A stretch of 64,000 nt of DNA, taken from positions 1-64,000 of the forward strand of contig JAJECK010000127.1 in the NCBI GenBank assembly GCA_022822085.1, in the 5' to 3' direction. The DNA comes from Candidatus Poribacteria bacterium (lineage in GTDB: Bacteria; Poribacteria; WGA-4E; WGA-3G). Below, one piece after another: positions 1 through 64,000 of the stretch (within the stretch, counting starts at the first letter, position 1; every line of letters begins with the position of its first letter). The notes below the pieces were generated by a model. The model saw only the letters and a program-made list of their open reading frames with translations, had not been told where the DNA came from and did no database searches. A program made the position numbers and the translations under genes.

Positions 1-83
1 GATCCCCTTCCTCGCATTTACCATGGAATATTGATTCGCTGTTTCTAATTTTTTTTGACTAATGTTGGTGTCTTTAGTCCTAT

Positions 84-199
84 TATAGTAAAATCCGAAA
101 ATATGCTCACATTTCAATTAACAACAATCCCCACACCATCGCCCGCTGGCGAGGTTTCCTAACCTCGCTAATGTCCAGGTAATTATGGATTTAACTATA
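84..199. mobile_element. MITE-like element, family A copy 1
   Basis: A 116-bp element is bounded by TATAGTAAAATCC on the left and an imperfect complement, GGATTTAACTATA, on the right. Inside is a short palindrome, GCGAGGTT-TCCT-AACCTCGC. The same ends and internal text recur at 14543-14692 and 33126-33313, and solo ends occur at 26630 and 28034. It has no coding capacity, so any movement would need a transposase from elsewhere. A further 13-base inverted repeat, GTGTCTTTAGTCC (68-80 and 232-244), flanks this copy. That hints that it lies inside a slightly larger palindromic unit. Confidence 0.7.
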
Positions 200-357
200 A
201 ATGCCATAAGAGCATTTGGCTTATTTGGAAGGGACTAAAGACACGGACATGAGGCTGCTATAAAACATTAACACAATAGAAAAAACTGTTTGAAAATATT
301 GAAAACTAAATAATCCTGGATAAGCAGTTAGAGTTATTGAGTTTTACAGAAAAAATG

Positions 358-386
358 TTGCATGCCCTATAGAAACGTGGTATAAT
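358..386 (+). promoter_or_regulatory. Sigma-70-type promoter of rpsB
   Basis: TTGCAT (358-363) and TATAAT (381-386) are separated by 17 bases. Transcription would start near 393, giving a leader of about 155 nucleotides before rpsB. Confidence 0.75.
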
Positions 387-432
387 TAACACAATTTGAC
401 TATATGATAAAAACAGAGTTAACAGAGATACA

Positions 433-530
433 CACCTCCAGATTTGCACGGCGGGTTCTCTCATCATGAGAGTCCGATGCAAACATGAAGGAGGTGGACG
501 TATAAACCCGATGAGGAGTAGAACTCCTCA
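433..530 (+). promoter_or_regulatory. Structured rpsB mRNA leader
   Basis: Nested complementary segments fold the leader. CACCTCC (433-439) pairs with GGAGGTG (490-496), TTTGCA (443-448) with TGCAAA (478-483), CGG (449-451) with CCG (474-476), and CTCTCAT (458-464) with ATGAGAG (66-72 of the 400s block, i.e. 466-472). A separate perfect hairpin, TGAGGAGT-AGA-ACTCCTCA (512-530), ends just before the AGGAGGT ribosome-binding site at 536-542. Ribosomal protein S2 operons are autoregulated through their leaders in other bacteria, so an S2-responsive leader is the natural reading. That role is inferred and not shown. Confidence 0.6.
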
Positions 531-547
531 ACCCCAGGAGGTAATTT

Positions 548-1429
548 TTGGCAGTTACAATGAAGGAACTCCTTGAATGTGGAGTCCACTTTGGGCACCA
601 AACAAGACGTTGGAACCCGAAGATGGCTGAGTATATCTTCGCTGAGCGTAATGGTATATATATCATAGATTTGCAGAAGACGCTAAATATGCTTGAAACT
701 GCGGTAGAATATGTCAAGAGTATTGCCGCAAATGGTGGAACGACTCTTTTTGTAGGAACAAAACGGCAATCTCAGGAAGCAGTTTTTGAGGAAGCAGTCC
801 GGTGTAGTATGTATTATGTCAATCACCGCTGGTTAGGTGGAATGTTGACAAACTTCCAAACAATCCGTCAAAGTATCAGCAGGTTGGAATCCCTTGAAGG
901 AGAAGAAACGAGCGGTGAACTTGAAAAACGCCCGAAAAAAGAGATAATTCGACTCAGACGGGAAAAAGGGAAATTATCTAATAACCTTACTGGCATCAAA
1001 GAGATGGCCACACTTCCCGAAGTCATTATTGTCACGGATACCCGAAAAGAACACACGGCAATAGCTGAAGCCAACAAACTCGGTATCCCGATCATAGCGA
1101 TCGTAGATACGAACTGCGATCCTGATCCTATTGACCTACCTATCCCCGGCAATGACGATGCTATCCGTTCCATTCGGTTGATCTGTTCTGTTTTGGCAGA
1201 AGCGGTCATAGAAGGACGCGGGGACGCATTAGAAGGCGAAGAAGTTGACGAACAAAAAGATCAAACTGAGGGGAGTCAGATTGATAAAGTTGCTGAAACT
1301 GAACGCCACGAGGAACAGACAGCACAAATAGTTGATGCTGAACAACTTTCTGCGGAACCGGAGGCAATCGGAGATAGTGAACAAAGGCGTGCGCGGCAAT
1401 CTCGACCAAAAAGAAGCCCGCGGCGATAA
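548..1429 (+). CDS. rpsB: 30S ribosomal protein S2
   Basis: This is ribosomal protein S2, a small-subunit component needed for assembly of S1 and S2 on the 30S particle. The N-terminus [20 protein letters not shown] is diagnostic, and the segments [12 protein letters not shown] and [13 protein letters not shown] follow in the usual places. The start is TTG at 548, six bases after AGGAGGT (536-542); an in-frame ATG four codons later has no comparable spacing. At 293 residues it is longer than the common 230-260. The excess is an acidic, Glu/Gln-rich tail from about residue 226 that ends in a basic RPKRSPRR. It heads the rpsB-tsf-frr group and is preceded by its own promoter and a structured leader. 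Confidence 0.97.
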
Positions 1430-1532
1430 TGAGAAACATCACCATAGATTAACGCTCATGACTCTTTCGAATTTACAAACTAAAACATCAGAAATAAGAC
1501 AGATAGTCTTTAACTAAAAATTCAGATACGAC

Positions 1533-1560
1533 GTGTCAGTAAGCATGTATGCGTTATAAT
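1533..1560 (+). promoter_or_regulatory. Possible internal promoter before tsf
   Basis: A perfect TATAAT (1555-1560) follows a weak GTGTCA (1533-1538) at 16-base spacing, 34 bases before the tsf start. It could allow tsf to be expressed independently of the rpsB leader. Confidence 0.4.
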
Positions 1561-1594
1561 CTGGCACCGTAAAATGGGTCTAAATGGAGGAAAC

Positions 1595-2188
1595 ATGGCA
1601 ATTACAGCAAAAATGGTCAGTGAGTTACGTTCTCGGACTGGGGCTGGCATAATGGACTGCAAGAAAGCACTAACGGAAACGGAAGGTGATCTTGATGCTG
1701 CGATTAAGAAATTGCGCGAGCAAGGATTGCGCGCATCCGAAGTAAAGGGTGGACGAGCTACTGAAGAAGGACTGATTGTCTCATATATTCACCCAGGTAA
1801 CCGAGTCGGCACTTTAGTTGAATTGAATTGCGAAACCGACTTCGTGGCTCGGACAGAGCAGTTTCAAAAATTGGCAACAGAGATCGCTATGCAAGTCGCT
1901 GCTGCAAAACCTAAATATGTAAATGAAGACGAAGTCCCGGCTGAGGAACTTGATGCTGAAAAAGCGATATTGAAAACACAAGCAAAGCAAGAAGGTAAAC
2001 CTGACCATATTGCTGATAAAATTGTTGAAGGACGGCTTTCCAAATTTTATTCGGAGGCATGTCTACTAAAACAACCTTATATACGCGATGCCGATAAAAC
2101 TATTGAGGACCTTGTCAAGGATGCAATTGCGCAACTCGGCGAGAACATCGTTGTGAAACGTTTCGTGCTCTATGTCCTCGGACAGTGA
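1595..2188 (+). CDS. tsf: Translation elongation factor Ts
   Basis: EF-Ts is the guanine-nucleotide exchange factor that recycles EF-Tu. The N-terminal helical module reads VSELRSRTGAGIMDCKKALTE, matching the family signature, and ELNCETDFVART marks the core that contacts EF-Tu. The ATG at 1595 is chosen over an upstream ATG at 1574 because GGAGG (1586-1590) sits at ideal distance and the protein then starts MAITAKMVSELR. It has 197 residues, the short type found in bacteria such as Thermus and Thermotoga rather than the roughly 280-residue E. coli type. It follows rpsB as in most bacteria. The usual next gene, pyrH, is absent. Confidence 0.96.
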   Translation: MAITAKMVSELRSRTGAGIMDCKKALTETEGDLDAAIKKLREQGLRASEVKGGRATEEGLIVSYIHPGNRVGTLVELNCETDFVARTEQFQKLATEIAMQVAAAKPKYVNEDEVPAEELDAEKAILKTQAKQEGKPDHIADKIVEGRLSKFYSEACLLKQPYIRDADKTIEDLVKDAIAQLGENIVVKRFVLYVLGQ

Positions 2189-2252
2189 ATTTCATCACAG
2201 ACAGCGCGACAGACATCGGAATCAGTGTAGAAGAAAGGAATAGGGAATTCAG

Positions 2253-2840
2253 ATGCAAGAAGAACTGAAAAATGCTGAAGCACGTATGAAAAAATCAGTT
2301 GAGTCTACCTCAACGAAATTGTCACACATTCAAACTGGTCGTGCGACCACAGCGTTGTTAGACCAAGTTACAATCAACTATTACGGTAGCAAAACCCCGT
2401 TGAATCAAGTCGGAACGATAACAACACCGGAACCACATCAGTTGGTCATCCAACCTTGGGACAAAACGCTAATTACTGAGATTGAAAAGGCAATCGCTCA
2501 ATCCGATTTAGGTCTGGCAACAAGTAACGATGGCAGCCTTGTCCGGGTTCAAGTGCCTGAATTGACAACTGAGCGTCGGGTTGAATTGACCAAACTGGTA
2601 AAGAAGTTAGCGGAAGAAGGAAGAGTCGCGATACGGAATATCCGTCGTGATGCTAACGATGCTATTCGCAAACTTGAAGGTAATGACTCTGGATCAGGCA
2701 GCCGAAGAAGCAAAGGTAGAGGGGGCGATAAGAAGGCGGGACGCGCTGACGCGGATCCAGTTCAAAAATTAACTGATACCTACGTTAACCAAATAAACGA
2801 AATTGCCGAAGCAAAAGAAGCTGAACTTTTAGAGAACTAA
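2253..2840 (+). CDS. frr: Ribosome recycling factor with unusual linker
   Basis: This factor splits post-termination ribosomes together with EF-G. The sequence shows the family core: KKSVESTSTKLSHIQTGRAT near the N-terminus, the domain II segment LVIQPWD, then RVAIRNIRRDANDAIRKLE and QKLTDTYVNQINEI. It has 195 residues against about 185 for the family. The extra length lies at roughly residues 146-172, where the normal acidic helical stretch is replaced by a Gly/Ser/Arg/Lys-rich segment. The three-helix bundle may therefore carry a loose insertion near the C-terminal helix. The stop is two bases before cdsA, so the two are probably co-translated. Confidence 0.95.
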   Translation: MQEELKNAEARMKKSVESTSTKLSHIQTGRATTALLDQVTINYYGSKTPLNQVGTITTPEPHQLVIQPWDKTLITEIEKAIAQSDLGLATSNDGSLVRVQVPELTTERRVELTKLVKKLAEEGRVAIRNIRRDANDAIRKLEGNDSGSGSRRSKGRGGDKKAGRADADPVQKLTDTYVNQINEIAEAKEAELLEN

Positions 2841-2842
2841 TT

Positions 2843-3697
2843 ATGTTTTGGCGGCGAGCTTTGAGTGTTGTAGTGCTGCTTCCGTTAATCGTCCTGGTAA
2901 TTTATTGGGATGATTGGCCTTGGAAAGATAAACCTTGGCTTTATCTGCTGCTTATATCTTTTGCTGTCATCATGATGCAAGTTGAGTACTGTAGGTTAGC
3001 AGCCAACTTCGGTAGCAAGTTGAATCCGATACTTCCTGTAATTCTTACGGTATCATTTAGTTTTTTAGCATTCTTCTTACCTGAACCGGTCCAGCATGCG
3101 AACACCTCAATCATAATGTCCTGTTTCATGGTCGGGGTGTTATTTTATACTTTCGCCTCAAGCATTTTCCGTGGAAAAGTTGATGGAGAGTTGCGTACCG
3201 TCACCTTAAAACTTACAGGTATTTTGACAATCGGATGGGCATTCGGTTATCACTGTATCTTACTGCGAATGACAGGTGATATCGGCTTTAAGCTTGTTAT
3301 CTTACTCATTGGAATAATTTGGTGTAGTGATACAGGTGCGTATCTCATCGGTAGGGCAGTCGGTAAAACTAAACTCAGTACACCGATTAGTCCTCGCAAA
3401 ACAGTTGAAGGCACTATCGCAGGTTTAATTGTAGGCACCTTGACAAGTATTTTACTGAGTATAATATTCCTACAAGAAACGTTATCGCTGTTCCACGCTG
3501 CTATTTTAGGATTAGTGTTGAGTGTGTTGGGGCAACTCGGTGATTTGAGTGTCTCGCTCATGAAGCGGACTGCCGGTGTTAAAGACACAGGAGATGTCAT
3601 ACCGGGACACGGTGGATTTCTTGATAGATGTGATAGTTTAATTTTTAGCACGCCTATCCTCTATTATTATCTCATTCTTTTTGGGGTTTTCAAATAG
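2843..3697 (+). CDS. cdsA: Phosphatidate cytidylyltransferase (CDP-diglyceride synthase)
   Basis: This integral membrane enzyme makes CDP-diacylglycerol from phosphatidate and CTP, the branch point of phospholipid synthesis. The C-terminal signature is complete: SLMKRTAGVKDTGD followed by PGHGGFLDRCDS, with the K-D and H-G-G-x-x-D-R catalytic and metal-binding residues. Roughly seven or eight hydrophobic segments precede it, and the length of 284 residues is normal. It follows frr by two bases. In many genomes uppS lies between frr and cdsA, but here it is missing. Confidence 0.95.
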   Translation: MFWRRALSVVVLLPLIVLVIYWDDWPWKDKPWLYLLLISFAVIMMQVEYCRLAANFGSKLNPILPVILTVSFSFLAFFLPEPVQHANTSIIMSCFMVGVLFYTFASSIFRGKVDGELRTVTLKLTGILTIGWAFGYHCILLRMTGDIGFKLVILLIGIIWCSDTGAYLIGRAVGKTKLSTPISPRKTVEGTIAGLIVGTLTSILLSIIFLQETLSLFHAAILGLVLSVLGQLGDLSVSLMKRTAGVKDTGDVIPGHGGFLDRCDSLIFSTPILYYYLILFGVFK

Positions 3698-3789
3698 AAT
3701 AGATTCAGTTCTATCATAAATGCGTTCGCTTAAGTATCCAATAGAGACTATCTGAATATCATTCAACACTGCCACTATAAACAATACAC

Positions 3790-4956
3790 ATGAAAAACAT
3801 CGCTATTTTAGGTAGTACCGGTTCTATTGGAAAAAACACCCTCAATGTCGTTGAAACACACAAAGATGCATTTAAGGTTGTTGCCCTTGCAGCCAACAAG
3901 GATGTTGGGACGCTCGAACAACAGATAAGGAAATTTCGCCCGCGACTGGCAGCACTCAATGATCTTGATGCAGCCAATTGTCTTCGTGAACGGTTACGTG
4001 ATTGTGAGGGGATAGAGATACTTTCTGGAAATGCAGGAATACAGGCTGTAGCGACTATTGATGAAGCGGATCAGGTTTTAGATGGAATGGGAGGCAGTGC
4101 CGGGTTGCTTCCTACGTTTGCCGCTATCAATGCTGGTAAAGACATCGCCTTTGTCAATAAAGAGGTAATGGTGATGTGCGGGGCTCTGGTTCTTGAGGCA
4201 GTACGTAGGAACGGAGTCAGCTTAATACCTATTGATGGTGAAATGAGCGCGATCTTTCAATGTTTAGAAGGCGCGCGAGACAAGCCAGCTGACATACACA
4301 GACTACTCTTAACTGCATCTGGCGGACCGTTTAGAGATACACCAAAGGAAAACCTTTATAAAGTAACACCACAGCAAGCATTACGGCATCCAAATTGGGA
4401 AATGGGGGCAAAGATAACGATTGATTCCGCAACCATGATGAACAAGGGACTGGAAGTTATTGAGGCGAAATGGTTGTTTGATATTGAGCTTGATAAGATA
4501 GACATCGTTGTTCATAGGGAAAGTATCGTTCATTCAATGGTTGAATGGACAGATGGTTCAACACTGGCACAACTCGGGCCGACGGATATGCGTATTATGA
4601 TTCAATACGCTTTGACATATCCGAATAGGCTCTCTACCCCAGCCCCACGTTTAGATTTACGTGAATCTCGTACATTGCATTTTGAACCGGTTGATAGAGA
4701 AAAGTTCCCATGCATATCACTGGCTTATACTGCCGCTGAAGTCGGAGGGACGCTTCCTGTTGTTCTCAGTAGTGCGGACGAAGTAGTGGTAGATGCTTTT
4801 CTTAATGAAACTATCGGATTTATGGACATTCCCGCCGTTTTGCAGTGCGTAATGGACAAACATGAAGTGATTGCAGACCCCACACTTGAGGATATTCTTG
4901 AAGTTGATAAGTGGGCGAAATCAACTGCACTTTCAATCATAAACGCTCAAAGGTAG
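3790..4956 (+). CDS. dxr: 1-deoxy-D-xylulose 5-phosphate reductoisomerase
   Basis: The enzyme converts DXP to methylerythritol phosphate with NADPH, the committed step of the MEP isoprenoid pathway. The N-terminal Rossmann motif ILGSTGSIGKNTLNVV, the NKE of AFVNKEVMV, the metal-site segment IDGEMSAIFQ, the flexible-loop LTASGGPFR and HPNWEMGAKITIDSATMMNKG are all present. It has 388 residues, as expected. No ribosome-binding site is visible before the ATG. Instead a TATAAA (3776-3781) lies nine bases upstream, so initiation may be on a very short leader. It sits between cdsA and rseP, the usual order. Confidence 0.96.
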   Translation: MKNIAILGSTGSIGKNTLNVVETHKDAFKVVALAANKDVGTLEQQIRKFRPRLAALNDLDAANCLRERLRDCEGIEILSGNAGIQAVATIDEADQVLDGMGGSAGLLPTFAAINAGKDIAFVNKEVMVMCGALVLEAVRRNGVSLIPIDGEMSAIFQCLEGARDKPADIHRLLLTASGGPFRDTPKENLYKVTPQQALRHPNWEMGAKITIDSATMMNKGLEVIEAKWLFDIELDKIDIVVHRESIVHSMVEWTDGSTLAQLGPTDMRIMIQYALTYPNRLSTPAPRLDLRESRTLHFEPVDREKFPCISLAYTAAEVGGTLPVVLSSADEVVVDAFLNETIGFMDIPAVLQCVMDKHEVIADPTLEDILEVDKWAKSTALSIINAQR

Positions 4957-4999
4957 TGCAGTATTCTTAATCTGCAACCAATAAAATAGGAGACAAATA

Positions 5000-6709
5000 A
5001 TGGATTTTTTTCAACCTGTCCTTGGAATTATCCTTTCCATAGTTCCTGGAATCAAATCGGTACTACTTGCAATTATACCACTCGGTTTTTTAATATTTAT
5101 CCATGAACTTGGGCATTTTCTTGCTGCAAAACGAGCGGGAATTAAGGTCAATACGTTCTCACTCGGTTTCGGTCCAAAGATTTTTGGGTTTACAAAAGGG
5201 GAAACGCTCTACAAACTCTCTCTCTTGCCGTTTGGTGGATATGTTGCAATGGAAGGAGAAAACCCGACCGAACAGACTGGTGCAGAAGGTGAATTTGGAA
5301 GTGCTTCTCTCGGAAACCGGGCATTCGTTGTTATCGCTGGACCTGCTGTGAATTTGTTGTTCGGTATATTATTATTCTGGTTTATTTTTACTGTGGGGCT
5401 TGATGTAGATTCTGCGGGGTTAATTAGTCGTTTGACAGGTCAGTCTTTTGGTAAAAAACAGGAAGTGGTTCAGATAGGGATGCTTGCTGATGATGGGCCC
5501 GCTGCTGTGGCAGGTGTTGAACCTGGCGACACAATCGTTTCATTAGACGGTATCCCGATAACAAATTGGAATATATTCCACACGAAAATTTTCACTAATC
5601 CTGCGAAAGAAATGGAACTCATCGTTGAACGTGATGGTGGTCAGGAGGCACTTACCGTAATACCAAATGCTGAACCTGGGGGTCCAAGGGGAGACTATGG
5701 GGTACTCCAGGTAAGTAGTATAAGTAATGCGTTTGTTTCTGATGTTGATGAAGGCAGTTTGGCAGCACAAGCAGGCATAAAAGTCGGTGATCAAATAGAA
5801 TCAATTAATGGACAAAGAATGTATTACGTGCCTCAGTTTGGACCGGGTATCTGGGATCCGAGATTAGACTGGTTTGGAACAAATTATCAATCACTTTACC
5901 AACAAATTAACGAAAGCAAAGAGGAAATTGAAATCGGTGTAATTAGGAGTGTTGACAAAGAAACTTATGAGAAACTCACAATTAAAATACCCGTCACTTG
6001 GGAAATAAAAACTGCTGTTGAAGAGAAAAGTACTGCTGATAAAGCGGGACTTAAAAGCGGTGATGTTCTGATCAGTTTCAACGGAAATTCAGTAGACAGT
6101 AAATCTCTCTTCTCACAGTTAGAGATCGTAGATGATGATCCAATTGTCCTCGGTATTTTACGGGAGGGAACTGAAAAAAAAGTAACGCTTTCTCCAGAAG
6201 AAGCTTCAGCTAAGGATAAAGAAGACACATTTTTCGGAATTAAATGGGCACCCTATCTCAGCGGGATGAAAATAGATGGGGATCCATTACCTAAATATAA
6301 CATATTTGCAGCATTTAGCAAAGGATTAGAAACAACGTGGCTCACGTTCACTTCTATCACACGAACATTAAAACAGTTAATTGGTGGTGAGGTGTCTCCA
6401 AAGTATCTGTCGGGCCCTATTGGTATTGCGGATGCTACGAGTCGTATGTTTGACAGCGTTAGCTTAACTACTGTTCTCTTTTTCATCGGTTTTATCAGCA
6501 TTAACCTCGCCATCGTTAATTTATTACCAATTCCAATTGCGGATGGTGGACACCTACTCTTTTTTGCCGTGGAGAAAATCAGAGGACGACCCGTACCCAG
6601 AAGAGCACAGGAAATTGTTCAACAGGTAAGTGTAGTGCTGATCATCGCACTATTTTTATACATCACTTGGTTTGATAGCGTTACGTTGTTTGATAATTGG
6701 CTTAACTAA
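5000..6709 (+). CDS. rseP: RseP-type site-2 metalloprotease with three PDZ domains
   Basis: This intramembrane zinc protease of the S2P family cuts membrane-embedded regulators such as anti-sigma factors. The zinc motif HELGH is at residues 35-39, and the third metal ligand lies in the NLLPIPIADGGH segment (Asp about 515). Between the membrane segments are three PDZ-like units with the pattern AGxxxGDxIxxxxG, near residues 172-190, 252-275 and 345-370. The family usually has one or two, which explains the length of 569 residues. AGGAGA precedes the ATG. It closes the rpsB-to-rseP cluster and may process the zinc-finger anti-sigma factor encoded at 62946-63896, although that link is speculative. 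Confidence 0.92.
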   Translation: MDFFQPVLGIILSIVPGIKSVLLAIIPLGFLIFIHELGHFLAAKRAGIKVNTFSLGFGPKIFGFTKGETLYKLSLLPFGGYVAMEGENPTEQTGAEGEFGSASLGNRAFVVIAGPAVNLLFGILLFWFIFTVGLDVDSAGLISRLTGQSFGKKQEVVQIGMLADDGPAAVAGVEPGDTIVSLDGIPITNWNIFHTKIFTNPAKEMELIVERDGGQEALTVIPNAEPGGPRGDYGVLQVSSISNAFVSDVDEGSLAAQAGIKVGDQIESINGQRMYYVPQFGPGIWDPRLDWFGTNYQSLYQQINESKEEIEIGVIRSVDKETYEKLTIKIPVTWEIKTAVEEKSTADKAGLKSGDVLISFNGNSVDSKSLFSQLEIVDDDPIVLGILREGTEKKVTLSPEEASAKDKEDTFFGIKWAPYLSGMKIDGDPLPKYNIFAAFSKGLETTWLTFTSITRTLKQLIGGEVSPKYLSGPIGIADATSRMFDSVSLTTVLFFIGFISINLAIVNLLPIPIADGGHLLFFAVEKIRGRPVPRRAQEIVQQVSVVLIIALFLYITWFDSVTLFDNWLN

Positions 6710-6732
6710 ATTGCTATACGCATGAAATTCAC

Positions 6733-7434
6733 ATGGATAATAGTATAAGAGAAGAATATCTAAACATAGTAGCAACTGTGAGGGAACACGTGGCAGAACA
6801 ACTTGAATTCGGTATTTTGGAATCGGAAACATCAGAAACCGAAACTCAACACCCTTACGCAAGTTTAGACCTCCCCGCGTTAAACACAGATGCACAAAGT
6901 TGTGTCAAATGTGGATTACATGCAGGCCGCACTACCGTTGTGTTTGGTGTTGGAAACCCGAATGCTGATCTGATGTTTGTTGGGGAAGCACCCGGTGCTG
7001 ATGAAGACAAACAAGGAGAACCTTTTGTCGGTAGAGCAGGGAAATTACTCACAGATATTATTAAGGCGATGAAATTAACGCGTGAAGATGTCTACATCGC
7101 AAACGTCTTAAAATGCCGTCCGCCAGGTAACAGAAACCCCGCCCCTGATGAGGTGGAAACTTGTAGTCCTTACCTGTTACGACAGATAACATTAATTCAA
7201 CCGAAAATCATCGTAGCACTCGGTAGTTTTGCAGCACAGATGCTCCTTGATACGAAGACGGGAATTACTGCACTCCGCGGGGAGTTCCGTGAGTTTGCTC
7301 TGGCTCAACAAGACGATAATGCTCCGGTCATCATGCCGACTTACCATCCTGCATATCTGCTCCGAAATCCGAATGCAAAGCGCGATGTTTGGGAAGACAT
7401 GCAACAGGTGATGGCATTATTGGATAATAAATAA
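6733..7434 (+). CDS. Uracil-DNA glycosylase, family 4 (Fe-S)
   Basis: The enzyme removes uracil from DNA arising by cytosine deamination. The four cluster-binding cysteines are at residues 57, 60, 128 and 144 (C-x2-C ... C-x15-C), the pattern of the [4Fe-4S] family 4 enzymes. The catalytic-loop motif [20 protein letters not shown] and the late motif HPAYLLRNP are both intact. The first 50 residues form a low-similarity extension, as in many bacterial members sometimes labelled phage SPO1 DNA polymerase-related. It lies between rseP and priA, 66 bases before the priA ATG. Confidence 0.93.
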
Positions 7435-7500
7435 TTCGTGCCCGATGTAAGTCCCTGAGTGTCTCCAAACCCTACCGTTTATTTTGATAGAGTAAGAGAA

Positions 7501-10017
7501 ATGAATTACGCCAACGTCGCTTTTCCTATCGCAGTCAACCGCCTATTCACCTACTCCGTTCCCAAACATTTAGATGCAATTGTGCAACCCGGTATGCGAG
7601 TTCTCGCCTCTTTTCATAATAGCAGTCAGGAAGGCGTTGTCGTTGAACGGACAGGGACAACCGATTTATCTGCCGATAAGATTAAGAACATCTCCGAATG
7701 TCTTGATGATGTACCGACTTACTCTGATGAGTTGCTTGTCCTGACCAAATGGATGGCAGACTACTATCTCACTTCATGGGGGAACGCGCTGTTTTGTGCT
7801 GTTCCTGCTGCTGTGCGCAACCAGAAACAGCAAGTCGTGAAACTACTTCCTGAATACACACCGCCCACAGGTAAGGTGCAAAAAGAGATTGTCGCACATT
7901 TGGAAGCAGAGGATGTGCTTACTCCCAATCAACTTGCCCGACGCGTTGGTAAAAGTAACGCACAACTACGTCGAACCATCACGGCACTACGTGAAAAAGG
8001 TATTATTGAGGTCATCGTCAGTCACAAGCCAAAAGCCACTACGCAATTTACCAATGTTGCTACATTAGCCGGACCAGAAACTGATATTGTGAACGAGATC
8101 GCTGAATTGACTACAGGTGGAGATGGATACGAAAAAGCAACTCATGAGAAGAAACAACAAACCACACATGCAGCTGCTGTCAAACATGCCGAAATCCTTC
8201 AAATACTCCTTGACGAGGGTGGTTCATTAGCAACAAACGAACTTACCAAACGTGTAAAAACAGGTCCTTCACTACTTCGCACTCTTGAAAGACGTGGACT
8301 CATAAGTATCTCTCGTGCTGAAGCAATCCGCAATCCGCTCAGTAGTCAACATGTCGTACCCACACCACCCCATGACCTTAATTCAGTGCAATCCGAGGCA
8401 TTTGTAGAAATACTGAAAGGACTTCAGGCGGAAGAAAGATCGCAACAAGGTTACCTACTTCACGGCGTTACGGGTAGCGGTAAAACAGAAGTTTATATGC
8501 AGGCAATTACGCATATCCTTGAAAGCGGTAAGTCAGTTATAGTGCTTGTTCCAGAGATTTCACTCACACCGCAAACTACATCAAGGTTTATTGGTCGCTT
8601 CGGTGAGCGAGTTGCACTACTGCACAGTCGGCTGAGTGCTGGTGAACGTTATGACCAATGGCATCGCATCCACAAAGGAGAGGCAGATATTGTTATCGGT
8701 CCTCGATCCGCCATTTTTGCCCCAGTCCAACGACTCGGTTTATTGATTATTGATGAAGAACATTCAGATTCGTATAAATCGGATACTGCCCCACGTTACC
8801 ATGCCCGTGAGGTTGCACGCAAACGTTGTGAACTGGCAAACTGTCCGTTAATCCTCGGTAGCGCAACACCATCCCTTGAGAGTTATTATTCCGCACAAAA
8901 CGACACCTATAAACTGCTGAGTCTGCCCTCCCGTGTGTTAGATAGAAAGATGCCAGAAGTCCATATCGTTGACATGCGAGAGGAACTAAAAAAGGGCAAC
9001 CGCACAATCTTTTCCGAACGCCTCAGACACACGATTGGGGAAAAATTGGAAAAACAGGAGCAGACTATTCTATTTCTAAATAGACGCGGACATTCCAGTT
9101 ATGTTTTCTGTCGCACATGTGGTTATGTAGAGAGATGTACAAACTGCTCTATTTCATTGACATTTCACTTTGAAACGAAAAGGATGGTATGTCATCACTG
9201 CGGACATCAGCGTGATACACACGCCGCTTGTCCTGAATGCAACGGCACTGCGATTGACTATTTTGGTCGTAGAGGGTTCGGAACAGAAACAGTTGAACAA
9301 GAGGTGCGAAAATCGTTCCCAACTGCAAACATCCAAAGATTTGATGCAGACTCTACTGCACGAAAAAACGCACATCAACAGATTTTAGATGCTTTTGAAA
9401 GACAAGAAATTGATATCCTCATCGGGACACAGATGGTAGCTAAAGGGTTAGATTTTCCCAACGTGACGCTTGTCGGGGTTGTCGTTGCTGATACTGCTTT
9501 GAATTTACCCGACTTTCGCGCAAGTGAACAGACGTTTAGTCTCCTCACACAAGTTGCCGGACGTTCTGGACGTGCAGAATCCGCCGGTGAGGTTATCGTC
9601 CAAACCTATATGCCTGACCACTACTGCATTTCATCTGTCAAGAAACACGACTACATCGGTTTTTATCAACAAGAGATAGAAGCACGGAGTGGCTTACAAT
9701 ATCCGCCCTTCAGCCATGTTGCGAGACTTTTGCTGCGTGGTGAGGATGAAAAAGGGGTTATTGATGCTTCGCAATCTGTCAACGATCATCTGCTAACCTT
9801 ACAAAATGAACACTTTCCAGAGGTGAAAATCTTAGGTCCCGCACCTGCCCCACTTTCAAAAATAGATGGTAAATACCGATGGCATTTCCTGATCCGATGT
9901 CAGAACGTAGACAAAATTAGTCAACTGCTACAACGGTTGAACGAAGAACCACCAGCAGTATTAAAATCAAGCTTAATTGAATATATTGTAGACATTGACC
10001 CAACAAATACGCTATAA
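7501..10017 (+). CDS. priA: Primosomal protein N' (replication restart helicase)
   Basis: PriA is a 3'-to-5' DNA helicase that reloads the replisome at stalled forks. Counting from the ATG at 7501, the Walker A motif GVTGSGKT is at 322-329 and the DEEH box at 418-421. A zinc-binding region with paired CxxC motifs (CRTC, CTNC, CHHC, CPEC) lies around 537-583, and helicase motifs TQMVAKGLDFPNVT and AGRSGRAE follow. An upstream in-frame GTG at 7459 would add 14 residues. The ATG is preferred because MNYANVAFPIAVNRLFTYSVP aligns with the usual PriA N-terminus. The linker before the helicase, about residues 130-280, looks like two winged-helix repeats. Confidence 0.95.
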   Translation: MNYANVAFPIAVNRLFTYSVPKHLDAIVQPGMRVLASFHNSSQEGVVVERTGTTDLSADKIKNISECLDDVPTYSDELLVLTKWMADYYLTSWGNALFCAVPAAVRNQKQQVVKLLPEYTPPTGKVQKEIVAHLEAEDVLTPNQLARRVGKSNAQLRRTITALREKGIIEVIVSHKPKATTQFTNVATLAGPETDIVNEIAELTTGGDGYEKATHEKKQQTTHAAAVKHAEILQILLDEGGSLATNELTKRVKTGPSLLRTLERRGLISISRAEAIRNPLSSQHVVPTPPHDLNSVQSEAFVEILKGLQAEERSQQGYLLHGVTGSGKTEVYMQAITHILESGKSVIVLVPEISLTPQTTSRFIGRFGERVALLHSRLSAGERYDQWHRIHKGEADIVIGPRSAIFAPVQRLGLLIIDEEHSDSYKSDTAPRYHAREVARKRCELANCPLILGSATPSLESYYSAQNDTYKLLSLPSRVLDRKMPEVHIVDMREELKKGNRTIFSERLRHTIGEKLEKQEQTILFLNRRGHSSYVFCRTCGYVERCTNCSISLTFHFETKRMVCHHCGHQRDTHAACPECNGTAIDYFGRRGFGTETVEQEVRKSFPTANIQRFDADSTARKNAHQQILDAFERQEIDILIGTQMVAKGLDFPNVTLVGVVVADTALNLPDFRASEQTFSLLTQVAGRSGRAESAGEVIVQTYMPDHYCISSVKKHDYIGFYQQEIEARSGLQYPPFSHVARLLLRGEDEKGVIDASQSVNDHLLTLQNEHFPEVKILGPAPAPLSKIDGKYRWHFLIRCQNVDKISQLLQRLNEEPPAVLKSSLIEYIVDIDPTNTL

Positions 10018-10084
10018 TACTTACTTAATCTGATATGTAGGAAAATAAGAATCGCCTACACTGAATTAAAGGAATAAATCATAT

Positions 10085-11041
10085 ATGGGCAACCGGATAT
10101 TTGAGAAACTTGCTGATACAGACTTGATTGCACAGAGTCCTATTCTCGTTTTCGCTGCTGACCCACTTGCTTCAGCAGGAATAAAAGGACTTGGACAAGT
10201 GCAACACCCAAAACCGCACTATCGTACGCATGGAGAGTTTTTGCAACTTCAACGTGACCTCGTTGCAGATGGGCAGCTGGACGGACTTCTGATGACCCCG
10301 GCAGATGCTGAGACCCTCGCGCTGGACGAAAACTTGTTTGAGAACACGCCAATCACCCCGATTGTTCGTATGAACTCTGAAACCGCTATCTGGAATCCGA
10401 GATTTGGTGTCTATACCTCAAGACCATCAATGCCGTTTCAAACAGTCTTTCCTGAAGACATGCAACGTTATTGTGAAACGCTTGTCGGTCCGGCATTGGA
10501 TTGCCGTGTCAATCTCGGATTATACTCAATCACCCTCAACAATGACCCACTTGTAGACGAGAAAATGCTGCAGGCTTACGTGCAATTTGCACATGTTGTG
10601 GGAGAAATTGAAGGGTTTGATCATCTGTTAGAGGTGTTTCTGCCGAATGTAAAAATGCCGGGAATGGATGAGGAAAAACGCGGTATGTATGTTGCTGATT
10701 CTATTGTCCGCACGATGAGCTATCTCCGCAAACACCAACGTCCGCGTTTCATCAAAACTGCATACACAACTGCCGATGTTTGGACAGAGTTATGCCAATT
10801 TGATACGACGCTCGTTATCGGTGCTTTGGGTGGACCGCGGCAAAATGCACGTAGCACTTTTGCTTTAGCACATAACGTTGTGCAGAACGGTGGACGCGCT
10901 ATATTGTTCGGTCGCACAATCTTTGGTGAAGATGATCCGATCAGTTTCGTGCAATGTCTACGGCGCGTGCTTGATGGAGAATCTGACCCGCAAACTGCAC
11001 ATGCAGATTATCAGAAAAACCTAAGAACTCAGATATCTTAA
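10085..11041 (+). CDS. Conserved protein, possible class I aldolase-like TIM barrel
   Basis: I do not firmly recognise this 318-residue soluble protein. It has no signal peptide and no membrane segments. Scattered features resemble DeoC/FbaB/LacD-type barrels: MTPADAET and VRMNSETAIW in the first half, FIKTAYTT (a possible Schiff-base-lysine strand), VIGALGGPRQN, then VQNGGRAILFGRTIFGEDDP, which looks like a phosphate-binding end of a barrel. A sugar or phospho-sugar lyase role would be consistent but is unproven. AAAGGA lies before the ATG. A GC-containing inverted repeat TGTAGG...CCTACA sits in the 67-base gap after priA. Confidence 0.45.
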   Translation: MGNRIFEKLADTDLIAQSPILVFAADPLASAGIKGLGQVQHPKPHYRTHGEFLQLQRDLVADGQLDGLLMTPADAETLALDENLFENTPITPIVRMNSETAIWNPRFGVYTSRPSMPFQTVFPEDMQRYCETLVGPALDCRVNLGLYSITLNNDPLVDEKMLQAYVQFAHVVGEIEGFDHLLEVFLPNVKMPGMDEEKRGMYVADSIVRTMSYLRKHQRPRFIKTAYTTADVWTELCQFDTTLVIGALGGPRQNARSTFALAHNVVQNGGRAILFGRTIFGEDDPISFVQCLRRVLDGESDPQTAHADYQKNLRTQIS

Positions 11042-11052
11042 CTTATAGTCTT

Positions 11053-11135
11053 GTAGGTTGGATTGGGGGACGAAATCTAACATCTTTGATTGATAGAGGA
11101 CTGCATGTTGGGGTTCGTCCCTCAACTCAACCTAC
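11053..11135. repeat. Long imperfect inverted repeat
   Basis: GTAGGTTG (11053-11060) with GGGACGAA just inside is mirrored by TTCGTCCC and CAACCTAC (11128-11135). Similar text, GTTGGGTTTCGTTCCTCAACC, occurs once near 27990. It fills most of the gap between the two flanking genes and could fold as a terminator-like structure, although there is no T-run. Confidence 0.5.
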
Positions 11136-11181
11136 CAATTATTGTTGACACTTTTACCCGACCTACGATTCAGAAAATCCT

Positions 11182-12435
11182 GTGAATTCCGAAAAACCGC
11201 GAGTCCTTCTCCTTCTTCCGACACGCACCTACCGTGCAACTGACTTCCTTGATGCAGCACTAAAACTTGACGTAGAGGTCGTTGTTGCATCCGAAGAACC
11301 TGCGACCACAGCGGAGTTATCCCCGAAAGATACCTTAGTCCTTGACTTTCGCTATCCGACCATCGCAACACAAAAGATTGTTGAATACGCTGATACACAC
11401 CCTATCGCTGCTATTATCGGTGTTGATGATGATACCACGATGGTCGCAACCACCGCATCCGTAGCACTTGGTCTTCCGCACAACCCGATATCCTCTGCTA
11501 AAGCCACACGCGATAAATATCTCCTACGACAAACCTTGGCAAAACAAGGGATTCCTGTTCCAACCTACAAATGCTTTGCACTTAGTGAAAATATAGAAGA
11601 GATAAGCACACAAGGCAATTATCCATGTGTTCTCAAACCACTCTCCCTGTCTGCGAGTCGCGGTGTCATCCGCGCAGACAATCCAGAACAATTTACAAAG
11701 GCTTTCCAACGCATCACAAAACTTCTTAACAAAGTAAAGGAGTCCAAAGAAACAGAGGCGGAAAGCAATCAGTTTCAACATCTTTTAGTTGAGGATTACA
11801 TCCCGGGTATAGAGGTGGCATTGGAAGGTATCCTCATCAATGGAGCACTAAAAACACTTGCGCTCTTTGACAAACCCGATCCGCTTGAGGGTCCCTTTTT
11901 TGAGGAGACGTTATACATCACACCATCACGTTTGTCAGCTGAGATTCAAGATGATCTGCATTGTGCTACAGCAGGTGCTGCCACTGCTATCGGACTTCAA
12001 CACGGCCCTGTCCATGCGGAGCTACGGTATAATGAACAAGGGGCATTTATGATTGAAATTGCCGCACGCACAATCGGTGGACTATGTTCTCGAACATTAC
12101 GATTTGGCACTGGTATGTCTCTTGAGGAAGTGGTTATCCGGCATGCAATTGGTTATCCGGTAGAGACCTTCAACAGAGAAAAACAGGCAGCAGGTGTTAT
12201 GATGATACCTGTTCCAAAGGCTGGTATCTTGGGTGAAGTGCGTGGAAAAAAGAAGGCTCGCAATGTTAACGGAATTGAGGAGGTAAATATCACGATTCCT
12301 GTAGGTGGGGAGGTAGTGCCTTTACCTGAAGGTGATAAATATCTCGGTTTTATTTTTGCCCGTGCCGAGACACCAGAAGCGGTAGAAGCATCCTTACGTG
12401 AAGCACATCAACTATTGGAATTTGTAATATTGTAA
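11182..12435 (+). CDS. ATP-grasp ligase/carboxylase-like enzyme
   Basis: This is a 417-residue ATP-grasp protein. The N-terminal preATP-grasp segment RVLLLLPTRTYRATDFLDAA is followed by the nucleotide-binding strands PCVLKPLSLSASRGVI and LLVEDYIPGIEVALEG, and by the metal-site segment FMIEIAARTIGGLCSRTLRF. That last segment resembles L-amino-acid ligases and biotin-carboxylase-like ligases that join a carboxylate to an amine or thiol. The substrate cannot be read from sequence. The start is a GTG with no strong ribosome-binding site. Its neighbours give no pathway context. Confidence 0.7.
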   Translation: MNSEKPRVLLLLPTRTYRATDFLDAALKLDVEVVVASEEPATTAELSPKDTLVLDFRYPTIATQKIVEYADTHPIAAIIGVDDDTTMVATTASVALGLPHNPISSAKATRDKYLLRQTLAKQGIPVPTYKCFALSENIEEISTQGNYPCVLKPLSLSASRGVIRADNPEQFTKAFQRITKLLNKVKESKETEAESNQFQHLLVEDYIPGIEVALEGILINGALKTLALFDKPDPLEGPFFEETLYITPSRLSAEIQDDLHCATAGAATAIGLQHGPVHAELRYNEQGAFMIEIAARTIGGLCSRTLRFGTGMSLEEVVIRHAIGYPVETFNREKQAAGVMMIPVPKAGILGEVRGKKKARNVNGIEEVNITIPVGGEVVPLPEGDKYLGFIFARAETPEAVEASLREAHQLLEFVIL

Positions 12436-12541
12436 CATAAAGACCTCGTGCCTCAAAGTGGTAAAATGGTATGACAAAACATGAGTGTCTTCCCGATAGT
12501 ACGTCAAAGTCCTGTTTTTTCGGTCCCCTGCACTTTTCACA

Positions 12542-12571
12542 TTGACATTTTTCTCCTTCCCAATATATAAT
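12542..12571 (+). promoter_or_regulatory. Consensus promoter giving a leaderless transcript
   Basis: Perfect TTGACA (12542-12547) and TATAAT (12566-12571) hexamers are 18 bases apart. The ATG of the following gene is at 12578, six bases after the -10 box, exactly where transcription should begin. No ribosome-binding site is present. Confidence 0.8.
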
Positions 12572-12577
12572 ACTTCT

Positions 12578-13453
12578 ATGGCACAAGATTATGATAATAT
12601 GGGAAAAAATTTATGGACAGATCACGCCGACGACCTTTCAAAATTCGTACTTGACGTTGACGATGTTGAAGTACTTGAGCATCTTGACACCGAACAACAG
12701 ACTGTCATCGCGAGGCACACTGACATCACAAAGCGCGTCCGAATCAACAAACACGAAGCGATTTTACACGTCGAATTGCAACTCGGCGAGAGCACTGACA
12801 AACCGATGTGGGCAAGAAACGCACAATATCAGGGATACCTCGTCGGTAAATACCAGATGCCTGTCTATTCTAATGTCATCTATTTCCATCCTAATGCCGG
12901 TAGGATAGACCCAGGCGGATACGCCTACAAGCGGAACGGATACGAACACGTCAATCGCTATAAGGTGGTCCGGCTTAGTGAAATAGAAGGACAAGCGATT
13001 TTAGAGATGCAGGCACCAGGACTTCTGCCCTTCACGCCGCTCATGAAACCGCCAGCAGGGATGGACCTTGAACACTGGTTACAACAGTGCGTTGATGCAA
13101 CGCGTTCCATCCCTGTAGATCAGCAGACACAAGCAGAACTACTTTATGGAATCTACCTTTTTGGTGGGATAGTCTATAATTCTGAGTTGTTGGAACGACT
13201 CATATCGGAGGGACTAATGCAAGAATCTAAAACTTACCAACTTCTATATGAAAAATTAAGTAAAAGGCTTGTCAGAGAGAACACTATAGAAAACACTTTG
13301 GCTCTGCTTGAAAGGCGATTCGCTGCAGATGCAGTGCGCGCCCTAATACCAGCACTCCAAAGCATTACCGATTTACAAAAACTTCAGCAGCTGCTTCTTG
13401 AAGCTGCTGAAGTGCAAAACATTGAAGCATTTGCACAAATGCTAAATGAATAA
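12578..13453 (+). CDS. Rpn/PD-(D/E)XK-type nuclease-like protein
   Basis: A 291-residue protein resembling the Rpn family of recombination-promoting nucleases and PD-(D/E)XK transposase-like proteins. The segment ILHVELQLGES carries the ExQ motif of that fold, and an acidic stretch LDVDDVEVLEHLD precedes it. The C-terminal third is helical (YEKLSKRLVRENTIENTLALL ... AQMLNE pattern) and is duplicated just downstream. The ATG at 12578 is preferred to an upstream TTG (12542) because that TTG lies within the -35 box. Such genes are often mobile and multicopy. Catalytic competence is not established. Confidence 0.65.
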   Translation: MAQDYDNMGKNLWTDHADDLSKFVLDVDDVEVLEHLDTEQQTVIARHTDITKRVRINKHEAILHVELQLGESTDKPMWARNAQYQGYLVGKYQMPVYSNVIYFHPNAGRIDPGGYAYKRNGYEHVNRYKVVRLSEIEGQAILEMQAPGLLPFTPLMKPPAGMDLEHWLQQCVDATRSIPVDQQTQAELLYGIYLFGGIVYNSELLERLISEGLMQESKTYQLLYEKLSKRLVRENTIENTLALLERRFAADAVRALIPALQSITDLQKLQQLLLEAAEVQNIEAFAQMLNE

Positions 13454-13523
13454 AGGCACACGGTAACAACCGCACAGACTCCGCGAATGTCAATCATAGG
13501 CAAATACTTTATCGGATGGCCCT

Positions 13524-13760
13524 ATGCAAGAATCTAAAACTTACCAACTTCTATATGAAAAATTAAGTAAAAGGCTTGTCAGAGAGAACACCATAGAAAA
13601 CACTTTGGCTCTGCTTGAAAGGCGATTCGCTGCAGATGCAGTGCGTGCCCTAATACCAGCACTTCAAAGCGTTACCGATTTACAAAAACTTCAGCAGCTG
13701 CATCTTGAAGCTGCTGAGGTGCAAAACATTGAAGCATTTGCACAAATGCTAAATGAATAG
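13524..13760 (+). pseudogene. Duplicated C-terminal fragment of the Rpn-like gene
   Basis: About 240 bases starting near 13522 repeat 13215-13454 almost perfectly, at an offset of 307 bases. Only a few substitutions are seen, for example Ile/Val and Leu/His in the two translations. The copy begins with an internal ATG, keeps the reading frame and ends at the same stop position, giving 78 residues. No ribosome-binding site precedes it. It could be a dead tandem-duplication product or a separately expressed C-terminal domain. The short divergence says the duplication is recent or kept identical by recombination. Confidence 0.7.
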
Positions 13761-13921
13761 AAACACCTAATAAGGACATTCACAGCGAACGGTACAATGC
13801 TGCAAGGACGGTGGGTCCAGTTATTGTCTTGTTTTCTTGTTAGAGGGTTTACACCTTTGATTTCCTTATGACAAAATATTAAACCCTCGACAAAGGAATT
13901 TGATCTTTTATATTTAGGACT

Positions 13922-13971
13922 TACGCATTTCCTCTTGAAGTCCACTTGATAAGGGGAATTTAAGGGGTTAA
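13922..13971. repeat. Short dispersed sequence shared with 23377-23417
   Basis: The text CTTGATAAGGGGAATTTAAGGGG resembles CTGATAAGGGGGATTTAGGGGG inside the element at 23340-23487, with similar flanks (AAGTCC(C)AC). This marks a dispersed intergenic repeat. Confidence 0.4.
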
Positions 13972-14006
13972 AACACTGATTGATAAACATTTAGGAGGAT
14001 AATTCA

Positions 14007-14246
14007 ATGCAAATCTTACCTGTTTATAGGGAAATCATTGATTTTATCGCTGCTGGAACAACTCCGCAAAATCTTGTAGACTTTAATCCTTCTGAAGAGG
14101 CGAAAGAACGAATCGCAGATCTGATTCATCGTGAAAAGACAACTGGATTGACAGATGAAGAAACAGCAGAACTCAATCACTGTCTGCAGCTTGAGCACCT
14201 AATGCGCCTTGCCAAATCACGCGCAAGACACTATTTGAAAGAATGA
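14007..14246 (+). CDS. Small protein paired with HNH endonuclease
   Basis: A 79-residue, acidic, helical protein with the segment LVDFNPSEEAKERIADLIHR and a C-terminal basic helix (LAKSRARHYLKE). I recognise the pattern of small ORFs that sit directly before HNH endonuclease genes. Here its TGA overlaps the ATG of an HNH-like reading frame, which is truncated. TTAGGAGG lies upstream at a good distance. The molecular role is unknown. It may be an accessory or immunity partner of the nuclease. Confidence 0.6.
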   Translation: MQILPVYREIIDFIAAGTTPQNLVDFNPSEEAKERIADLIHREKTTGLTDEETAELNHCLQLEHLMRLAKSRARHYLKE

Positions 14247-14371
14247 GTAAAACCTATGTTTCTATTGCGCTAAGACAGTTAGTCAGCACACGTGCAAATG
14301 GAATATGTGAATATTGTCTTATCCACAAAGAAGACACCTATTTTAGTCCCGTCCGGACGATATGTTTATAG
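14243..14371 (+). pseudogene. Truncated HNH endonuclease N-terminus
   Basis: From the overlapping ATG, the frame reads SIALRQLVSTRANGICEYCL and IHKEDTYF, then runs into a repeat and stops after 42 codons. R-x-x-CEYC followed by HKEDTYF is the beginning of the zinc-ribbon/HNH fold seen in many HNH nucleases. The His-Asn-His residues, which should follow, are missing. The break coincides exactly with the first TAGTCCC repeat at 14343, so the gene was truncated by insertion or deletion at that repeat. Confidence 0.7.
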
Positions 14372-14516
14372 AAAATGGTTGTCCACGGCCGCTTTAGTCC
14401 TGACCGGACGATATGTTTATAGAGGACGAATTTCCTACAGCTCTTAGTCCCATCCGAACGATATCTGCATACCAATAACAGATCCATAAACATACCGTCC
14501 CTATGGGACTGAAAAG
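14343..14516. repeat. TAGTCCC repeat cluster (three direct, one inverted copy)
   Basis: The unit TTTAGTCCCGTCCGGACGAT, followed by ATGTTTATAG, recurs near 14343, 14394 and 14445. A reverse-oriented copy (CCATAAACATACCGTCCC, then TATGGGACT) occupies about 14487-14515. Each unit holds a small palindrome around GTCCGGAC. A related TTTAGTCCCTACGGGACT occurs at 56729-56746. Confidence 0.75.
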
Positions 14517-14542
14517 CGTTACGCATCCCCCAATTGTTGAGT

Positions 14543-14692
14543 TATAGTAAAATCCGAAAATATGTTCATATTTCAATGAACAACAATCCCCTCACATTCG
14601 CGCTGGCGAGGCGGGGAATGCCTTAATGGCATTCATACCGTTGATTTCTTCCTAACCTCGCCAATGTACAGGTAATTGTGGTTTTTACTATA
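14543..14692. mobile_element. MITE-like element, family A copy 2
   Basis: The left end TATAGTAAAATCC (14543-14555) and right end GGTTTTTACTATA (14680-14692) bound 150 bases. The core again contains a CTGGCGAGG ... CCTAACCTCG palindrome, here widened by a segment with GAATGCCTTAATGGCATTC, itself a hairpin. It is non-coding. Confidence 0.75.
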
Positions 14693-14778
14693 AAACAAAA
14701 TAGCCTTGATTTTTCACAAACCAATTTATATTGAAAGCTTTGTTTGTTTGATATATAATATCATTATATATCTACAAA

Positions 14779-15141
14779 TTAAATGTATATATTCAAATAT
14801 ATATGTCTTAAAATGATATTAAGGTTAAAGTTAGTGAGTTTCAAATAATTTGAGATGTGAAATTTGTAGGCGAGATCTATGCGCTGAGTGGGAACTTTTT
14901 TCGCTAAAGCGATATGTTTGCTGGTGGGTTCTTCTGCGGCACCTGCTTCGTAGCAGATTTGACCTGATGTCAGGTGGACATTCGCCTGTTGTTCAAAGTA
15001 GGTAGAAATCTGTTTGTAGTAGGCTTCAGCAACGAGAAGCATCAGATTAAAGACTGCTGAAATCTTCTGAATAATAGCGGCTCTGGCATTCTTGGATTCG
15101 AGCTGGTTGGGACCGTAGGCGGTATCCTGCTTGCGGTTCAT
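14779..15141 (-). pseudogene. N-terminal remnant of a DUF1670-like protein
   Basis: The frame begins MNRKQDTAYGPNQLESKNAR after a GGAGGT ribosome-binding site (the ATG four codons upstream lies before that site and is not preferred). The segments YGPNQLESK, EAYYKQISTYF and GQICYEAGAAEEPTSKHIALA resemble DUF1670 proteins, which occur in multicopy, transposase-like gene families. After about residue 100 the sequence becomes AT-rich, low-complexity and family-unlike, and stops soon after. The normal protein is several hundred residues long. I read this as a decayed mobile-gene remnant with moderate confidence. Confidence 0.5.
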
Positions 15142-15306
15142 ATTGACCTCCATGAATAGATTATTAATGATTCAAGGACATCTACTCGTTAGTTGAACTC
15201 ATACTAATAGGATAACTCAGGAGGTCATTTGATACAAACTATAAGTAATTTTTACATAATCGTAGGACAATACATAATTTACCGCAAAACTGAAAAGGAA
15301 CAATAC

Positions 15307-17447
15307 ATGAAAAAACTATACTTTCTGATATTTTTATCATTTCTCGGATTTCATCTATCTTCATTAAATATCTTAGCACAGAATTGCACACAATTAAGTT
15401 TGCCTGACAATGCTTTCGCGCGTTTATGTATACCATCAGGCTACGGAGGAGCAGAAGATTTAGATTTTTCTCCTGATGGTCAAACGTTAGCGAGCCTAAT
15501 TTATAGAACAGGTCCAGCAAGCATCGTTTTATGGGACATTAAAAATAAAGTAGAAAAATTAACAATTAATTTTGGAAGTTATAACGACGGATATGGAATC
15601 TCAATTAGATTCTCACCTGACGGTAAGACGTTTGTTTGCGGTGATAAGTTGTATGATGCTTCAACTGGAGAACCAAAATTATTACTTTTAGATGGCGAGG
15701 GGTATAGAGATTATGTCATCTATTCTCCAGACGGTAAAACTTTAGCTGGGGCAGGTGCAAAAGGAATTCGTTTTGGAATGCAACTATAGAAGAACCTACA
15801 GAAGATGCGTCTCCTGTAGGTGATACACCTATTAATGTCCTGCCTACAGACACATCAACTATAGAAGCACCTAAAGCAGGTCCTACATCAGTTCCCTTCG
15901 CCACCTCATCTACTACAGTGCCTGGGATTCGTGGATTGAGTTATTCTCCTAATGGGAAAGAATTAGCGATTGCTTGTGATCTGGGTGTTTGGATATACGA
16001 CGTAGAATTAAACAGTGAAAAAGCATTACTGACACGAGAAATGGACGGTCATAAAGGACCAGTTTATTCAGCAGTATATTCTCCTGATGGAAATACTTTA
16101 GCAAGCACTGGATGGGATGGTATCCGCTTATGGGATGCCAGAACGAAAAAACATAAGATTATTCTTGATGATTATGGAGCTGTTTCACTAACATTTTCTT
16201 CAAAAAAAAATATATTGGTATCTACAAATAGAAACGCTGAAATACATTTTTGGGATGCTATAAATGGTGAATATAAATGGACTTTACTAGGGCATGAAGA
16301 CAACATACTGTCTTCCACATTTTCACCAGATGGCAAAACTATTGTGAGTTCATCTTCAGATCGAACAATTTTATTATGGGATTTTACATCCTATCCAATT
16401 GTCAGCATTTCACCAGACTCGGTTACATCTTTAACTGTCGGAGAAGAATTAGCATTTGATGTCAAAATTACGAACGGTAAAAATATGTCGACTTACCAAG
16501 CAACAATAGAATTTGATCCTGACGCACTTGAATATGTAGAAACAAAATACAGTGATTATTTATCTGGCGGCGTTCCCGTTCAACCCATTGCAAATCAACG
16601 TTCAGGGACAGTTAAACTTGCATCACTTTCTTTATCTGGTACTGAAACTGGTGGCGATGGAACACTTGCAACTATCAAATTTAAAGTGAACGCCATTAAA
16701 ACTTCAAAATTGGGTTTACGAGATGTTATCCTGTCTGACCCTGAAGGCAAGAAATCTTATGCTTGGATTGAAGGTGCAGAAATACTGAAAACCATTATTA
16801 CAGAGGATGGTGAAAGTATCATCTGCTCAACTGTTATCAGTGAAGATGTAAATAAGGACTGTGTTGTGAATATCCAAGATTTAGTGCTTGTTGCCACTAA
16901 TTTTGGAAAGGGCGGTGGAAATGCATCGGATGTGAATGGCGATGGAAGGGTTGATATCATAGACCTTGTGTTAGTTGCTGGAGCTTTTGGTAGTGCTGCA
17001 GATGCACCGTCACTCTATGGAAATGCACAGCAGGTGCTCTCTGCATTCAACGTACAAGAATGGCTGCAAGAGGCACAGAAAGTCAACTTAACAGATCCTA
17101 CTTTCCAACGTGGTATAGCGAATCTTCACAATCTTTTAGCATCGTTGATACCTGAAAAGACAATGTTGCTTGCTAACTATCCAAACCCGTTTAACCCAGA
17201 AACGTGGATACCGTATCAGTTAGCAAAGCCTGCCAATGTCACCATTTCTATCTATTCTGCGGGTGGGATGTTGGTTCGGACACTTGCATTGGGTAATCAG
17301 TCTGAGGGTCTCTATCAAAGTCGTGCCCGTGCGGCATATTGGGATGGAAAAAATGAAAGCGGTGAGTCTGTTGCAAGTGGAGTCTATTTCTATACGTTAA
17401 CCGCTGGCGAATTTTCTGCAACACGGAGAATGTTAATTTTGAAGTAG
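15307..17447 (+). CDS. Exported WD40/cohesin/dockerin protein, frameshifted
   Basis: A signal peptide (MKKLYFLIFLSFLGFHLSS...) is followed by WD40-type blades with repeated FSPDGKT and WD signatures up to about 16390. Then come a cohesin-like beta domain (about 16400-16790), a dockerin pair with calcium loops (DVNKDCVVNIQDL and DVNGDGRVDIIDL, 16840-16990), and the C-terminal NYPNPFNPETWIPY ... YWDGKN ... GVYFYTL sorting-type domain. The frame is lost at 15771-15774. Reading the upstream frame gives a stop at 15789, whereas shifting by one restores FWNATIEEPTEDASP and continues to 17447. The run TTTT needs one more T. The gene may be a pseudogene, phase-variable, or a sequencing error. Confidence 0.8.
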
Positions 17448-17462
17448 AGAATTGTTCAAGTG

Positions 17463-17486
17463 TGGCGAGGCACAGAGACCTCGCCG
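17463..17486. repeat. GGCGAGG/CCTCGCC hairpin between convergent genes
   Basis: GGCGAGG and CCTCGCC form a 7-bp stem with an 8-base loop in the 55-base gap between two convergent genes. It matches the core palindrome of the family A and B elements. It may serve as a bidirectional transcription stop. Confidence 0.45.
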
Positions 17487-17502
17487 GACAACGATAGTAG
17501 AT

Positions 17503-18504
17503 TTACCGCGCACCCGTCACACCGACAGCCTTGCGAACCTTTCTCATAATTGGTACGGCGATAGCGCGCGCTTTTTCAGCTCCATTCTCAAGCACTTTGT
17601 CCAATTCTTTCCTATCTTCCATCAGTGCGTTGTACTGATTACGTTGGGCAGAGAAGGTCGTCTCTAACAACTCATAGAGTTCGTTTTTCATATCGCCATA
17701 CGCGAGTCCACCGTCAATATATAGTTGTCGTTTTGCATCAATTGCATCCCTATCTGCAAAATGACGATAGATGGCAAAGACATTACATGCATCAGGATCC
17801 TTCGGTTCTTCTGGACGTTTGGAATCTGTTACGATCCGCATCACCTGCTTTCGGACTTGGTTTGCTGGGGCAAAAATCGGTATGACGTTGTTATAACTTT
17901 TGCTCATTTTTCTGCCATCAAGTCCGGTGATTGTCATTACCTCTTTCCGAATAACTGCTTCTGGCACAACCAACACTTCACGGTAATTGTTATTAAACAT
18001 CATAGCGACATCACGCGTGATTTCAAGGTGTTGTTGTTGGTCAAGTCCTACGGGAACGACATGGGATCCGTATAGCAGTATATCCGCCGCCATCAGAACG
18101 GGATACGTATATAAGCCTGTGTTGATGCCTTTGTCCTCTTCGCGCCCCGCAGCCACATTGTCCTCTACAATGGTTTTGTATGCATGTGCCCGGTTAAGCA
18201 ATCCTTTTGAAGTAAAGCAGGCTAACACCCACGCCAACTCAAACACCTCTGGTATATCGGATTGCCGGTAGAAGATAACATCATCTGGATTCAACCCTAA
18301 CGCCAACCATGTCGCTGTAACTTGATATGTCAATTCCTCCAACTCTTTCTTGTTCTTTACAGTAGTGAGTGCGTGGTAATCTGCGATGAAATAGAGTGCT
18401 TGATAGTCTTCTGCCAGTTCAAGGGCAGGTTTGATCATACCGAGATAGTTGCCGATATGCGGTTGTCCTGTCGGTTTTATTCCTGTAAGAGCGATCTGTT
18501 TCAA
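17503..18504 (-). CDS. trpS: Tryptophan--tRNA ligase
   Basis: This class I aminoacyl-tRNA synthetase charges tRNA-Trp. The HIGH-type motif PTGQPHIGNYLG lies at residues 11-22 and the KMSKS loop, GRKMSKSYNN, near residue 200. The dimer and tryptophan-pocket segments (FIADYHALT, VGLDQQQHLEITRD) are typical, and the length of 333 residues is normal. The start is TTG, preceded by AGGAG. A perfect consensus promoter lies 30 bases further upstream. Confidence 0.96.
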   Translation of the reverse strand: MKQIALTGIKPTGQPHIGNYLGMIKPALELAEDYQALYFIADYHALTTVKNKKELEELTYQVTATWLALGLNPDDVIFYRQSDIPEVFELAWVLACFTSKGLLNRAHAYKTIVEDNVAAGREEDKGINTGLYTYPVLMAADILLYGSHVVPVGLDQQQHLEITRDVAMMFNNNYREVLVVPEAVIRKEVMTITGLDGRKMSKSYNNVIPIFAPANQVRKQVMRIVTDSKRPEEPKDPDACNVFAIYRHFADRDAIDAKRQLYIDGGLAYGDMKNELYELLETTFSAQRNQYNALMEDRKELDKVLENGAEKARAIAVPIMRKVRKAVGVTGAR

Positions 18505-18533
18505 TTCTGTTCTCCTGTTTTTATTCTAATGTT

Positions 18534-18562
18534 ATTATAACCTGTGAAGGCCATGATGTCAA
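18534..18562 (-). promoter_or_regulatory. Consensus promoter of trpS
   Basis: On the minus strand, TTGACA (18557-18562) and TATAAT (18534-18539) are 17 bases apart. Both hexamers match consensus exactly. Confidence 0.85.
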
Positions 18563-19425
18563 ACCGACCTTCGCACAATCACCTTATCACCGGATTTTAA
18601 TCCTAAATGTGCTTCTGCATTTCCTAAATTGATTGCAATTTCTAACAACCCAAAACTACCGATAATTGCCAACGGTTTTCCTGCCTCAGATTCAGCATAA
18701 GTGCCATTCAATTTCTTAAGACTTGTCCTACCCGCTTTTATCTCAAATTGGGAAGATATAGTGTGTTTATCAAGTTCTCCAACAGTCCCTTCATTCGATT
18801 CAGATGATAACAAAAAATCAATAAGCACCTTTTCAGTGATATTCGTAATTAAATTGCCAAAACTGTCAACATTGATAATTTGTCCTGTTAGTGTGTCATG
18901 TGTGGTGTGAATCGCGGGGAAAGGGAATCGGATGAGATTTCGGATTGGCGTTCCGATATCTGCAAGTGAAACACCGAGTGATAAATGTGCAGCAATAGGC
19001 GCGAAAATATCTCTGCCGTGGAAAGTATTGCAAACTCTCGGTAGAATGTAGGTTGGATTTTCAATAATTACCGCCTCTGATGTGCCATCTTCTTCACTTT
19101 CCAAGTGCTGAAGTAGATAACTTAGCACACCATTATTAGGACAAACAAAAAAGCCATCCTCCGTTTTGCAAACCATTGCTTGTCTATCACTGCCGACACC
19201 AGGATCTACAATGATAACATGTATCGTTCCTTTTGGAAAAAAGCGATATGCTGAGTTAATTGTGAAGGCAGCCTCGTGGATATTCTGTGGGGAGACTGCA
19301 TGTGTGATGTCAACAATCTGCACATTGGGATTTATGTTTAGGATAACCCCTTTCATCACACCGACGTACACATCGCTTGTGCCAAAATCAGTTGTTAATG
19401 TGATGAAAGGAGATGGAATGTTCAT
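18559..19425 (-). CDS. SAM hydroxide adenosyltransferase (DUF62 family)
   Basis: The family hydrolyses S-adenosylmethionine to adenosine and methionine. It is related to the SAM-dependent fluorinase and chlorinase. Diagnostic segments are ITLTTDFGTSDVYVGVMKG at the N-terminus, VDPGVGSDRQAM, PNNGVLSYLL, FHGRDIFAPIAAHLSLG and NVDSFGNLITNI. The length of 288 residues is normal. I see no halide-pocket evidence for a halogenase. It starts 28 bases after the stop of the upstream sugar isomerase-like gene, so the two probably form an operon. Confidence 0.88.
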   Translation of the reverse strand: MNIPSPFITLTTDFGTSDVYVGVMKGVILNINPNVQIVDITHAVSPQNIHEAAFTINSAYRFFPKGTIHVIIVDPGVGSDRQAMVCKTEDGFFVCPNNGVLSYLLQHLESEEDGTSEAVIIENPTYILPRVCNTFHGRDIFAPIAAHLSLGVSLADIGTPIRNLIRFPFPAIHTTHDTLTGQIINVDSFGNLITNITEKVLIDFLLSSESNEGTVGELDKHTISSQFEIKAGRTSLKKLNGTYAESEAGKPLAIIGSFGLLEIAINLGNAEAHLGLKSGDKVIVRRSV

Positions 19426-19453
19426 TATTTGAAGGACTCAGGGCCAGTAGAAA

Positions 19454-20254
19454 TTACAGATTTTCCTGCATCCAAGCGAAACTTTTTCGTTGACCGGTGC
19501 CATCGTTTTCTCTGCCTTCATACTCACAGCACCAGACACCGTCATAACCCGCATCCCGCAAACAACTGACAGCTTTCGCCAGATCAATCTCACCTTCACC
19601 GAGTGCTTCGCCACGATAATCTCCGCGTGAACCTGTCCCATCTTTCAGGTGCGTGTGTAGTGTCCATGGAGCGATGATTTCATAGTATCTGCCGACTGTC
19701 TCTAAGTCATGACCTGCCCAACGGTAATTCATCGTGTCCATATTTGCACCGACATGTTTAGAACCTACACGTTCAAATAGTTCTACCTGCAAATCGCCAT
19801 CGTTGGTAACTAACCCGTGGTTGTCTACCGCCAAGTAAACATCATCCCTTTCGGCAAATTCAAGGCATCGCTTTAGGCATCCTGCCATTGCTTCCACCCA
19901 ACGACTTTCTGGTACAGAATCTTTCATAGACCCGCCTTCAGTTCGGAGAACTGATGTGCCAACACGTTTTGCCAGTCCAGCAATGTGTTCCATTCGGTCA
20001 ACTTGTGCCTTAATAGTGTCCTCATCTAACACAACAAAGTCGTTCCCTGCTCCGAGTGCTGAGACCTGCAATCCATAAGATTCAACCTGTTCTCTAACAG
20101 ATTCCGCACTCTTTTCTGGGTCATCCGTGTCTGATTTCCACACATCCCCGATAGAGAGCTCAACATATTTGAATCCTGTTTCGCTCGTAAATTTAAGGAA
20201 ATCGTCAAGTGAACTGCCTGCATAGTTATAATGAATTAATCCGAGTTTTGACAT
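19454..20254 (-). CDS. Sugar phosphate isomerase/epimerase-like TIM barrel
   Basis: A xylose-isomerase/AP-endonuclease-2-fold protein of 266 residues. Metal-site segments expected for the fold are visible: YVELSIGD, AVDNHGLV, VGANMDTMNYRW, THLKDGTGSRGDY, ALGEGEIDLAKAV and WCCEYEGRE. The HLKDG and GEG(E)ID motifs are common in sugar isomerases/epimerases such as those acting on inositol or ketohexose derivatives. The substrate is not determinable. The ATG at 20254 follows GGAAGGA, whereas the longer frame to 20290 lacks such a site. Confidence 0.82.
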   Translation of the reverse strand: MSKLGLIHYNYAGSSLDDFLKFTSETGFKYVELSIGDVWKSDTDDPEKSAESVREQVESYGLQVSALGAGNDFVVLDEDTIKAQVDRMEHIAGLAKRVGTSVLRTEGGSMKDSVPESRWVEAMAGCLKRCLEFAERDDVYLAVDNHGLVTNDGDLQVELFERVGSKHVGANMDTMNYRWAGHDLETVGRYYEIIAPWTLHTHLKDGTGSRGDYRGEALGEGEIDLAKAVSCLRDAGYDGVWCCEYEGRENDGTGQRKSFAWMQENL

Positions 20255-20308
20255 TACAGTATTCGTTCCTTCCAAAAAGAATTCTTGCATGTATTTTTGT
20301 ACTATGCT

Positions 20309-20338
20309 ATAATACCTTTATAGAGGGACTGTTGTCAA
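20309..20338 (-). promoter_or_regulatory. Promoter of the isomerase/SAM transferase operon
   Basis: Minus-strand TTGACA (20333-20338) and TATTAT (20309-20314) are 18 bases apart, placing transcription start about 48 bases before the ATG at 20254. Confidence 0.65.
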
Positions 20339-20346
20339 GCAGTTTT

Positions 20347-20375
20347 TTAATACTTCCTACATAAATCGGTATAAT
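20347..20375 (+). promoter_or_regulatory. Likely leaderless promoter of mqnE
   Basis: A perfect TATAAT (20370-20375) ends five bases before the mqnE ATG, with a weak TTAATA (20347-20352) at 17-base spacing. There is no ribosome-binding site. The transcript should start at or next to the start codon. Confidence 0.6.
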
Positions 20376-20380
20376 AAATA

Positions 20381-21547
20381 ATGGCGAAATTCAAACCAAT
20401 TACAGACTCAAAATTATATAGTATCTACGAAAAAGTCAAATCCGAAGAACGTCTCTCTTTTGAAGAAGGAGTTACACTTTACGAAAGCCCTGACATTACT
20501 GGGGTTGGATTCATAGCGAACTTTGTTCGTGAACGCTTAAATGGAAACGTCGCATACTACAATATCAACCAACATATAGATTATTCAAATGTATGCATAC
20601 TCCATGCGCGCTGCCATTTCTGTGCTTTTGCACGAAAGAATATGCAGACTGAAGGTGCCTGGGAGATGAGTGTTGACGAATTTTTGGATAAGGCGATGTA
20701 TTCTGTTCAGCACGGATGTACTGAAATACACAGTGTCGGTGGATTACACCCGAAACTCCCATTTGACTACTATCTACAGATGATTCGTGGTCTCAAAGAA
20801 CGCATGCCTAATGTCCACCTTAAGTTCTTTACTGCGGTTGAGATTCATCATTTTTCACGTATCTTTAAGATGTCTATAGAGGATGTGTTGGTGCAGCTGC
20901 GTGAAGCAGGTTTAGATTCACTTCCTGGAGGTGGTGCGGAGATATTTGCAGAGGAGACACGCGAGAAAATCTGTCCTGGGAAATTGAGCGCAGAAGGTTG
21001 GCTTGAAGTCCACGGTATTGCCCATAGCCTCGGTATCCCTACAAATGCTACGATGTTATATGGACACCTTGAAACAAATGAGGACAGAGTTGACCATCTG
21101 ATAAGATTACGGGAACAGCAGGATAAATCTGGCGGGTTCGTGACGTTTATTCCACTTGCATTTCACCCAGCGAACACGCGTATGGCTTATCTTCCGTCAA
21201 CATCGGGGTTGACGGATCTGCGGAACATCGCTGTTTCACGATTGATGTTGGACAATATGCCACATATAAAAGTCTATTGGATTATGACCGGGTTGAAAAC
21301 GGCACAAGTGGCACTCAGTTTTGGTTCTGACGACATCGATGGGACGGTGACAGAAGAAAAGATTACACACATGGCGGGTGCAGATACGCCGGAAGCTGTT
21401 TCAGTAGGGACGCTCACACGGCTCATTGAAGAGGCGGGTTATGTCCCAGTGGAACGCGATACGTTGTATAATGAGATAATCCGAGAGGGAAATCAGTGGC
21501 ACAGAAAAGCTGCACATCTCAATATGGGCTTGCAAGCTGCGCCCTGA
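20381..21547 (+). CDS. mqnE: Aminodeoxyfutalosine synthase (radical SAM)
   Basis: This radical SAM enzyme catalyses the second step of the futalosine route to menaquinone, joining the MqnA product with SAM-derived adenosyl. HSVGGLHPKLPFDYYLQMIR, KFFTAVEIHHFSR, DSLPGGGAEIFAEETR and FIPLAFHPANTRM are typical of MqnE/MqnC-type proteins, and the next gene is mqnA. The cluster cysteines read C-x5-C-x2-C (CILHARCHFC) rather than the canonical C-x3-C-x2-C, which is worth checking. It has 388 residues. The start lies directly behind a -10 box without a ribosome-binding site. Confidence 0.88.
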   Translation: MAKFKPITDSKLYSIYEKVKSEERLSFEEGVTLYESPDITGVGFIANFVRERLNGNVAYYNINQHIDYSNVCILHARCHFCAFARKNMQTEGAWEMSVDEFLDKAMYSVQHGCTEIHSVGGLHPKLPFDYYLQMIRGLKERMPNVHLKFFTAVEIHHFSRIFKMSIEDVLVQLREAGLDSLPGGGAEIFAEETREKICPGKLSAEGWLEVHGIAHSLGIPTNATMLYGHLETNEDRVDHLIRLREQQDKSGGFVTFIPLAFHPANTRMAYLPSTSGLTDLRNIAVSRLMLDNMPHIKVYWIMTGLKTAQVALSFGSDDIDGTVTEEKITHMAGADTPEAVSVGTLTRLIEEAGYVPVERDTLYNEIIREGNQWHRKAAHLNMGLQAAP

Positions 21548-22353
21548 AAGTAGGCGCAGTATCGTTTCTGAACACTAAGCCGCTCATTTATCCACTCTTG
21601 AATGGACAACTACAGACTGATGAAATTTCATTAAGCGTTAAGGTGCCGAGTCGTTTGGCAATCCAATTAGATAATAGCGAATTAGATATCGGTCTAATTC
21701 CGATTATTGAATACTTTCGTGCTAATGCTGTAGGTGCAGGTTACCGTATTCTTCCTAACATAGCAATTGGTTCACGCGGTAGTGTTTTAAGTATCCAACT
21801 GTTCAGTCGTGTGCCAATTCAAGATATTCAGCAAATTGCTTTAGATACAAGTTCACGTTCATCTGTAGTGCTGTTAAAAATCTTACTTGCCGAAAAATAT
21901 CGTATTAGACCAATGTTTAGGTCTTGTGATCCATCAATTGAGCTTACATTGACAGGGACGGATGCGGTGTTGCTTATCGGAGATGCTGCTCTCAAAAACC
22001 TTGGTGCGACTGAATATAGTGTTGATTTGGGTGCAGAATGGCATGCGTTAACGGGGTTACCTTTTGTCTATGCTTGTTGGGTTGCGAGGAAAGATGTTGA
22101 CCTTGGGCATGTACCGGAGCTGCTTTTAGAGGCAAAAGAACTTGGCATAAAACAGATTCCTGAAATTGCTCAGATTGAAGCAAAAAAACTCGGTTTCCCC
22201 GAACCCCTCTGCAGGGACTACCTGCAAAATCACATCAACTATGACTTAGACCAGCCGGCAATTGCGGGGCTTAAACTCTATCAAAAACTTGCTGTAAAAC
22301 ATAAACTTGTTGAATCTGAAAAAAACTTGTCCCTGAATATCGTAGAATTATAA
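21496..22353 (+). CDS. mqnA: Chorismate dehydratase
   Basis: MqnA converts chorismate to 3-enolpyruvylbenzoate, the entry step of the futalosine menaquinone pathway. KVGAVSFLNTKPLIYPL is the family N-terminus. IDIGLIP-like (LDIGLIPIIEYF), LDTSSRSSVVLLKILL and DLGAEWHALTGLPFVYACW follow in the expected order for this periplasmic-binding-protein-like fold. A GTG at 21496, after GAGAGGG, overlaps mqnE by 52 bases. The core similarity begins 16 residues later, so the exact start is uncertain. The two genes form a translationally coupled pair. Confidence 0.88.
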   Translation: MAQKSCTSQYGLASCALKVGAVSFLNTKPLIYPLLNGQLQTDEISLSVKVPSRLAIQLDNSELDIGLIPIIEYFRANAVGAGYRILPNIAIGSRGSVLSIQLFSRVPIQDIQQIALDTSSRSSVVLLKILLAEKYRIRPMFRSCDPSIELTLTGTDAVLLIGDAALKNLGATEYSVDLGAEWHALTGLPFVYACWVARKDVDLGHVPELLLEAKELGIKQIPEIAQIEAKKLGFPEPLCRDYLQNHINYDLDQPAIAGLKLYQKLAVKHKLVESEKNLSLNIVEL

Positions 22354-22412
22354 CGTTAGTTCAGTATAAACAATTCTTGGTAGGACGAACTTTTAGTTTG
22401 CGGACACGAATG

Positions 22413-22546
22413 CACAAACTAAATGAAGATTAAGTTATTAATTCGGTCCTTTCCTATTCACATGAGGTGGGTGTCCCACCTGCTGGCGAGGTTTCCTAAC
22501 CTCGCCACAGGACCGAAATTATTTTTTAATCTTCATAAAGTTTGCG
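22413..22546. mobile_element. Palindromic element, family B copy 1
   Basis: The left arm CACAAACTAAATGAAGATTAA and right arm TTAATCTTCATAAAGTTTG bound about 134 bases. The interior has the GCGAGGTT-TCCT-AACCTCGC hairpin and CGGTCC/GGACCG. Very similar text recurs at 26707-26838 and 36193-36320, and a right half is found at 26373-26440. Confidence 0.7.
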
Positions 22547-22622
22547 CTACATAAAAACTATAAAAACGTAAACAGAGTAAAAGAATACTTATCAATAGAT
22601 ACAGGACAAAATAGGTTGAAAA

Positions 22623-23132
22623 ATGAACTCCGATGAAGCAACTACCACTGCTGACGACTTTACACAACAGTTTGAAGATTTTCTCAAAAGTTCTGGCCTT
22701 CGTTTAACACAGAAGCGTATGGATGTTTTGAACCAGGTCTTTGCCTACCCCGGACACTTCCAAACTGAAGACCTTTTGGTGCAGATGCGTCAAAACGGGT
22801 ATAATGTTTCGCGTCCGACCATCTACCGAACCTTACCGTTGCTTGTAAGGAGTGGGTTACTTACAGAATTTATTGATGCTCAGAAAAACACACGCTATGA
22901 GAGCATTCATTCCCTTAAAGAACATGCCCACCTTATCTGCCTCCGATGCGGTCAGATTGTTGAATTCAAAGAACCTCAGATCGATGCATTGCAAAAAGCG
23001 GTTTGTGAAGCTCACCAATTTAAGCCAGTCCGCTTCCGGAATGAGATAATCGGACACTGTTTTGAATGTCAGGCAGAATTAGAGGCAACTGCTTCAACAG
23101 AAACAGAATCATCAGACGTTACCAATTCTTAA
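22623..23132 (+). CDS. Fur-family transcriptional regulator
   Basis: A metal-sensing repressor of the Fur/Zur/PerR family, 169 residues. The winged-helix part reads RLTQKRMDVLNQVF and SRPTIYRTLPLLVRSGLL (recognition helix). EHAHLICLRCG carries the regulatory histidines and the first structural zinc pair, Cys106 and Cys109. The second pair, Cys146 and Cys149, is in HCFECQAE. Both CxxC pairs intact suggest a Fur or PerR type with a structural zinc, but the sensed metal cannot be decided. It is flanked by repeats and has no adjacent metal-transport gene. Confidence 0.9.
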   Translation: MNSDEATTTADDFTQQFEDFLKSSGLRLTQKRMDVLNQVFAYPGHFQTEDLLVQMRQNGYNVSRPTIYRTLPLLVRSGLLTEFIDAQKNTRYESIHSLKEHAHLICLRCGQIVEFKEPQIDALQKAVCEAHQFKPVRFRNEIIGHCFECQAELEATASTETESSDVTNS

Positions 23133-23222
23133 GATTACCCCAAGCCGTCAGGACCCCTTTTGAATTCACCAGGGTTATTTAGTTTTCAATATTTTCAATG
23201 ATATTTTGCTATTACGTTAATG

Positions 23223-23487
23223 TTATACCATTTCTAATAATTATAGTCTCTTTAATGTCCCATCAACTTCCAGTTTGTGTGGTCCTTCAAGACCTGCTTT
23301 AACAACTCTTCATAGGATAAACATTTATAGAAATGGTATCATACCATTTCTATTTAAGAAACTGTCATAAAGGAAACCTCCTTAAAGTCCCACTGATAAG
23401 GGGGATTTAGGGGGTTCTTCCAATTAGCAATGATTTTGGAAGTTCTTCCAATTAGCAATGTAACATCATTATTTAGAAATGGTATAA
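23223..23487. mobile_element. Tandem pair of small elements with 13-15-bp inverted ends
   Basis: The ends are perfect 15-bp inverted repeats: TTATACCATTTCTAA (23223-23237) and TTAGAAATGGTATAA (23473-23487). In the middle (23327-23353) a perfect palindrome, ATAGAAATGGTAT-C-ATACCATTTCTAT, looks like the right end of one element abutting the left end of another. The second unit contains a near-direct duplication of TTCCAATTAGCAATG. No coding capacity is seen. Confidence 0.7.
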
Positions 23488-23545
23488 CCTATCATCCGTA
23501 GGACAAATTTGTTGATTAAAACTACGGATGATGTTAGCATTTTTC

Positions 23546-23574
23546 TTGACTTTTGCCTCTTGAGGTGTTATAAT
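23546..23574 (+). promoter_or_regulatory. Promoter of the T-box/ilvBN transcript
   Basis: TTGACT (23546-23551) and TATAAT (23569-23574) are separated by 17 bases, placing the start near 23581 and giving a leader of about 500 nucleotides before ilvB. Confidence 0.8.
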
Positions 23575-23654
23575 TACTACGGTATATAGAGGTGAATTCA
23601 AAACATCTATTAGAAATACAATAACGGTGTAAATCAAAAACTGAATATATAATG

Positions 23655-24020
23655 TAAATGCGTTGAAGGGGAGGAGTAGGTCCTCTGGGCTTGTAAGAGA
23701 AGGTGACTCATAGGCTGAAAGGTTACCTCAAGTTCCTAAGACTGAAGGTCGCCCTGGAGCAGCTAACCTGAACATTCTGTAGGAGCGATTTCCCAGTCGT
23801 GATACAGCAGTAGGGTTAGTCGGTGTGATGTCCGTTATCGCATCCCAAAGAGTGCTTTTCCTCGTTTGTGGTCGTTCAAAAAATCATATTTCCATAGTGA
23901 ACGAGGGAAGGAATTGGAGTGGTACCACGGTAAGGTCGGTTTCGGTAATATAAGCAAACCGAAACGTGCTATTAAAGCCGCATCCTTCTCGTCTCCAAAG
24001 TTGGAACGAGAAGGTTTTTT
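23655..24020 (+). promoter_or_regulatory. T-box riboswitch leader of ilvB
   Basis: A long leader carries T-box landmarks in order: an AGTA-type specifier-loop strand (GGAGGAGTAGG, near 23670), AGAGA...GGCTGAAAG typical of stem I (about 23697-23722), CCGTTATCGC of stem II (near 23831), and the T-box core TGGTACCACGG (23920-23930) in the antiterminator. An intrinsic terminator follows. T-boxes bind uncharged tRNA through the specifier codon and the NCCA end, letting transcription continue when the amino acid is scarce. The specifier loop reads GAACATTCTG; an Ile ATT codon (23774-23776) is a candidate, not proven. T-boxes are mainly known from Firmicutes and some other phyla. Confidence 0.85.
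23984..24020 (+). terminator. Intrinsic terminator of the T-box leader
   Basis: CCTTCTCGT (23984-23992) pairs with ACGAGAAGG (24006-24014) and is followed by six Ts. The upstream ACGAGGGAAGG (23901-23911) can compete for the left arm, forming the alternative antiterminator. Confidence 0.85.
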
Positions 24021-24078
24021 ACTTTCAATAACTTACGGCACAAAAAATGTGTCTACTACCGTCTATGAGGAAATTGGC

Positions 24079-25755
24079 ATGGAACTTTCAGGAGCACAAA
24101 TCCTGGTTGATGGTCTCAAACGTGAAGGTGTCGAATATATCTTCGGTGTGAACGGTGGCGCGGCGATGCCGATTTTCGATGCCCTCTATGATGAAACAGA
24201 AGTAAAACTAATCCCCATGCGTCATGAGCAAGGTGCTTCTCATGCCGCCGACGGATATGCACGCGCCACAGGTAAGGTGGGAGTCGCTCTCGCAACATCA
24301 GGCCCAGGTGCAACCAATCTTGTTACCGGAATTGCGACTGCATATATGGACTCAATTCCCATGGTTGCGATTACCGGACAAGTGATGACAGATTTTATCG
24401 GCAGTGATGCCTTCCAAGAGTGTGATGTTATCGGTGTCACCCGTCCTATATGTAAGCATAGTTATCTTATCAAGAGTTGTGATGAAATTGCAGATGTTAC
24501 TGCAGAAGCATTTCATATAGCCAGCACAGGAAAACAAGGTCCTGTCATTATCGACATCGCGAAGGATGCGCAAAGAGAAGAGACGCAATTTCAATATCCT
24601 GAAACAGTCGATCTCCGCAGTTACAAACCACAAGTGAATGGAGATCCTGTACAAATTGAAAAAGCCGCTGCGTTAATTAAAGAAGCGAAATGTCCAATGC
24701 TATATGCGGGGGGTGGGGTCGTTCTTGCAAATGCAAGCGAGGAGCTTCGGAAATTAACCTTCAATACACAGATACCTATTACTGTCACTTTAATGGGACT
24801 TGGGGCATTTCCTGAGACGCATCCGTTAGCGATGGAGATGCCAGGAATGCACGGTTCCTGTTGTGCAAATTATGCTTTCACCGATGCCGATCTTATCATC
24901 GCTATCGGCGCAAGATTTGATGATAGGGTTACAGGCGACCTCAGCAAATTCGCACCCAATGCAAAAAAAATACACATTGATATTGACCCGTCCTGTATCG
25001 GCAAGAATGTCCCCGTTGATGTGCCAATTGTTGGTGATGCTAAGAACGTCCTTACGGAATTAAACAAGTTGGTAGGAACCGCAGACATTGACCCATGGCG
25101 CAATCAAATACAGGAATGGAAACAGAAATATCCGTTTGAATATGAGCAGAAAGGCAACAAAGTGATGCCACAATATGTCATAGAAAAGATTTATGAGCAT
25201 TATAGCGATGCCATAGTTGTGGCGGATGTTGGGCAACATCAGATGTGGGCGGCGCAATACTTCAAATTTACAGAACCCAGAAATTGGCTAAACTCAGGAG
25301 GACTTGGCACAATGGGGTTTAGTCTGCCTGCAGCAATCGGTGCACAACTCGGATGTCCTGACAAAACTGTTGTTAATATCAATGGTGACGGATCCTACAT
25401 CATGACCATTCAAGAGTTAGTGCCTGCAATCACGATGAAGCTGCCTCTTAAGATTTTTATCATCAACAATATGTATTTAGGGATGGTACGACAATGGCAG
25501 GAACTATTCCACGATAAACGTTACGCCGCTGTTGATTACCACGACAACCCCGATTTCGCTTTGCTTGCACAAGCATTCGGTGCAACTGGTCTACGAGTGG
25601 AACATCCAGAAGATGTTGAACCCGCATTATTGAAGGCAAAAGGTATCAATGACGGTCCCGTTGTTATTGACTTTATTGTTGATGAGGAAGAGAACGTATT
25701 TCCAATGGTACCCGCAGGAAAAGGACTTGGAGATGTTATCCGAGGACTTTCTTAG
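24079..25755 (+). CDS. ilvB: Acetolactate synthase, large subunit
   Basis: This thiamin-diphosphate enzyme condenses pyruvate with pyruvate or 2-ketobutyrate, the first common step of branched-chain amino acid synthesis. GVNGGAAMPIFDAL, the catalytic Glu in PMRHEQGASHAADGYAR, ATSGPGATNLVTG, the FAD-region IGARFDDRVTG and the ThDP motif NGDGSYIMTIQEL ... NNMYLGMVRQWQ are present. The ATG at 24079 gives 558 residues and follows GAGG. An open frame extends upstream through the T-box terminator to 23866, but that part is leader RNA. It is followed by ilvN and controlled by the T-box. Confidence 0.96.
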   Translation: MELSGAQILVDGLKREGVEYIFGVNGGAAMPIFDALYDETEVKLIPMRHEQGASHAADGYARATGKVGVALATSGPGATNLVTGIATAYMDSIPMVAITGQVMTDFIGSDAFQECDVIGVTRPICKHSYLIKSCDEIADVTAEAFHIASTGKQGPVIIDIAKDAQREETQFQYPETVDLRSYKPQVNGDPVQIEKAAALIKEAKCPMLYAGGGVVLANASEELRKLTFNTQIPITVTLMGLGAFPETHPLAMEMPGMHGSCCANYAFTDADLIIAIGARFDDRVTGDLSKFAPNAKKIHIDIDPSCIGKNVPVDVPIVGDAKNVLTELNKLVGTADIDPWRNQIQEWKQKYPFEYEQKGNKVMPQYVIEKIYEHYSDAIVVADVGQHQMWAAQYFKFTEPRNWLNSGGLGTMGFSLPAAIGAQLGCPDKTVVNINGDGSYIMTIQELVPAITMKLPLKIFIINNMYLGMVRQWQELFHDKRYAAVDYHDNPDFALLAQAFGATGLRVEHPEDVEPALLKAKGINDGPVVIDFIVDEEENVFPMVPAGKGLGDVIRGLS

Positions 25756-25769
25756 TCATGAAAAGTAGT

Positions 25770-25792
25770 TGGCGCGCTTTGTAAGCGCGCCA
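25770..25792 (+). repeat. GC-rich hairpin between ilvB and ilvN
   Basis: TGGCGCGCTT and AAGCGCGCCA form a perfect 10-bp stem with a TGT loop in the 74-base gap. There is no T-run, so it is more likely an mRNA-stabilising or attenuating structure than a terminator. Confidence 0.55.
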
Positions 25793-25829
25793 CAATAACG
25801 TACAACTATTCATGTTATAGCAAAATAAA

Positions 25830-26327
25830 ATGAGTAAAGAAGAACGACACATTTTCTCAGTGATGGTTGAGAACCGATTTGGAGTCCTGGCACGCGTCGC
25901 TGGACTTTTTAGTGGACGTGGTTTCAACATTGACAGCCTTAACGTCGCAGAAACACACGACAAAAGTGTTTCACAGATTACCCTCGTTACACATGGGGAT
26001 GCACAGATAATTGATCAAATCTATCAGCACCTTAATAGACTTATTGATGTTATTGATGTTACAGACCTTTCCACTGGCACGCATGTTGAACGAGAACTCC
26101 TACTCCTCAAGATTAGCACGGATGATCCGCGAAAACGAGCGGAAATTCTGCAAGTCGCAGAAGTGTTCCGCGCACGCGTCATAGATACAAAACCTGCCTC
26201 ACTTGTGCTTGAAATTACCGGTGATGAAGGAAAATTAGAAGCAGCAATAGAAATTTTCAATACTTACGGTATTCTTGAGTTAGCGCGTACAGGCAAAATT
26301 GCAATGATGCGGGGAGATACAAAATAG
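25830..26327 (+). CDS. ilvN: Acetolactate synthase, regulatory small subunit
   Basis: The small subunit activates the large one and confers feedback inhibition by valine. The N-terminal ACT domain reads HIFSVMVENRFGVLARVAGLFSGRGFNIDSL, followed by a second ACT-like region with LEITGDEGKLEAAIEIF. The length of 165 residues is normal for the bacterial IlvH/IlvN type. It lies 74 bases after ilvB with an intervening hairpin, and its start has no strong ribosome-binding site. Confidence 0.95.
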   Translation: MSKEERHIFSVMVENRFGVLARVAGLFSGRGFNIDSLNVAETHDKSVSQITLVTHGDAQIIDQIYQHLNRLIDVIDVTDLSTGTHVERELLLLKISTDDPRKRAEILQVAEVFRARVIDTKPASLVLEITGDEGKLEAAIEIFNTYGILELARTGKIAMMRGDTK

Positions 26328-26372
26328 CATTTGTTAGTAAAACCTTTCAAGTTCCTAACGAGGCAGGTTTCC

Positions 26373-26440
26373 TCCTCCGCTGGCGAGGTTTCCGAACCTC
26401 GCCACATTACCGAAATATTTTCTTAATCTTCATTTAGTTT
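26373..26440. repeat. Family B right half
   Basis: CGCTGGCGAGGTTTCCGAAC with CCTCGCC, then ACCGAAATATTTTCTTAATC and TTCATTTAGTTTG, matches the right half of the other family B copies. No left arm is found upstream, so this copy is truncated. Confidence 0.55.
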
Positions 26441-26629
26441 GTGTCCTAAAGAATTAAAACCATAGCAAGCGGAAATGAGATAATATTTTATAGGAATGGT
26501 ATTACTTGCACACATTTGTCCCGTCCACTTTCCAGTTTGCATACACACTACTGCACAAACTGGAAAGTGGACGCTACAGCACAGTCCGACGGTTTAGGTT
26601 TAACGGACCAAAAGTGTGCATATATTTTT

Positions 26630-26642
26630 GGATTTTACTATA
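26630..26642. repeat. Solo family A end
   Basis: GGATTTTACTATA, preceded by a sequence complementary to the usual CCAAAAATATxTxCACA interior, is an isolated right end of the family A element. The region 26490-26580 also holds an inverted repeat of a GTCCACTTTCCAGTTTG type. Confidence 0.5.
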
Positions 26643-26706
26643 AAAGAGAACAGTGCGTTAGTGGTGAACTATTGTAGAACAAACTTTCAGTTTGCGGACG
26701 AATATG

Positions 26707-26838
26707 CACAAACTTTATGAAGATTAAATTATTAATTGGGTAATTCTCGTATTCCCCAAACCCCGTAGGTGCGGTTTCCTAACCGCACTGGACATCTCTA
26801 TGAAATCACCTTATTTATTTCTTAATCTTCATAAAGTT
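26707..26838. mobile_element. Palindromic element, family B copy 3
   Basis: Perfect 17-bp inverted ends, AACTTTATGAAGATTAA and TTAATCTTCATAAAGTT, bound an element whose central hairpin is here GTGCGGTTTCCTAACCGCAC instead of the GCGAGG version. This shows that arms and core vary independently. Confidence 0.75.
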
Positions 26839-27014
26839 CGTGCTGCATCGGTGGCAACTTAGGTAAAAAAACGGAGGTAAATTTTAGAAATAGAAGTTGT
26901 GGAATATTTTTGGCTGCAACAAAAATATTCCACAGAGAATAACAGAAAACACATTCCCATCATCCATGGACTTACCATCGGGAACTCATTGAGACCATAA
27001 GGGAAAAAGTATTT

Positions 27015-27927
27015 ATGATAGAAAAAGAATTTAGAAATGAAGACCCTCCTGGTAAGATCGTAGTCCTTATACTTCTTGTTGTTTCTCTTATAGGCGCGGG
27101 AACAGTATCCATTAAAATTGGTTTGCAAGGTTTCCCGCCACTAAAAATGGCATTCTTACGCAGCATCTTAGGTCTTATCGTAGTTGGAGGGATAGGACTC
27201 ATCTATGGGGTGTCAATGCGGTTGCGCATGGTAGAATTGCCCCGGTTACTCTTGATTACAGCACTACAAGTATCGCATATAATTACACTAAATGTCGGGA
27301 CTCATCACACGACGGCTTCTCGTTCTACTATATTTTTTTACGCTGTATCCAGTATTTGTAGTTCTGCTTGGGCATTTCTTGCTACCAAATGATCGACTCA
27401 CCCCTACAAAACTCATGGGAATCCTCGCTGCCTTCGGTGGTATGCTTGTAGCACTCGCACCCAATCTACAAGGTATGTCTGTTACCGAGTACCTCATCGG
27501 GGATTTGATTGTAACACTGTCCGCTTGTTTACTGGCATTCCGCATTACGTTGACAAAATTGTTTGTCCAAGAGATATATCCGTATCGCCTTCTCGTCTGG
27601 CTATTAGGTTTAAGCATGCCGTTTTTTTTCGTATTAAGTTATCTCTTTGAACGTGAGCAACCAATTGAGTGGTCTTATGCAAGCAGTGCGGCGCTGCTTT
27701 ACCAAGGATGGGTTGTAACAGGTTTCTGTTTTATCGCCTTAACATCGGTGCTAAGGAAGTACAAAGCAAGCAAATTGGTGGTCTTTTCTTTTCTCATGCC
27801 AGTGTCAGGAGTATTGTTTAGCAGCTTGTTATTAGGCGATACGTTATCTACTAACTTAGTGGTGGGCACTGGATTAGTAGCAGCAGGAATTTACCTGGTG
27901 AACCTGCGACTTGAAAAAGTGGAATGA
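27015..27927 (+). CDS. EamA/DMT-family permease, frameshifted
   Basis: A drug/metabolite transporter-type inner-membrane protein with about ten hydrophobic segments in two EamA halves (for example KMAFLRSILGLIVVGGIG and GILAAFGGMLVALAP). The reading frame changes at the T-run 27333-27339. The first frame closes at 27392, and the second, open from 27292, continues to 27927. Removing one T makes STIFF run directly into TLYPVFVVLLGHF, completing the expected helix. The substrate is unknown. The interruption may be a real inactivation, slippage-prone control, or a sequencing error. Confidence 0.8.
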
Positions 27928-28033
27928 ATGGGATTGCACTGTGTATAAATTAACGTGAGTTTGATAATTTGACACATAAGTCTCCATTCGTTGGGTTTCG
28001 TTCCTCAACCTAACGTACAGGGATTATTAAATT

Positions 28034-28046
28034 TATAGTAAAATCC
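28034..28046. repeat. Solo family A left end
   Basis: TATAGTAAAATCC, identical to the left end of the family A elements, occurs 47 bases before the next start codon. The continuation (AAACGCTTTTGGTCCGGGGA) does not match the family interior, so only the end is present. Confidence 0.5.
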
Positions 28047-28092
28047 AAACGCTTTTGGTCCGGGGACCTAAACAGATAGAGAGGGAGGCAAT

Positions 28093-31000
28093 ATGGAGTT
28101 TGATAATAAATACATTATAATAATCAGTTGTTTATTCTTTTTGATTGCTGGTTTTCAAGTTGTAGACGCACAGGAAGATATTGCACAACAGGCTTATGCC
28201 ATCTTTCAGCAACACTGCCTCAGTTGCCACGGAGAATCTGGCGCATATAAGGATAGCCTCCTAATTGACCGCACCGCGCTTATTGATACTCAGGTCGTCA
28301 TCCCGGGCGCCCCAGAAAACTCAGAGTTCTATAAACGACTACTTGGGTCTACTGAAAAAGGACCGCAGATGCCACTTAATCTACCACCACTTTCACAGGA
28401 AACTATTCAAACAATCGCGCAATGGATTACTGCAGGTGCACCAGACTGGGATGTCCAGCGTGACATAAATTTTATTACCACAGATACAATACTTGGGACT
28501 ATCCAAACCCATCTGGAATCACTTGACGCCTTTGACCGTCCCTCTGCACGCTATTTTACATTAACACATCTCTATAATGCAGGTGAAAGTCCGCAGACAC
28601 TCAGTGACTATCGAATCGCACTCTCCAAACTGATAAATAGTCTTTCGTGGAAGCTTGAGATCACTAATCCTACACCCATTGATACCGCAAAAACAATTTT
28701 CTATATAGACCTACGCCACTACGAATGGAGGACCAGAACCGATGTCTGGGCACTAATTGAGCAGGTATATCCTTACAACATTGCGTTTGATTCTGAAACA
28801 CAAGCGGGTCTACTTGAAAAACTGACACAACTCCAAACTGAAACGGGCAGCACAGTGCCTTTTGTACATGCAGATTGGTTTCTCGCAACCGCATCGTTAC
28901 CACCCTTATATCATGATATTTTAGACCTGCCACAAACAGATCGTGCGTTGGAAACACAATTAGAAGTGAATGTTGAGAGTAATATCAGAAACGCACCAGG
29001 AATAAATGTCTGGCGGGCAGGATTCAACGATTCGGGAGTTTCCACAAACAACCGTGTTGTGGAACGACACGCATCTCGGGACGGTGCCTATTGGAAAAGT
29101 TACGACTTTGCAGGAAGCACAGATTCACAGAATATCTTTACACATCCACTTGATTTTACACACGATGGTGGCGAAATTATCTTCAATCTACCGAATGGGT
29201 TGCAGGCATATTTTCTGGTGGATGCTAACGGTACCCGGCTGAACGAGGCACCAATCGACATCGTTTCCAACCCAGCAGCCAGCGATCCTACGGTGCGAAA
29301 CGGTCTTTCTTGTATCGGGTGTCACGACCAAGGCATGAAAAAGTTTACTGACAGCGTACGAGCAGCAATTGAACAGGATCAAAACCCTCCGTATAACAGA
29401 GAACATGCGTTACGCCTCTATCCGGAGCAATCAAAACTTAATGAGTTACTGCAAAAAGATACGCAAAGGTTTCAACAGGCACTGGAAAAAATTGGCGGTC
29501 CATTTGAGGATGAAGAATCGAGGCAACAATTCTTCAAGCGACATGAAAACGAACCGGTCCAAAGGTTTCATGAAGTATTTCAAGGTCCGTTAGATGCATC
29601 ACATGCTGCCGCCGCAATCGGCTTAGAAACAGCAGTATTCCTCACACAGATAAGTGAGAAACAGAGTTTAAAAAACTTGGGATTACAAACACTCATAGAT
29701 GAAAATGGCAATGTGAAACGGGATGCATGGACATCAAATTTTCACGACATCATTACAGCATTGAATACACCGGACAGTGAGCTGCCGCCAGTTGTTGAAC
29801 GTCCAGATCGTATTCCTGGGGCGGGTGTCTATATTCCTGATGCGAATTTGCGTGCTGCAATTGAAGAAGCACTCGGTAAAGCAGCAGGTGAAGTGATTAC
29901 GGTAGAGGATATGGAGACGTTAAAAGAACTTAATATGGAAAAAAAGGAAATCGGTGATTTAACAGGGCTTCAGTATGCAACAAATTTGGAAGAATTAAAG
30001 ATTAGTCGAAACCCAATATCTGATCTATCACCACTCGCTGGACTAACAACATTAAAGACACTTGAAATTCATTGGACACAACTATCTGACCTATCACCTT
30101 TGGCAAAGTTAATTAACCTCCAGCACTTAGGAGCATGGGGCAAAGATTATACTGTGTCCGATCTATCACCACTTGCGAATTTGACCAACCTAAAACATTT
30201 AGATATGAGTGGCAGTAGAGAAATTACAGACATATCTCCCCTTGCAAACTTAAAAAATCTGACATATTTGCGTCTTTATGATAACTCAATATCAGATATT
30301 TCCGCGCTGGCAGGTTTAATTAATTTGGAAAAATTATTCGTAGAGGCAAATAACACAACTTTAAATCTCGCCCCCTTAGTTAATTTAACACGTCTAAAAG
30401 ATCTCAACCTCGCCAGCAACAAAATCTCGGACATATTTCCGCTGTCAGGATTAGACGCATTAGAATGCTTAAGTCTTGCCAAAAATAATATATCAGATAT
30501 ATCACCATTGGCAAAGCTTACAAATTTAAAAGAGTTGATTTTGGATAAGAATATAATCGAGGATGTATCCCCGTTAGCAGGACTTACGAACTTGATGATA
30601 TTAAACATCAGTAGAAACCCAATAACTGATTTCTCACCTTTAACGGAGCTCTTTGAAAATACAAATATAGTTTTTGATGTTGCTATTCCCGATCCAAATC
30701 TCCGCTCAATAATAGTGAAAGCACTTGAAAAAGAAGATGCTACTGCTCCGATTACGCTTCAAGAGATGGCAACACTAACACAATTGAGAGCAAGCAATAA
30801 GGACATCCATGATTTAACTGGTATTGAGTCCGCAATAAATCTGGAAGAGTTATGGATTTCAGGGAACCCTATATCTGATATCTCGCCACTTGCTGGATTG
30901 ACAAATTTTATTGGATTACATGCATGGAGAACGCCTTTATCTGATCTTACCCAACTTTCTGGATTGAAAAAACTGAGATGGTTAGACTTTGGTCACACCC

Positions 31001-33087
31001 CAACAGATGCAAATGGAGACTTAATTGAGAACTTAGATCTGGCACCGCTGGAAGGAATAACAAGCCTGAAAAAACTGACGTTTTATGCATGCGGTATACA
31101 AGACATATCTCCGCTTGCGGGTTTAACAGAATTGACACACTTGCGCCTTGGTGGTAACAGGCTATCGGATGCATCGGCTGTTGCAGGTTTAATAAACTTG
31201 GAACATTTGGATGTTCACCACGGTTCGTTATCCGATTTATCGCCGCTAGTAGAGTTAACTAAGCTGAAATACCTAAACCTTTACGACAATAGATTGATAT
31301 CCGATGTATCACCATTGGCAGGATTAACAAGTTTGACACAGCTTGAACTTCACCGAAACAAGATCATTGATGTTTCTCCTTTAGCAGGATTAATTAACTT
31401 GAAAAAACTAATCCTACGTGAAAATTTAATATCCGATATTTCTCCTTTGCAGGGATTGTCTAATGATACATATATTAGTTGGCTTAAAAATCCAGGGACA
31501 CCTGTAGAGGGACCGATAATAGAGGGTCCTTGGTTATGGATGCTGTTTCCAGACACACGCCTTGACAGCGAGATAGATTTGTTGGCAGAGATGAGTGACG
31601 GATTTGTAACGGAACATCAAATTGCTACCGAAGGTGCAATTGTGGGAAAGGCAGTTGGAGAAAATTTGTGGACAGCTCACAAAATTTCTTCTACAAGTAG
31701 AAATAATATCAAAGAAATATTAAGTATTTTCGGTTGGTCTGAAGATCAAGAGATTGATAGTAACGTTGTCTATGGTTCCATAATCTTAAGTTCAAAGTGG
31801 GAACAAAACACAAGGATGCTCATTGGGACTTCTGATAATTGCAAGATTTGGCTCAACGGTGAGTTGGTTCATCAAGACCTCAGACCTGGAGGAAGTGCGT
31901 ATGCCGAGTATGATATTTTTTTTCCAATCACCTTGAAACAGGGGACAAATGTTTTATTAGTCGCTGTTGACGATGGAAGCGATTGGTTCAACGGCTTTTT
32001 TGGATTTGAAGAAGGCACGGAGTATACATTAATTCCTCCTGGTGTCGGCTTCACATTTTCTGCAACGGAGACAACCCTTCTTTCAGGCGATATGTTTACA
32101 CTGAACCTCAACACAGAAAACATCACCGACTTAGCAGGCTGGCAAGCGGATATTATATTTGACCCCAATGTGCTTGAAGCAGTTGAAATCACTGAAGGAA
32201 ATTTTCTGAAGGCGGAAGGCAGAGATACTTACTTCCAAGCTGGTACGATTGATAATGCAGTAGGTAAGATAACAGGACTCAGTACCGCGCGGATTGCTGA
32301 GAATGGTGTCAGCGGCACAGGCACGCTACTATCTGTAAAATTCATAGCAAAGGCAGGCGGCGAAACACAAGTGACACTGGAAAACTTTGAATTCGGTTCT
32401 ATTACTGGTGATGTCATCCCATCTGTTCCGCCGAATATCACAATTACTGTCGGAGAATATCCCGCTTGGGATGTGAATCAGGATGGACGTGGGAGCGTTC
32501 TGGACCTCATTCTCGTAGCACGGGATTTGGGCTCAGACACACCTGCTAACTTAAGAACGGACGTCAATCGTGATGGCACTATCAACATCCAAGACCTTAT
32601 CATCGTTGCACAACACATCGGTGAAACTATAGACGACTCCGCCGCACCCGCAATCTTCGCTATTGACAACAAAGAATTAACGCCTGCAATGGTTCAAACA
32701 TGGATAGAACAAGCGCAACTTGAAGATGACGGTTCTATTGTTTTCCAACAAGGTATTGAAAACCTGCAGAAACTTTTAGCATCATTGCTTCCTGAAAAAA
32801 CTGCACTGTTAGCAAACTACCCTAACCCGTTCAATCCTGAGACATGGATCCCGTATCACCTCGCGAAGTCTGCGGATGTCACATTGACTATATATATGGC
32901 AAATGGTGTAGTAGTTAGGAGATTGGCACTTGGACATCAGACTGCCGGTATCTATCAGAATCGCAGCCGTGCAGCCTATTGGGATGGTAAAAACAGTGTG
33001 GGTGAACTCGTGGCAAGCGGTATCTACTTCTACACATTAACTACAGGAGATTTCACTGCAACGCGCAAGATGTTGATAAGGAAGTAA
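28093..33087 (+). CDS. Giant exported cytochrome c/LRR/cohesin/dockerin protein
   Basis: A 1664-residue secreted protein. After a signal peptide it has a cytochrome c-like domain with CLSCH (Cys42, Cys45, His46) and a second heme-type site CIGCH (Cys407, Cys410). Two internalin-type leucine-rich blocks follow (about 576-1140, unit ISDISPLAGLTNL), each opened by a cap of the IPDANLR type. Then come a PA14-like beta region (about 1150-1310, with LIGTSDNCKIWLNGELVHQD), a cohesin-like domain (1316-1455), a dockerin pair (about 1459-1512: DVNQDGRGSVLDL, DVNRDGTINIQDL) and the C-terminal sorting-type domain. GAGGGAGG precedes the ATG. The role of heme sites attached to an adhesion-like scaffold is unknown. 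Confidence 0.9.
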   Translation: MEFDNKYIIIISCLFFLIAGFQVVDAQEDIAQQAYAIFQQHCLSCHGESGAYKDSLLIDRTALIDTQVVIPGAPENSEFYKRLLGSTEKGPQMPLNLPPLSQETIQTIAQWITAGAPDWDVQRDINFITTDTILGTIQTHLESLDAFDRPSARYFTLTHLYNAGESPQTLSDYRIALSKLINSLSWKLEITNPTPIDTAKTIFYIDLRHYEWRTRTDVWALIEQVYPYNIAFDSETQAGLLEKLTQLQTETGSTVPFVHADWFLATASLPPLYHDILDLPQTDRALETQLEVNVESNIRNAPGINVWRAGFNDSGVSTNNRVVERHASRDGAYWKSYDFAGSTDSQNIFTHPLDFTHDGGEIIFNLPNGLQAYFLVDANGTRLNEAPIDIVSNPAASDPTVRNGLSCIGCHDQGMKKFTDSVRAAIEQDQNPPYNREHALRLYPEQSKLNELLQKDTQRFQQALEKIGGPFEDEESRQQFFKRHENEPVQRFHEVFQGPLDASHAAAAIGLETAVFLTQISEKQSLKNLGLQTLIDENGNVKRDAWTSNFHDIITALNTPDSELPPVVERPDRIPGAGVYIPDANLRAAIEEALGKAAGEVITVEDMETLKELNMEKKEIGDLTGLQYATNLEELKISRNPISDLSPLAGLTTLKTLEIHWTQLSDLSPLAKLINLQHLGAWGKDYTVSDLSPLANLTNLKHLDMSGSREITDISPLANLKNLTYLRLYDNSISDISALAGLINLEKLFVEANNTTLNLAPLVNLTRLKDLNLASNKISDIFPLSGLDALECLSLAKNNISDISPLAKLTNLKELILDKNIIEDVSPLAGLTNLMILNISRNPITDFSPLTELFENTNIVFDVAIPDPNLRSIIVKALEKEDATAPITLQEMATLTQLRASNKDIHDLTGIESAINLEELWISGNPISDISPLAGLTNFIGLHAWRTPLSDLTQLSGLKKLRWLDFGHTPTDANGDLIENLDLAPLEGITSLKKLTFYACGIQDISPLAGLTELTHLRLGGNRLSDASAVAGLINLEHLDVHHGSLSDLSPLVELTKLKYLNLYDNRLISDVSPLAGLTSLTQLELHRNKIIDVSPLAGLINLKKLILRENLISDISPLQGLSNDTYISWLKNPGTPVEGPIIEGPWLWMLFPDTRLDSEIDLLAEMSDGFVTEHQIATEGAIVGKAVGENLWTAHKISSTSRNNIKEILSIFGWSEDQEIDSNVVYGSIILSSKWEQNTRMLIGTSDNCKIWLNGELVHQDLRPGGSAYAEYDIFFPITLKQGTNVLLVAVDDGSDWFNGFFGFEEGTEYTLIPPGVGFTFSATETTLLSGDMFTLNLNTENITDLAGWQADIIFDPNVLEAVEITEGNFLKAEGRDTYFQAGTIDNAVGKITGLSTARIAENGVSGTGTLLSVKFIAKAGGETQVTLENFEFGSITGDVIPSVPPNITITVGEYPAWDVNQDGRGSVLDLILVARDLGSDTPANLRTDVNRDGTINIQDLIIVAQHIGETIDDSAAPAIFAIDNKELTPAMVQTWIEQAQLEDDGSIVFQQGIENLQKLLASLLPEKTALLANYPNPFNPETWIPYHLAKSADVTLTIYMANGVVVRRLALGHQTAGIYQNRSRAAYWDGKNSVGELVASGIYFYTLTTGDFTATRKMLIRK

Positions 33088-33125
33088 TTTCTTGACTGAT
33101 CGGATACATAAAGGATTGACTCTAT

Positions 33126-33313
33126 TATAGTAAAATCCAAAAATATGTTCACATTTCAATGAACAACAATCCCCACACCATCACCCGCTGGCGAGGCGGG
33201 GAATGCCTAAATGGCATTCATACCCGGGGAATGACTAAATGTCATTCATACCGTTGATTTCTTGATTTCTTCCTAACCTCGCTAATGTCCAGGTAATTAT
33301 GGATTTTACTATA
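33126..33313. mobile_element. MITE-like element, family A copy 3
   Basis: Perfect 13-bp inverted ends, TATAGTAAAATCC (33126-33138) and GGATTTTACTATA (33301-33313), bound 188 bases. The interior has an extra tandem GGGGAATG(C/A)CTAAATGGCATTCATAC-like unit and a duplicated TTGATTTCT, making it the longest copy seen. Confidence 0.8.
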
Positions 33314-33341
33314 CAATGATTTAAAGAGAGGAAAAAATATA

Positions 33342-34334
33342 ATGGCAACAATTTATTACGATAGCGATGCAAATTTTGATTTACTGAAAGAACGCACCGT
33401 CGCCATCATCGGATATGGCGCGCAAGGCAGAGCACAAGCACTAAACCTCCAAGACAGCGGTGCAAACGTTGTTGTTGGATTATACGAAGGCAGCCGTTCA
33501 AAACCCCGGGCAGAAGCTGAGGGCATAACCGTCAAAACCGTTGAAGAAGCATCGGCAATGGCAGATATTGTCCAGATTCTCATTCCAGATGAAAAACACT
33601 CTGCTGTCTACAGAGATGAGATCGCACCGAACATGCAGGAGGGCAATATGCTGATGGTTTCACACGGATTCAGCGTACATTTCGGACAGATTGTCCCTGC
33701 CAACGATATAGACGTGACAATGATAGCCCCGAAAGGCCCCGGTTCACTTGTCCGTGAAGTGTTTGAAGGCGGCGGCGGAGTGCCGTGTCTCATCGCTATC
33801 CATCAAGACACCACTGGTGCTGCTCGCGACATTGCACTCGCTTATGCAAGAGGAATCGGTGGCACACGCGCAGGGGTGATAGAAACCACATTTCGTGAAG
33901 AAACTGAAACCGACCTTTTCGGTGAACAAGCCGTGCTGTGTGGCGGCACTGCTGCCCTCATTAAAGCCGCATTTGATACACTCGTTGAAGCAGGTTATCA
34001 ACCCGAAATGGCATACTTTGAATGCCTACACGAATTGAAACTCATTGTTGACCTACTCTATGCCGGAGGACTAAGCAAAATGCGGAACGATATTAGTAAC
34101 ACTGCAGAATATGGTGATTTGACGCGTGGTCCTGTACTCATTGACGATAGTGTTCGCGAAAAAATGCGTCAGATTCTTGAAGATGTACAAGGTGGTATCT
34201 TTGCACGGGAATGGGTACTTGAGAATCAAGCGAATCAACCAGTGCTCCAAGCACTTCGCAGACAGGAATCAGAACTGCAGATTGAAGAAGTTGGCAAAAA
34301 CCTGCGCAGTATGATGAGTTGGCTTGACGAATAG
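33342..34334 (+). CDS. ilvC: Ketol-acid reductoisomerase
   Basis: The enzyme rearranges and reduces acetolactate (or acetohydroxybutyrate) with NAD(P)H in valine/isoleucine synthesis. The nucleotide loop [44 protein letters not shown] and the metal-binding [13 protein letters not shown] and [13 protein letters not shown] segments are complete. The length of 330 residues indicates a class I enzyme. GAGAGG lies before the ATG. It stands alone about 7 kb downstream of ilvBN, with no ilvD or leu gene adjacent and no T-box visible before it. Confidence 0.97.
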
Positions 34335-34343
34335 ATTGTTTTT

Positions 34344-34377
34344 ACGGTAGGTGTGGTTTCTTATCCATACCTACCGT
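34344..34377 (+). terminator. Hairpin downstream of ilvC
   Basis: ACGGTAGGTGTGG and CCATACCTACCGT form an imperfect stem of about 12 bp, starting 9 bases after the ilvC stop. The T-run after it is weak, so the terminator call is tentative. Confidence 0.5.
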
Positions 34378-34439
34378 TATCCTTACAACATGCAACTATT
34401 ATAGCTAATGTACGACACTCTTGAGGAGTCAATCCAAAT

Positions 34440-35618
34440 TTGGCATCCAATAAATTTAGTCGTGTATCACTAATTCTACCTATCTACCTTCCCGCGTTTC
34501 TCCTTTCAACAGGCGCGGGTGTCATTTCTCCTACACTACCAATCTATATCACTTCCTTTGAACTATCTTATACTTTGACAACTATCGTTATTGCTATCGG
34601 TGTTGTAGGGAATATCCCCGCAGGTATTTTAGTTGAACGCGTAGGTAGAAAACCTGCAATGTTGATTGGATTGGCGTTGATTGTCCTTTCTACAATTGGC
34701 ATGGGTACCGCACAGCAACTGTCACATCTGGTCATCGCTCAATTGATTGGTGGTGTCGGTAATGCTCTGTGGATGCTCTCTCGACATGCCTATATGACGG
34801 ATGTAATTCCACTGGAAAAACGCGGTAGATCTATCGCCTTGTTTGGTGGTGTCAATCGTATGGGGACTTTCGCAGGGAAGTTCAGTGCTATCTTCCTCGG
34901 AGCAAATCTACGGCTTCCATTTTTCGTATATGCAATAATTGCTGTCCTGACATTTATTATCTGTATATTCTCAATATCAGAAACAAAACGAGAACAGAAA
35001 GTTCAATCCCAAAACACCCAATCTTATCTAAAACAACTCATCCAAGTATCTATACAACATTATAAACTATTAGCAACAGCCGGTATCGGGCAAGTTTGTG
35101 TTCAGACATTACGGCGCGGATGTCATATTATCATTCCATTATACGCACAAGATGTCGTTGGTTTAGATGAAAAAGGTGTACGTTTAGTAGAAATGTTCTC
35201 TTCCGCAGTGGATATGTCAATGTTTCCTGTCGCCGGGGCGATGATGGACCGCTTCGGTAGGCGATATGCTACAGTACCGGGTATATCCATCTTTGCTACA
35301 GGAATGCTATTGATGCCCTTTACAGGCTCTTTTACATGGCTTCTCCTCGCATCAATTCTGATGCGTTTCGGTAACGGAATCGCATCGGGAACGATGATGA
35401 CACTCGGTGCAGATTTAGCACCAACGGATGGAACAGGAGAATTCCTTGGGTTATGGCGACTCACTGGAGACTTTGGTGGGGCAGCAGGACCAGTCGTTGT
35501 CGGCAACATCGCAGACTTATTTGGATTGGGATATTCTGGTTTTGCATTGAGCGGAATTGGTTATCTGGCTGTCAGTATTTTTCTCTGGTTAGTGCCAGAG
35601 ACACTACAAAGGGAATGA
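34440..35618 (+). CDS. Major facilitator superfamily transporter
   Basis: A 392-residue protein with about twelve hydrophobic segments. The MFS loop 2-3 motif appears as GNIPAGILVERVGRKPAM, with related PVAGAMMDRFGRRYATV in the second half. FNGGxNR-like (GGVNRMGTF) and RFGNGIASGTMMTLGADLAP segments resemble multidrug/sugar efflux MFS proteins. Substrate and direction cannot be inferred. The start is TTG after TTGAGGAG. The stop is three bases from the convergent tRNA-Leu. Confidence 0.85.
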   Translation: MASNKFSRVSLILPIYLPAFLLSTGAGVISPTLPIYITSFELSYTLTTIVIAIGVVGNIPAGILVERVGRKPAMLIGLALIVLSTIGMGTAQQLSHLVIAQLIGGVGNALWMLSRHAYMTDVIPLEKRGRSIALFGGVNRMGTFAGKFSAIFLGANLRLPFFVYAIIAVLTFIICIFSISETKREQKVQSQNTQSYLKQLIQVSIQHYKLLATAGIGQVCVQTLRRGCHIIIPLYAQDVVGLDEKGVRLVEMFSSAVDMSMFPVAGAMMDRFGRRYATVPGISIFATGMLLMPFTGSFTWLLLASILMRFGNGIASGTMMTLGADLAPTDGTGEFLGLWRLTGDFGGAAGPVVVGNIADLFGLGYSGFALSGIGYLAVSIFLWLVPETLQRE

Positions 35619-35620
35619 CA

Positions 35621-35706
35621 TGCCGGGAAAGGGACTCGAACCCTCACGTGCAAATTGCACACTAGAACCTGAATCTAGCCTGTCTACCAAATTCCAGCAT
35701 CCCGGC
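35621..35706 (-). tRNA. tRNA-Leu (anticodon CAG)
   Basis: On the minus strand the acceptor stem GCCGGGA/TCCCGGC (7 bp), the D arm, the anticodon stem CTAGA/TCTAG with loop TTCAGGT (anticodon CAG), a long class II variable arm (GTGCAAATTGCAC type) and the T arm GAGGGTTCGAGTCCCTT are all present. The discriminator base is A, as expected for leucine. CCA is not encoded. Confidence 0.92.
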
Positions 35707-36162
35707 ATCACGATGAAATTAGTATACACAGATTTTAATAAAATGTCAAATTAAGGTGTGTAAATGTGTAAATGCAGGGTTAGTTAGTTTTTGGCTTCAC
35801 CGGCGAATAATAACAGTGGCAAGGACATCTAATCAATGAAATAGTCCAGTCTTGGGATTTAAACGGTCCGGCATATGCAAGTTGATTGGTTGTAGTCATT
35901 CCACTGGCACACCGTGTACAGGGAAACTTTCATCGACGTTGTCTATGAGTCTATACTTATCAATAAACCTTAATGTGAACGGTAATAAATCATATTCTTA
36001 AAACTATTCAATTGTTGTACAAAATCCACATAACAGTTCTAACACTATATCACCATTGGAAGACGCTTGATAGTTGGTTCATACCCAATAATGAAGGCGT
36101 TTGGCTCAATTAGGTTCATGTTACACTGCCACGTTATCACCAAGTTGAGGTTATAGGTTACT
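35707..36162. other. Intergenic region without recognised gene
   Basis: This 456-bp stretch between the tRNA and the repeat element has no supported coding frame, no promoter pair I would trust and no strong hairpin. It is AT-rich. Confidence 0.5.
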
Positions 36163-36444
36163 ATTATAACTCAAGTTGCTACCTTGTACAACAAACTTCA
36201 TGAACATTAAGTTATTAATTCGGTCCTTTCCTATTCACATGAGGTGGGTGTCCCGCCTGCTGGCGAGGTTTCCTAACCTCGCCAAATTTACCGAAATATT
36301 TTCTTAATCTTCATCCAGTGTGTGTCGTCCGAGCGCAAACTGGAAGTTCATGCTACAAAATATTGGCTAATTATCAGTATTTTTCATTAAAAACGGTGTT
36401 TTCAGGTCTAAAAACTTATAGGTAGCAACTTGAGTTATTATAAT
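36163..36444. mobile_element. Element with 21-24-bp inverted ends enclosing a family B copy
   Basis: ATTATAACTCAAGTTGCTACC (from 36163) and GGTAGCAACTTGAGTTATTA (36421 on, continuing TAAT) are inverted copies, with a 16-base exact core. The 282-bp interior contains a family B palindrome (36193-36320), so one small element appears to have landed in another. The right end stops six bases before the stop codon of the neighbouring minus-strand gene. Confidence 0.65.
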
Positions 36445-36449
36445 AATAC

Positions 36450-37226
36450 TTATTCTCCATCCAACATGTAGTCTTGTAAATATTGTTCGATTTCTGCACT
36501 ATTTTTGATTATGTCGGTAAAATGTGTTTCGCAAACATCATTAAACCGTAAAAGCACATCGTGAGTAGGTTTTTTCTCAAATATACCAATAGGTCGGCAT
36601 TTTACACCCCATTCCTTGAATTGATGTAATGCTAGTGCTGCTGCTTGAGTTTTGTTGTCACTGTTTAGTGCAAATACAAAAAGAGGTAGAGGCATTCCGT
36701 TAATCCTACAATCTACTCGATACAGTCCATTAGGATCGCGTACTGGATGTTGCCAATCGAAAGTCATACGGTTTGATTCAACGTTTTGATACAAGAAAGC
36801 ACGGAAGTCATCTTTAAATGTAGATTTAACATTTTCCCTTGATAAGTATGTAACGTCAATTATCTTGAGAAGTGCCTGTACAAAGTCAAATAGAGCTTCT
36901 CCATAATCTCCATTTGGGATCTCCATTATCAGTTCTCCATCATAATCTTCAACTTCAAACATAGAACGAGCCTTTAAGATTAGTTTCTGGCGGGTCTCAC
37001 TCATTAGTGCTTTTTCATCCATATAATATGTCAGGTGCTGAAAGGTATGTGCCTCGTCCGAGAGTACCCATTTATTACCCATTTTTTTCAATACAATAAC
37101 TAACTGATCCCCGTCATTGAAGTGAAAGGGAGTTAAAACGAGGTAACGGTCTTTACCATCTTCTGAAAGCTGTATTTCCGCTGAGACCTGATCAATAAAG
37201 TCTTTTTCTATTGTTTTGACTGACAC
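36450..37226 (-). CDS. DUF1828-type protein
   Basis: A 258-residue soluble protein. The N-terminal part, with TPFHFNDGDQLVIVLKKMG and WVLSDEAHTFQHL, fits DUF1828, and the C-terminal part resembles the attached DUF1829 region (FVFALNSDNKTQAAALALHQF). The family is of unknown function and is often found in accessory or phage-like regions. The GTG at 37226 is chosen because the AGGAGGT at 37235-37241 lies eight bases upstream. A longer frame to 37235 would place the start inside that site. It follows the next gene almost immediately in the same direction, forming a two-gene unit. Confidence 0.6.
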   Translation of the reverse strand: MSVKTIEKDFIDQVSAEIQLSEDGKDRYLVLTPFHFNDGDQLVIVLKKMGNKWVLSDEAHTFQHLTYYMDEKALMSETRQKLILKARSMFEVEDYDGELIMEIPNGDYGEALFDFVQALLKIIDVTYLSRENVKSTFKDDFRAFLYQNVESNRMTFDWQHPVRDPNGLYRVDCRINGMPLPLFVFALNSDNKTQAAALALHQFKEWGVKCRPIGIFEKKPTHDVLLRFNDVCETHFTDIIKNSAEIEQYLQDYMLDGE

Positions 37227-37238
37227 TGTTCTCACCTC

Positions 37239-37688
37239 CTAGAAAAGATTCAACTGCGCTGGTAATTCAAAACTTGCATCTTGTATAAGACATTGTATGG
37301 CCCCTTCAAGGTCACTATAACGGTTTGTTTCTTCAGCAAAAGTGTCCTCATCAAATCCGATTTTCTGATATCGCTCTGTTGCATAGTGAATATGATATCC
37401 ATATATCTTCTCTTTTTCTATTTTGTTTTTGTGTGGACGCTTAGGCATTCCGTTATAACGACGAAGTCGAAATAACACACCAGTTTTAGGATTTATAACT
37501 CCTAAGATCACTGAAAAATCTGACATGTATTTTTTATTTAAACGAGTTATGATGCGGAAACGACTACCATTTTCCCCAATGAGAGGTAAACTATTATCCT
37601 TTTCAAGTTGCAATCGCCAATTGTCTGGTAAAACTTTACGTTCATTAATTAATTCTGTTATTTGTTCATCGGGATATGTTACATCCAT
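37239..37688 (-). CDS. Unknown partner of the DUF1828-type protein
   Basis: A 149-residue protein I do not recognise with certainty. Visible segments are LPLIGENGSRFRIITRLNKK, FSVILGVINPKTGVLFRLRRYNG and YGYHIHYATERYQKIGFDEDTF, the last suggesting a compact alpha/beta domain with conserved His/Tyr. Its TAG overlaps the ribosome-binding site of the next gene, indicating translational coupling. The pair may be an accessory or defence-type cassette of unknown action. The ATG at 37688 is preferred over a GTG one codon earlier. Confidence 0.55.
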   Translation of the reverse strand: MDVTYPDEQITELINERKVLPDNWRLQLEKDNSLPLIGENGSRFRIITRLNKKYMSDFSVILGVINPKTGVLFRLRRYNGMPKRPHKNKIEKEKIYGYHIHYATERYQKIGFDEDTFAEETNRYSDLEGAIQCLIQDASFELPAQLNLF

Positions 37689-37691
37689 CAC

Positions 37692-38201
37692 TGCGTCCCA
37701 CTTACAATCTACTATTATGACACATTCAGAAATATAGAAAATCTTATGTTTTCTGGTTGAGAGTTAACATATAAAGTAATATATCATATTACAAGAAAAT
37801 TATCAATATCATTCCATTCTGAGCGGCATGTAAGTTTATTGTATTATTAATGCCATTCTCTGAATTCATGACATACGAATATCTCTTCAGGACCTAAGGA
37901 CCTAAAGAATCTAACACTACGCATTTTCTATCATTCGATATAATTTTTCTGGACACGGAAAATCTGTTCTACTATAGGAAACAGCTATTTATTGACAAAA
38001 GCATTACATAATAGCCAAATATAGTGAATTAGAAAAAAAACAGTAACACCCATTCTCTTGATAGACAATGTTCCTACCTATCTAATACATAAAATTCTAT
38101 TTATTACGGATTTTATCACAGTATTTTCTTGACACAAATATTAATACATGTTAATTTACATCAATTATCACTTCCATACCTTATCTTGAAGGAGCAATCG
38201 G
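37692..38201. other. AT-rich intergenic region
   Basis: About 510 bases separate two divergent genes. A TTGACA (38129-38134) on the + strand lacks a good -10 at the right distance. No supported ORF, RNA or repeat was seen. Confidence 0.5.
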
Positions 38202-39305
38202 ATGAGTATAAGCATCGGTATGGTAGGCTTAGGGATGTTCGGTCCCTCGTTTATCCAGTCCTATAAAGCACACCCAGATGTACATCGTCTCGCATTATGT
38301 GATTTGCAACCTGACAGATTGTCAAAATGGGCAAAAGAGTTTGAGATCTCTGAAACTTATACAAGCCTTGACGACATCTGCAAATCCGATCTGGACGCAC
38401 TTGTCATCATAACACAGCATTGGATGCACGCACCGCAAGCTATCCAGGCAATGGAAGCTGGAAAGCATGTCTACACTGCTGTTCCCGCAGCGGTATCATT
38501 GGACGAATGTGAACAGTTGATTAGAACAGTAGAAAAGACCGGAATGATCTATATGAACGGTGAGACAAGTTATTTTCGTCCAGAAACAGCCTTTTGTCGG
38601 GAAAAAGCTGCGGAAGGGGCATTTGGTGAATTCGTCCACTGTCGCGCCGAGTATTTCCATGACATGGATCATGGACTATATAATGTGCTAAAGAACCGTT
38701 GGGGTGATCAGTTTGGACGGGATAAAACCGGTTTTATCCCGATGTATTATCCAACACACTCAACTTGTTTCCCAATTTCTGTGATGAATGCCCATGCTAC
38801 CTCGGTTTCCGCACAAGGTTATATCTATCCTAACGATGATTGGTTTCGATTAGACACAATCTACAAAAACCAGTTTTCTAATGAGGTCGGTCTATTCGCG
38901 ATGAGCAACGGTGCGACAATGCAAATCTGTGAATTCAGACGGATTGGTCATCCAGGGAGTGAACGTGCCAGTGGTATCTATGGCACAGAAGGAAGCTATG
39001 AACAGAGTCTTGCAGGAAAGGTATGGGCGAATAAGCACGGTTCCCAAGATATCCAACCAACCCAAATGCACGAATTCTTGCCGGAGGCACTTAAGGATCA
39101 TTTAGGTGGACACGGCGGTTCACATGCATATCTGGTGCATGAATTCGTGGATTCTGTTAACCGCCAACGCTTACCGAGAATCAACGTTTGGGAAGCAGTC
39201 CGATATTGCGCCCCTGGAATTGTTGCACATGAATCCGCACTAAGAGACGGTGAATTATTACCAATTCCAGATTGGGGGAGATGCCCCATCAGATTAAGAT
39301 GTTAA
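38202..39305 (+). CDS. Gfo/Idh/MocA-family oxidoreductase
   Basis: A 367-residue NAD(P)-dependent dehydrogenase of the glucose-fructose oxidoreductase/inositol dehydrogenase family. The N-terminal Rossmann motif is ISIGMVGLGMFGPSFIQSY. ALVIITQHWMHAPQAIQAMEAGKHVYTAVPAAVS follows the family pattern around the EKP-type motif, here TAVPA in place of EKP, so the catalytic lysine is not obvious. The C-terminal beta-sheet domain carries GTEGSYEQ. GAAGGAG precedes the ATG. The substrate is unknown; in this group such enzymes often act on sugars or polyols. Confidence 0.85.
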   Translation: MSISIGMVGLGMFGPSFIQSYKAHPDVHRLALCDLQPDRLSKWAKEFEISETYTSLDDICKSDLDALVIITQHWMHAPQAIQAMEAGKHVYTAVPAAVSLDECEQLIRTVEKTGMIYMNGETSYFRPETAFCREKAAEGAFGEFVHCRAEYFHDMDHGLYNVLKNRWGDQFGRDKTGFIPMYYPTHSTCFPISVMNAHATSVSAQGYIYPNDDWFRLDTIYKNQFSNEVGLFAMSNGATMQICEFRRIGHPGSERASGIYGTEGSYEQSLAGKVWANKHGSQDIQPTQMHEFLPEALKDHLGGHGGSHAYLVHEFVDSVNRQRLPRINVWEAVRYCAPGIVAHESALRDGELLPIPDWGRCPIRLRC

Positions 39306-39473
39306 TTACACTTGACTAAAGTTACTTTTTAATGTAAACTATACTACTTAATAGGAAGTATCCTCACTGCTTGTAACTCAAGAACATTATTGAATTGTAA
39401 GTTTTACCCTATCAATTGATTATCGGACCCCAATTTATGTATGCTACAATTATGAGGTTATAAGGAGAATAGA

Positions 39474-41918
39474 ATGGCTATTGAATACGCGGGAGCTTAT
39501 GATGCATCGGCGATCCCCACAGATGTTGCCCGCGAAATTGAAATTTATGAGATCCAACTCGATCGGTTCCAAGCCGGTCAAGTGGAAGAGGCAACCTTTA
39601 CTGAATTTAGACTTCGGCGCGGCGTTTATGGACAGCGCGATGACCGGTCGCAGATGATCCGTGTCAAGATCCCTTTCGGGGGGCTTACAGCAGCACAACT
39701 CGAAATGCTCGCAGATGTGGCTGAAGAATTTTCGGATAACATCATTCACATTACGACGCGTCAAGATGTGCAATATCATTACGTAGACATCAACACCACC
39801 TCTGAGTTGATGCGCCGCCTCGCAAGTGTCGGTATCACAACAAAGGAAGCATGTGGTAATGTTGTGCGGAATGTCACAGCATGCCCCATCAGTGGTGTTT
39901 GCCAAGATGAAACGTTTGACGTAACGCCCTATTCTAAGGCTCTGTCAGCATTCCTTTTAGGACACCCAGACGCAGAAAATTTCGGACGAAAGTTCAAAAT
40001 CGCATTTTCTGGATGTGAAGAACACGCATGCGGCTTAGCAAGCATGCACGATATCGGAGCGGTTGCTGCTGTCAAAGAAGTTGACGGTGAAATCAAAAAG
40101 GGATTTAAATTCTATGTCGGCGGTGGACTCGGTGCGGTCCCACATCAAGCGAAGGTACTTGATGAATTCCTCCCCGCAGAAGAACTATTACCCATTTCAC
40201 AGGCAATCTGTAGAGTCTTCACACGTTTAGGCGAACGCAGAAATCGAAATAAGGCACGTCTGAAGTTTGTAGTTGCAAAATATGGAATTGAAGAATTTCG
40301 CAAAATGGTCTATGAAGAACGTGAAACTCTTCGCCACGATCCACAATGGACCGCATATCTTGACAATTTAGATGCTTTCAATGAGAGCCCACTCAAACCG
40401 CCGACGCAGCTAAACGGTGCATCAAAACCTGAAGGGTTTGATGAATGGTATCAATCTAATATCCGCTTACAGAAGCAACCTGGGTATGCATTCGTAACGA
40501 TTACGTTACCGCTTGGAGATATTACGGCTGACCAAACACGGGTTTTAGCAGACATCTCACGCAAATATGTGAAAGACACGATCCGTGCAACAGTGGAACA
40601 GAACATTGTACTCCGCTGGGTTACGATGACAGACTTACCAGCACTCTATAAGGAATTAAAAGCAATCGGTCTGGGAGATCCAGGTGCTGAATCATTAGTA
40701 GATATTGTGGCTTGCCCCGGCACTGATTCATGCAAACTCGGTGTTTCTTCTTCACGTGGTCTGGCAGCACATCTGCGAAACCATTTTATTGAAACTGGTG
40801 TTCAGAATGATATCAAAGATTTCAGAATCAAGATTAGTGGATGCCCCAATTCATGTGGACAACATCACATCGCAAACCTCGGTTTCTTCGGTTCCACCAA
40901 ACGAATAGAGGGACGTAACGCACCTATATACCAAGTACTACTCGGTGGACACATGGTAGAAAATGCCAGTTCTTACGGACTTGCTACCGGAAAAATTCAC
41001 GGTAATTTTATTCCTGCATTCATTGAAGAATTGACTGGAAAATATGTTGATGAGAAGCAAGATGAGGAATCCTTCACCGATTACGTCGGACGACTCGGTA
41101 AAGCGGAAATCAAAACCATGTTGTCCAAATACGATAAAATCCCTTCTTATGAAGAAGCACCGGAATTTTACGTGGATACAGGCGACACGAAAGATTACCA
41201 ACTCAAAACTGGTGTCGGTGAGTGTGCTGGAGAGGTGATAGCACTTGTCTCCATGAAATTGGAAGAAGCGGATAGACTCATCTATGAATCCGGTCTGAGT
41301 TTGGAAAAAGGGACTTACCAAGAATGTGGAGATAAAGCTTATGATGCAATGATCCGAGCTGCCGACGGTCTCCTGACGACAGTTGGATTGCAATACATTG
41401 ACAATGCCACAACTGTCAATGAATTCAAGACCCACTTCTTTGATCCCGGTAACTTCTTTGCAGGATACGGCGCACATCTGTTCAAGGCAACTGAAGAAGA
41501 CGCATCTACGTTTGACCAAGAATTGGCACACCGCCGCGTTGAGGAAGCTACCCTCTTTGTTGAAGAATCGCATCACATCTACGGACGCATGCGCATAAAA
41601 CAAGAGGAAGAGGAAGCCAGTAAACGTAAAACACGTAGATCTCGTCCTGCAGCCAAACCGAAAGTCGTCAAGGAGAAAAAACCTGTTGAGGAAATCGTTG
41701 ATAGTCTTGATCTGAAAGGTGTAGAATGCCCATTCAACTATGTCCAAGCGAAAGTTCGGTTGGAAACGATGGATGTAGGCCAACTCTTGGAGATCACAAT
41801 TGACGACGGTGAACCGTTTGAGAACGTCCCGAAGAGCCTCACAAACGATGGGCACGACATTCTTGACACCAAGAAGATCGGAAAACATTACCGCCTTACT
41901 ATAAAAAAAGGTGAATAG
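39474..41918 (+). CDS. Siroheme sulfite/nitrite reductase fused to a TusA-like domain
   Basis: This ferredoxin-type reductase has duplicated half-domains. The [4Fe-4S]-siroheme ligands in the second half are Cys414, Cys420, Cys457 and Cys461 (C-x5-C ... C-x3-C), as in assimilatory sulfite and nitrite reductases. The first half has a degenerate counterpart (Cys137, Cys143, Cys181, Cys186). After about residue 560 comes a helical domain (GECAGEVIALVSMKLEEADR ... EESHHIYGRMR), then a charged linker, then a TusA-like domain with the Cys-Pro motif at Cys752 (VECPFNYVQAK). This suggests a link between sulfite reduction and sulfur relay. AAGGAG precedes the ATG. Sulfite versus nitrite cannot be decided. 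Confidence 0.85.
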   Translation: MAIEYAGAYDASAIPTDVAREIEIYEIQLDRFQAGQVEEATFTEFRLRRGVYGQRDDRSQMIRVKIPFGGLTAAQLEMLADVAEEFSDNIIHITTRQDVQYHYVDINTTSELMRRLASVGITTKEACGNVVRNVTACPISGVCQDETFDVTPYSKALSAFLLGHPDAENFGRKFKIAFSGCEEHACGLASMHDIGAVAAVKEVDGEIKKGFKFYVGGGLGAVPHQAKVLDEFLPAEELLPISQAICRVFTRLGERRNRNKARLKFVVAKYGIEEFRKMVYEERETLRHDPQWTAYLDNLDAFNESPLKPPTQLNGASKPEGFDEWYQSNIRLQKQPGYAFVTITLPLGDITADQTRVLADISRKYVKDTIRATVEQNIVLRWVTMTDLPALYKELKAIGLGDPGAESLVDIVACPGTDSCKLGVSSSRGLAAHLRNHFIETGVQNDIKDFRIKISGCPNSCGQHHIANLGFFGSTKRIEGRNAPIYQVLLGGHMVENASSYGLATGKIHGNFIPAFIEELTGKYVDEKQDEESFTDYVGRLGKAEIKTMLSKYDKIPSYEEAPEFYVDTGDTKDYQLKTGVGECAGEVIALVSMKLEEADRLIYESGLSLEKGTYQECGDKAYDAMIRAADGLLTTVGLQYIDNATTVNEFKTHFFDPGNFFAGYGAHLFKATEEDASTFDQELAHRRVEEATLFVEESHHIYGRMRIKQEEEEASKRKTRRSRPAAKPKVVKEKKPVEEIVDSLDLKGVECPFNYVQAKVRLETMDVGQLLEITIDDGEPFENVPKSLTNDGHDILDTKKIGKHYRLTIKKGE

Positions 41919-41977
41919 GGTTACAAACCATTTTCAATAAAGTCGGATGTTTTGAATATTGTCTGTCCGATTATATA

Positions 41978-42025
41978 TATAGGCGTTTGCCTTCCGCGCT
42001 CAAAACGGACAGGCAAACGCCTATA
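41978..42025 (+). terminator. Strong hairpin downstream of the reductase
   Basis: TATAGGCGTTTGCC and GGCAAACGCCTATA form a perfect 14-bp stem with a 20-base loop, followed by CTTTT. It starts 60 bases after the stop codon. Confidence 0.65.
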
Positions 42026-42093
42026 CTTTTCAAATCTACATTCATAGGACTATCAATATATAAACTTGTAAGAGAACAATGAATTAATCAACA

Positions 42094-42432
42094 ATGCGTG
42101 ATGTACAACCACGAGAAATACATGTCTACCAGACTCAAAACGGCCGAGAACCTTTTTCTGAATGGTTAAGATCAATTCGTGATCAAGAAACACAAAGACG
42201 GCTTCGAACACGACTTGCTTACCTCAAAACTGGAAATTTTGGCGATTTCAAATCTGTTGGTGATGGTGTATTTGAACTCCGTTTGCACTTTAGGGCAGGT
42301 TACCGAATCTATTATAGTGAGGTAAGTAACACTATTGTGCTTTTGCTCTGTGGTGGAGACAAGTCATCACAAGCGCGAGATATTGAGCAAGCAAAAAGAT
42401 ACTGGTTGCAATATAAGGAGGCACACCGATGA
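42094..42432 (+). CDS. RelE/HigB-type toxin (type II TA)
   Basis: A 112-residue protein of the phage-derived Gp49/HigB-like family. Signature segments are GREPFSEWLRSIRD, RLRTRLAYLKTGNFGDFKSVGDGVFELRLHF, GYRIYYSE and LLLCGGDKSSQARDIEQAKRYW. These toxins cleave mRNA at the ribosome. Its stop overlaps the start of the next gene by four bases (ATGA), the usual toxin-first order of HigBA modules. Confidence 0.9.
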   Translation: MRDVQPREIHVYQTQNGREPFSEWLRSIRDQETQRRLRTRLAYLKTGNFGDFKSVGDGVFELRLHFRAGYRIYYSEVSNTIVLLLCGGDKSSQARDIEQAKRYWLQYKEAHR

Positions 42433-42821
42433 GAAAAATGAGAACATACCGTGAGTATCTTATTGAAATATTTACTGACCGTGAAGAGGCAATTGCACAC
42501 CTTGAAGTAGCATTGGAGGACTACCAAATCTACAGAAATAGCGATGTAGTTCTATTCTTACTACAGACCGTCGTAGAAGCACAAGGTGGTGTTTCTGAAC
42601 TTGCAAAGCAGGCAGATATGGATCCACAATTGCTTTCGAAAATACTATCCAATGAAGATACGCCTCTGATTGACGTTGTTGGAATTGTTCTTAAAGCGCT
42701 TGGATATCAACTTTCTATCAAACCGATAGAACCTGAAAACTCAACTAACGAAACCTATTCTGATACCTTAGAGATAGCAAACACATCAGCACAAGTAGCT
42801 GAAAATCCTACTACGACATAA
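42429..42821 (+). CDS. HigA-type antitoxin with helix-turn-helix
   Basis: A 130-residue protein with a C-terminal HTH: GGVSELAKQADMDPQLLSKILSNEDTPLIDVVGIVLKALGYQL. The N-terminal part, REEAIAHLEVALEDY, is typical of the addiction-module antidote proteins that follow HigB-like toxins. It should neutralise the toxin and repress the operon. The tail after residue 105 is low-complexity. Confidence 0.88.
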   Translation: MRKMRTYREYLIEIFTDREEAIAHLEVALEDYQIYRNSDVVLFLLQTVVEAQGGVSELAKQADMDPQLLSKILSNEDTPLIDVVGIVLKALGYQLSIKPIEPENSTNETYSDTLEIANTSAQVAENPTTT

Positions 42822-42878
42822 TAAGCGATTAAGTAAGAATACCCGTTCATCAATGCTACGAGCATCTGTAAAGTGCTT

Positions 42879-43535
42879 ATGAAATTTGGCAAAACACAGT
42901 CCGTTATTTTAATTGTGATGGTATCAGTTGCAGTTTTTATATCAGTTCTGGATGTGCTTTCAACCGATCGCTCACTTGTCCGTCAGTGGCACTACGAAAC
43001 CTTGGCAGTCAATTTTTATGACATGCTGACTGAAACAGAACGACAACGGCTTAGCGATATGTGGGATAGAGGTGTGCTGATCGAAAGGTAACTCCCGGAA
43101 ATTGTGGATCGTTTTATGCGCGCACCGAATCGTGAGAACGCGTTGGAACAATCGTTTAAGACAGGGTTTAGTGCGAATGTTGGTCGTGAATGGGGGGACA
43201 TCAAAGAAGTGTTTCTGGATCCGGATATTGGCATAGAACCTTTTAAAGCACTTTACAAGGAACATAGCTCGGTAGAAAGCATCTCTCATATTGCGTGGCA
43301 TTGCTTGACAAGTCCTGTCCGAGCGTGGGAACGGATACTGAGTGGAAAAGGATTGGGTGAACGTCCATTAGAGGCGTTAATATGGTTTATTATCGGTGTT
43401 CTGATTATTGGAAAAGTCGCAGTACGGTTGGCACACGTTATCGGACATCTTATTGTGCCAATTCCCAAAAATGTATGGAATTTCACACTGGATAGAGTTC
43501 GGGAATTAGGAAAGGCTGTCCGAGGTGAAGAGTGA
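42879..43535 (+). pseudogene. Membrane protein interrupted by an in-frame stop
   Basis: Two open stretches, 42879-43091 and 43104-43535, are in the same reading frame, separated only by a TAA at 43089-43091 and four sense codons. The N-terminal part has one membrane helix (VILIVMVSVAVFISVLDVL) and RQRLSDMWDRGVLIER. The continuation, LPEIVDRFMRAPNRE, reads as natural coding sequence, and the C-terminal part has another helix (FIIGVLIIGKVAVRLA). No ribosome-binding site precedes the GTG at 43104. A nonsense mutation in one gene is the simplest reading, but two genes cannot be excluded. The family is not recognised. Confidence 0.55.
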
Positions 43536-43599
43536 AAACGCTGAAGATTCTGACAAGACAATTCAGACAAAGGGACAAACGACATAAAAGGAAACTCTC

Positions 43600-44319
43600 A
43601 TGACATCAAACAAAACACAACATTCTATAGTGAATATGAGTCCAACACAATTCCGCAATTGGCTCCATCAGATTATGAATAGTTCCTTGTTTACTGACCA
43701 AAACAAGCTTACCAATTTACTTACACAGGACGCTGACAGAGAAACCGTCGCAGAAGGATTTAGAGAATTCTATGAGTCCTATTCTTACGATTTAGCGTAC
43801 GAATTAGATGAGCAAGAGGAGTATGTGCTAAAAGTGTTGGACAAGAGTAAAGAGTTAATCCATCTAAAGCAACGAGTTTCAGTTGTTAAAAAACAACGGA
43901 AGACATCACACAACGGACGGATAGTGAGGAGACTTGGGGGAAAACCTGATAATGGACAATACCTGCAAAAGATAACAGATTTGTCTGACAACGAATTCAA
44001 AGCACTAATGGAGATACTCCTAAGTTCGAAACTATTTGCCGCGCGGGAACGAGTCGTTAAGTTGATGAAAGAACACGAAACACCTGTAAATCACGGACAG
44101 TTGCAATCTGTTTTTTATGAATTTTTCGTTTGTCACTTGGAATTGGAGCAAGTTCTGGAAGATTTTGAGTACGATCCCGACGAAGAATTGCAAATACATC
44201 CAAAAGTCGCTGAACAATTAGATAGTAGTATTGCTGACTACGAATCCGGAAAAGATAAAGGAAGGTCACTTGAGGAGGTAGCAAAGGAATTCAGAATTGA
44301 TTTGAAATGTACACATTAA
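43600..44319 (+). CDS. Putative antitoxin with duplicated helical domain
   Basis: A 239-residue protein I do not recognise. Two stretches look like copies of one helical unit: about residues 13-70 (MSPTQFRNWLHQIMNSSLF ... GFREFYESY) and 126-187 (LSDNEFKALMEILLSSKLF ... VFYEFFVCH). They are separated by a basic region containing VVKKQRKTSHNGRIVRR. The last 35 residues (SSIADYESGKDKGRSLEEVA) resemble the toxin-binding tails of RelB-like antitoxins. The gene overlaps the RelE-like toxin by 13 bases, so it is probably its antitoxin in an unusual, enlarged form. AAGGAAAC precedes the ATG. Confidence 0.55.
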   Translation: MTSNKTQHSIVNMSPTQFRNWLHQIMNSSLFTDQNKLTNLLTQDADRETVAEGFREFYESYSYDLAYELDEQEEYVLKVLDKSKELIHLKQRVSVVKKQRKTSHNGRIVRRLGGKPDNGQYLQKITDLSDNEFKALMEILLSSKLFAARERVVKLMKEHETPVNHGQLQSVFYEFFVCHLELEQVLEDFEYDPDEELQIHPKVAEQLDSSIADYESGKDKGRSLEEVAKEFRIDLKCTH

Positions 44320-44564
44320 TTTTATTAACGCGCGCTGAATCTGATTTGCTGCGATTGAGTGCACCAATCCAAACACGCATCCTCAACAAACTCCAACAAT
44401 TACGTCTAATTTGTGACGACTATCCACATAAAGCACTAAAAGGTGAACATAGAGGGAAATTCAGCTTGAAAGTCGCTAAGGACTATCGAATCCTCTATAC
44501 TATTGATAGACGTAACCGAGAAATTGTTGTGCATAGAGTTGGACATCGTAGCCGCATCTATTAA
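44307..44564 (+). CDS. RelE/ParE-type toxin
   Basis: An 85-residue toxin of the RelE superfamily. YTLILLTRAESDLLRLSAPI, LRLICDDYPHKALKGEHRGKFSLKVAKDYRILYTID and VVHRVGHRSRIY are typical, with the basic and aromatic C-terminal residues used for mRNA cleavage in RelE. It overlaps the preceding gene by 13 bases, indicating coupled translation. Confidence 0.9.
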   Translation: MYTLILLTRAESDLLRLSAPIQTRILNKLQQLRLICDDYPHKALKGEHRGKFSLKVAKDYRILYTIDRRNREIVVHRVGHRSRIY

Positions 44565-44648
44565 CACTACTGCCAAAATCACCAAACGCTATAAACACAT
44601 TCGCTGCTACTCTTTAAGCTACAACCAAGTCCAGATGCGGAACTTATC

Positions 44649-44677
44649 TTGAAATATCATCTCATTTAGGATATAAT
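44649..44677 (+). promoter_or_regulatory. Promoter of the porY-porX-like pair
   Basis: TTGAAA (44649-44654) and a perfect TATAAT (44672-44677) are 17 bases apart, about 50 bases before the histidine kinase ATG. Confidence 0.8.
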
Positions 44678-44726
44678 ATTAATGAACTGCTGTGACTGAA
44701 GTGTAATAAATCTACTTGAGGACATT

Positions 44727-46211
44727 ATGACGAGGTGGAAACGTAGTATTACATCTACTTATCCGACTGGTCGGTTAATGCTGATATATTTCGGTGTCGG
44801 TGTATGTATTTTGGCACTCGTTTTCGCATATTATACGAGACAAATTTCTCAACTAAACACCGATATTGAAGCACAAATTGAAATCTTCGTAACTCTCGCA
44901 GCCGAGTTGCCAAGTATTGAAGACCGAGCACTACAGCAAAGACTACTCACTGTCATGAGACAGGAACTTTATGCTGAAAATAGGTCGAGAAAGTTTTCTT
45001 TTATTATCACTGACGCAGATGGAAAGGAGGTAATTTCTCAAGGGATTAACACAGAAATAGACGAAAAAGTCAACGGAAGTGACACCGTTTCGTTAACAAT
45101 AGATGAAAAACAACTGCTAAATACAACATTGGAAAGGATGAAAAGCAAAAATCAGCGGCGAAAAATACCTTTCCTAAAAGAAGATCGGCTGATAACTGGG
45201 TATTTTTACCACGGAGATGTAGCCCCAAGTGAGATGGAACAGCTTCCTTTTGCTATAACTGATACTGATAAGACCCCTCAGAAATGGCAGATGTGGAACG
45301 ACTTTATCACTGCTGAAAATGCAACACCAGAGCAAAAAGAGCGCGCACAGATCTTTGTTCAAAATACACCCACATTTAAACGGATTGAAACTACACCTGA
45401 TTGGCAACAAGGATATTTCTATTACGAAATAAAATCGTTCTATGGATTATTAATTACACCTATTGTGTTATCTACCGTTTTGTCACTCTTTGCATTCGGT
45501 TCTATTCTCGTCTATCGACGGATAAAATCCTATGAACATGCAGCAATCTGGGGCGGGTTAGCAAAAGAAACAGCACATCAACTCGGAACACCTATCTCTG
45601 CACTACTTGCATGGTCTGAAATGTTAGATGAACGCAGCAAAGAAACCGGAGATCAAGAACTCATTGAACTTTCAACAAACATGCAGAGCGACCTTGAGCG
45701 GTTACAGAAAACTACTACACGATTCGGAATGATCGGTACAGAACCGACAAAAACTACGGTTGACCTTCAGGAGGTACTTGCCGACGTACTAACATATTTT
45801 GAGAAACGACTGCCACAAGTCAGTCGCAATATAGATATAAATATAAAACAACATGATGTACCCGTAATTTCTGCAAATGCACTTTTGCTACAGTGGGTTT
45901 TCGAAAACTTAATCCGGAATTCGCTGGATGCAATACAGAAAAAAGCAGGACACATCGAAATTGAACCACTTTATGATGAACGACAGAAACAGGTTATCAT
46001 ACGATATGCTGACAACGGTAGCGGAATACCGAGCGAAAATCAAAGGTTTATTTTTGAACCCGGCATGACTACAAAAACACACGGTTGGGGGCTTGGGTTG
46101 ACTATAGTTCAAAGAATAATCAGGGAATATCATCACGGAAGCATACGATTAGTCGAAAGTAAACCAGGTAGAACAACTTTCGAAATACGATTGCCAACCA
46201 GTCTTTCATAG
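44727..46211 (+). CDS. porY: PorY-like sensor histidine kinase
   Basis: A 494-residue membrane histidine kinase. Helices near residues 17-36 and 240-265 frame a periplasmic sensor region. The H-box, AKETAHQLGTPISALLAW, has the phospho-acceptor His284. The catalytic core has the N-box FENLIRNSLDAI, DNGSGIP (G1) and GWGLGLTIVQRII (G2). The adjacent gene is a PorX-type response regulator, so I assign PorY by context. In the Bacteroidetes where PorXY was defined, the two genes are not usually adjacent. It is also possible that this is a general kinase and only the partner is PorX-like. Confidence 0.8.
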   Translation: MTRWKRSITSTYPTGRLMLIYFGVGVCILALVFAYYTRQISQLNTDIEAQIEIFVTLAAELPSIEDRALQQRLLTVMRQELYAENRSRKFSFIITDADGKEVISQGINTEIDEKVNGSDTVSLTIDEKQLLNTTLERMKSKNQRRKIPFLKEDRLITGYFYHGDVAPSEMEQLPFAITDTDKTPQKWQMWNDFITAENATPEQKERAQIFVQNTPTFKRIETTPDWQQGYFYYEIKSFYGLLITPIVLSTVLSLFAFGSILVYRRIKSYEHAAIWGGLAKETAHQLGTPISALLAWSEMLDERSKETGDQELIELSTNMQSDLERLQKTTTRFGMIGTEPTKTTVDLQEVLADVLTYFEKRLPQVSRNIDINIKQHDVPVISANALLLQWVFENLIRNSLDAIQKKAGHIEIEPLYDERQKQVIIRYADNGSGIPSENQRFIFEPGMTTKTHGWGLGLTIVQRIIREYHHGSIRLVESKPGRTTFEIRLPTSLS

Positions 46212-46230
46212 CGACTTCTGAGGAACATAT

Positions 46231-47805
46231 ATGCAACAAAAATTACATAAAATCCTATGGATAGATGATGAAATTGAGGCACTGCTGCCACATAGGCAAT
46301 CCCTTGAAACTCGCGGCTACGATGTCACGCCCGCTACAAACGGTGAAGATGGAATTGAACTGTTAAAACAAAATGATAACCAATACGATGCTATACTGCT
46401 TGACCAGGTTATGCCCGGCAAGGACGGCATGGAAACCTTAGATATTATACGAACTATTAACGCACAAGTACCCGTCATTCTGGTGACACAGTCAAGTGAC
46501 GACAAATTTGTTGATGTCGCTCTTGGAAAACAGGTGACGGATTTTTTAGTTAAACCTATTGGTGTCGCACAGATCGCTTCTACACTCAAACGGGTACTTG
46601 ACCAAAAACATATTGTGGAAACACAAATACCTGGACGATACACTAACGACTTTAACTCGATTAGCACCTTAAAGGCATCACAACCAAGTTGGCAAGATTG
46701 GATTGATATTTACGTCAAATTATTAGAATGGGACCTACTATCCGATCAATTGGCTAAACAAGGTTTAGAAGAAACGCACATAGAACAGAAAAAGGAGTGT
46801 AATGCTGAATTCTCCGATTTTGTACAAGATAATTATCCCGAATGGGTGAACGGTAGTCAAGACAGACCGCCACTGTCTGTTGATGTTTTAGACCAATATG
46901 TGGTGCCATTACTTAAAAATAATGTCCCAACCTACTTTATTGTCGTTGACTGCTTTAGACTTGACCACTGGATGGCTATAGAGCCTCTCTTATATCCTTA
47001 TTTTTCAATTGATCTAAAGTATAGTTTTTCCATTTTGCCAAGTGCAACAATGTACTCGCGGAACGCACTATTCAGCGGGATGTTCCCCGCAGAATTGGCT
47101 AAAAATTATCCGCAATATTGGCAGGAAAAATCTGATGGAGGCACAAGCACGAACCAGTTCGAACGACAAATGCTTGAAGAATTTTTAAAAAAGAATGGAA
47201 TCAGGATTAAGCCTGGTGTCCAATATTTCAAGATTTTCGACCTACGCGGAGGAGTTGAATACAAAAAACGTGTCGCCGCAGCCACACGAGTCGGGTTATC
47301 CGCATTAGTTGTCAACTTTATTGACATACTAACACATCAACGTTCACAATCAGAAGTATTGCAACAACTTGCACCAGATGAACCCGCGTTCCGAGCTTTA
47401 GCGCGCTCATGGTTTGCACATTCATCGCTCTTTGATATACTAAGACTGATTGCTGAACAAGGGGCACACGTTGTCCTCACAACCGACCACGGTTCAGAAT
47501 TTTGCAACCGAGCAACACGCGCTTATGGCAATAGAGACACAAGCACAAGCCTCCGATTTAAAATTGGGAATAACCTCGCTTGCGATGAAAATCAAGCGGT
47601 ATATATACCTAATCCACTGGAATATCAACTACCAGCTGAAACAGCAAGCAAGGATTATATTCTCGCAAAAGACGATTATTATTTCGTCTATCCAAACGAC
47701 TTTTACAAATACAAGCGGCAGTTTCAGGGTGGGTTCCAACATGGCGGTATTTCATTAGGAGAACTGATCACGCCTGTGGTAACACTCACTCCCAGGAACG
47801 GGTAA
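46231..47805 (+). CDS. porX: PorX-like response regulator with PglZ domain
   Basis: A receiver domain (residues 1-125) has Asp12, Asp13, the phospho-acceptor Asp58 (ILLDQVMPGKDG) and the signal Lys (FLVKP). A helical linker follows, then a PglZ/alkaline-phosphatase-like domain with FIVVDCFRLDHW, SILPSATMYSRNALFSGM and VVLTTDHGSEFC. This architecture and the position of Asp58 match PorX, which controls type IX secretion gene expression through a sigma factor in Porphyromonas and relatives and whose PglZ domain acts on nucleotides. It starts 19 bases after the kinase gene, with GAGGAAC before its ATG. No secretion-machinery gene lies in the window. Confidence 0.88.
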   Translation: MQQKLHKILWIDDEIEALLPHRQSLETRGYDVTPATNGEDGIELLKQNDNQYDAILLDQVMPGKDGMETLDIIRTINAQVPVILVTQSSDDKFVDVALGKQVTDFLVKPIGVAQIASTLKRVLDQKHIVETQIPGRYTNDFNSISTLKASQPSWQDWIDIYVKLLEWDLLSDQLAKQGLEETHIEQKKECNAEFSDFVQDNYPEWVNGSQDRPPLSVDVLDQYVVPLLKNNVPTYFIVVDCFRLDHWMAIEPLLYPYFSIDLKYSFSILPSATMYSRNALFSGMFPAELAKNYPQYWQEKSDGGTSTNQFERQMLEEFLKKNGIRIKPGVQYFKIFDLRGGVEYKKRVAAATRVGLSALVVNFIDILTHQRSQSEVLQQLAPDEPAFRALARSWFAHSSLFDILRLIAEQGAHVVLTTDHGSEFCNRATRAYGNRDTSTSLRFKIGNNLACDENQAVYIPNPLEYQLPAETASKDYILAKDDYYFVYPNDFYKYKRQFQGGFQHGGISLGELITPVVTLTPRNG

Positions 47806-48191
47806 TTTGTCTGAATCATCCGTTCAAAAACTGTATTATGGTAGATTTTAGAATTATTTGAACTATATTAAGCTATAGAGAGGACTCCAATCCTAAATAT
47901 CAATACATTTGATCTCGATGAGAAAATCATTTCTATAGAATAAAGACTATTTAATTTTAGAATTCACCATAACTATTAGGAATTTAATGATTATGGTAAT
48001 TAATGTTACATCCTTTCAAAGTAACCTGCAACGATCCGATCATCAAGGTTCAGTCCGATTTCCTTCCATCATCTCACAGAAATTGAACCATCGGAATTTA
48101 TCATACATAAAGCTGCCGCTTTTTGAAATGACAGAATTCATTAACCGAGATGTCTTTCCTGTGAAAGGCATGATAGGAGGAAACGTTAATA
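47806..48191. other. Intergenic region without recognised gene
   Basis: A 386-bp gap. One open frame (47987-48217) overlaps the rng start and lacks a ribosome-binding site and family-like features. No hairpin or promoter pair stands out. Confidence 0.45.
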
Positions 48192-49739
48192 ATGGAAAAG
48201 GAGATACTTATTTCTGATGATGAGTACGAAACACGTTGTGCTGTACTTGAGAAAGGAGTACTAAACGAAATTCAAATTGAACGGAAAGCGACAAAACCTG
48301 TTTTAGGGAACCTATACAAAGGACGCGTTGAAAACGTGCTACCAGGAATGCAAGTGGCTTTTGTTGATATCGGATTGGAACGACACGCTTTTCTACATAT
48401 TTCTGACCTGAAATACAACAACGCTGAAGATGGAAATGGGGATGAAGGATTACCTACTATTGATTTGCAGGCGACACCAGCAAACAAAACACGCGGCGGA
48501 AGAGGATTCCCATATCTCATTACCGATCTCATCTCAAAAAATCAGGAACTTCTCGTGCAAGTCGGTAAAGAACCCATCGGCAGTAAAGGGGCAAGAGTCA
48601 CCAGCAATATAACTCTTCCAGGAAGATACGTCGTTTATCTACCAAACTCTTCTACAATTGGAGTTTCAAGAAGAATTGAAACCGAAAGTGAACGTGAACG
48701 ATTACGGGACTTAGCACAAACCTTAAAAGCAGATGTTGAGGGCGGATTCATCATCCGTACTGCCGCTGAAGGCTTAAGCGAAGAGGAATTTACAGCTGAA
48801 ATACGATACCTAATCAATCAGTGGAAACAGGCATTAAAACGCTCAAAACATAAAACCGCCCCCAGTTTAATCGGTAGAGATCTGAGTTTCATAAACCGAA
48901 TTGTCCGAGATAAATTTACTAAAGATGTTAAACACCTTCTCATTGATTCGCCATCGGGGCATAAGGAAATGATTGATTATGTTACATCAGTAATGCCGAG
49001 TTTGAAAGAGCGGATTTCACTTTATGATGAAGACACTCCGCTCTTTAGTGCTTACGGTGTCGATCAAGAATTGCAAAAAGCACTCAGTGAAAAAATATGG
49101 CTACAGTGTGGTGGACACATCATTATACAACAGACTGAAGCAATGGTTTCCATTGATGTCAATACAGGACGATTCGTCGGACAATCAGACCCAGATAACA
49201 CTATTCTCAGCGCGAACCTTGAAGCTGTTGATGAAGTCGTACGACAGATACAATTGCGAGATTTAGGAGGAATTATCGTTGTTGACTTCATTGATATGGA
49301 CGAACCCGCACATCGTAGGCAGGTATTCAAATTGCTGCAAGAGGCACTAAGAAAGGACAAAGCACGCACCAATATCTTACATTTTTCTGATTTAGGGTTG
49401 GTCGAGATGACACGTCAACGCACGCGTCCAAGTCTCGCTACCTTGCTAACAGAACAGTGTCCTTATTGCGAAGGGCATGGCACAATTCTATCAATTGAAA
49501 CCGTTGTTATAAGCCTATTCCGAGCAATAAAAAGAGCACATCGCCAAACCCGACAATCTAAAATCCGAATCATCGCAAATGATCATATCGTTTCGCATCT
49601 CAACGCGCAGATGTCCGCAAAATTTCGAGAACTGAAGAAATCGTTGAAGTTGGATTTGCTCCTTGAACCTGACGCAGACCTGCATCTTGAAGATTATCGC
49701 ATCTTCGCTGCAAACGGTGAAGAACTCTTTTTGGATTAA
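48192..49739 (+). CDS. rng: Ribonuclease G/E
   Basis: An endoribonuclease that processes 16S rRNA and mRNA. An N-terminal S1-like domain (NLYKGRVENVLPGMQVAFVD and ERHAFLHISDL) is followed by the DNase I-like and RNase H-like catalytic segments VSIDVNTGRFVG and GGIIVVDFIDM, and by the zinc-link CPYCEGHGTI. The length of 515 residues matches RNase G rather than the long RNase E. AGGAGG lies at the right distance before the ATG. In many genomes rng lies just upstream of rplU-rpmA, as it does here with one small gene between. Confidence 0.95.
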   Translation: MEKEILISDDEYETRCAVLEKGVLNEIQIERKATKPVLGNLYKGRVENVLPGMQVAFVDIGLERHAFLHISDLKYNNAEDGNGDEGLPTIDLQATPANKTRGGRGFPYLITDLISKNQELLVQVGKEPIGSKGARVTSNITLPGRYVVYLPNSSTIGVSRRIETESERERLRDLAQTLKADVEGGFIIRTAAEGLSEEEFTAEIRYLINQWKQALKRSKHKTAPSLIGRDLSFINRIVRDKFTKDVKHLLIDSPSGHKEMIDYVTSVMPSLKERISLYDEDTPLFSAYGVDQELQKALSEKIWLQCGGHIIIQQTEAMVSIDVNTGRFVGQSDPDNTILSANLEAVDEVVRQIQLRDLGGIIVVDFIDMDEPAHRRQVFKLLQEALRKDKARTNILHFSDLGLVEMTRQRTRPSLATLLTEQCPYCEGHGTILSIETVVISLFRAIKRAHRQTRQSKIRIIANDHIVSHLNAQMSAKFRELKKSLKLDLLLEPDADLHLEDYRIFAANGEELFLD

Positions 49740-49751
49740 TCCTTCACATAC

Positions 49752-49804
49752 ACTTGCCCAATAATGTACAGGTAAGATATGAAAATGCACATAATTGGGC
49801 AAGT
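49752..49804. repeat. Long hairpin downstream of rng
   Basis: ACTTGCCCAAT (49752-49762) and ATTGGGCAAGT (49794-49804) form an 11-bp perfect stem, extended inward by an imperfect ATGTACA/TGCACAT. There is no T-run. It may terminate rng transcription or be a small palindromic element. Confidence 0.55.
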
Positions 49805-49895
49805 TCTCATCAGATAGTTCATAATTTCCTGCATAAATTGGCATATAACTTGCTTAATGCATTGCAAAACAAAGAACAGATTAGGAGGCAGTCTG

Positions 49896-50351
49896 ATGCC
49901 TAAATTCAACCTTCTCTTTACTTTATTTCTTATCATTGTTCTTGTTATCACAGGCAATGTCTATTCACATCAGTACGCTCCTCGACCTAAACCGACGTTC
50001 CCATATACGAAATTTTCACAAAAACCTAAGGTTGTTCGAAGAGTTAAGATACAGGTACCAAAAGTGCACGATGTTGAGATGGATAAAATCACACCAAGTC
50101 TAACGACAATTCCGGAAACACAAGACCATAATTTACGTGAATTTGACATATTACCTGTCCTAAATCTGAACTTCTTACAAGTTCCCAAAGCAATTATCTG
50201 TTGTACTATTGGGCATGTCTGTATTGGCGAAGTTCCAGGACCATCATTATTATCGCCGATAATTGGTCCCATTGCAGATCCGTTTAATGGTGACTTCAGC
50301 GAAACAATGAGTTTAGAAGAGTTCTTCTTATGGCTGAGGCGTAATAGATAG
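49896..50351 (+). CDS. Small exported protein of unknown function
   Basis: A 151-residue protein with a clear signal peptide (LLFTLFLIIVLVITGNVYS). The start at 49896 is supported by AGGAGG (49883-49888). The mature part is Pro/Lys-rich at first (APRPKPTFPYTKFSQKPK) and contains CCTIGHVCIGEVPGPS, three cysteines that could form disulfides or bind metal. It is not recognised. It lies between rng and rplU on the same strand. Confidence 0.6.
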   Translation: MPKFNLLFTLFLIIVLVITGNVYSHQYAPRPKPTFPYTKFSQKPKVVRRVKIQVPKVHDVEMDKITPSLTTIPETQDHNLREFDILPVLNLNFLQVPKAIICCTIGHVCIGEVPGPSLLSPIIGPIADPFNGDFSETMSLEEFFLWLRRNR

Positions 50352-50699
50352 GAAGACGATTAGGAACCTTGACACAATCCCGAACAGAAAAACAAACTGA
50401 TTTGTAAATAACAGCATAAGCGTTTGTAGTCGTGCAATCCATTGATGCTCTTTTTAGGCTTACAAAGCCCACTAACAAGAAAATCACACGGTTAATGCAC
50501 AAATATTTAAACACTCCATGTTTCAAAAAAACTTGACTTACCACCAAAAATGTGGTATTATGTATATTGTCCGAATTATAAATATGGGCGGGTAGGTGCG
50601 TCCAATGCTCATACACATTACAGCCTAAGCAAAAAATAGAAAATAGAACATTCCACAGACATTCTTCGGAATTTCTACACCTAAAAGGAGTGAAAACAA
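50352..50699 (+). promoter_or_regulatory. rplU-rpmA upstream region with promoter at 50533-50561
   Basis: TTGACT (50533-50538) and TATTAT (50556-50561) are 17 bases apart, giving an rplU leader of about 130 bases. Between the previous gene and this promoter I see nothing coding. The ACCACAAAA... region holds CCACCAAAAATGTGG, a small palindrome between the two boxes that could be an operator. Confidence 0.65.
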
Positions 50700-51062
50700 A
50701 TGTATGCAGTATTTGCAAGCGGTGGGAGACAGCATCGTGTTGAGGTGGGAAACCTCATAGATATAGAAAAGTTGGACAATGCTGTTGGTGAAACAGTCAC
50801 ATTTCCTTCCGTTTTAGCGATTGCCGGTGAAGACGGTCAGTTGCAAGCAGGAACCCCTTACCTTGAAAACGTCTCGGTTACAGGTGAAGTCGTTGAACAG
50901 GGACGTGCAAAGAAAATCGTCGTTTTTAAATCCAAACGACGTAAAGGCTACAAACGAAAAATGGGGCACCGACAATCATATACACGTATCAAAATTACCG
51001 CAATTGGTGGTGAGGAAATTACCGCAAATGACGGAGAGGAGGTGGAATCCAATGGCACATAA
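50700..51062 (+). CDS. rplU: 50S ribosomal protein L21
   Basis: L21 binds 23S rRNA in the large subunit. [18 protein letters not shown] at the start and [24 protein letters not shown], the RNA-binding end, are diagnostic. It has 120 residues, with a short acidic C-terminal extension. Its last codons encode the AGGAGG used by rpmA, and the two genes overlap by 11 bases. AAAAGGAG precedes the ATG. Confidence 0.96.
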
Positions 51063-51318
51063 GAAAGGTGGCGGAAGTACACGTAACGGTCGTGACAGTA
51101 TTGGAAAACGACTCGGTGTCAAAAGGTTTTCTGGAAACTATGTTACCGCAGGGAGTATTCTCGTCCGACAGCGGGGAACGCACCTACATGCTGGTAATAA
51201 TGTCGGAGTAGGCAAAGACTATACCCTTTTCTCTAAAATTGATGGGTTTGTCTGGTTTGAACGAAAGGACAAATACCGTCGCAAGGTGAGTGTCTATGCA
51301 GAACGACCTGCATTCTAA
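51052..51318 (+). CDS. rpmA: 50S ribosomal protein L27
   Basis: L27 reaches the peptidyl-transferase centre. [20 protein letters not shown] and [21 protein letters not shown] are family signatures, and the length is 88 residues. The N-terminus is of the uncleaved type. The ATG overlaps rplU, and a longer open frame to 50821 is only out-of-frame reading through L21. An intrinsic terminator follows. Confidence 0.96.
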
Positions 51319-51334
51319 AAGGTATCCTAAAAAA

Positions 51335-51361
51335 GCCTCACCACCGTGTGAGGCTTTTTTG
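51335..51361 (+). terminator. Intrinsic terminator of rplU-rpmA
   Basis: GCCTCAC (51335-51341) pairs with GTGAGGC (51348-51354) and is followed by a run of Ts, preceded by a matching A-run. It lies 17 bases after the rpmA stop. Confidence 0.9.
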
Positions 51362-51684
51362 CTTATTGCACTATGCATTACAATTCTGTAGAGACATTTA
51401 GTGGGAGTGATGCTTATTGAAAGAAGATATGTTAATCCTATTGTTGGAGAGATTCCCAACTCCGATTTGTTAAATTATCAGATATCATAATCTTATGTAA
51501 CTTCTCAATAATAACTTACCTTAATTAAAGAGTCTGTTCAAAGTCGCGCAATCCATGCGCCTCTTACATTTACCTAAAAACAGGAATTTTCTAATGCGTA
51601 ATTATTCATTAGAATTAGTGTTGCAAATTAAATGGCACTGTTGAATTCTACTAGACATCTTAACAGAATACCGAGGAAGATAAA
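51362..51684. other. Intergenic region without recognised gene
   Basis: About 320 AT-rich bases after the terminator. I see no supported ORF, promoter pair or repeat. Confidence 0.45.
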
Positions 51685-52089
51685 GTGAAATGGATAATCC
51701 CACTTATATTACTAACTCTCACAATCGGGTGCAATAGCATAGACATCAGTAAATTAGCAATTGAAACGATGGATAACGCACGCGTCAGCATCAATACTGC
51801 AGAAAAAGTTGGCGCACGCGATGTCGCTGGTACCGAGATGAAATCCGCAGAAGACATGCTTACCAACGCTGAAACTTCCTTGCAATCTGGTAATGATGAA
51901 CGCGCATATCGACTCGGATTACGCGCATTTCTGCACGCGCGAATCGCAACTGAAAAAGCGTTGGCAGTACGCCAAGAGTCACGCGTATTAGAAGCACAAG
52001 CTGGATTAGAACTCCAACAGCAAGCTTCAGAGGAAGTTCTCAACAACCTTGAAAAACTCAAGGCAGAACGAGATGCACAGAAAAAATGA
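51685..52089 (+). CDS. Lipoprotein of the DUF4398 type
   Basis: A 134-residue predicted outer-membrane or periplasmic lipoprotein. The lipobox LTIGC places the acylated Cys at about residue 16. The rest is helical and Ala/Glu-rich, with TMDNARVSINTAEKVGARDVAGTEMKSAEDMLTNAE resembling DUF4398 helical hairpins. It overlaps the next, larger lipoprotein by four bases (ATGA), so the two are co-translated. Confidence 0.75.
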   Translation: MKWIIPLILLTLTIGCNSIDISKLAIETMDNARVSINTAEKVGARDVAGTEMKSAEDMLTNAETSLQSGNDERAYRLGLRAFLHARIATEKALAVRQESRVLEAQAGLELQQQASEEVLNNLEKLKAERDAQKK

Positions 52090-53747
52090 AGGATAGTCAA
52101 ATGCGGTTTTTTGCATGGTTACTTCTTATTATTAGTCTGATAAGTTCCGGGTGTGTTTCTCCACCTCCAATTGATATTGTCATTTTAGATACACAACTTC
52201 AAAACGGGCAGAAGGCAATTTCAGACGCAGCGGAATTAGGCGCAGAACAATTAGCAACCGACGAATATAGTCGTGCTCTTAAGCTCTTGAAATTCGCACT
52301 ACAAGCTCAAGAACGCGGGGACATCGCGCAAAGCATGGAATACGCATATCAGGCGGAACTCGTAGCAAACATCGCTTTATACGAGACAAAACAGCAACTT
52401 GCACGCGCAAAACTCATCTCAATACAAGAGCAATTATACCAAGAGATTATCACACAAAAAGATTATGAGATAGAAATGTTAAAGATACGTCATGAGATGA
52501 AAGCAGCGGAAAATGCCCAAGCGTTGAAAGAAATTGAAGTAGAGAAAAAACGGGCAGGTTCACTCACATCTGATCTGGCACAAGCAAACGATGCTACTCG
52601 CAAGGCAGTTATCAGCATACATATCACCGGCGCAGAAATTGTCGTTAACATCGCTAAACGGATATATCCTGAAATTGTGGAAACCGCAGAGTACGAACGC
52701 GTTCAAGCCACAATCACACAAGCAAAATCTCAATTGGAACGGAAGGAATTTGAAGAGTCTGAAAAAATTGCCAAAGACGCACAAACACAAGCAGACAAAC
52801 TTTTTGACCTGGCAACACAGAATCAGAAAAACCGCGCCACAGCAGAAACCATTGCCCTTATAGCAATTGAACGCGCAAAACTGAAAATACAACGGGCAGA
52901 GACATTGAATGCAGCCACACACGACCCCAAGCAATTTCAACAAACACAAAGCCAATTGGACAAAGCGAAAAAGGAATTACAAGCAAAACAATATAGTGCA
53001 GCACAGCAGAACGCTGAAATTGCTGAACAGATTGCAGATAAGGTCATAACTACCTCAGAAATCGCTGAGTATAGACAACGGGCACAACAAGAACTCGCAG
53101 CAAAAATCAAGCGGGCAGAAAGTGTAGTGGCAACACTCAAAACATCTATCACAGAACAATCAGAAACAAAAGTGCCGCAAATCGCTCCACAACTATTTGA
53201 ACTTGCTACCTCTGCTCTTGCAACTGCTGAAGGAGCACTCGCAAAAAAGGAATATGACGCTACCATTAATTCTGCACAGCAAGGCAGTGATTATATACAA
53301 CGCGCTATTGAAAAAACACAACTGCAGAATTCTATCCAAACATCTCTCGTTGAAGCAACAAAGCAAATACCAAAAGCCGTCATTATAGAACTTGAAGAAG
53401 GTGTCATCGTCAGAGTTAGCGGCAACCTATTTGCTTCTACCAGCACACGTTTAAAAGAGGAATTTTTCCCAACATTTATAAAACTTGCTGCTATATTGCA
53501 ACAAGATGAATTTACCGGTTACGTTGCCAAAATAGAAGGACATAGCGATACACTCGGTCCGGCCGCGGCGAATAAAGCTTTGACAAAAAGGCGCGCAAAT
53601 GCTGTCAAAACTTTCCTCATTGAAAGAGGTAAAATTCCCGAAAATCGTATGACTGCTGTCGGTTTAGGTGAATCTCAATTGATTGACGAAGAATCACATG
53701 AAAAAAACCGTAGAATCGACATTACCATCAGTAGAGCACCAGAATAA
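52086..53747 (+). CDS. Lipoprotein with DUF4398-like helices and OmpA domain
   Basis: A 553-residue lipoprotein with lipobox LISSGC (Cys about 23). Long helical repeats from 40 to 430 (for example DAAELGAEQLATDEYSRALKLL) resemble the preceding protein's fold. A C-terminal OmpA-like peptidoglycan-binding domain (about 430-553) contains GHSDTLGPAAANKALTKRRA and GLGESQLIDEESHEKNRRIDI. It should anchor the outer membrane to peptidoglycan. The pair looks like an envelope tether. Confidence 0.85.
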   Translation: MKDSQMRFFAWLLLIISLISSGCVSPPPIDIVILDTQLQNGQKAISDAAELGAEQLATDEYSRALKLLKFALQAQERGDIAQSMEYAYQAELVANIALYETKQQLARAKLISIQEQLYQEIITQKDYEIEMLKIRHEMKAAENAQALKEIEVEKKRAGSLTSDLAQANDATRKAVISIHITGAEIVVNIAKRIYPEIVETAEYERVQATITQAKSQLERKEFEESEKIAKDAQTQADKLFDLATQNQKNRATAETIALIAIERAKLKIQRAETLNAATHDPKQFQQTQSQLDKAKKELQAKQYSAAQQNAEIAEQIADKVITTSEIAEYRQRAQQELAAKIKRAESVVATLKTSITEQSETKVPQIAPQLFELATSALATAEGALAKKEYDATINSAQQGSDYIQRAIEKTQLQNSIQTSLVEATKQIPKAVIIELEEGVIVRVSGNLFASTSTRLKEEFFPTFIKLAAILQQDEFTGYVAKIEGHSDTLGPAAANKALTKRRANAVKTFLIERGKIPENRMTAVGLGESQLIDEESHEKNRRIDITISRAPE

Positions 53748-53886
53748 CAGTGTACTAAAGTAGTAGCCACACTCCGCGTGCCGTATTCAGATGCTGCTAT
53801 TTCTGAATCTAAACTTCTCATTTACGAAAATTTGTTTGTAGTGGCGTAATTCATTGGCTTCTTACACTTAAAGGTAATCATAACTT

Positions 53887-54171
53887 TTGCAGAAAATAAT
53901 TGATCCTTATGTCGTCAATCAGATTGCACACAACCTTTTTGGAGACCGATATATCATTATCTATGGCAACACGATTCAGTTTCACAATCATTGTTACCAT
54001 ATTCGGACTATTGAGGCGGAGGAACATACTTACAAAGGTTTTTACTATTTACAAGATGCTAACAGTAAATTAGCGATGTGGGACGATGTGGCATTTGCAC
54101 CACAAGGATATTACGGGGTGATTTTTGAACCAGAGACAGGTGAAATTATTCACTGTGAACCACAACGTTAA
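53887..54171 (+). CDS. Small hypothetical protein
   Basis: A 94-residue frame starting with TTG. Segments such as YIIIYGNTIQFHNHCYHIRTIE, TYKGFYYLQDANSKLAMWDD and YYGVIFEPETGEIIHCEP look like a small beta-rich domain. It is not recognised, and there is no ribosome-binding site upstream. Support comes mainly from its composition and its position in a co-directional gene series. Confidence 0.4.
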   Translation: MQKIIDPYVVNQIAHNLFGDRYIIIYGNTIQFHNHCYHIRTIEAEEHTYKGFYYLQDANSKLAMWDDVAFAPQGYYGVIFEPETGEIIHCEPQR

Positions 54172-54264
54172 TATGTGAAATATATAAGGATTTTCTGAAC
54201 CGAAACCTTGTATTTCATTCAATCACTTCTGCCGAAACCCAATATCTTAAAATGGAGAAAAGAC

Positions 54265-55806
54265 ATGAAGCGTGATGCTATTGTCGTTTTAGACTTTGGC
54301 TCGCAATACACACAGTTAATCGCTCGTCGTATTCGGGAGCAGCAAGTTTACTGTGAGATTCAACCTTATACATTGCCACTTGCCGACATTGAAAAAATGG
54401 CACCAAAAGGTATTATACTTTCAGGTGGTCCCGCAAGTGTCTATGAGACTGATTCTCCCACAATTGACGCTGCACTCTTCAAACTCGGTATTCCCGTTTT
54501 AGGTATCTGCTACGGCATGCAACTTATCGCTTTTCTTTTAAAAGGTGGGAAAGTGCATCCTGCATCAGAGCGTGAATATGGAAACGCGCAACTCAAAGTC
54601 AATGCCACCTCTGAACCACTGTTTGATGGGCTTTCATCGGAAGTAACCGCATGGATGAGCCACGGAGATAAAATCGACAATCTACCTGAAGGATTCCACA
54701 CAATTGCACAAACACAAAATTCACCTATTGCAGCAATGGTCAACGCAGATAGTACGTTATACGGTTTACAATTTCATCCCGAAGTTGAACATACACGCGA
54801 TGATGATAAAATCCTTTCTAACTTTGTCCAGAAAATCTGTGCCTGTGAAGAAAATTGGACGATGGATACCTTTATCACTGAGGCAATTACACACATCCGA
54901 ACAACGGTAAAAGACGAAAGAATCCTTTGTGCTGTCAGTGGGGGAATAGACTCAATGGTGTTAGCAACACTACTCCACAAAGCCATAGGTGATGCTTTAG
55001 TTTCGGTATTTGTAGATAATGGTCTGCTGCGACAAAATGAAGTGGAACAGGTTTTGGCTACCTGTAAAGCACTCGGCATAAACATTGAGTTCGTAGATGC
55101 AGCGGACGCTTTTCTGAATGCTTTAGCAGGTGTTGTTAATCCAGAACAAAAACGGAAAATTATCGGCGCACAGTTCATTGAAACTTTCAGAGCAAAAGTG
55201 AAGCAGCTCGGCCCCTGCCGTTTTCTGGCACAAGGCACGCTTTACCCTGATGTTATAGAAAGTGTTTCTACAAAAGGACCTTCCGCTACCATAAAAACAC
55301 ACCATAACGTCGGTGGACTCCCACCAGATATGCCGTTTGAGCTGATTGAACCGTTCCGTGAACTATTCAAAGATGAGGTGCGCGCAGTTGGAGCCGAACT
55401 AAACGTACCACCACACGTCCTCGGCAGACATCCATTCCCCGGACCAGGACTTGCGGTCAGAATAATCGGTGAGGTAACGCCAGAACGATTAGAAGTCCTC
55501 CGTTTAGCAGATGCAATCTTTATCAGGGAAATTAAAGATGCGGGCATATATGATGATATTTGGCAAGCATTAGCAGTACTTCTGCCAGTTAAAAGTGTTG
55601 GTGTGATGGGAGATGAACGGACTTATGAAAATGCAGTTGCACTGCGCGCTGTTACAAGCAGTGACGCTATGACAGCCGATTGGGCGAGAATCCCTGATGA
55701 TGTTTTAGCACGGATTTCCACACGTATTATCAATGAAGTGCAAGGTATCAACCGCGTGGTGTACGACATCAGTTCAAAACCACCAAGTACAATTGAATGG
55801 GAGTAA
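54265..55806 (+). CDS. guaA: GMP synthase (glutamine-hydrolysing)
   Basis: The enzyme converts XMP to GMP. The class I glutaminase half has [24 protein letters not shown] (nucleophile Cys) and [10 protein letters not shown]. The synthetase half has the PP-loop [18 protein letters not shown] and the dimerisation part [14 protein letters not shown]-like ([18 protein letters not shown]). It ends in STIEWE. It has 513 residues, as usual. The ATG at 54265 follows GGAG; a longer frame from 54208 has no such signal. Confidence 0.97.
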
Positions 55807-56606
55807 TTCGGGTGAAAGTCCGAGAATATGCGGATGTTGTCCATCGCATTCTTTGTGCACTTGGAAAGTCTGAACATCTCACAGTCTGGCACAAAACCTC
55901 ATCTCCACCATATCCGTTATACTGCCTACATTACGCCGCAAAGGACGCGGATGCAGCATTAATATATGTGTCGGCAGGTATACACGGAGATGAACCTGCG
56001 AGCGTTCAATGCGCAGTCCGTCTTCTTGAACTACTTGCAGCTGAACAACACAACGGGGTTACATTTCCGTTTGACCAATATAATTGGATCATCTCCCCTT
56101 GTGATAACCCCTACGGTTTTGAACGGGACATCCGTGAAAATGCTGCTGGACTCGACCTAAATAGGATGTTTGAAAACCCATACAGATCTACAGAGACTAC
56201 TTTTATTGCAGAATTGCTCTTACGGACACAAGAACTTAACAAGCCTAAAGTCCGACTCGCGCTGGATCTTCACGAAGATAGAGATAGCAACGGGTTTTAT
56301 CTATGGGAACGCCGCGCTTCTACGACTCTACCGGTAGGTAATGAAGTTGTGCAGCAAGTTGGGCAGGTATGTGCAATAAATCAACAACCACAAATTGAAA
56401 AACACCGTAACGAAAAGGGAGTGATTACACTTCTTGACACAGTTACGACTAAAGGATGGACACGCGGAAGGTTTTTAGCTGAACAGATACAGACACGGTG
56501 TCTTATTCTTGAAACACCAACGACATTAGAATTGGAAACACGCATCAAAGCACACATGGTAGCTATCCAAACAGCAGTCAAACAAGCAATAAAATTTCAG
56601 AAATAG
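55797..56606 (+). CDS. Succinylglutamate desuccinylase/aspartoacylase-like (M14) protein
   Basis: A 269-residue zinc carboxypeptidase-fold protein. The metal motif [11 protein letters not shown] (H-x-x-E), [20 protein letters not shown] and [19 protein letters not shown] (third ligand His) follow the AstE/AspA pattern. It probably hydrolyses an acyl-amino acid or peptide bond. The acyl substrate is unknown. Its ATG overlaps the guaA stop by ten bases, indicating coupled translation. Confidence 0.75.
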
Positions 56607-56691
56607 TCCGTACAGTTCTAATACCAATTCTAATTGATCTATCACCATTATTGCATTTTCGTCTATCGGGTTGAGTTTGCGAAACCTATAG

Positions 56692-56787
56692 GTGTAAACT
56701 TAAGGAATTTCCAAATACAGAAACATTCTTTAGTCCCTACGGGACTGGAGACAGTTTCTATATTTCAAATATTCCTTAAATTGACAC
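56692..56787. repeat. Small palindromic element with TAGTCCC core
   Basis: GTGTAAACTTAAGGAAT on the left and ATTCCTTAAATTGACAC (56771-56787) on the right are imperfect inverted copies. The core TTTAGTCCCTACGGGACT (56729-56746) is the same type of sequence as the cluster at 14343-14516. The element ends one base before the stop codon of the aminotransferase. Confidence 0.55.
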
Positions 56788-57969
56788 TTATCCATTACTG
56801 TTCTGATAAGCTGCAGCAGCGGCACTCACAGCAGTCCCGGTTTCAACACTATGTCCAATTTCAGTTAAGAGTTGTTCAATAGCGTTCAATACGAGCAGAA
56901 CGTTCTGTTCATTTGCTGCATCACCCATAAGACCAATTCGCCACGCTTTACCAGCAAAAATACCTAACCCTCCGCCGATTTCAATCCCAAAGTCTTGAAT
57001 AAGACGTTTTCGGATAGTTGCATCATCAACGCCATCAGGAATGCGTAATGTGGTTAGCATCGGCACGCGATGCCCTTCTACCGCAGCAGGTTCCAAGCCG
57101 ATCGCTTCTGCTCCTGCGATCAAGGCACGAGCGTTACGTTCATGCCGTTGGTAACGCGTAGATTCTCCTTCCTCAACAACAACACGGAGTGCCTCCCGTA
57201 GTGCATAAACCAGGGACATAGATAAGGTGTGGTGATATTTACGTGTATCACCCATCCAATACTCTTCAAGTAGCGTTACATCCATATAGAAACTCTGTAT
57301 CTTAGTTTTGCGGTTCTTGATGACATCAACTGCGCGATCACTAAAACTGATCGGTGAAAGTCCAGGTGGGCAGGCGAGACATTTTTGTGTACAACTATAG
57401 GCAATGTCAATACTACGTTCATCTAATTCTACAGGTTGCCCGCCAAGTGATGTGACGCAATCCGCAAGAAATAACGCATCGTGTTGATGTGCAATCTCTA
57501 TTATCTCTTCTAAAGGTTGCAAAACACCTGTAGATGTTTCAGCGTGAACTACTGCTACCAGTTTCGGAGAAACTTTCTCGCAGGCATCGGCGATCTGTTC
57601 GGGTTTAATAATGTCTCCCCATTCAGCATTTACAGGCGTAACTGTCGCTCCACACCGTTCTGCAATATCTGAAATTCTGTTGCCGAAGTAACCGTTTATC
57701 CCAACGATTACATTATCTCCGGGTTCAATGACATTCGTAAGTGCGGTTTCCATCCCAGCAGTCCCTGTGCCAGAGACAGGAAAGGTAATTGAATTTTTGG
57801 TGCCGTAGACCTGTCGTAAAAGTCCGACGGTATCATCCATGATTTCAACAAAATCCGCATCTAAATATCCAAGCATTGGGGTTGTCATCGCTTTGAGAAC
57901 ACGAGGGTTTGCAATGCTCGGTCCAGGACCGAGAAGTATACGTGGTGGCACTTTTAGTTCATCATGCAC
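56788..57969 (-). CDS. Serine--glyoxylate/alanine--glyoxylate aminotransferase-like
   Basis: A class V PLP-dependent aminotransferase, 393 residues. LLGPGPSIANPRVLKAM at the N-terminus, FPVSGTGTAGMETAL, ADCVTSLGGQPVEL (PLP-binding Asp) and the PLP-lysine region SCTQKCLACPPGLSP are typical of the AGT/SGAT family. It should transfer an amino group to glyoxylate. The amino donor is not decided. The start is GTG after AAAGGAG. It lies just upstream of repeats and is encoded opposite to guaA. Confidence 0.9.
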   Translation of the reverse strand: MHDELKVPPRILLGPGPSIANPRVLKAMTTPMLGYLDADFVEIMDDTVGLLRQVYGTKNSITFPVSGTGTAGMETALTNVIEPGDNVIVGINGYFGNRISDIAERCGATVTPVNAEWGDIIKPEQIADACEKVSPKLVAVVHAETSTGVLQPLEEIIEIAHQHDALFLADCVTSLGGQPVELDERSIDIAYSCTQKCLACPPGLSPISFSDRAVDVIKNRKTKIQSFYMDVTLLEEYWMGDTRKYHHTLSMSLVYALREALRVVVEEGESTRYQRHERNARALIAGAEAIGLEPAAVEGHRVPMLTTLRIPDGVDDATIRKRLIQDFGIEIGGGLGIFAGKAWRIGLMGDAANEQNVLLVLNAIEQLLTEIGHSVETGTAVSAAAAAYQNSNG

Positions 57970-58053
57970 TATCAGGCTCCTTTCAATAAAATAGGGACAG
58001 GTATATAACCTATCCCTATGTAAATGAAATACAGTGTTTGTATCCCCGTGGAG

Positions 58054-61000
58054 TTAGTTATCCTCTTCAGGGGCTTGACGTTCAGGAATGTTCCTCAGTT
58101 TCATGTAGGCTTTAATCTCGGTTGACTTCTGAATACAGTAGTTGATTGCCTCTTTAACCTGAGCGTCAGGGGGTTCAACCAATGTGTATTTCTTAGGTAA
58201 TCTTTGGAAGTAATAATAGGCATCTGCATAATAGTTTTCCTCATTATTCGCCAGTATTGTATATGCTTCGCCTAATTTACCGTAAGAAAGGTCACCGTAT
58301 TTTGTGGTTGAATAATCTGCCGCAATAGTCTTGAAAAGTTTGATCGCTGCTTCTATGTCAGCCTTCTTGCCAGACCGTTGCGCTGCGGTAAGTGCCGTAT
58401 TAGCACGTTTGTATTCGTTATTTGCGAGGATACCCGCTGTTTCGTTAATGTAAGTTTGTGCACTATTTTTTGAATCTGAACTAATACCAGGAGTAGTCAA
58501 GGCACGTTCATAATTCTTGATTGCCTCTCGGAAAAGCCGGATTTGCTCATCTGCATCAAGCTTCGGATCTAACGCAGAATTATAGTGCTTATTACCGATG
58601 TTAATAAAGGCTTCACCCGCAAACTTACTATTCGGATATTCCTTAACAAGCGTTTCATTTGTCGCAAATAGTTTGTCAAGGTACGATTTTTCTTCTGCTG
58701 CGTTACCAGCTTCTTTCGCTGTTTCAGAAAGGTATTGATAGCAAGTAGCGATAGCGTATAGAGATTCAGCTGCTTTTTCATGCGTCTTGCTCACTCGTCT
58801 GACTTTATCGTATTCAGCAACTGCCTTTTCATACTGTTCGGTTGTATAATATGCTTCGCCTGCTTGATACTGCCATAGTGCAGCATCTGCAGCATTCGGG
58901 TAACGGGTAACTAACCCTTTAAATAGCTGCGCCGATTTATCAAAATAGGCCACTGCTTGTGGTGTCATCTCTTCATCTAAACCGACTTGCATCCGTCCGA
59001 GGTCAAAGTGCGCAGATGCTAAATAGGTTGACGCAGTCTGAACGTTTTCAGGAAGGTCCTTTGAGGCTGGGAATACGCCTGCATCAGCATATTTTACGAA
59101 ATCTGTTATCGGATCAACGGAGAGCAACAACTCTGGGCGTCGTTGGAAACCTGTACCGACTGAGTAGTATATCTGCCCCGCTTGGAAAAGCGACATTTGC
59201 ACATACGGAATAACCGTCTGTTTGTCCGCCTTTTCTACAGGTGCAGAAATTTTACTAACTTCATAGAAAGCCGCAGCTGCTTGCCCACTCATATTTATGT
59301 AATCTTTTGCATCAAAACCTGGTGTTGGTTCTGGGGGTAGAAGCGAACGGGCTTTATCAGAATAAAGATATCCAAGGTTATATTGTGCGGCCGCTTTCTG
59401 TGAAACTGTCGCAGATGAACTTGCCTTAAGTGATTCTACTGAACTCACTGCTTCAGCTATTGCCTCATCTAAACGTCCCAATTTTACATATAGTTCAGAA
59501 CGTCGGAGACTCGCATCAGCTACCATAGAAGCAACACCGGTGTTTTGTTCCGTGCTATGATTGGCTATCAGGTTTTGGAACACTTCCAATGCTTTATCAA
59601 GTTTATTGACTTTTTCTTGATATATCAAACCCATTCTATAATAGGATTGGGCTTTAACGACATTGTCTGCTAAGTCAATTGCGTTCTGATAACTCTGCAA
59701 CGCGACATCATACATCTTAAGATGTTCATCTTGAGCATACGCCATTGCGAAATAGGAACGTCCCTTCAGGTCAGGGTCTTCGTTATTAGCGATAATATAT
59801 TGATACTCTTTCACAGCATCTTGGTAATTACCAACACTGTTATGTAATTCAGCAAGGCGTGAATGTGCTTGAGAGACAAGATTCTGACGAGCCTCATCTT
59901 CCGTTTGACCTTCCAGAGCAGTAACTTGCTTGAATGCATCAATAGCACCTTTAGTATCTTTCAGTCCCAACTTTGCCAAACCGAGCGTATAGCCGGCACT
60001 GATAAGGTTGTCTACATTTTTAGTCATTTCCGCAACTTTTACTGCTGCGCCAATAGCGTTGGTGTAAGCGAGTTGTGCGGATTCGGCATCTCCCGCTTCA
60101 CCGGCTTTCACTGCTATTTGGTAATGACAAACTGCGACTTGATATTGTGCGCCTGGTGCAATGTCACTGTCAGGAAAATTTTCCACAAACGTCTTATAGG
60201 CAGCGAGTGCTTCCTCATAACGTTCTTTGCTGTAGTAAGTGTGCCCAATTTTGAGTTGCGATCGGATTCGAGCCTCCTCAGGAGCACCAGGATTGTCAAC
60301 AATATCCTCCAAACTCGCGATGAGACTATCAACGTCATAATCATCTGAGTTTTCAATTGCTGTTGCTTTGATGAGTTCAATATGTCCGAGTGTCCGGAGA
60401 GTTTGTTCATCGGTACTATCTGCATAAGTTTGGCTTGCTGCATCGGCAGTCTGTAAAACAAGCGACCATTTAGATGTATCACCTTGTTTTTGTGCTGCAT
60501 CACGATAAAGAAGTACCAAACCGTAATAAGCGTCTATAGCATTTGGCTTATCACCATGCTCAGCAATAACTCTGTTGAAAGCATCTTCGGATTTAACTGT
60601 GAGATCGGGATTAGTTTCCGAGGCATTATAGTAACACAGCCCCACAAGATAAAGCGCATCATCTGCATATTCACCTGCGGGATCACTATCCACAACAGCC
60701 TGATATTGAAGGGCAGCATCTTCAAAACGGCCTTCTGCTCGAAGCAGATCAGCAAGTTTAATCTTTGCCAATGAAAGATTATCTTCATCGGTAAGTTCTG
60801 TTAAGATGCCATTGTAATAGGTGATCGCTTGGGCTTTATCTCCCTGCTTTACATAACTGTCTGCTGTGAGAAGAAGTGCGCGTTGGTAATATTCACTGGT
60901 GTCTGGTATCGCTGCATAGCGTTGCCGCGCTGTATCCCATGCACCGAGCATTTCGTGTGAGAGTGCTTCATTCATCAGACAGGCTTCAACTTGGGCAATA

Positions 61001-62763
61001 CGTTCAGGGAAGTCTTGATAACGTCCTTCACCAATACCAGGTAGGAATGCCTCATCAGAAAACATATTGATCGCATCCTGATATGCCACTACAGATTTTT
61101 GAAGGTATTCTGTATTGAAGTTTGTGGATGGATCCCCATCTTGATATCCTTCAGGTTTGGCAGCTTCATAGTAGGAACGCCCTTCAAAGAATTTACCCAT
61201 CAACTTAACAACGTGAAATTTTGGAAGTGGACGGTATTCCCACAATTTTGCATATTCTTCTGCGGCTTCCAAATATTGATTGAATTCGGTACGCTTCATG
61301 TCAGCAAAACGCAGTTGCACCTCTGCTGCCATAATATCGTATTCGTTATCGTTTTTATTCTTATCAATAAAATCACGAGCAACTCTTTCCAATTCTTCCT
61401 TACGATCTAATTCGTTTAGAGTCCAGATTGCACCGTAAAGGGCGTGCGGGGCAACAGGATCATCTGAGTGAAGGTCAACTGTTCTCTGGTACCATTCCAA
61501 CGCAAGAATAAATGTTGCGTTAGCCTCATTTTCCTGCTCAGCATCTTTCTGATTGGTGCCCAGTTGAAAGTATGCCTCAGCAACTTGGAAAGAACAATAA
61601 GGTGTATAGTTAAGTTCAGCGTTTTCTTCACTGTCCCCTTCTTCATATTCAATAACCGATTGGTATGAACTGACTGCTTCACTCCACTGTTCTAACTTGA
61701 ATTGGCTGTCGGCTATCCCGAGGCGTGCATCACCAATGAAGGTACTATCTGGATATTCCTCTATGAGTGTTGTGTATTCTACGATAGCGTTTTCATAATC
61801 TGCTTGATCAAAGTATGTTTGTCCAATGGCAGACTGAATTTCTGCTTGAAGTCCACGATCTGCTGTATTTTGCATTGCTAACTCATAGTTAACACGTGCG
61901 TTGTCATAGTCCTTTTGTTTCGCGTAGATCACACCCTGATCAAAATAGGCAGCTGTAACAAGATTATGGTCCGGAAACTGTGTGATGAAGTTCGTATAAC
62001 GACTAATTGCCTCATCATGCCTGTCAAGTTGATTTAAACAGAACGCAGCTTTATACATAGATTCGGCTTGCAGCTCAGGATAATTTTTAAAATCTTCAGT
62101 AGCAAATTTATCAAATTCGGGGTAAGCTTGTTCATATAGATTTTCATCAAGGAAAGATTGAGCGATCAGTAGCTGCGCATCGTCCTTATATTCTGAGTTA
62201 GGGAAGCCCGCAAGAATATTGCTGAAAGCTGTACGAGAGGGTTCGTAGTTTTTCAATTTGTAGTTCAACTGTCCGATAGCATACCACGCATTCTCTACAC
62301 GTAGACTATTGGGGAAGTTATCAATCAGCTGATGGAACTTTGCCTCTGCAACTTCAAATTGTTCAGTTTTGTATAAAATATGCCCCCAAAGGTATGTTAA
62401 CCCTTCTTGATGTTTCGGTATAGTAGCATTCGGGGCAACTTTTTCAACATATTCAAGGGCAGTATCATAGTGATTGACATCACCGCTGGATTCTGCAAGC
62501 TTAGAATAACTTACGGCAATTTGAAAGTTGGCAAGTGTTGTGAAGTCTTTGTCAATAACTTCGGTTTTCACACCGCGTTTCTTTGACTCTTCAAGTGCTT
62601 CATTATATTTGGCAATTGCTCCTTCATAGTCTGCCTGTTCATATAATGCTTGTGCAGCATAGTAGAGTTCTTCCACCTTTTTAGAACTGCCCATCATAAA
62701 AGGTGAAATGAGTGCAACTATTAAGGCAAGTCCGCCAATTACACCTAAAATTCTCGGGTTCAT
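58054..62763 (-). CDS. Giant tetratricopeptide-repeat protein
   Basis: A 1569-residue protein with an N-terminal hydrophobic anchor (ILGVIGGLALIVALISPFMMG) followed by long arrays of TPR motifs (patterns such as AxxxYxxAIxxYPDS, repeated through the whole length). It should be a periplasmic or membrane-anchored scaffold, comparable in style to the TPR components of Tol-Pal/Bam or to gliding-secretion proteins. AAAGGAG lies before the ATG. It is encoded after the anti-sigma factor on the same strand with a 180-bp gap, so they may be functionally linked. No catalytic motif was seen. Confidence 0.85.
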   Translation of the reverse strand: MNPRILGVIGGLALIVALISPFMMGSSKKVEELYYAAQALYEQADYEGAIAKYNEALEESKKRGVKTEVIDKDFTTLANFQIAVSYSKLAESSGDVNHYDTALEYVEKVAPNATIPKHQEGLTYLWGHILYKTEQFEVAEAKFHQLIDNFPNSLRVENAWYAIGQLNYKLKNYEPSRTAFSNILAGFPNSEYKDDAQLLIAQSFLDENLYEQAYPEFDKFATEDFKNYPELQAESMYKAAFCLNQLDRHDEAISRYTNFITQFPDHNLVTAAYFDQGVIYAKQKDYDNARVNYELAMQNTADRGLQAEIQSAIGQTYFDQADYENAIVEYTTLIEEYPDSTFIGDARLGIADSQFKLEQWSEAVSSYQSVIEYEEGDSEENAELNYTPYCSFQVAEAYFQLGTNQKDAEQENEANATFILALEWYQRTVDLHSDDPVAPHALYGAIWTLNELDRKEELERVARDFIDKNKNDNEYDIMAAEVQLRFADMKRTEFNQYLEAAEEYAKLWEYRPLPKFHVVKLMGKFFEGRSYYEAAKPEGYQDGDPSTNFNTEYLQKSVVAYQDAINMFSDEAFLPGIGEGRYQDFPERIAQVEACLMNEALSHEMLGAWDTARQRYAAIPDTSEYYQRALLLTADSYVKQGDKAQAITYYNGILTELTDEDNLSLAKIKLADLLRAEGRFEDAALQYQAVVDSDPAGEYADDALYLVGLCYYNASETNPDLTVKSEDAFNRVIAEHGDKPNAIDAYYGLVLLYRDAAQKQGDTSKWSLVLQTADAASQTYADSTDEQTLRTLGHIELIKATAIENSDDYDVDSLIASLEDIVDNPGAPEEARIRSQLKIGHTYYSKERYEEALAAYKTFVENFPDSDIAPGAQYQVAVCHYQIAVKAGEAGDAESAQLAYTNAIGAAVKVAEMTKNVDNLISAGYTLGLAKLGLKDTKGAIDAFKQVTALEGQTEDEARQNLVSQAHSRLAELHNSVGNYQDAVKEYQYIIANNEDPDLKGRSYFAMAYAQDEHLKMYDVALQSYQNAIDLADNVVKAQSYYRMGLIYQEKVNKLDKALEVFQNLIANHSTEQNTGVASMVADASLRRSELYVKLGRLDEAIAEAVSSVESLKASSSATVSQKAAAQYNLGYLYSDKARSLLPPEPTPGFDAKDYINMSGQAAAAFYEVSKISAPVEKADKQTVIPYVQMSLFQAGQIYYSVGTGFQRRPELLLSVDPITDFVKYADAGVFPASKDLPENVQTASTYLASAHFDLGRMQVGLDEEMTPQAVAYFDKSAQLFKGLVTRYPNAADAALWQYQAGEAYYTTEQYEKAVAEYDKVRRVSKTHEKAAESLYAIATCYQYLSETAKEAGNAAEEKSYLDKLFATNETLVKEYPNSKFAGEAFINIGNKHYNSALDPKLDADEQIRLFREAIKNYERALTTPGISSDSKNSAQTYINETAGILANNEYKRANTALTAAQRSGKKADIEAAIKLFKTIAADYSTTKYGDLSYGKLGEAYTILANNEENYYADAYYYFQRLPKKYTLVEPPDAQVKEAINYCIQKSTEIKAYMKLRNIPERQAPEEDN

Positions 62764-62945
62764 TATATTCTCCTTTAAAAATATAAAAAATAACTATGGG
62801 TTATTCGGAATACTATCCGTCCCATCAATATGTCAAAAGATAAACAGGAATACGTTAACCGTCCTATCCTTTGATAATACACCTTAAATGTTAATCAAGG
62901 TGATAATACGATCCGTACTTGACGCATCGTAGAAACGAAAATTGG

Positions 62946-63896
62946 TTAAAATTTACTTAAATCGTATAACTCCGGAAGTGTTGGAATTTTTGAATGTTCG
63001 GACATCAGTTTGTTAACAAACTGAGGCGATTTACGATGTTTGCGTTGATATTTTGCTAAAAAAAGTTCAACTGGAAGTCCTGATGGGAACGTCGCATACC
63101 CATCATCTTGTAAGGGTGATTTTCTGCTTAATATGTCCGGATCTGCATAAACAATCAACTCAGAATCAGCAGCATCACTCGGAACAGAGCGGTCCTCACT
63201 GGAATACATCACAATAATATGTCCTTCGGTATCGGTAGATATAGGTTCTGCTAACTTCCAATAGCCTACTTTCTCTGTCCCTTGCGCGCCGGTTGATGGA
63301 CTCACTTGATTCGGTGTTTTCCATTTCGTAATATAATCATTATGCATTCCATCGGCCATCTCTGAATTTTCGTCAACAGAAGTGAGTCCGTTGGCTATAA
63401 TCGGTTTACCGATCTGCCCTTGGTGTTCCGTAGACGTTGGGGAATCGCCCTGTTTTAACAAATGCATAGCAACAAATCCTGTTATTACTATCAGCAAAAA
63501 GACACTTATCGGCACCACATGTCTATTAATGAAACTGTATCGACCAAAACTATGACGCACCTGTGTCAACAGGGACCAAGTAAACTGGCCCACTGAGGAT
63601 TTTAAACGTTCACTTAACGTTGTGGGACCTTTATTCTCAATGCAACGGTTTAATTCTACCTCAAATCGATGGTAATAACTATCTGGCACTTTAGGCTCAA
63701 CATAGAAACCAACAACAAGATCACGTGTTCTTTTGAGAGCAGTGGCTTCTTTTTGACACGATTGACAGGAACTTAGATGATCTTCAACCTTCGCAGCTTC
63801 GCTGGATGTGAGTGTTTCATCTATGTAATCTGATAGAAAACGTTGTATGGTATTACACTTCAGTTTCATAAGTTTGTCGGTTTCAACGTTCTTCAC
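62946..63896 (-). CDS. Zinc-finger anti-sigma factor-like membrane protein
   Basis: A 316-residue protein. The N-terminal DHLSSCQSCQ (H-x3-C-x2-C) is the ZAS motif of ECF anti-sigma factors. A single membrane helix (VVPISVFLLIVITGFVAMHLL, about residues 128-150) follows, then a periplasmic part of about 165 residues. It should hold an ECF sigma factor inactive until cut. The matching sigma gene is expected upstream, beyond the window's right edge. The start is uncertain: GTG at 63896 or ATG at 63869. Confidence 0.8.
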   Translation of the reverse strand: MKNVETDKLMKLKCNTIQRFLSDYIDETLTSSEAAKVEDHLSSCQSCQKEATALKRTRDLVVGFYVEPKVPDSYYHRFEVELNRCIENKGPTTLSERLKSSVGQFTWSLLTQVRHSFGRYSFINRHVVPISVFLLIVITGFVAMHLLKQGDSPTSTEHQGQIGKPIIANGLTSVDENSEMADGMHNDYITKWKTPNQVSPSTGAQGTEKVGYWKLAEPISTDTEGHIIVMYSSEDRSVPSDAADSELIVYADPDILSRKSPLQDDGYATFPSGLPVELFLAKYQRKHRKSPQFVNKLMSEHSKIPTLPELYDLSKF

Positions 63897-64000
63897 TGTT
63901 AGAATGAAACCGCTCCCATGATTTTCAAATATTTTGAATCATGCTAATTACTGTGGAAACTTATTCGAAATCGGATGCGGAATCAACATAAGGCTTTAGC

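What the first reader, a model, noticed from the sequence alone, without database searches (positions are those of the whole stretch)
433..542. Multi-stem leader ahead of rpsB
Four nested complementary pairs plus a separate perfect 8-bp hairpin precede the ribosome-binding site. The outer stem partly sequesters an internal GGAGGTG decoy. It looks like an autoregulatory S2 site of a form I do not recognise.
Basis: partly seen in the sequence, partly recalled or inferred. Interest (0 to 1): 0.5.

Follow-up and report, generated by a model that had tools for sequence, protein, structure and literature searches.

The report
S2 self-control RNA in sponge bacteria
The stretch before the gene for ribosomal protein S2 in this Poribacteria genome folds into a conserved pseudoknotted RNA that is a distant relative of the known S2 self-regulating leader of E. 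coli, so it is a new branch of a known kind of switch rather than a new kind.

Summary
In detail: four nested helices (433-496) and an 8-bp hairpin (512-530) precede the rpsB ribosome-binding site. The relatives are Candidatus Poribacteria (48 of 48 pattern loci). The architecture is that of the published rpsB motif, to which the E. coli S2 autoregulatory leader belongs. A covariance model built only from Poribacteria finds the E. coli rpsB leader at 32.8 bits; the next match in 150 kb of E. coli has 14.8. Rfam's t44 model finds 0 of 84 Poribacteria genomes. The hairpin is a covarying add-on of one Poribacteria family. The GGAGGTG "decoy" is the 3' strand of P1. Most likely mechanism, by homology: surplus S2 binds the leader and blocks initiation. 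Binding and repression are untested here. Verdict: a new member of a known kind, in a phylum not on the published list that I read.

The parts
358..386 (+). Likely sigma-70 promoter: TTGCAT 358-363, 17-nt spacer, extended -10 TGG-TATAAT (378-386)
   Evidence: Read by eye; a TGGTATAAT-like block is kept in relatives (by eye). The consensus scan did not list it; by my count its -35 matches 3 of 6 and the scan asks for 4.
433..439 (+). P1 outer stem, 5' strand CACCUCC
   Evidence: Pairs with 490-496; 4 of 7 pairs have changes on both sides, 99.7% of cells paired
443..451 (+). P1 inner stem, 5' strand UUUGCA + CGG
   Evidence: Pairs with 474-476 and 478-483; 4 of 9 pairs with changes on both sides, 98.1% of cells paired
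453..457 (+). Pseudoknot strand GGGUU (junction before P3)
   Evidence: Pairs with 505-509; 96.5% of cells paired; G-C becomes A-U in 5 distinct rows; the two U-A pairs fail in 3 and 4 rows
458..472 (+). P3 hairpin CUCUC...GAGAG
   Evidence: 4 of 5 pairs with changes on both sides, 96.6% of cells paired
474..483 (+). P1 inner stem, 3' strand
490..496 (+).
   Evidence: All seven bases can pair with 433-439
494..509 (+). Conserved 3' block GUGGANG...AAACCC ending in the pseudoknot strand AACCC 505-509
   Evidence: E. coli has GUGGAGGCAUAACCCC at the same place
512..530 (+). Accessory hairpin, 8 bp, seen at this place in family f1 and not in f2-f4
   Evidence: Compensatory changes in the sister genus g2; absent in f2-f4 rows
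536..542 (+). Shine-Dalgarno AGGAGGU of rpsB
   Evidence: GGAGG kept in the 33 f1 rows of A2
548..1429 (+). rpsB (ribosomal protein S2), UUG start
   Evidence: ORF; S2 match in 58 of 59 genomes, the window's own included; start codon comparison

Best explanation
Window 433-509 is the Poribacteria version of the rpsB motif, the pseudoknotted leader RNA through which ribosomal protein S2 represses its own rpsB-tsf mRNA. The leader folds into a long two-part P1, a P3 hairpin, and a 5-bp pseudoknot between the junction (453-457) and the strand after P1 (505-509). When S2 is made in excess over 30S subunits, free S2 (in E. coli together with S1) binds this fold and blocks initiation at the SD, which begins 27 nt after the pseudoknot strand; this also lowers expression of the following tsf. 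Shown here: the fold, its compensatory changes, its position before rpsB and its homology to the E. coli leader. Inferred from E. coli: S2 binding, repression and the help of S1. Unknown also in E. coli: how a structure that does not include the SD blocks initiation.
For: Covariation: 97.9% of cells paired, 14 of 26 pairs with changes on both sides, 0 of 500 shuffles as high on either, at most 50.4% paired in slid registers. RNAalifold alone recovers the nested helices on 33 sequences. The pseudoknot changes G-C to A-U in 5 distinct rows and reads GCGGU/ACCGC in L049 (by eye). Model R1, built from Poribacteria only, matches 71 of 84 genomes of the phylum; 49 of 49 matches whose S2 coordinates I had lie 20-77 nt upstream on the same strand, and 48 of 48 named pattern loci have S2 just downstream. 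R1 finds the E. coli rpsB leader at 32.8 bits, E 1.1e-7, and it is the best match in 150 kb of E. coli, next 14.8 bits. The published motif has P1, short or absent P2, P3 and a pseudoknot from J2-3 to the 3' extension. S1 is encoded in the genome.
Against: Rfam's t44 model matches 0 of 84 Poribacteria genomes at E up to 0.001, and no Rfam family reaches E 10 in 250-700, so the homology shows in one direction only. No member outside Poribacteria except E. coli was tested. R1 misses 13 of 84 genomes; in 3 of these (G049, G053, G054) I see no such element before rpsB. One covariation measure, further pair types, is reached by 10 of 500 shuffles.
Confidence: 0.87

Rival explanations
1. Alternative-pairing switch: the P1 5' strand CACCUCC (433-439) pairs either with its SD-like partner GGAGGUG (490-496) or with the real SD (536-542), so the leader sequesters or frees the SD.
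For: In thermodynamic folds that cannot hold the pseudoknot, the SD pairs mostly with sequence more than 60 nt upstream in 12 of 49 leaders, for example L004, L006, L008 and L045. The SD-likeness of the P1 3' strand is common in f1, f2 and f4 (by eye).
Against: In the window's own leader that pairing has probability 0.0 while the P1 pairs have 0.89-0.99. The P1 strand of the E. coli member is not SD-like, though a GGAGG follows P1 there. If S2 stabilised P1 and the pseudoknot, this switch would activate, not repress.
Confidence: 0.06
2. A structured leader that serves mRNA stability or ribosome standby, with no S2 binding.
For: Conserved 5' structures can protect mRNA (general knowledge); no binding was tested here.
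Against: Sequence conservation in junction and flank (GGGU, GUGGA, AAACCC) and homology to a leader with published S2 repression point to a protein-binding site.
Confidence: 0.05
3. A transcription attenuator whose terminator is 524-540 plus the following U-run.
For: The scan lists a terminator-like site at 524-540; 2 such sites in the stretch against a shuffle mean of 0.3.
Against: It has 5 pairs only, overlaps the SD, competes with the perfect hairpin 512-530 (pair probabilities 0.81-1.0), and its T-run is the SD-to-start spacer.
Confidence: 0.02

Closest known systems
rpsB motif (Meyer et al. 2009, PMC2704228; section 6 and passages read, figure not seen)
   Same: Position before rpsB; long P1; P2 short or absent; P3; 5-bp pseudoknot from the junction to the strand after P1.
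   Different: Found in Poribacteria, a phylum not in that section's list (marine metagenomes, Alpha-, Gamma-, few Beta-, Delta-, Epsilonproteobacteria, Cyanobacteria, some Firmicutes). Family f1 adds a hairpin between the pseudoknot strand and the SD.
E. coli rpsB leader, tff / t44 RNA (Rfam RF00127)
   Same: Same order of helices and pseudoknot (GGGGU/ACCCC) and the block GUGGAGGCAUAACCCC; found by the Poribacteria model R1.
   Different: P1 strand not SD-like, with GGAGG directly after it; AUG start; no accessory hairpin; the t44 model matches 0 of 84 Poribacteria genomes.

Membership tests
rpsB motif (S2 leader) | Lies in the 5' UTR of rpsB | tested here: met
   TTG start of S2 at 548; 49 of 49 R1 matches compared lie 20-77 nt before the S2 match
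rpsB motif (S2 leader) | Long P1 with covariation | tested here: met
   16 pairs in two helices, 8 with changes on both sides
rpsB motif (S2 leader) | P2 short or absent, P3 present | tested here: met
   No P2 seen, which the paper allows; P3 has 5 pairs, 96.6% of cells paired, 4 of 5 with changes on both sides
rpsB motif (S2 leader) | Pseudoknot between the junction and the strand after P1, five pairs outside Firmicutes | tested here: met
   5 pairs, 96.5% of cells paired, A-U for G-C in 5 distinct rows
rpsB motif (S2 leader) | Sequence and structure homology to a known member | tested here: met
   R1 finds the E. coli leader, 32.8 bits, E 1.3e-6 in 214 kb; only this one outside member was tested
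rpsB motif (S2 leader) | Bound by S2 and repressed by it | not testable with these tools
Rfam RF00127 (t44) as modelled | Score above the gathering threshold of 44 bits | tested here: not met
   0 of 84 genomes, while the E. coli leader scores 83.5 bits; so not filed under this model

The most novel reading that the evidence does not exclude
In family f1 the accessory covarying hairpin, the SD-like P1 strand and the UUG start form a lineage-specific expression platform: the leader exchanges the CACCUCC strand between its SD-like partner and the true SD, so that S2 control works by SD occlusion, unlike E. coli, where the SD is outside the operator.
Probability: 0.1. Interest if true: 0.4.

Novelty: new member of a known kind. 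Interest (0 to 1): 0.22.

Why it matters
It carries the S2 leader to Poribacteria, known as mostly uncultured sponge-associated bacteria (recalled), and gives an alignment that reaches E. coli where the Rfam model does not reach back. That supports an old, widely shared S2 control element and shows which positions (GGGU, GUGGA, AACCC) are constrained in both. It also shows that this RNA is missed by the Rfam model in this phylum.

Tried and rejected
Rfam at gathering level on the whole window gave only a tRNA at 35621-35706, and nothing at E up to 10 on 250-700. Repeat or mobile origin: the only other match of the leader in its genome is 24 bases at E 0.44. Leader peptide: an ATG at 511 opens a short frame, but it is missing in relatives such as L004 (by eye). 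Second copy of AACCC before the SD as an alternative pseudoknot partner: kept in most g1 rows but in few g2 rows (by eye). Terminator: see rivals. The single weak extra R1 match (G018, 28 bits) lies inside a long open reading frame, so I treat it as chance.

Rows left out: A1 has 46 sequences. A3 has 45, because L011 was dropped for an insertion of two bases; L037, L043, L049, L051, L053, L054, L055, L059 and L060 were left out beforehand, and L056-L058 did not match my start-of-S2 expression. A2 holds 33 of the 34 f1 rows printed (L035 left out). In A3 three rows (L042, L050, L052) are shifted by one or two columns at the pseudoknot strand, which accounts for some of its unpaired or gapped cells. 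One search used 24 loci, all of genus g2; two g3 loci with two hairpins (L035, L037) were skipped, and two further g2 loci (L081, L086) did not match its expression. In one search the script took a wrong start for some rows (L017, L018, L021, L023, L077, L090). One search's expressions failed on several rows, and I do not use its tally. A5 misaligns the E. coli row, and I do not use it.

Full report
What is there. The window begins with the leader of an rpsB-tsf operon. The fold is more stable than shuffles (z -2.76). The MFE and centroid structures contain the outer stem, the inner stem and the hairpin 512-530; the P3 register competes with an alternative that uses GGGUU (P3 pair probability 0.48-0.49). 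That conflict resolves if GGGUU pairs elsewhere.

Relatives. An S2 search found a match in 58 of 59 genomes, the window's own and 58 relatives. Reading the DNA before S2 showed a leader with the same core in genus g1, in other genera of family f1, and in families f2, f3 and f4. A pattern from the core, scanned once over the collection of named species genomes, gave 48 stretches, all with Poribacteria in the title, and all 48 have S2 just downstream.

Structure. On alignment A3 (45 rows, 41 distinct) I tested the structure P1 outer, P1 inner, P3 and a pseudoknot 453-457/505-509. 97.9% of 1061 cells are standard pairs, against 93.7% when 3' letters are shuffled and at most 50.4% in slid registers. 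14 of 26 pairs show changes on both sides (shuffle mean 6.2, 0 of 500 as high), as do 54 cells (shuffle mean 14.1). The weakest measure, further pair types, is reached by 10 of 500 shuffles. Related sequences can inflate such shuffles; by the tool's own statement the measures that count pairs or types suffer least. The pseudoknot helix is 96.5% paired; its outer pair is G-C in 32 rows, A-U in 5, G-U in 1 and gapped in 3, and its two U-A pairs fail in 3 and 4 rows. In the more distant L049 the two strands read GCGGU and ACCGC, a double change (by eye). RNAalifold, given 33 f1 rows, predicts the same nested helices without being told.

Distribution. Model R1 (83 positions, nested pairs only) matches 71 of 84 genomes of the phylum at E up to 0.001. 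For 49 of those 71 I had S2 coordinates, and 49 of 49 lie 20-77 nt upstream on the same strand. For 11 more the locus was checked. The remaining 11 were not checked one by one. The 13 misses: in G067 and G052 no S2 was found; G055 has S2 only as a fragment at a contig end; G043 is split by an insertion; G041, G059 and G060 do match when their loci are searched directly, at 27.5, 31.6 and 38.6 bits; G056, G057 and G058 give only 10-12 bits (E 0.18-0.48), though I see P1-like and GGGU/ACCC-like strands by eye; G049, G053 and G054 show nothing I recognise.

Identity. The published rpsB motif has a long P1, a short or absent P2, a P3, and a pseudoknot between J2-3 and the 3' extension following P1 (PMC2704228, section 6 read). 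E. coli has CACACGUAUC...GGGGU...GAUACGUGGAGGCAUAACCCC before rpsB, in the element annotated tff/T44 and its 3' neighbourhood. R1, built without any E. coli sequence, finds it at 32.8 bits, E 1.1e-7 in 19 kb, and as best match in 150 kb of E. coli with E 1.3e-6, the next E. coli match being 14.8 bits. Across the 84 Poribacteria genomes the only match away from rpsB that I identified scored 28 bits and lies in a reading frame. Rfam's t44 model recognises E. coli (83.5 bits) but no Poribacteria genome at E up to 0.001 (0 of 84). Of its 14 control genomes it rings in two, E. coli and Thermotoga maritima, one of them over the cut-off; that one is E. coli.

Mechanism. In E. coli, S2 in excess represses rpsB translation through this leader, needs S1 to do so effectively, and the SD is outside the operator; the mechanistic details are unclear (PMC10931766, section 12 read; of the primary papers it cites for this, those I looked up are not held). 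The same is the most likely action here; the genome encodes S1. In folds without the pseudoknot the SD of the window's leader is mostly paired with downstream sequence (0.76-0.86 for 536-540) and not with P1 or the hairpin. The SD-like P1 strand could allow strand exchange with the real SD in some relatives (12 of 49 leaders by a coarse measure), but not in the window's own leader. E. coli's P1 strand is not SD-like, though a GGAGG follows it directly.

Lineage-specific parts. The hairpin 512-530 sits between the pseudoknot strand and the SD. In genus g2, with fixed registers, 24 loci give 20 distinct arm pairs, 98.1% paired (shuffled mean 83.4%, maximum 91.3%), with 33 doubly changed cells (shuffled mean 11.4, maximum 24 in 1000); slid registers give 39-55%. 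It is absent in the f2, f3 and f4 rows. The distant L139 has a hairpin at the same place (by eye). By in-frame codon and SD spacing, the start codon of rpsB is UUG in 68 and GUG in 2 of 70 Poribacteria leaders, never AUG, although an in-frame AUG follows within 4-7 codons. tsf starts with AUG in 98 of 98 loci where my expression found it, some of which repeat genomes. UUG is not rare in the window: 8 of 28 ORFs with a nearby SD by a rough rule, 15 further ORFs having none.

A natural disruption. In G043 an insertion separates CACACTTCTTGATTTACAGA from the rest of the leader by about 400 nt. The remaining part changed at 6 of 65 positions fixed in five sister leaders, among them both pseudoknot strands and the GUGGA block, while sisters held against the other four changed at 1-4 positions of 66-69. 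The first 240 bases compared of its rpsB are not unusually diverged (4 of 192, sisters 1-12 of 193-204). This is one case and only suggestive.

Print. Library searches: 'rpsB motif' occurs in one held paper, Meyer 2009. Seven papers hold both 'Poribacteria' and 'rpsB', with rpsB once or twice each; I saw only that listing, and none of the titles concerns leader RNAs. Searches listed nothing that joins the two either (listings only, capped). Fu et al. 2013 and Aseev et al. 2008 are not held, so this is not proof of absence. Verdict: real, well supported, and a new member of a known kind.

Noticed in passing
window 548-550 and 70 Poribacteria leaders: rpsB starts with UUG in 68 of 70 and GUG in 2 of 70 leaders, never AUG, despite an in-frame AUG 4-7 codons later; tsf starts with AUG in 98 of 98 loci where it was found.
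   Followed up: partly
L142 (G043:C1:2229400-2231400): About 400 nt, with palindromic stretches near its ends and its own -10-like box and SD (by eye), is inserted inside the leader and splits P1; conserved pseudoknot and GUGGA positions differ from sister leaders.
   Followed up: partly
L037 (G019) and L035 (G021): G019 carries some 60 extra nt in the P3 loop with the core intact; both genomes have a second hairpin (CATAG...CTATG) directly before the SD.
   Followed up: no
genus g2 leaders, e.g. L021-L032: A further upstream stem-loop (for example CTGATGAA...TTCATCAG) lies between the promoter and P1 in many of them, seen by eye.
   Followed up: no
L056, L057, L059 (family f5): GC-rich leaders that look like strongly diverged forms of the same element but score only 10-12 bits with R1.
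   Followed up: partly
L058 (G053): rpsB is preceded by different hairpins (CTCCTCAGGAG; GGGCCCTCTCAGTGAGGGTCC) and not by this motif, by eye.
   Followed up: no
Rfam RF00127 control genomes: The t44 model also rings in Thermotoga maritima, apparently below its cut-off, hinting at a further phylum with the motif.
   Followed up: no

Follow-up and report, generated by a model that had tools for sequence, protein, structure and literature searches.

The PorX/PorY pair is best described in Porphyromonas gingivalis, where porX (PGN_1019) and porY (PGN_2001) lie about 1000 genes apart and PorY is a protein of 395 aa with transmembrane (TM) helices at residues 14-36 and 149-173 and its histidine at H193 (PMC5005315). 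PorX is known to dimerise and to act as a phosphodiesterase. The Porphyromonas protein was reported to act on oligonucleotides, and activity of the Flavobacterium protein was reported with a model substrate (PMC10951265). The known partner of PorX in Bacteroidota is PorL, and PorX of Flavobacterium johnsoniae (Fjoh_2906) binds GldL (PMC10951265). In Poribacteria, proteins with a C-terminal sorting domain (CTD) have been reported, while structural Por genes were not found and the export route was left open (Kamke et al. 2014, PMC3909097). The phylum is absent from a list of phyla possibly having a type IX secretion system (T9SS; PMC11285876). Among open-licence papers, our searches turned up none describing PorXY or structural components of a T9SS in this phylum.

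The window, that is, the whole stretch of 64,000 nucleotides that was analysed, comes from a draft genome of 5.63 Mb and 96.5% completeness, in which it is contig 54. It contains a kinase gene and porX on the same strand, and the following features were annotated.

44649..44677, + strand, promoter-like site TTGAAA-17-TATAAT, 11/12 consensus matches
44727..46211, + strand, porY-type sensor histidine kinase, 494 aa
Kinase residues 17-35, TM1, from a hydropathy script
Kinase residues ~36-241, periplasmic sensor, about 205 residues
Kinase residues 242-260, TM2, from a hydropathy script
45576-45578, + strand, codon of kinase His284
46216..46230, + strand, intergenic stretch with Shine-Dalgarno-like GAGGA before porX, read from the sequence
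46231..47805, + strand, porX, 524 aa
46402-46404 (GAC), + strand, codon of PorX Asp58
PorX Asp12, Asp13, Asp58, Thr86 and Lys108, residues of the CheY-like receiver
PorX Asp240, Thr273, Asp365, His369, Asp419, His420 and His504, residues of PglZ, the phosphodiesterase-type domain after the linker
48192..49739, + strand, RNase E/G gene downstream of porX

Judged by its sequence, the response regulator is PorX. Its receiver (75.9 bits) and PglZ domain (59.4 bits) both scored above the Pfam cut-offs, and the NCBIfam PorX equivalog NF052313 matched with 577 bits against a cut-off of 300, over model positions 2-513 of 513. The closest PDB chains over the full length were the PorX structures 7pv7 and 8ted. 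A sequence-only reading of the window had taken Asp58 and the PglZ domain as the PorX architecture, and these matches confirmed it. The domain order, Asp58 and the active site are common to P. gingivalis PorX, and the F. johnsoniae protein has the same architecture and the same Zn/Thr active-site residues (PMC10951265). The alignment of PorX1, as distinct from the second PorX (PorX2) treated below, comprised 60 rows, into which a few genomes enter twice. The five receiver residues listed above were invariant in 60/60 rows, as were the Zn1 and Zn2 ligands and the catalytic Thr of PglZ (residue list from PMC10951265). The PglZ domain is also common to BREX PglZ proteins; a BREX/PglZ defence function was rejected, with 99 bits for the BREX-3 PglZ model NF033449 against its cut-off of 250.

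The kinase is supported as PorY type by its layout and its co-occurrence with PorX, P. gingivalis PorY being compared through its published layout only. As in that protein, there are two TM helices, no HAMP domain, and a histidine soon past TM2 (about 24 residues), so that the earlier description of a two-helix histidine kinase held. The periplasmic sensor is larger, at about 205 residues against about 115 in P. gingivalis PorY. HATPase_c was above its Pfam cut-off and HisKA beneath it (20.5 vs 26.9), and no PorY model was among the NCBIfam top matches. The AlphaFold model had the form of an ordinary histidine kinase; a fold search with it returned ordinary histidine kinases, mostly via the catalytic core, and no informative match for the sensor.

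Across lineages, the kinase family appeared narrow. An AHQ[LF]GTP motif with the histidine 18-29 residues past TM2, as placed by the hydropathy script used for all kinases, was seen in 29/30 kinase loci inspected; at the thirtieth (L207) the script picked another ORF. One member (L213) has 395 aa, TM helices at 10-28 and 150-168, and H193. A profile search of 32 genomes of other lineages, all selected for carrying PorX, found one strong family member in each (32/32), usually far from porX, with a second, weaker match in two. By these searches the kinase does not appear to fall with unrelated sensors; it groups with one family that has a single strong member in each of the 32 genomes and the published PorY layout.

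The region 44727-47805 most likely represents a two-gene porY-porX operon, a reading in keeping with the conservation of the gene order. The adjacency of the two genes, with coordinates 44727-46211 and 46231-47805 and 19 bases between them, was verified. The promoter-like site lies about 50 bases ahead of the kinase ATG. Because such matches are no commoner in the region than in shuffled sequence (10 vs 10.6), the promoter is plausible only, although the match itself is good. The kinase was located directly upstream of porX in 57/57 Poribacteria genomes examined. Outside the phylum, it was upstream on the same strand in 13/72 loci, directly in 12 of them and at 720 bases in one (L142). These loci belonged to Zixibacteria, one Krumholzibacteriia, one Latescibacterota and several further bins, some possibly misnamed. 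The linked pair proposed outside Bacteroidetes was thus borne out phylum-wide and is not unique to the phylum.

Unlinked loci came from Ignavibacteria, Kapabacteria, Cloacimonadota, Calditrichota, Marinimicrobia, Balneolota and Gemmatimonadales, and some loci counted as unlinked had upstream sequence too short to tell. Since most loci outside the phylum were unlinked, the sampled lineages support the earlier view that porY and porX usually lie apart; for Bacteroidia proper this view draws on the P. gingivalis literature. In the PorX tree, rooted at its midpoint, a single group of 57 rows (support 97) takes in most of the unlinked lineages, two Latescibacterota rows lying apart. This topology would fit one main separation of porY and porX. 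The linked pair offers a natural assignment of PorY and PorX partners for lineages in which the genes are apart. One linked locus lies on a contig named Ignavibacterium (L160), and its PorX groups with Zixibacteria, indicating either a misnamed bin or a transfer.

A search for sov, porU, porV and porK-N had been suggested, and the components recovered were a SprA/Sov homologue, the PorV family, PorU-like C25 proteins and CTDs; PorL and PorM were not detected. The SprA/Sov-like protein (contig C122, 2137 aa) scored 150 bits in five pieces, under the cut-off of 200. In a profile-profile comparison with hhalign, nine Poribacteria SprA-like proteins matched nine SprA proteins of other lineages with probability 100 and E=7e-101 over 1548 columns. 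The SprA profile gave no match against PDB, so the homology rests on the comparison with the other SprA profile. The SprA signal was present in 35/35 good Poribacteria genomes tested. Seven proteins of this genome exceeded the cut-off of 90 for the PorV family, scored with the PorV/PorQ subfamily model and not the PorV equivalog. Three PorU-like C25 proteins scored 418, 387 and 347 bits to the PorU equivalog (cut-off 420), and the best PDB chain of the one tested was PorU (6za2). All three carry a CTD match at the C-terminus; two of these exceed the cut-off, and the third, at 22.3 vs 23 in the protein scan, falls just short. CTDs above the cut-off numbered 51 in this genome.

By these matches, this Poribacteria genome has SprA, PorV-family, PorU-like and CTD proteins, among them candidates for a type IX channel, its shuttles and its sortases. 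Scores falling just under curated cut-offs may be why structural genes were missed earlier. Since the phylum now offers candidates for the channel, the shuttles, the sortases and the regulators, the route of CTD protein export in Poribacteria becomes testable. In gene arrangement, one of the PorU-like C25 genes is followed by a PorV-family gene (L251:2041-9602), like porU-porV of P. gingivalis, and pairs of CTD and PorV genes also occur on contigs C25, C44 and C158.

Poribacteria share with the known type IX system SprA/Sov, the PorV family, CTD cargo, PorX, PorY and CTD-bearing PorU-like C25 proteins; their SprA and PorU are divergent, and the motor proteins PorL and PorM were not detected. 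GldM/PorM was not found in this genome at E<=10 or at 1e-5 in 46 Poribacteria, and matched in 1/30 other genomes. GldL gave no match above the cut-off in 30 Poribacteria, and a search of 40 genomes at 0.001, including 10 Poribacteria, was likewise negative. The GldL model was above its cut-off in 18/80 Bacteroidota genomes used as a control, whereas the GldM model was used without a comparable positive control. SprA was present in nearly all genomes searched for GldL and GldM. The negative result accordingly concerns matches to two family models and does not show that the function is absent; the proteins may have diverged. The partners of PorX in Bacteroidota, PorL in general and GldL in F. 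johnsoniae, thus have no detected counterpart here, which raises the question of how SprA is energised outside Bacteroidia and which target PorX has there. Poribacteria and most SprA lineages outside Bacteroidia might even run type IX secretion without the PorL/PorM motor, a possibility we regard as rather doubtful. PorXY would then be tied to SprA and not to the motor, and motor binding by PorX would therefore be a later addition in Bacteroidia; PorX2 would be a phosphorylation-independent enzyme.

Two candidate cargo proteins are encoded in the window.

17178..17438, + strand, T9SS-type sorting domain (CTD) of the WD40/cohesin/dockerin ORF 15918-17447, candidate cargo
32818..33078, + strand, T9SS-type sorting domain (CTD) of the LRR/cohesin/dockerin protein 28093-33087, candidate cargo

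Both domains exceeded the TIGR04183 cut-off of 23 (32.0 and 30.8 bits). The two CTDs pointed out earlier are thus real, but the ORF then given as 15307-17447 is not intact. The gene spans 15229-17447, with residues 1-186 (15229-15789) and the remainder (15918-17447) in different frames and an apparent small indel near 15785. Either the gene is frameshifted or the assembly is in error here. The protein at 28093-33087 shows an N-terminal cytochrome-c-like segment (under the Pfam cut-off), leucine-rich repeats, cohesin, dockerin and CTD.

We consider it probable that the locus is a cognate porY-porX operon whose output is type IX secretion of CTD proteins. This proposal draws on PorX family membership, kinase layout and co-occurrence, operon conservation and the presence of SprA, PorV, PorU-like and CTD proteins, all read from sequence. 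The PorY-type kinase would use its enlarged periplasmic domain to sense a signal in the envelope, autophosphorylate at His284 and pass the phosphoryl group to PorX Asp58. Phospho-PorX would dimerise, and its PglZ domain would act as a metal-dependent phosphodiesterase on oligonucleotides. PorX activity would then set the output of a type IX system in which a divergent SprA is the translocon, PorV proteins are the shuttles and PorU-like C25 proteins the sortases. This system would export CTD proteins, so that porYX may govern secretion of the cohesin/dockerin proteins of the window. For this organism, we infer the phosphotransfer, the enzymatic activity of PorX and secretion as the output. Counted against the proposal are the lack of an adjoining secretion gene, the undetected PorL/PorM, and the SprA (150/200) and PorU (418/420) scores under their cut-offs.

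The genomic neighbours bear on a first alternative. Wherever the flanking sequence is long enough, the gene after porX in Poribacteria is that for RNase E/G, and in many loci rplU comes next; RNase E/G was not seen adjoining porX in other lineages (neighbourhood 46231-51062). No secretion gene was found adjoining the operon, and a direct tie to one was rejected. A cognate PorY-PorX pair could signal by way of oligonucleotide turnover, perhaps with RNase E/G, with the type IX co-occurrence arising by shared ancestry. The porY-porX-rng order kept across the phylum, the undetected PorL and the phosphodiesterase nature of PorX (PMC10951265) are in line with this. However, PorX, the kinase and SprA co-occur over the sampled lineages, though in genomes selected for PorX, and we judge an output other than secretion to be fairly unlikely.

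A second PorX occurs in many of the related genomes. In this genome PorX2 is encoded at C77:10480-12099 (- strand; locus L039), and most genomes of families f1, f2, f3 and f8 have such a copy. PorX2 forms one clade (support 100) within the Poribacteria group of the PorX tree, and its loci are orphan, having no kinase alongside. Asp58 was lost in 24/28 copies (Asn in 22, Ser in 2) and Lys108 in 17 of 28; from these residues and the tree, at least two losses of Asp58 are the simplest reading. In PglZ, all active-site residues are conserved. Where the flanks reach, most PorX2 loci have an FAD-oxidase gene ahead of PorX2 and a DsbD gene behind it, with a TPR gene following DsbD in longer loci. A link of this DsbD neighbour to the GldK-PorG disulfide mechanism (PMC12635249) was set aside as a mere thought. 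PorX2 without a PorX1 match was seen in two genomes (G028 and G040), each about 94-95% complete.

PorX2 could thus be the protein acting on secretion in Poribacteria, with PorYX serving another circuit, as the intact active site, the fixed neighbourhood with DsbD and the two genomes that appear to have PorX2 only would allow. We hold this to be very improbable, since several families with SprA and PorX1 are without PorX2 and in most copies the receiver has lost its phospho-acceptor. Least credible of all is an unrelated sensor standing before porX by chance, which the sub-threshold HisKA and the missing PorY model would permit but which is opposed by the 57/57 linkage in the phylum, the linkage in other phyla, the single kinase copy per PorX genome and the PorY layout.

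Upstream of porY, two small gene pairs at 42094-42821 and 43600-44564 look toxin-antitoxin-like by eye. The sole match for these pairs was a sub-threshold antitoxin match at 43600-44316.
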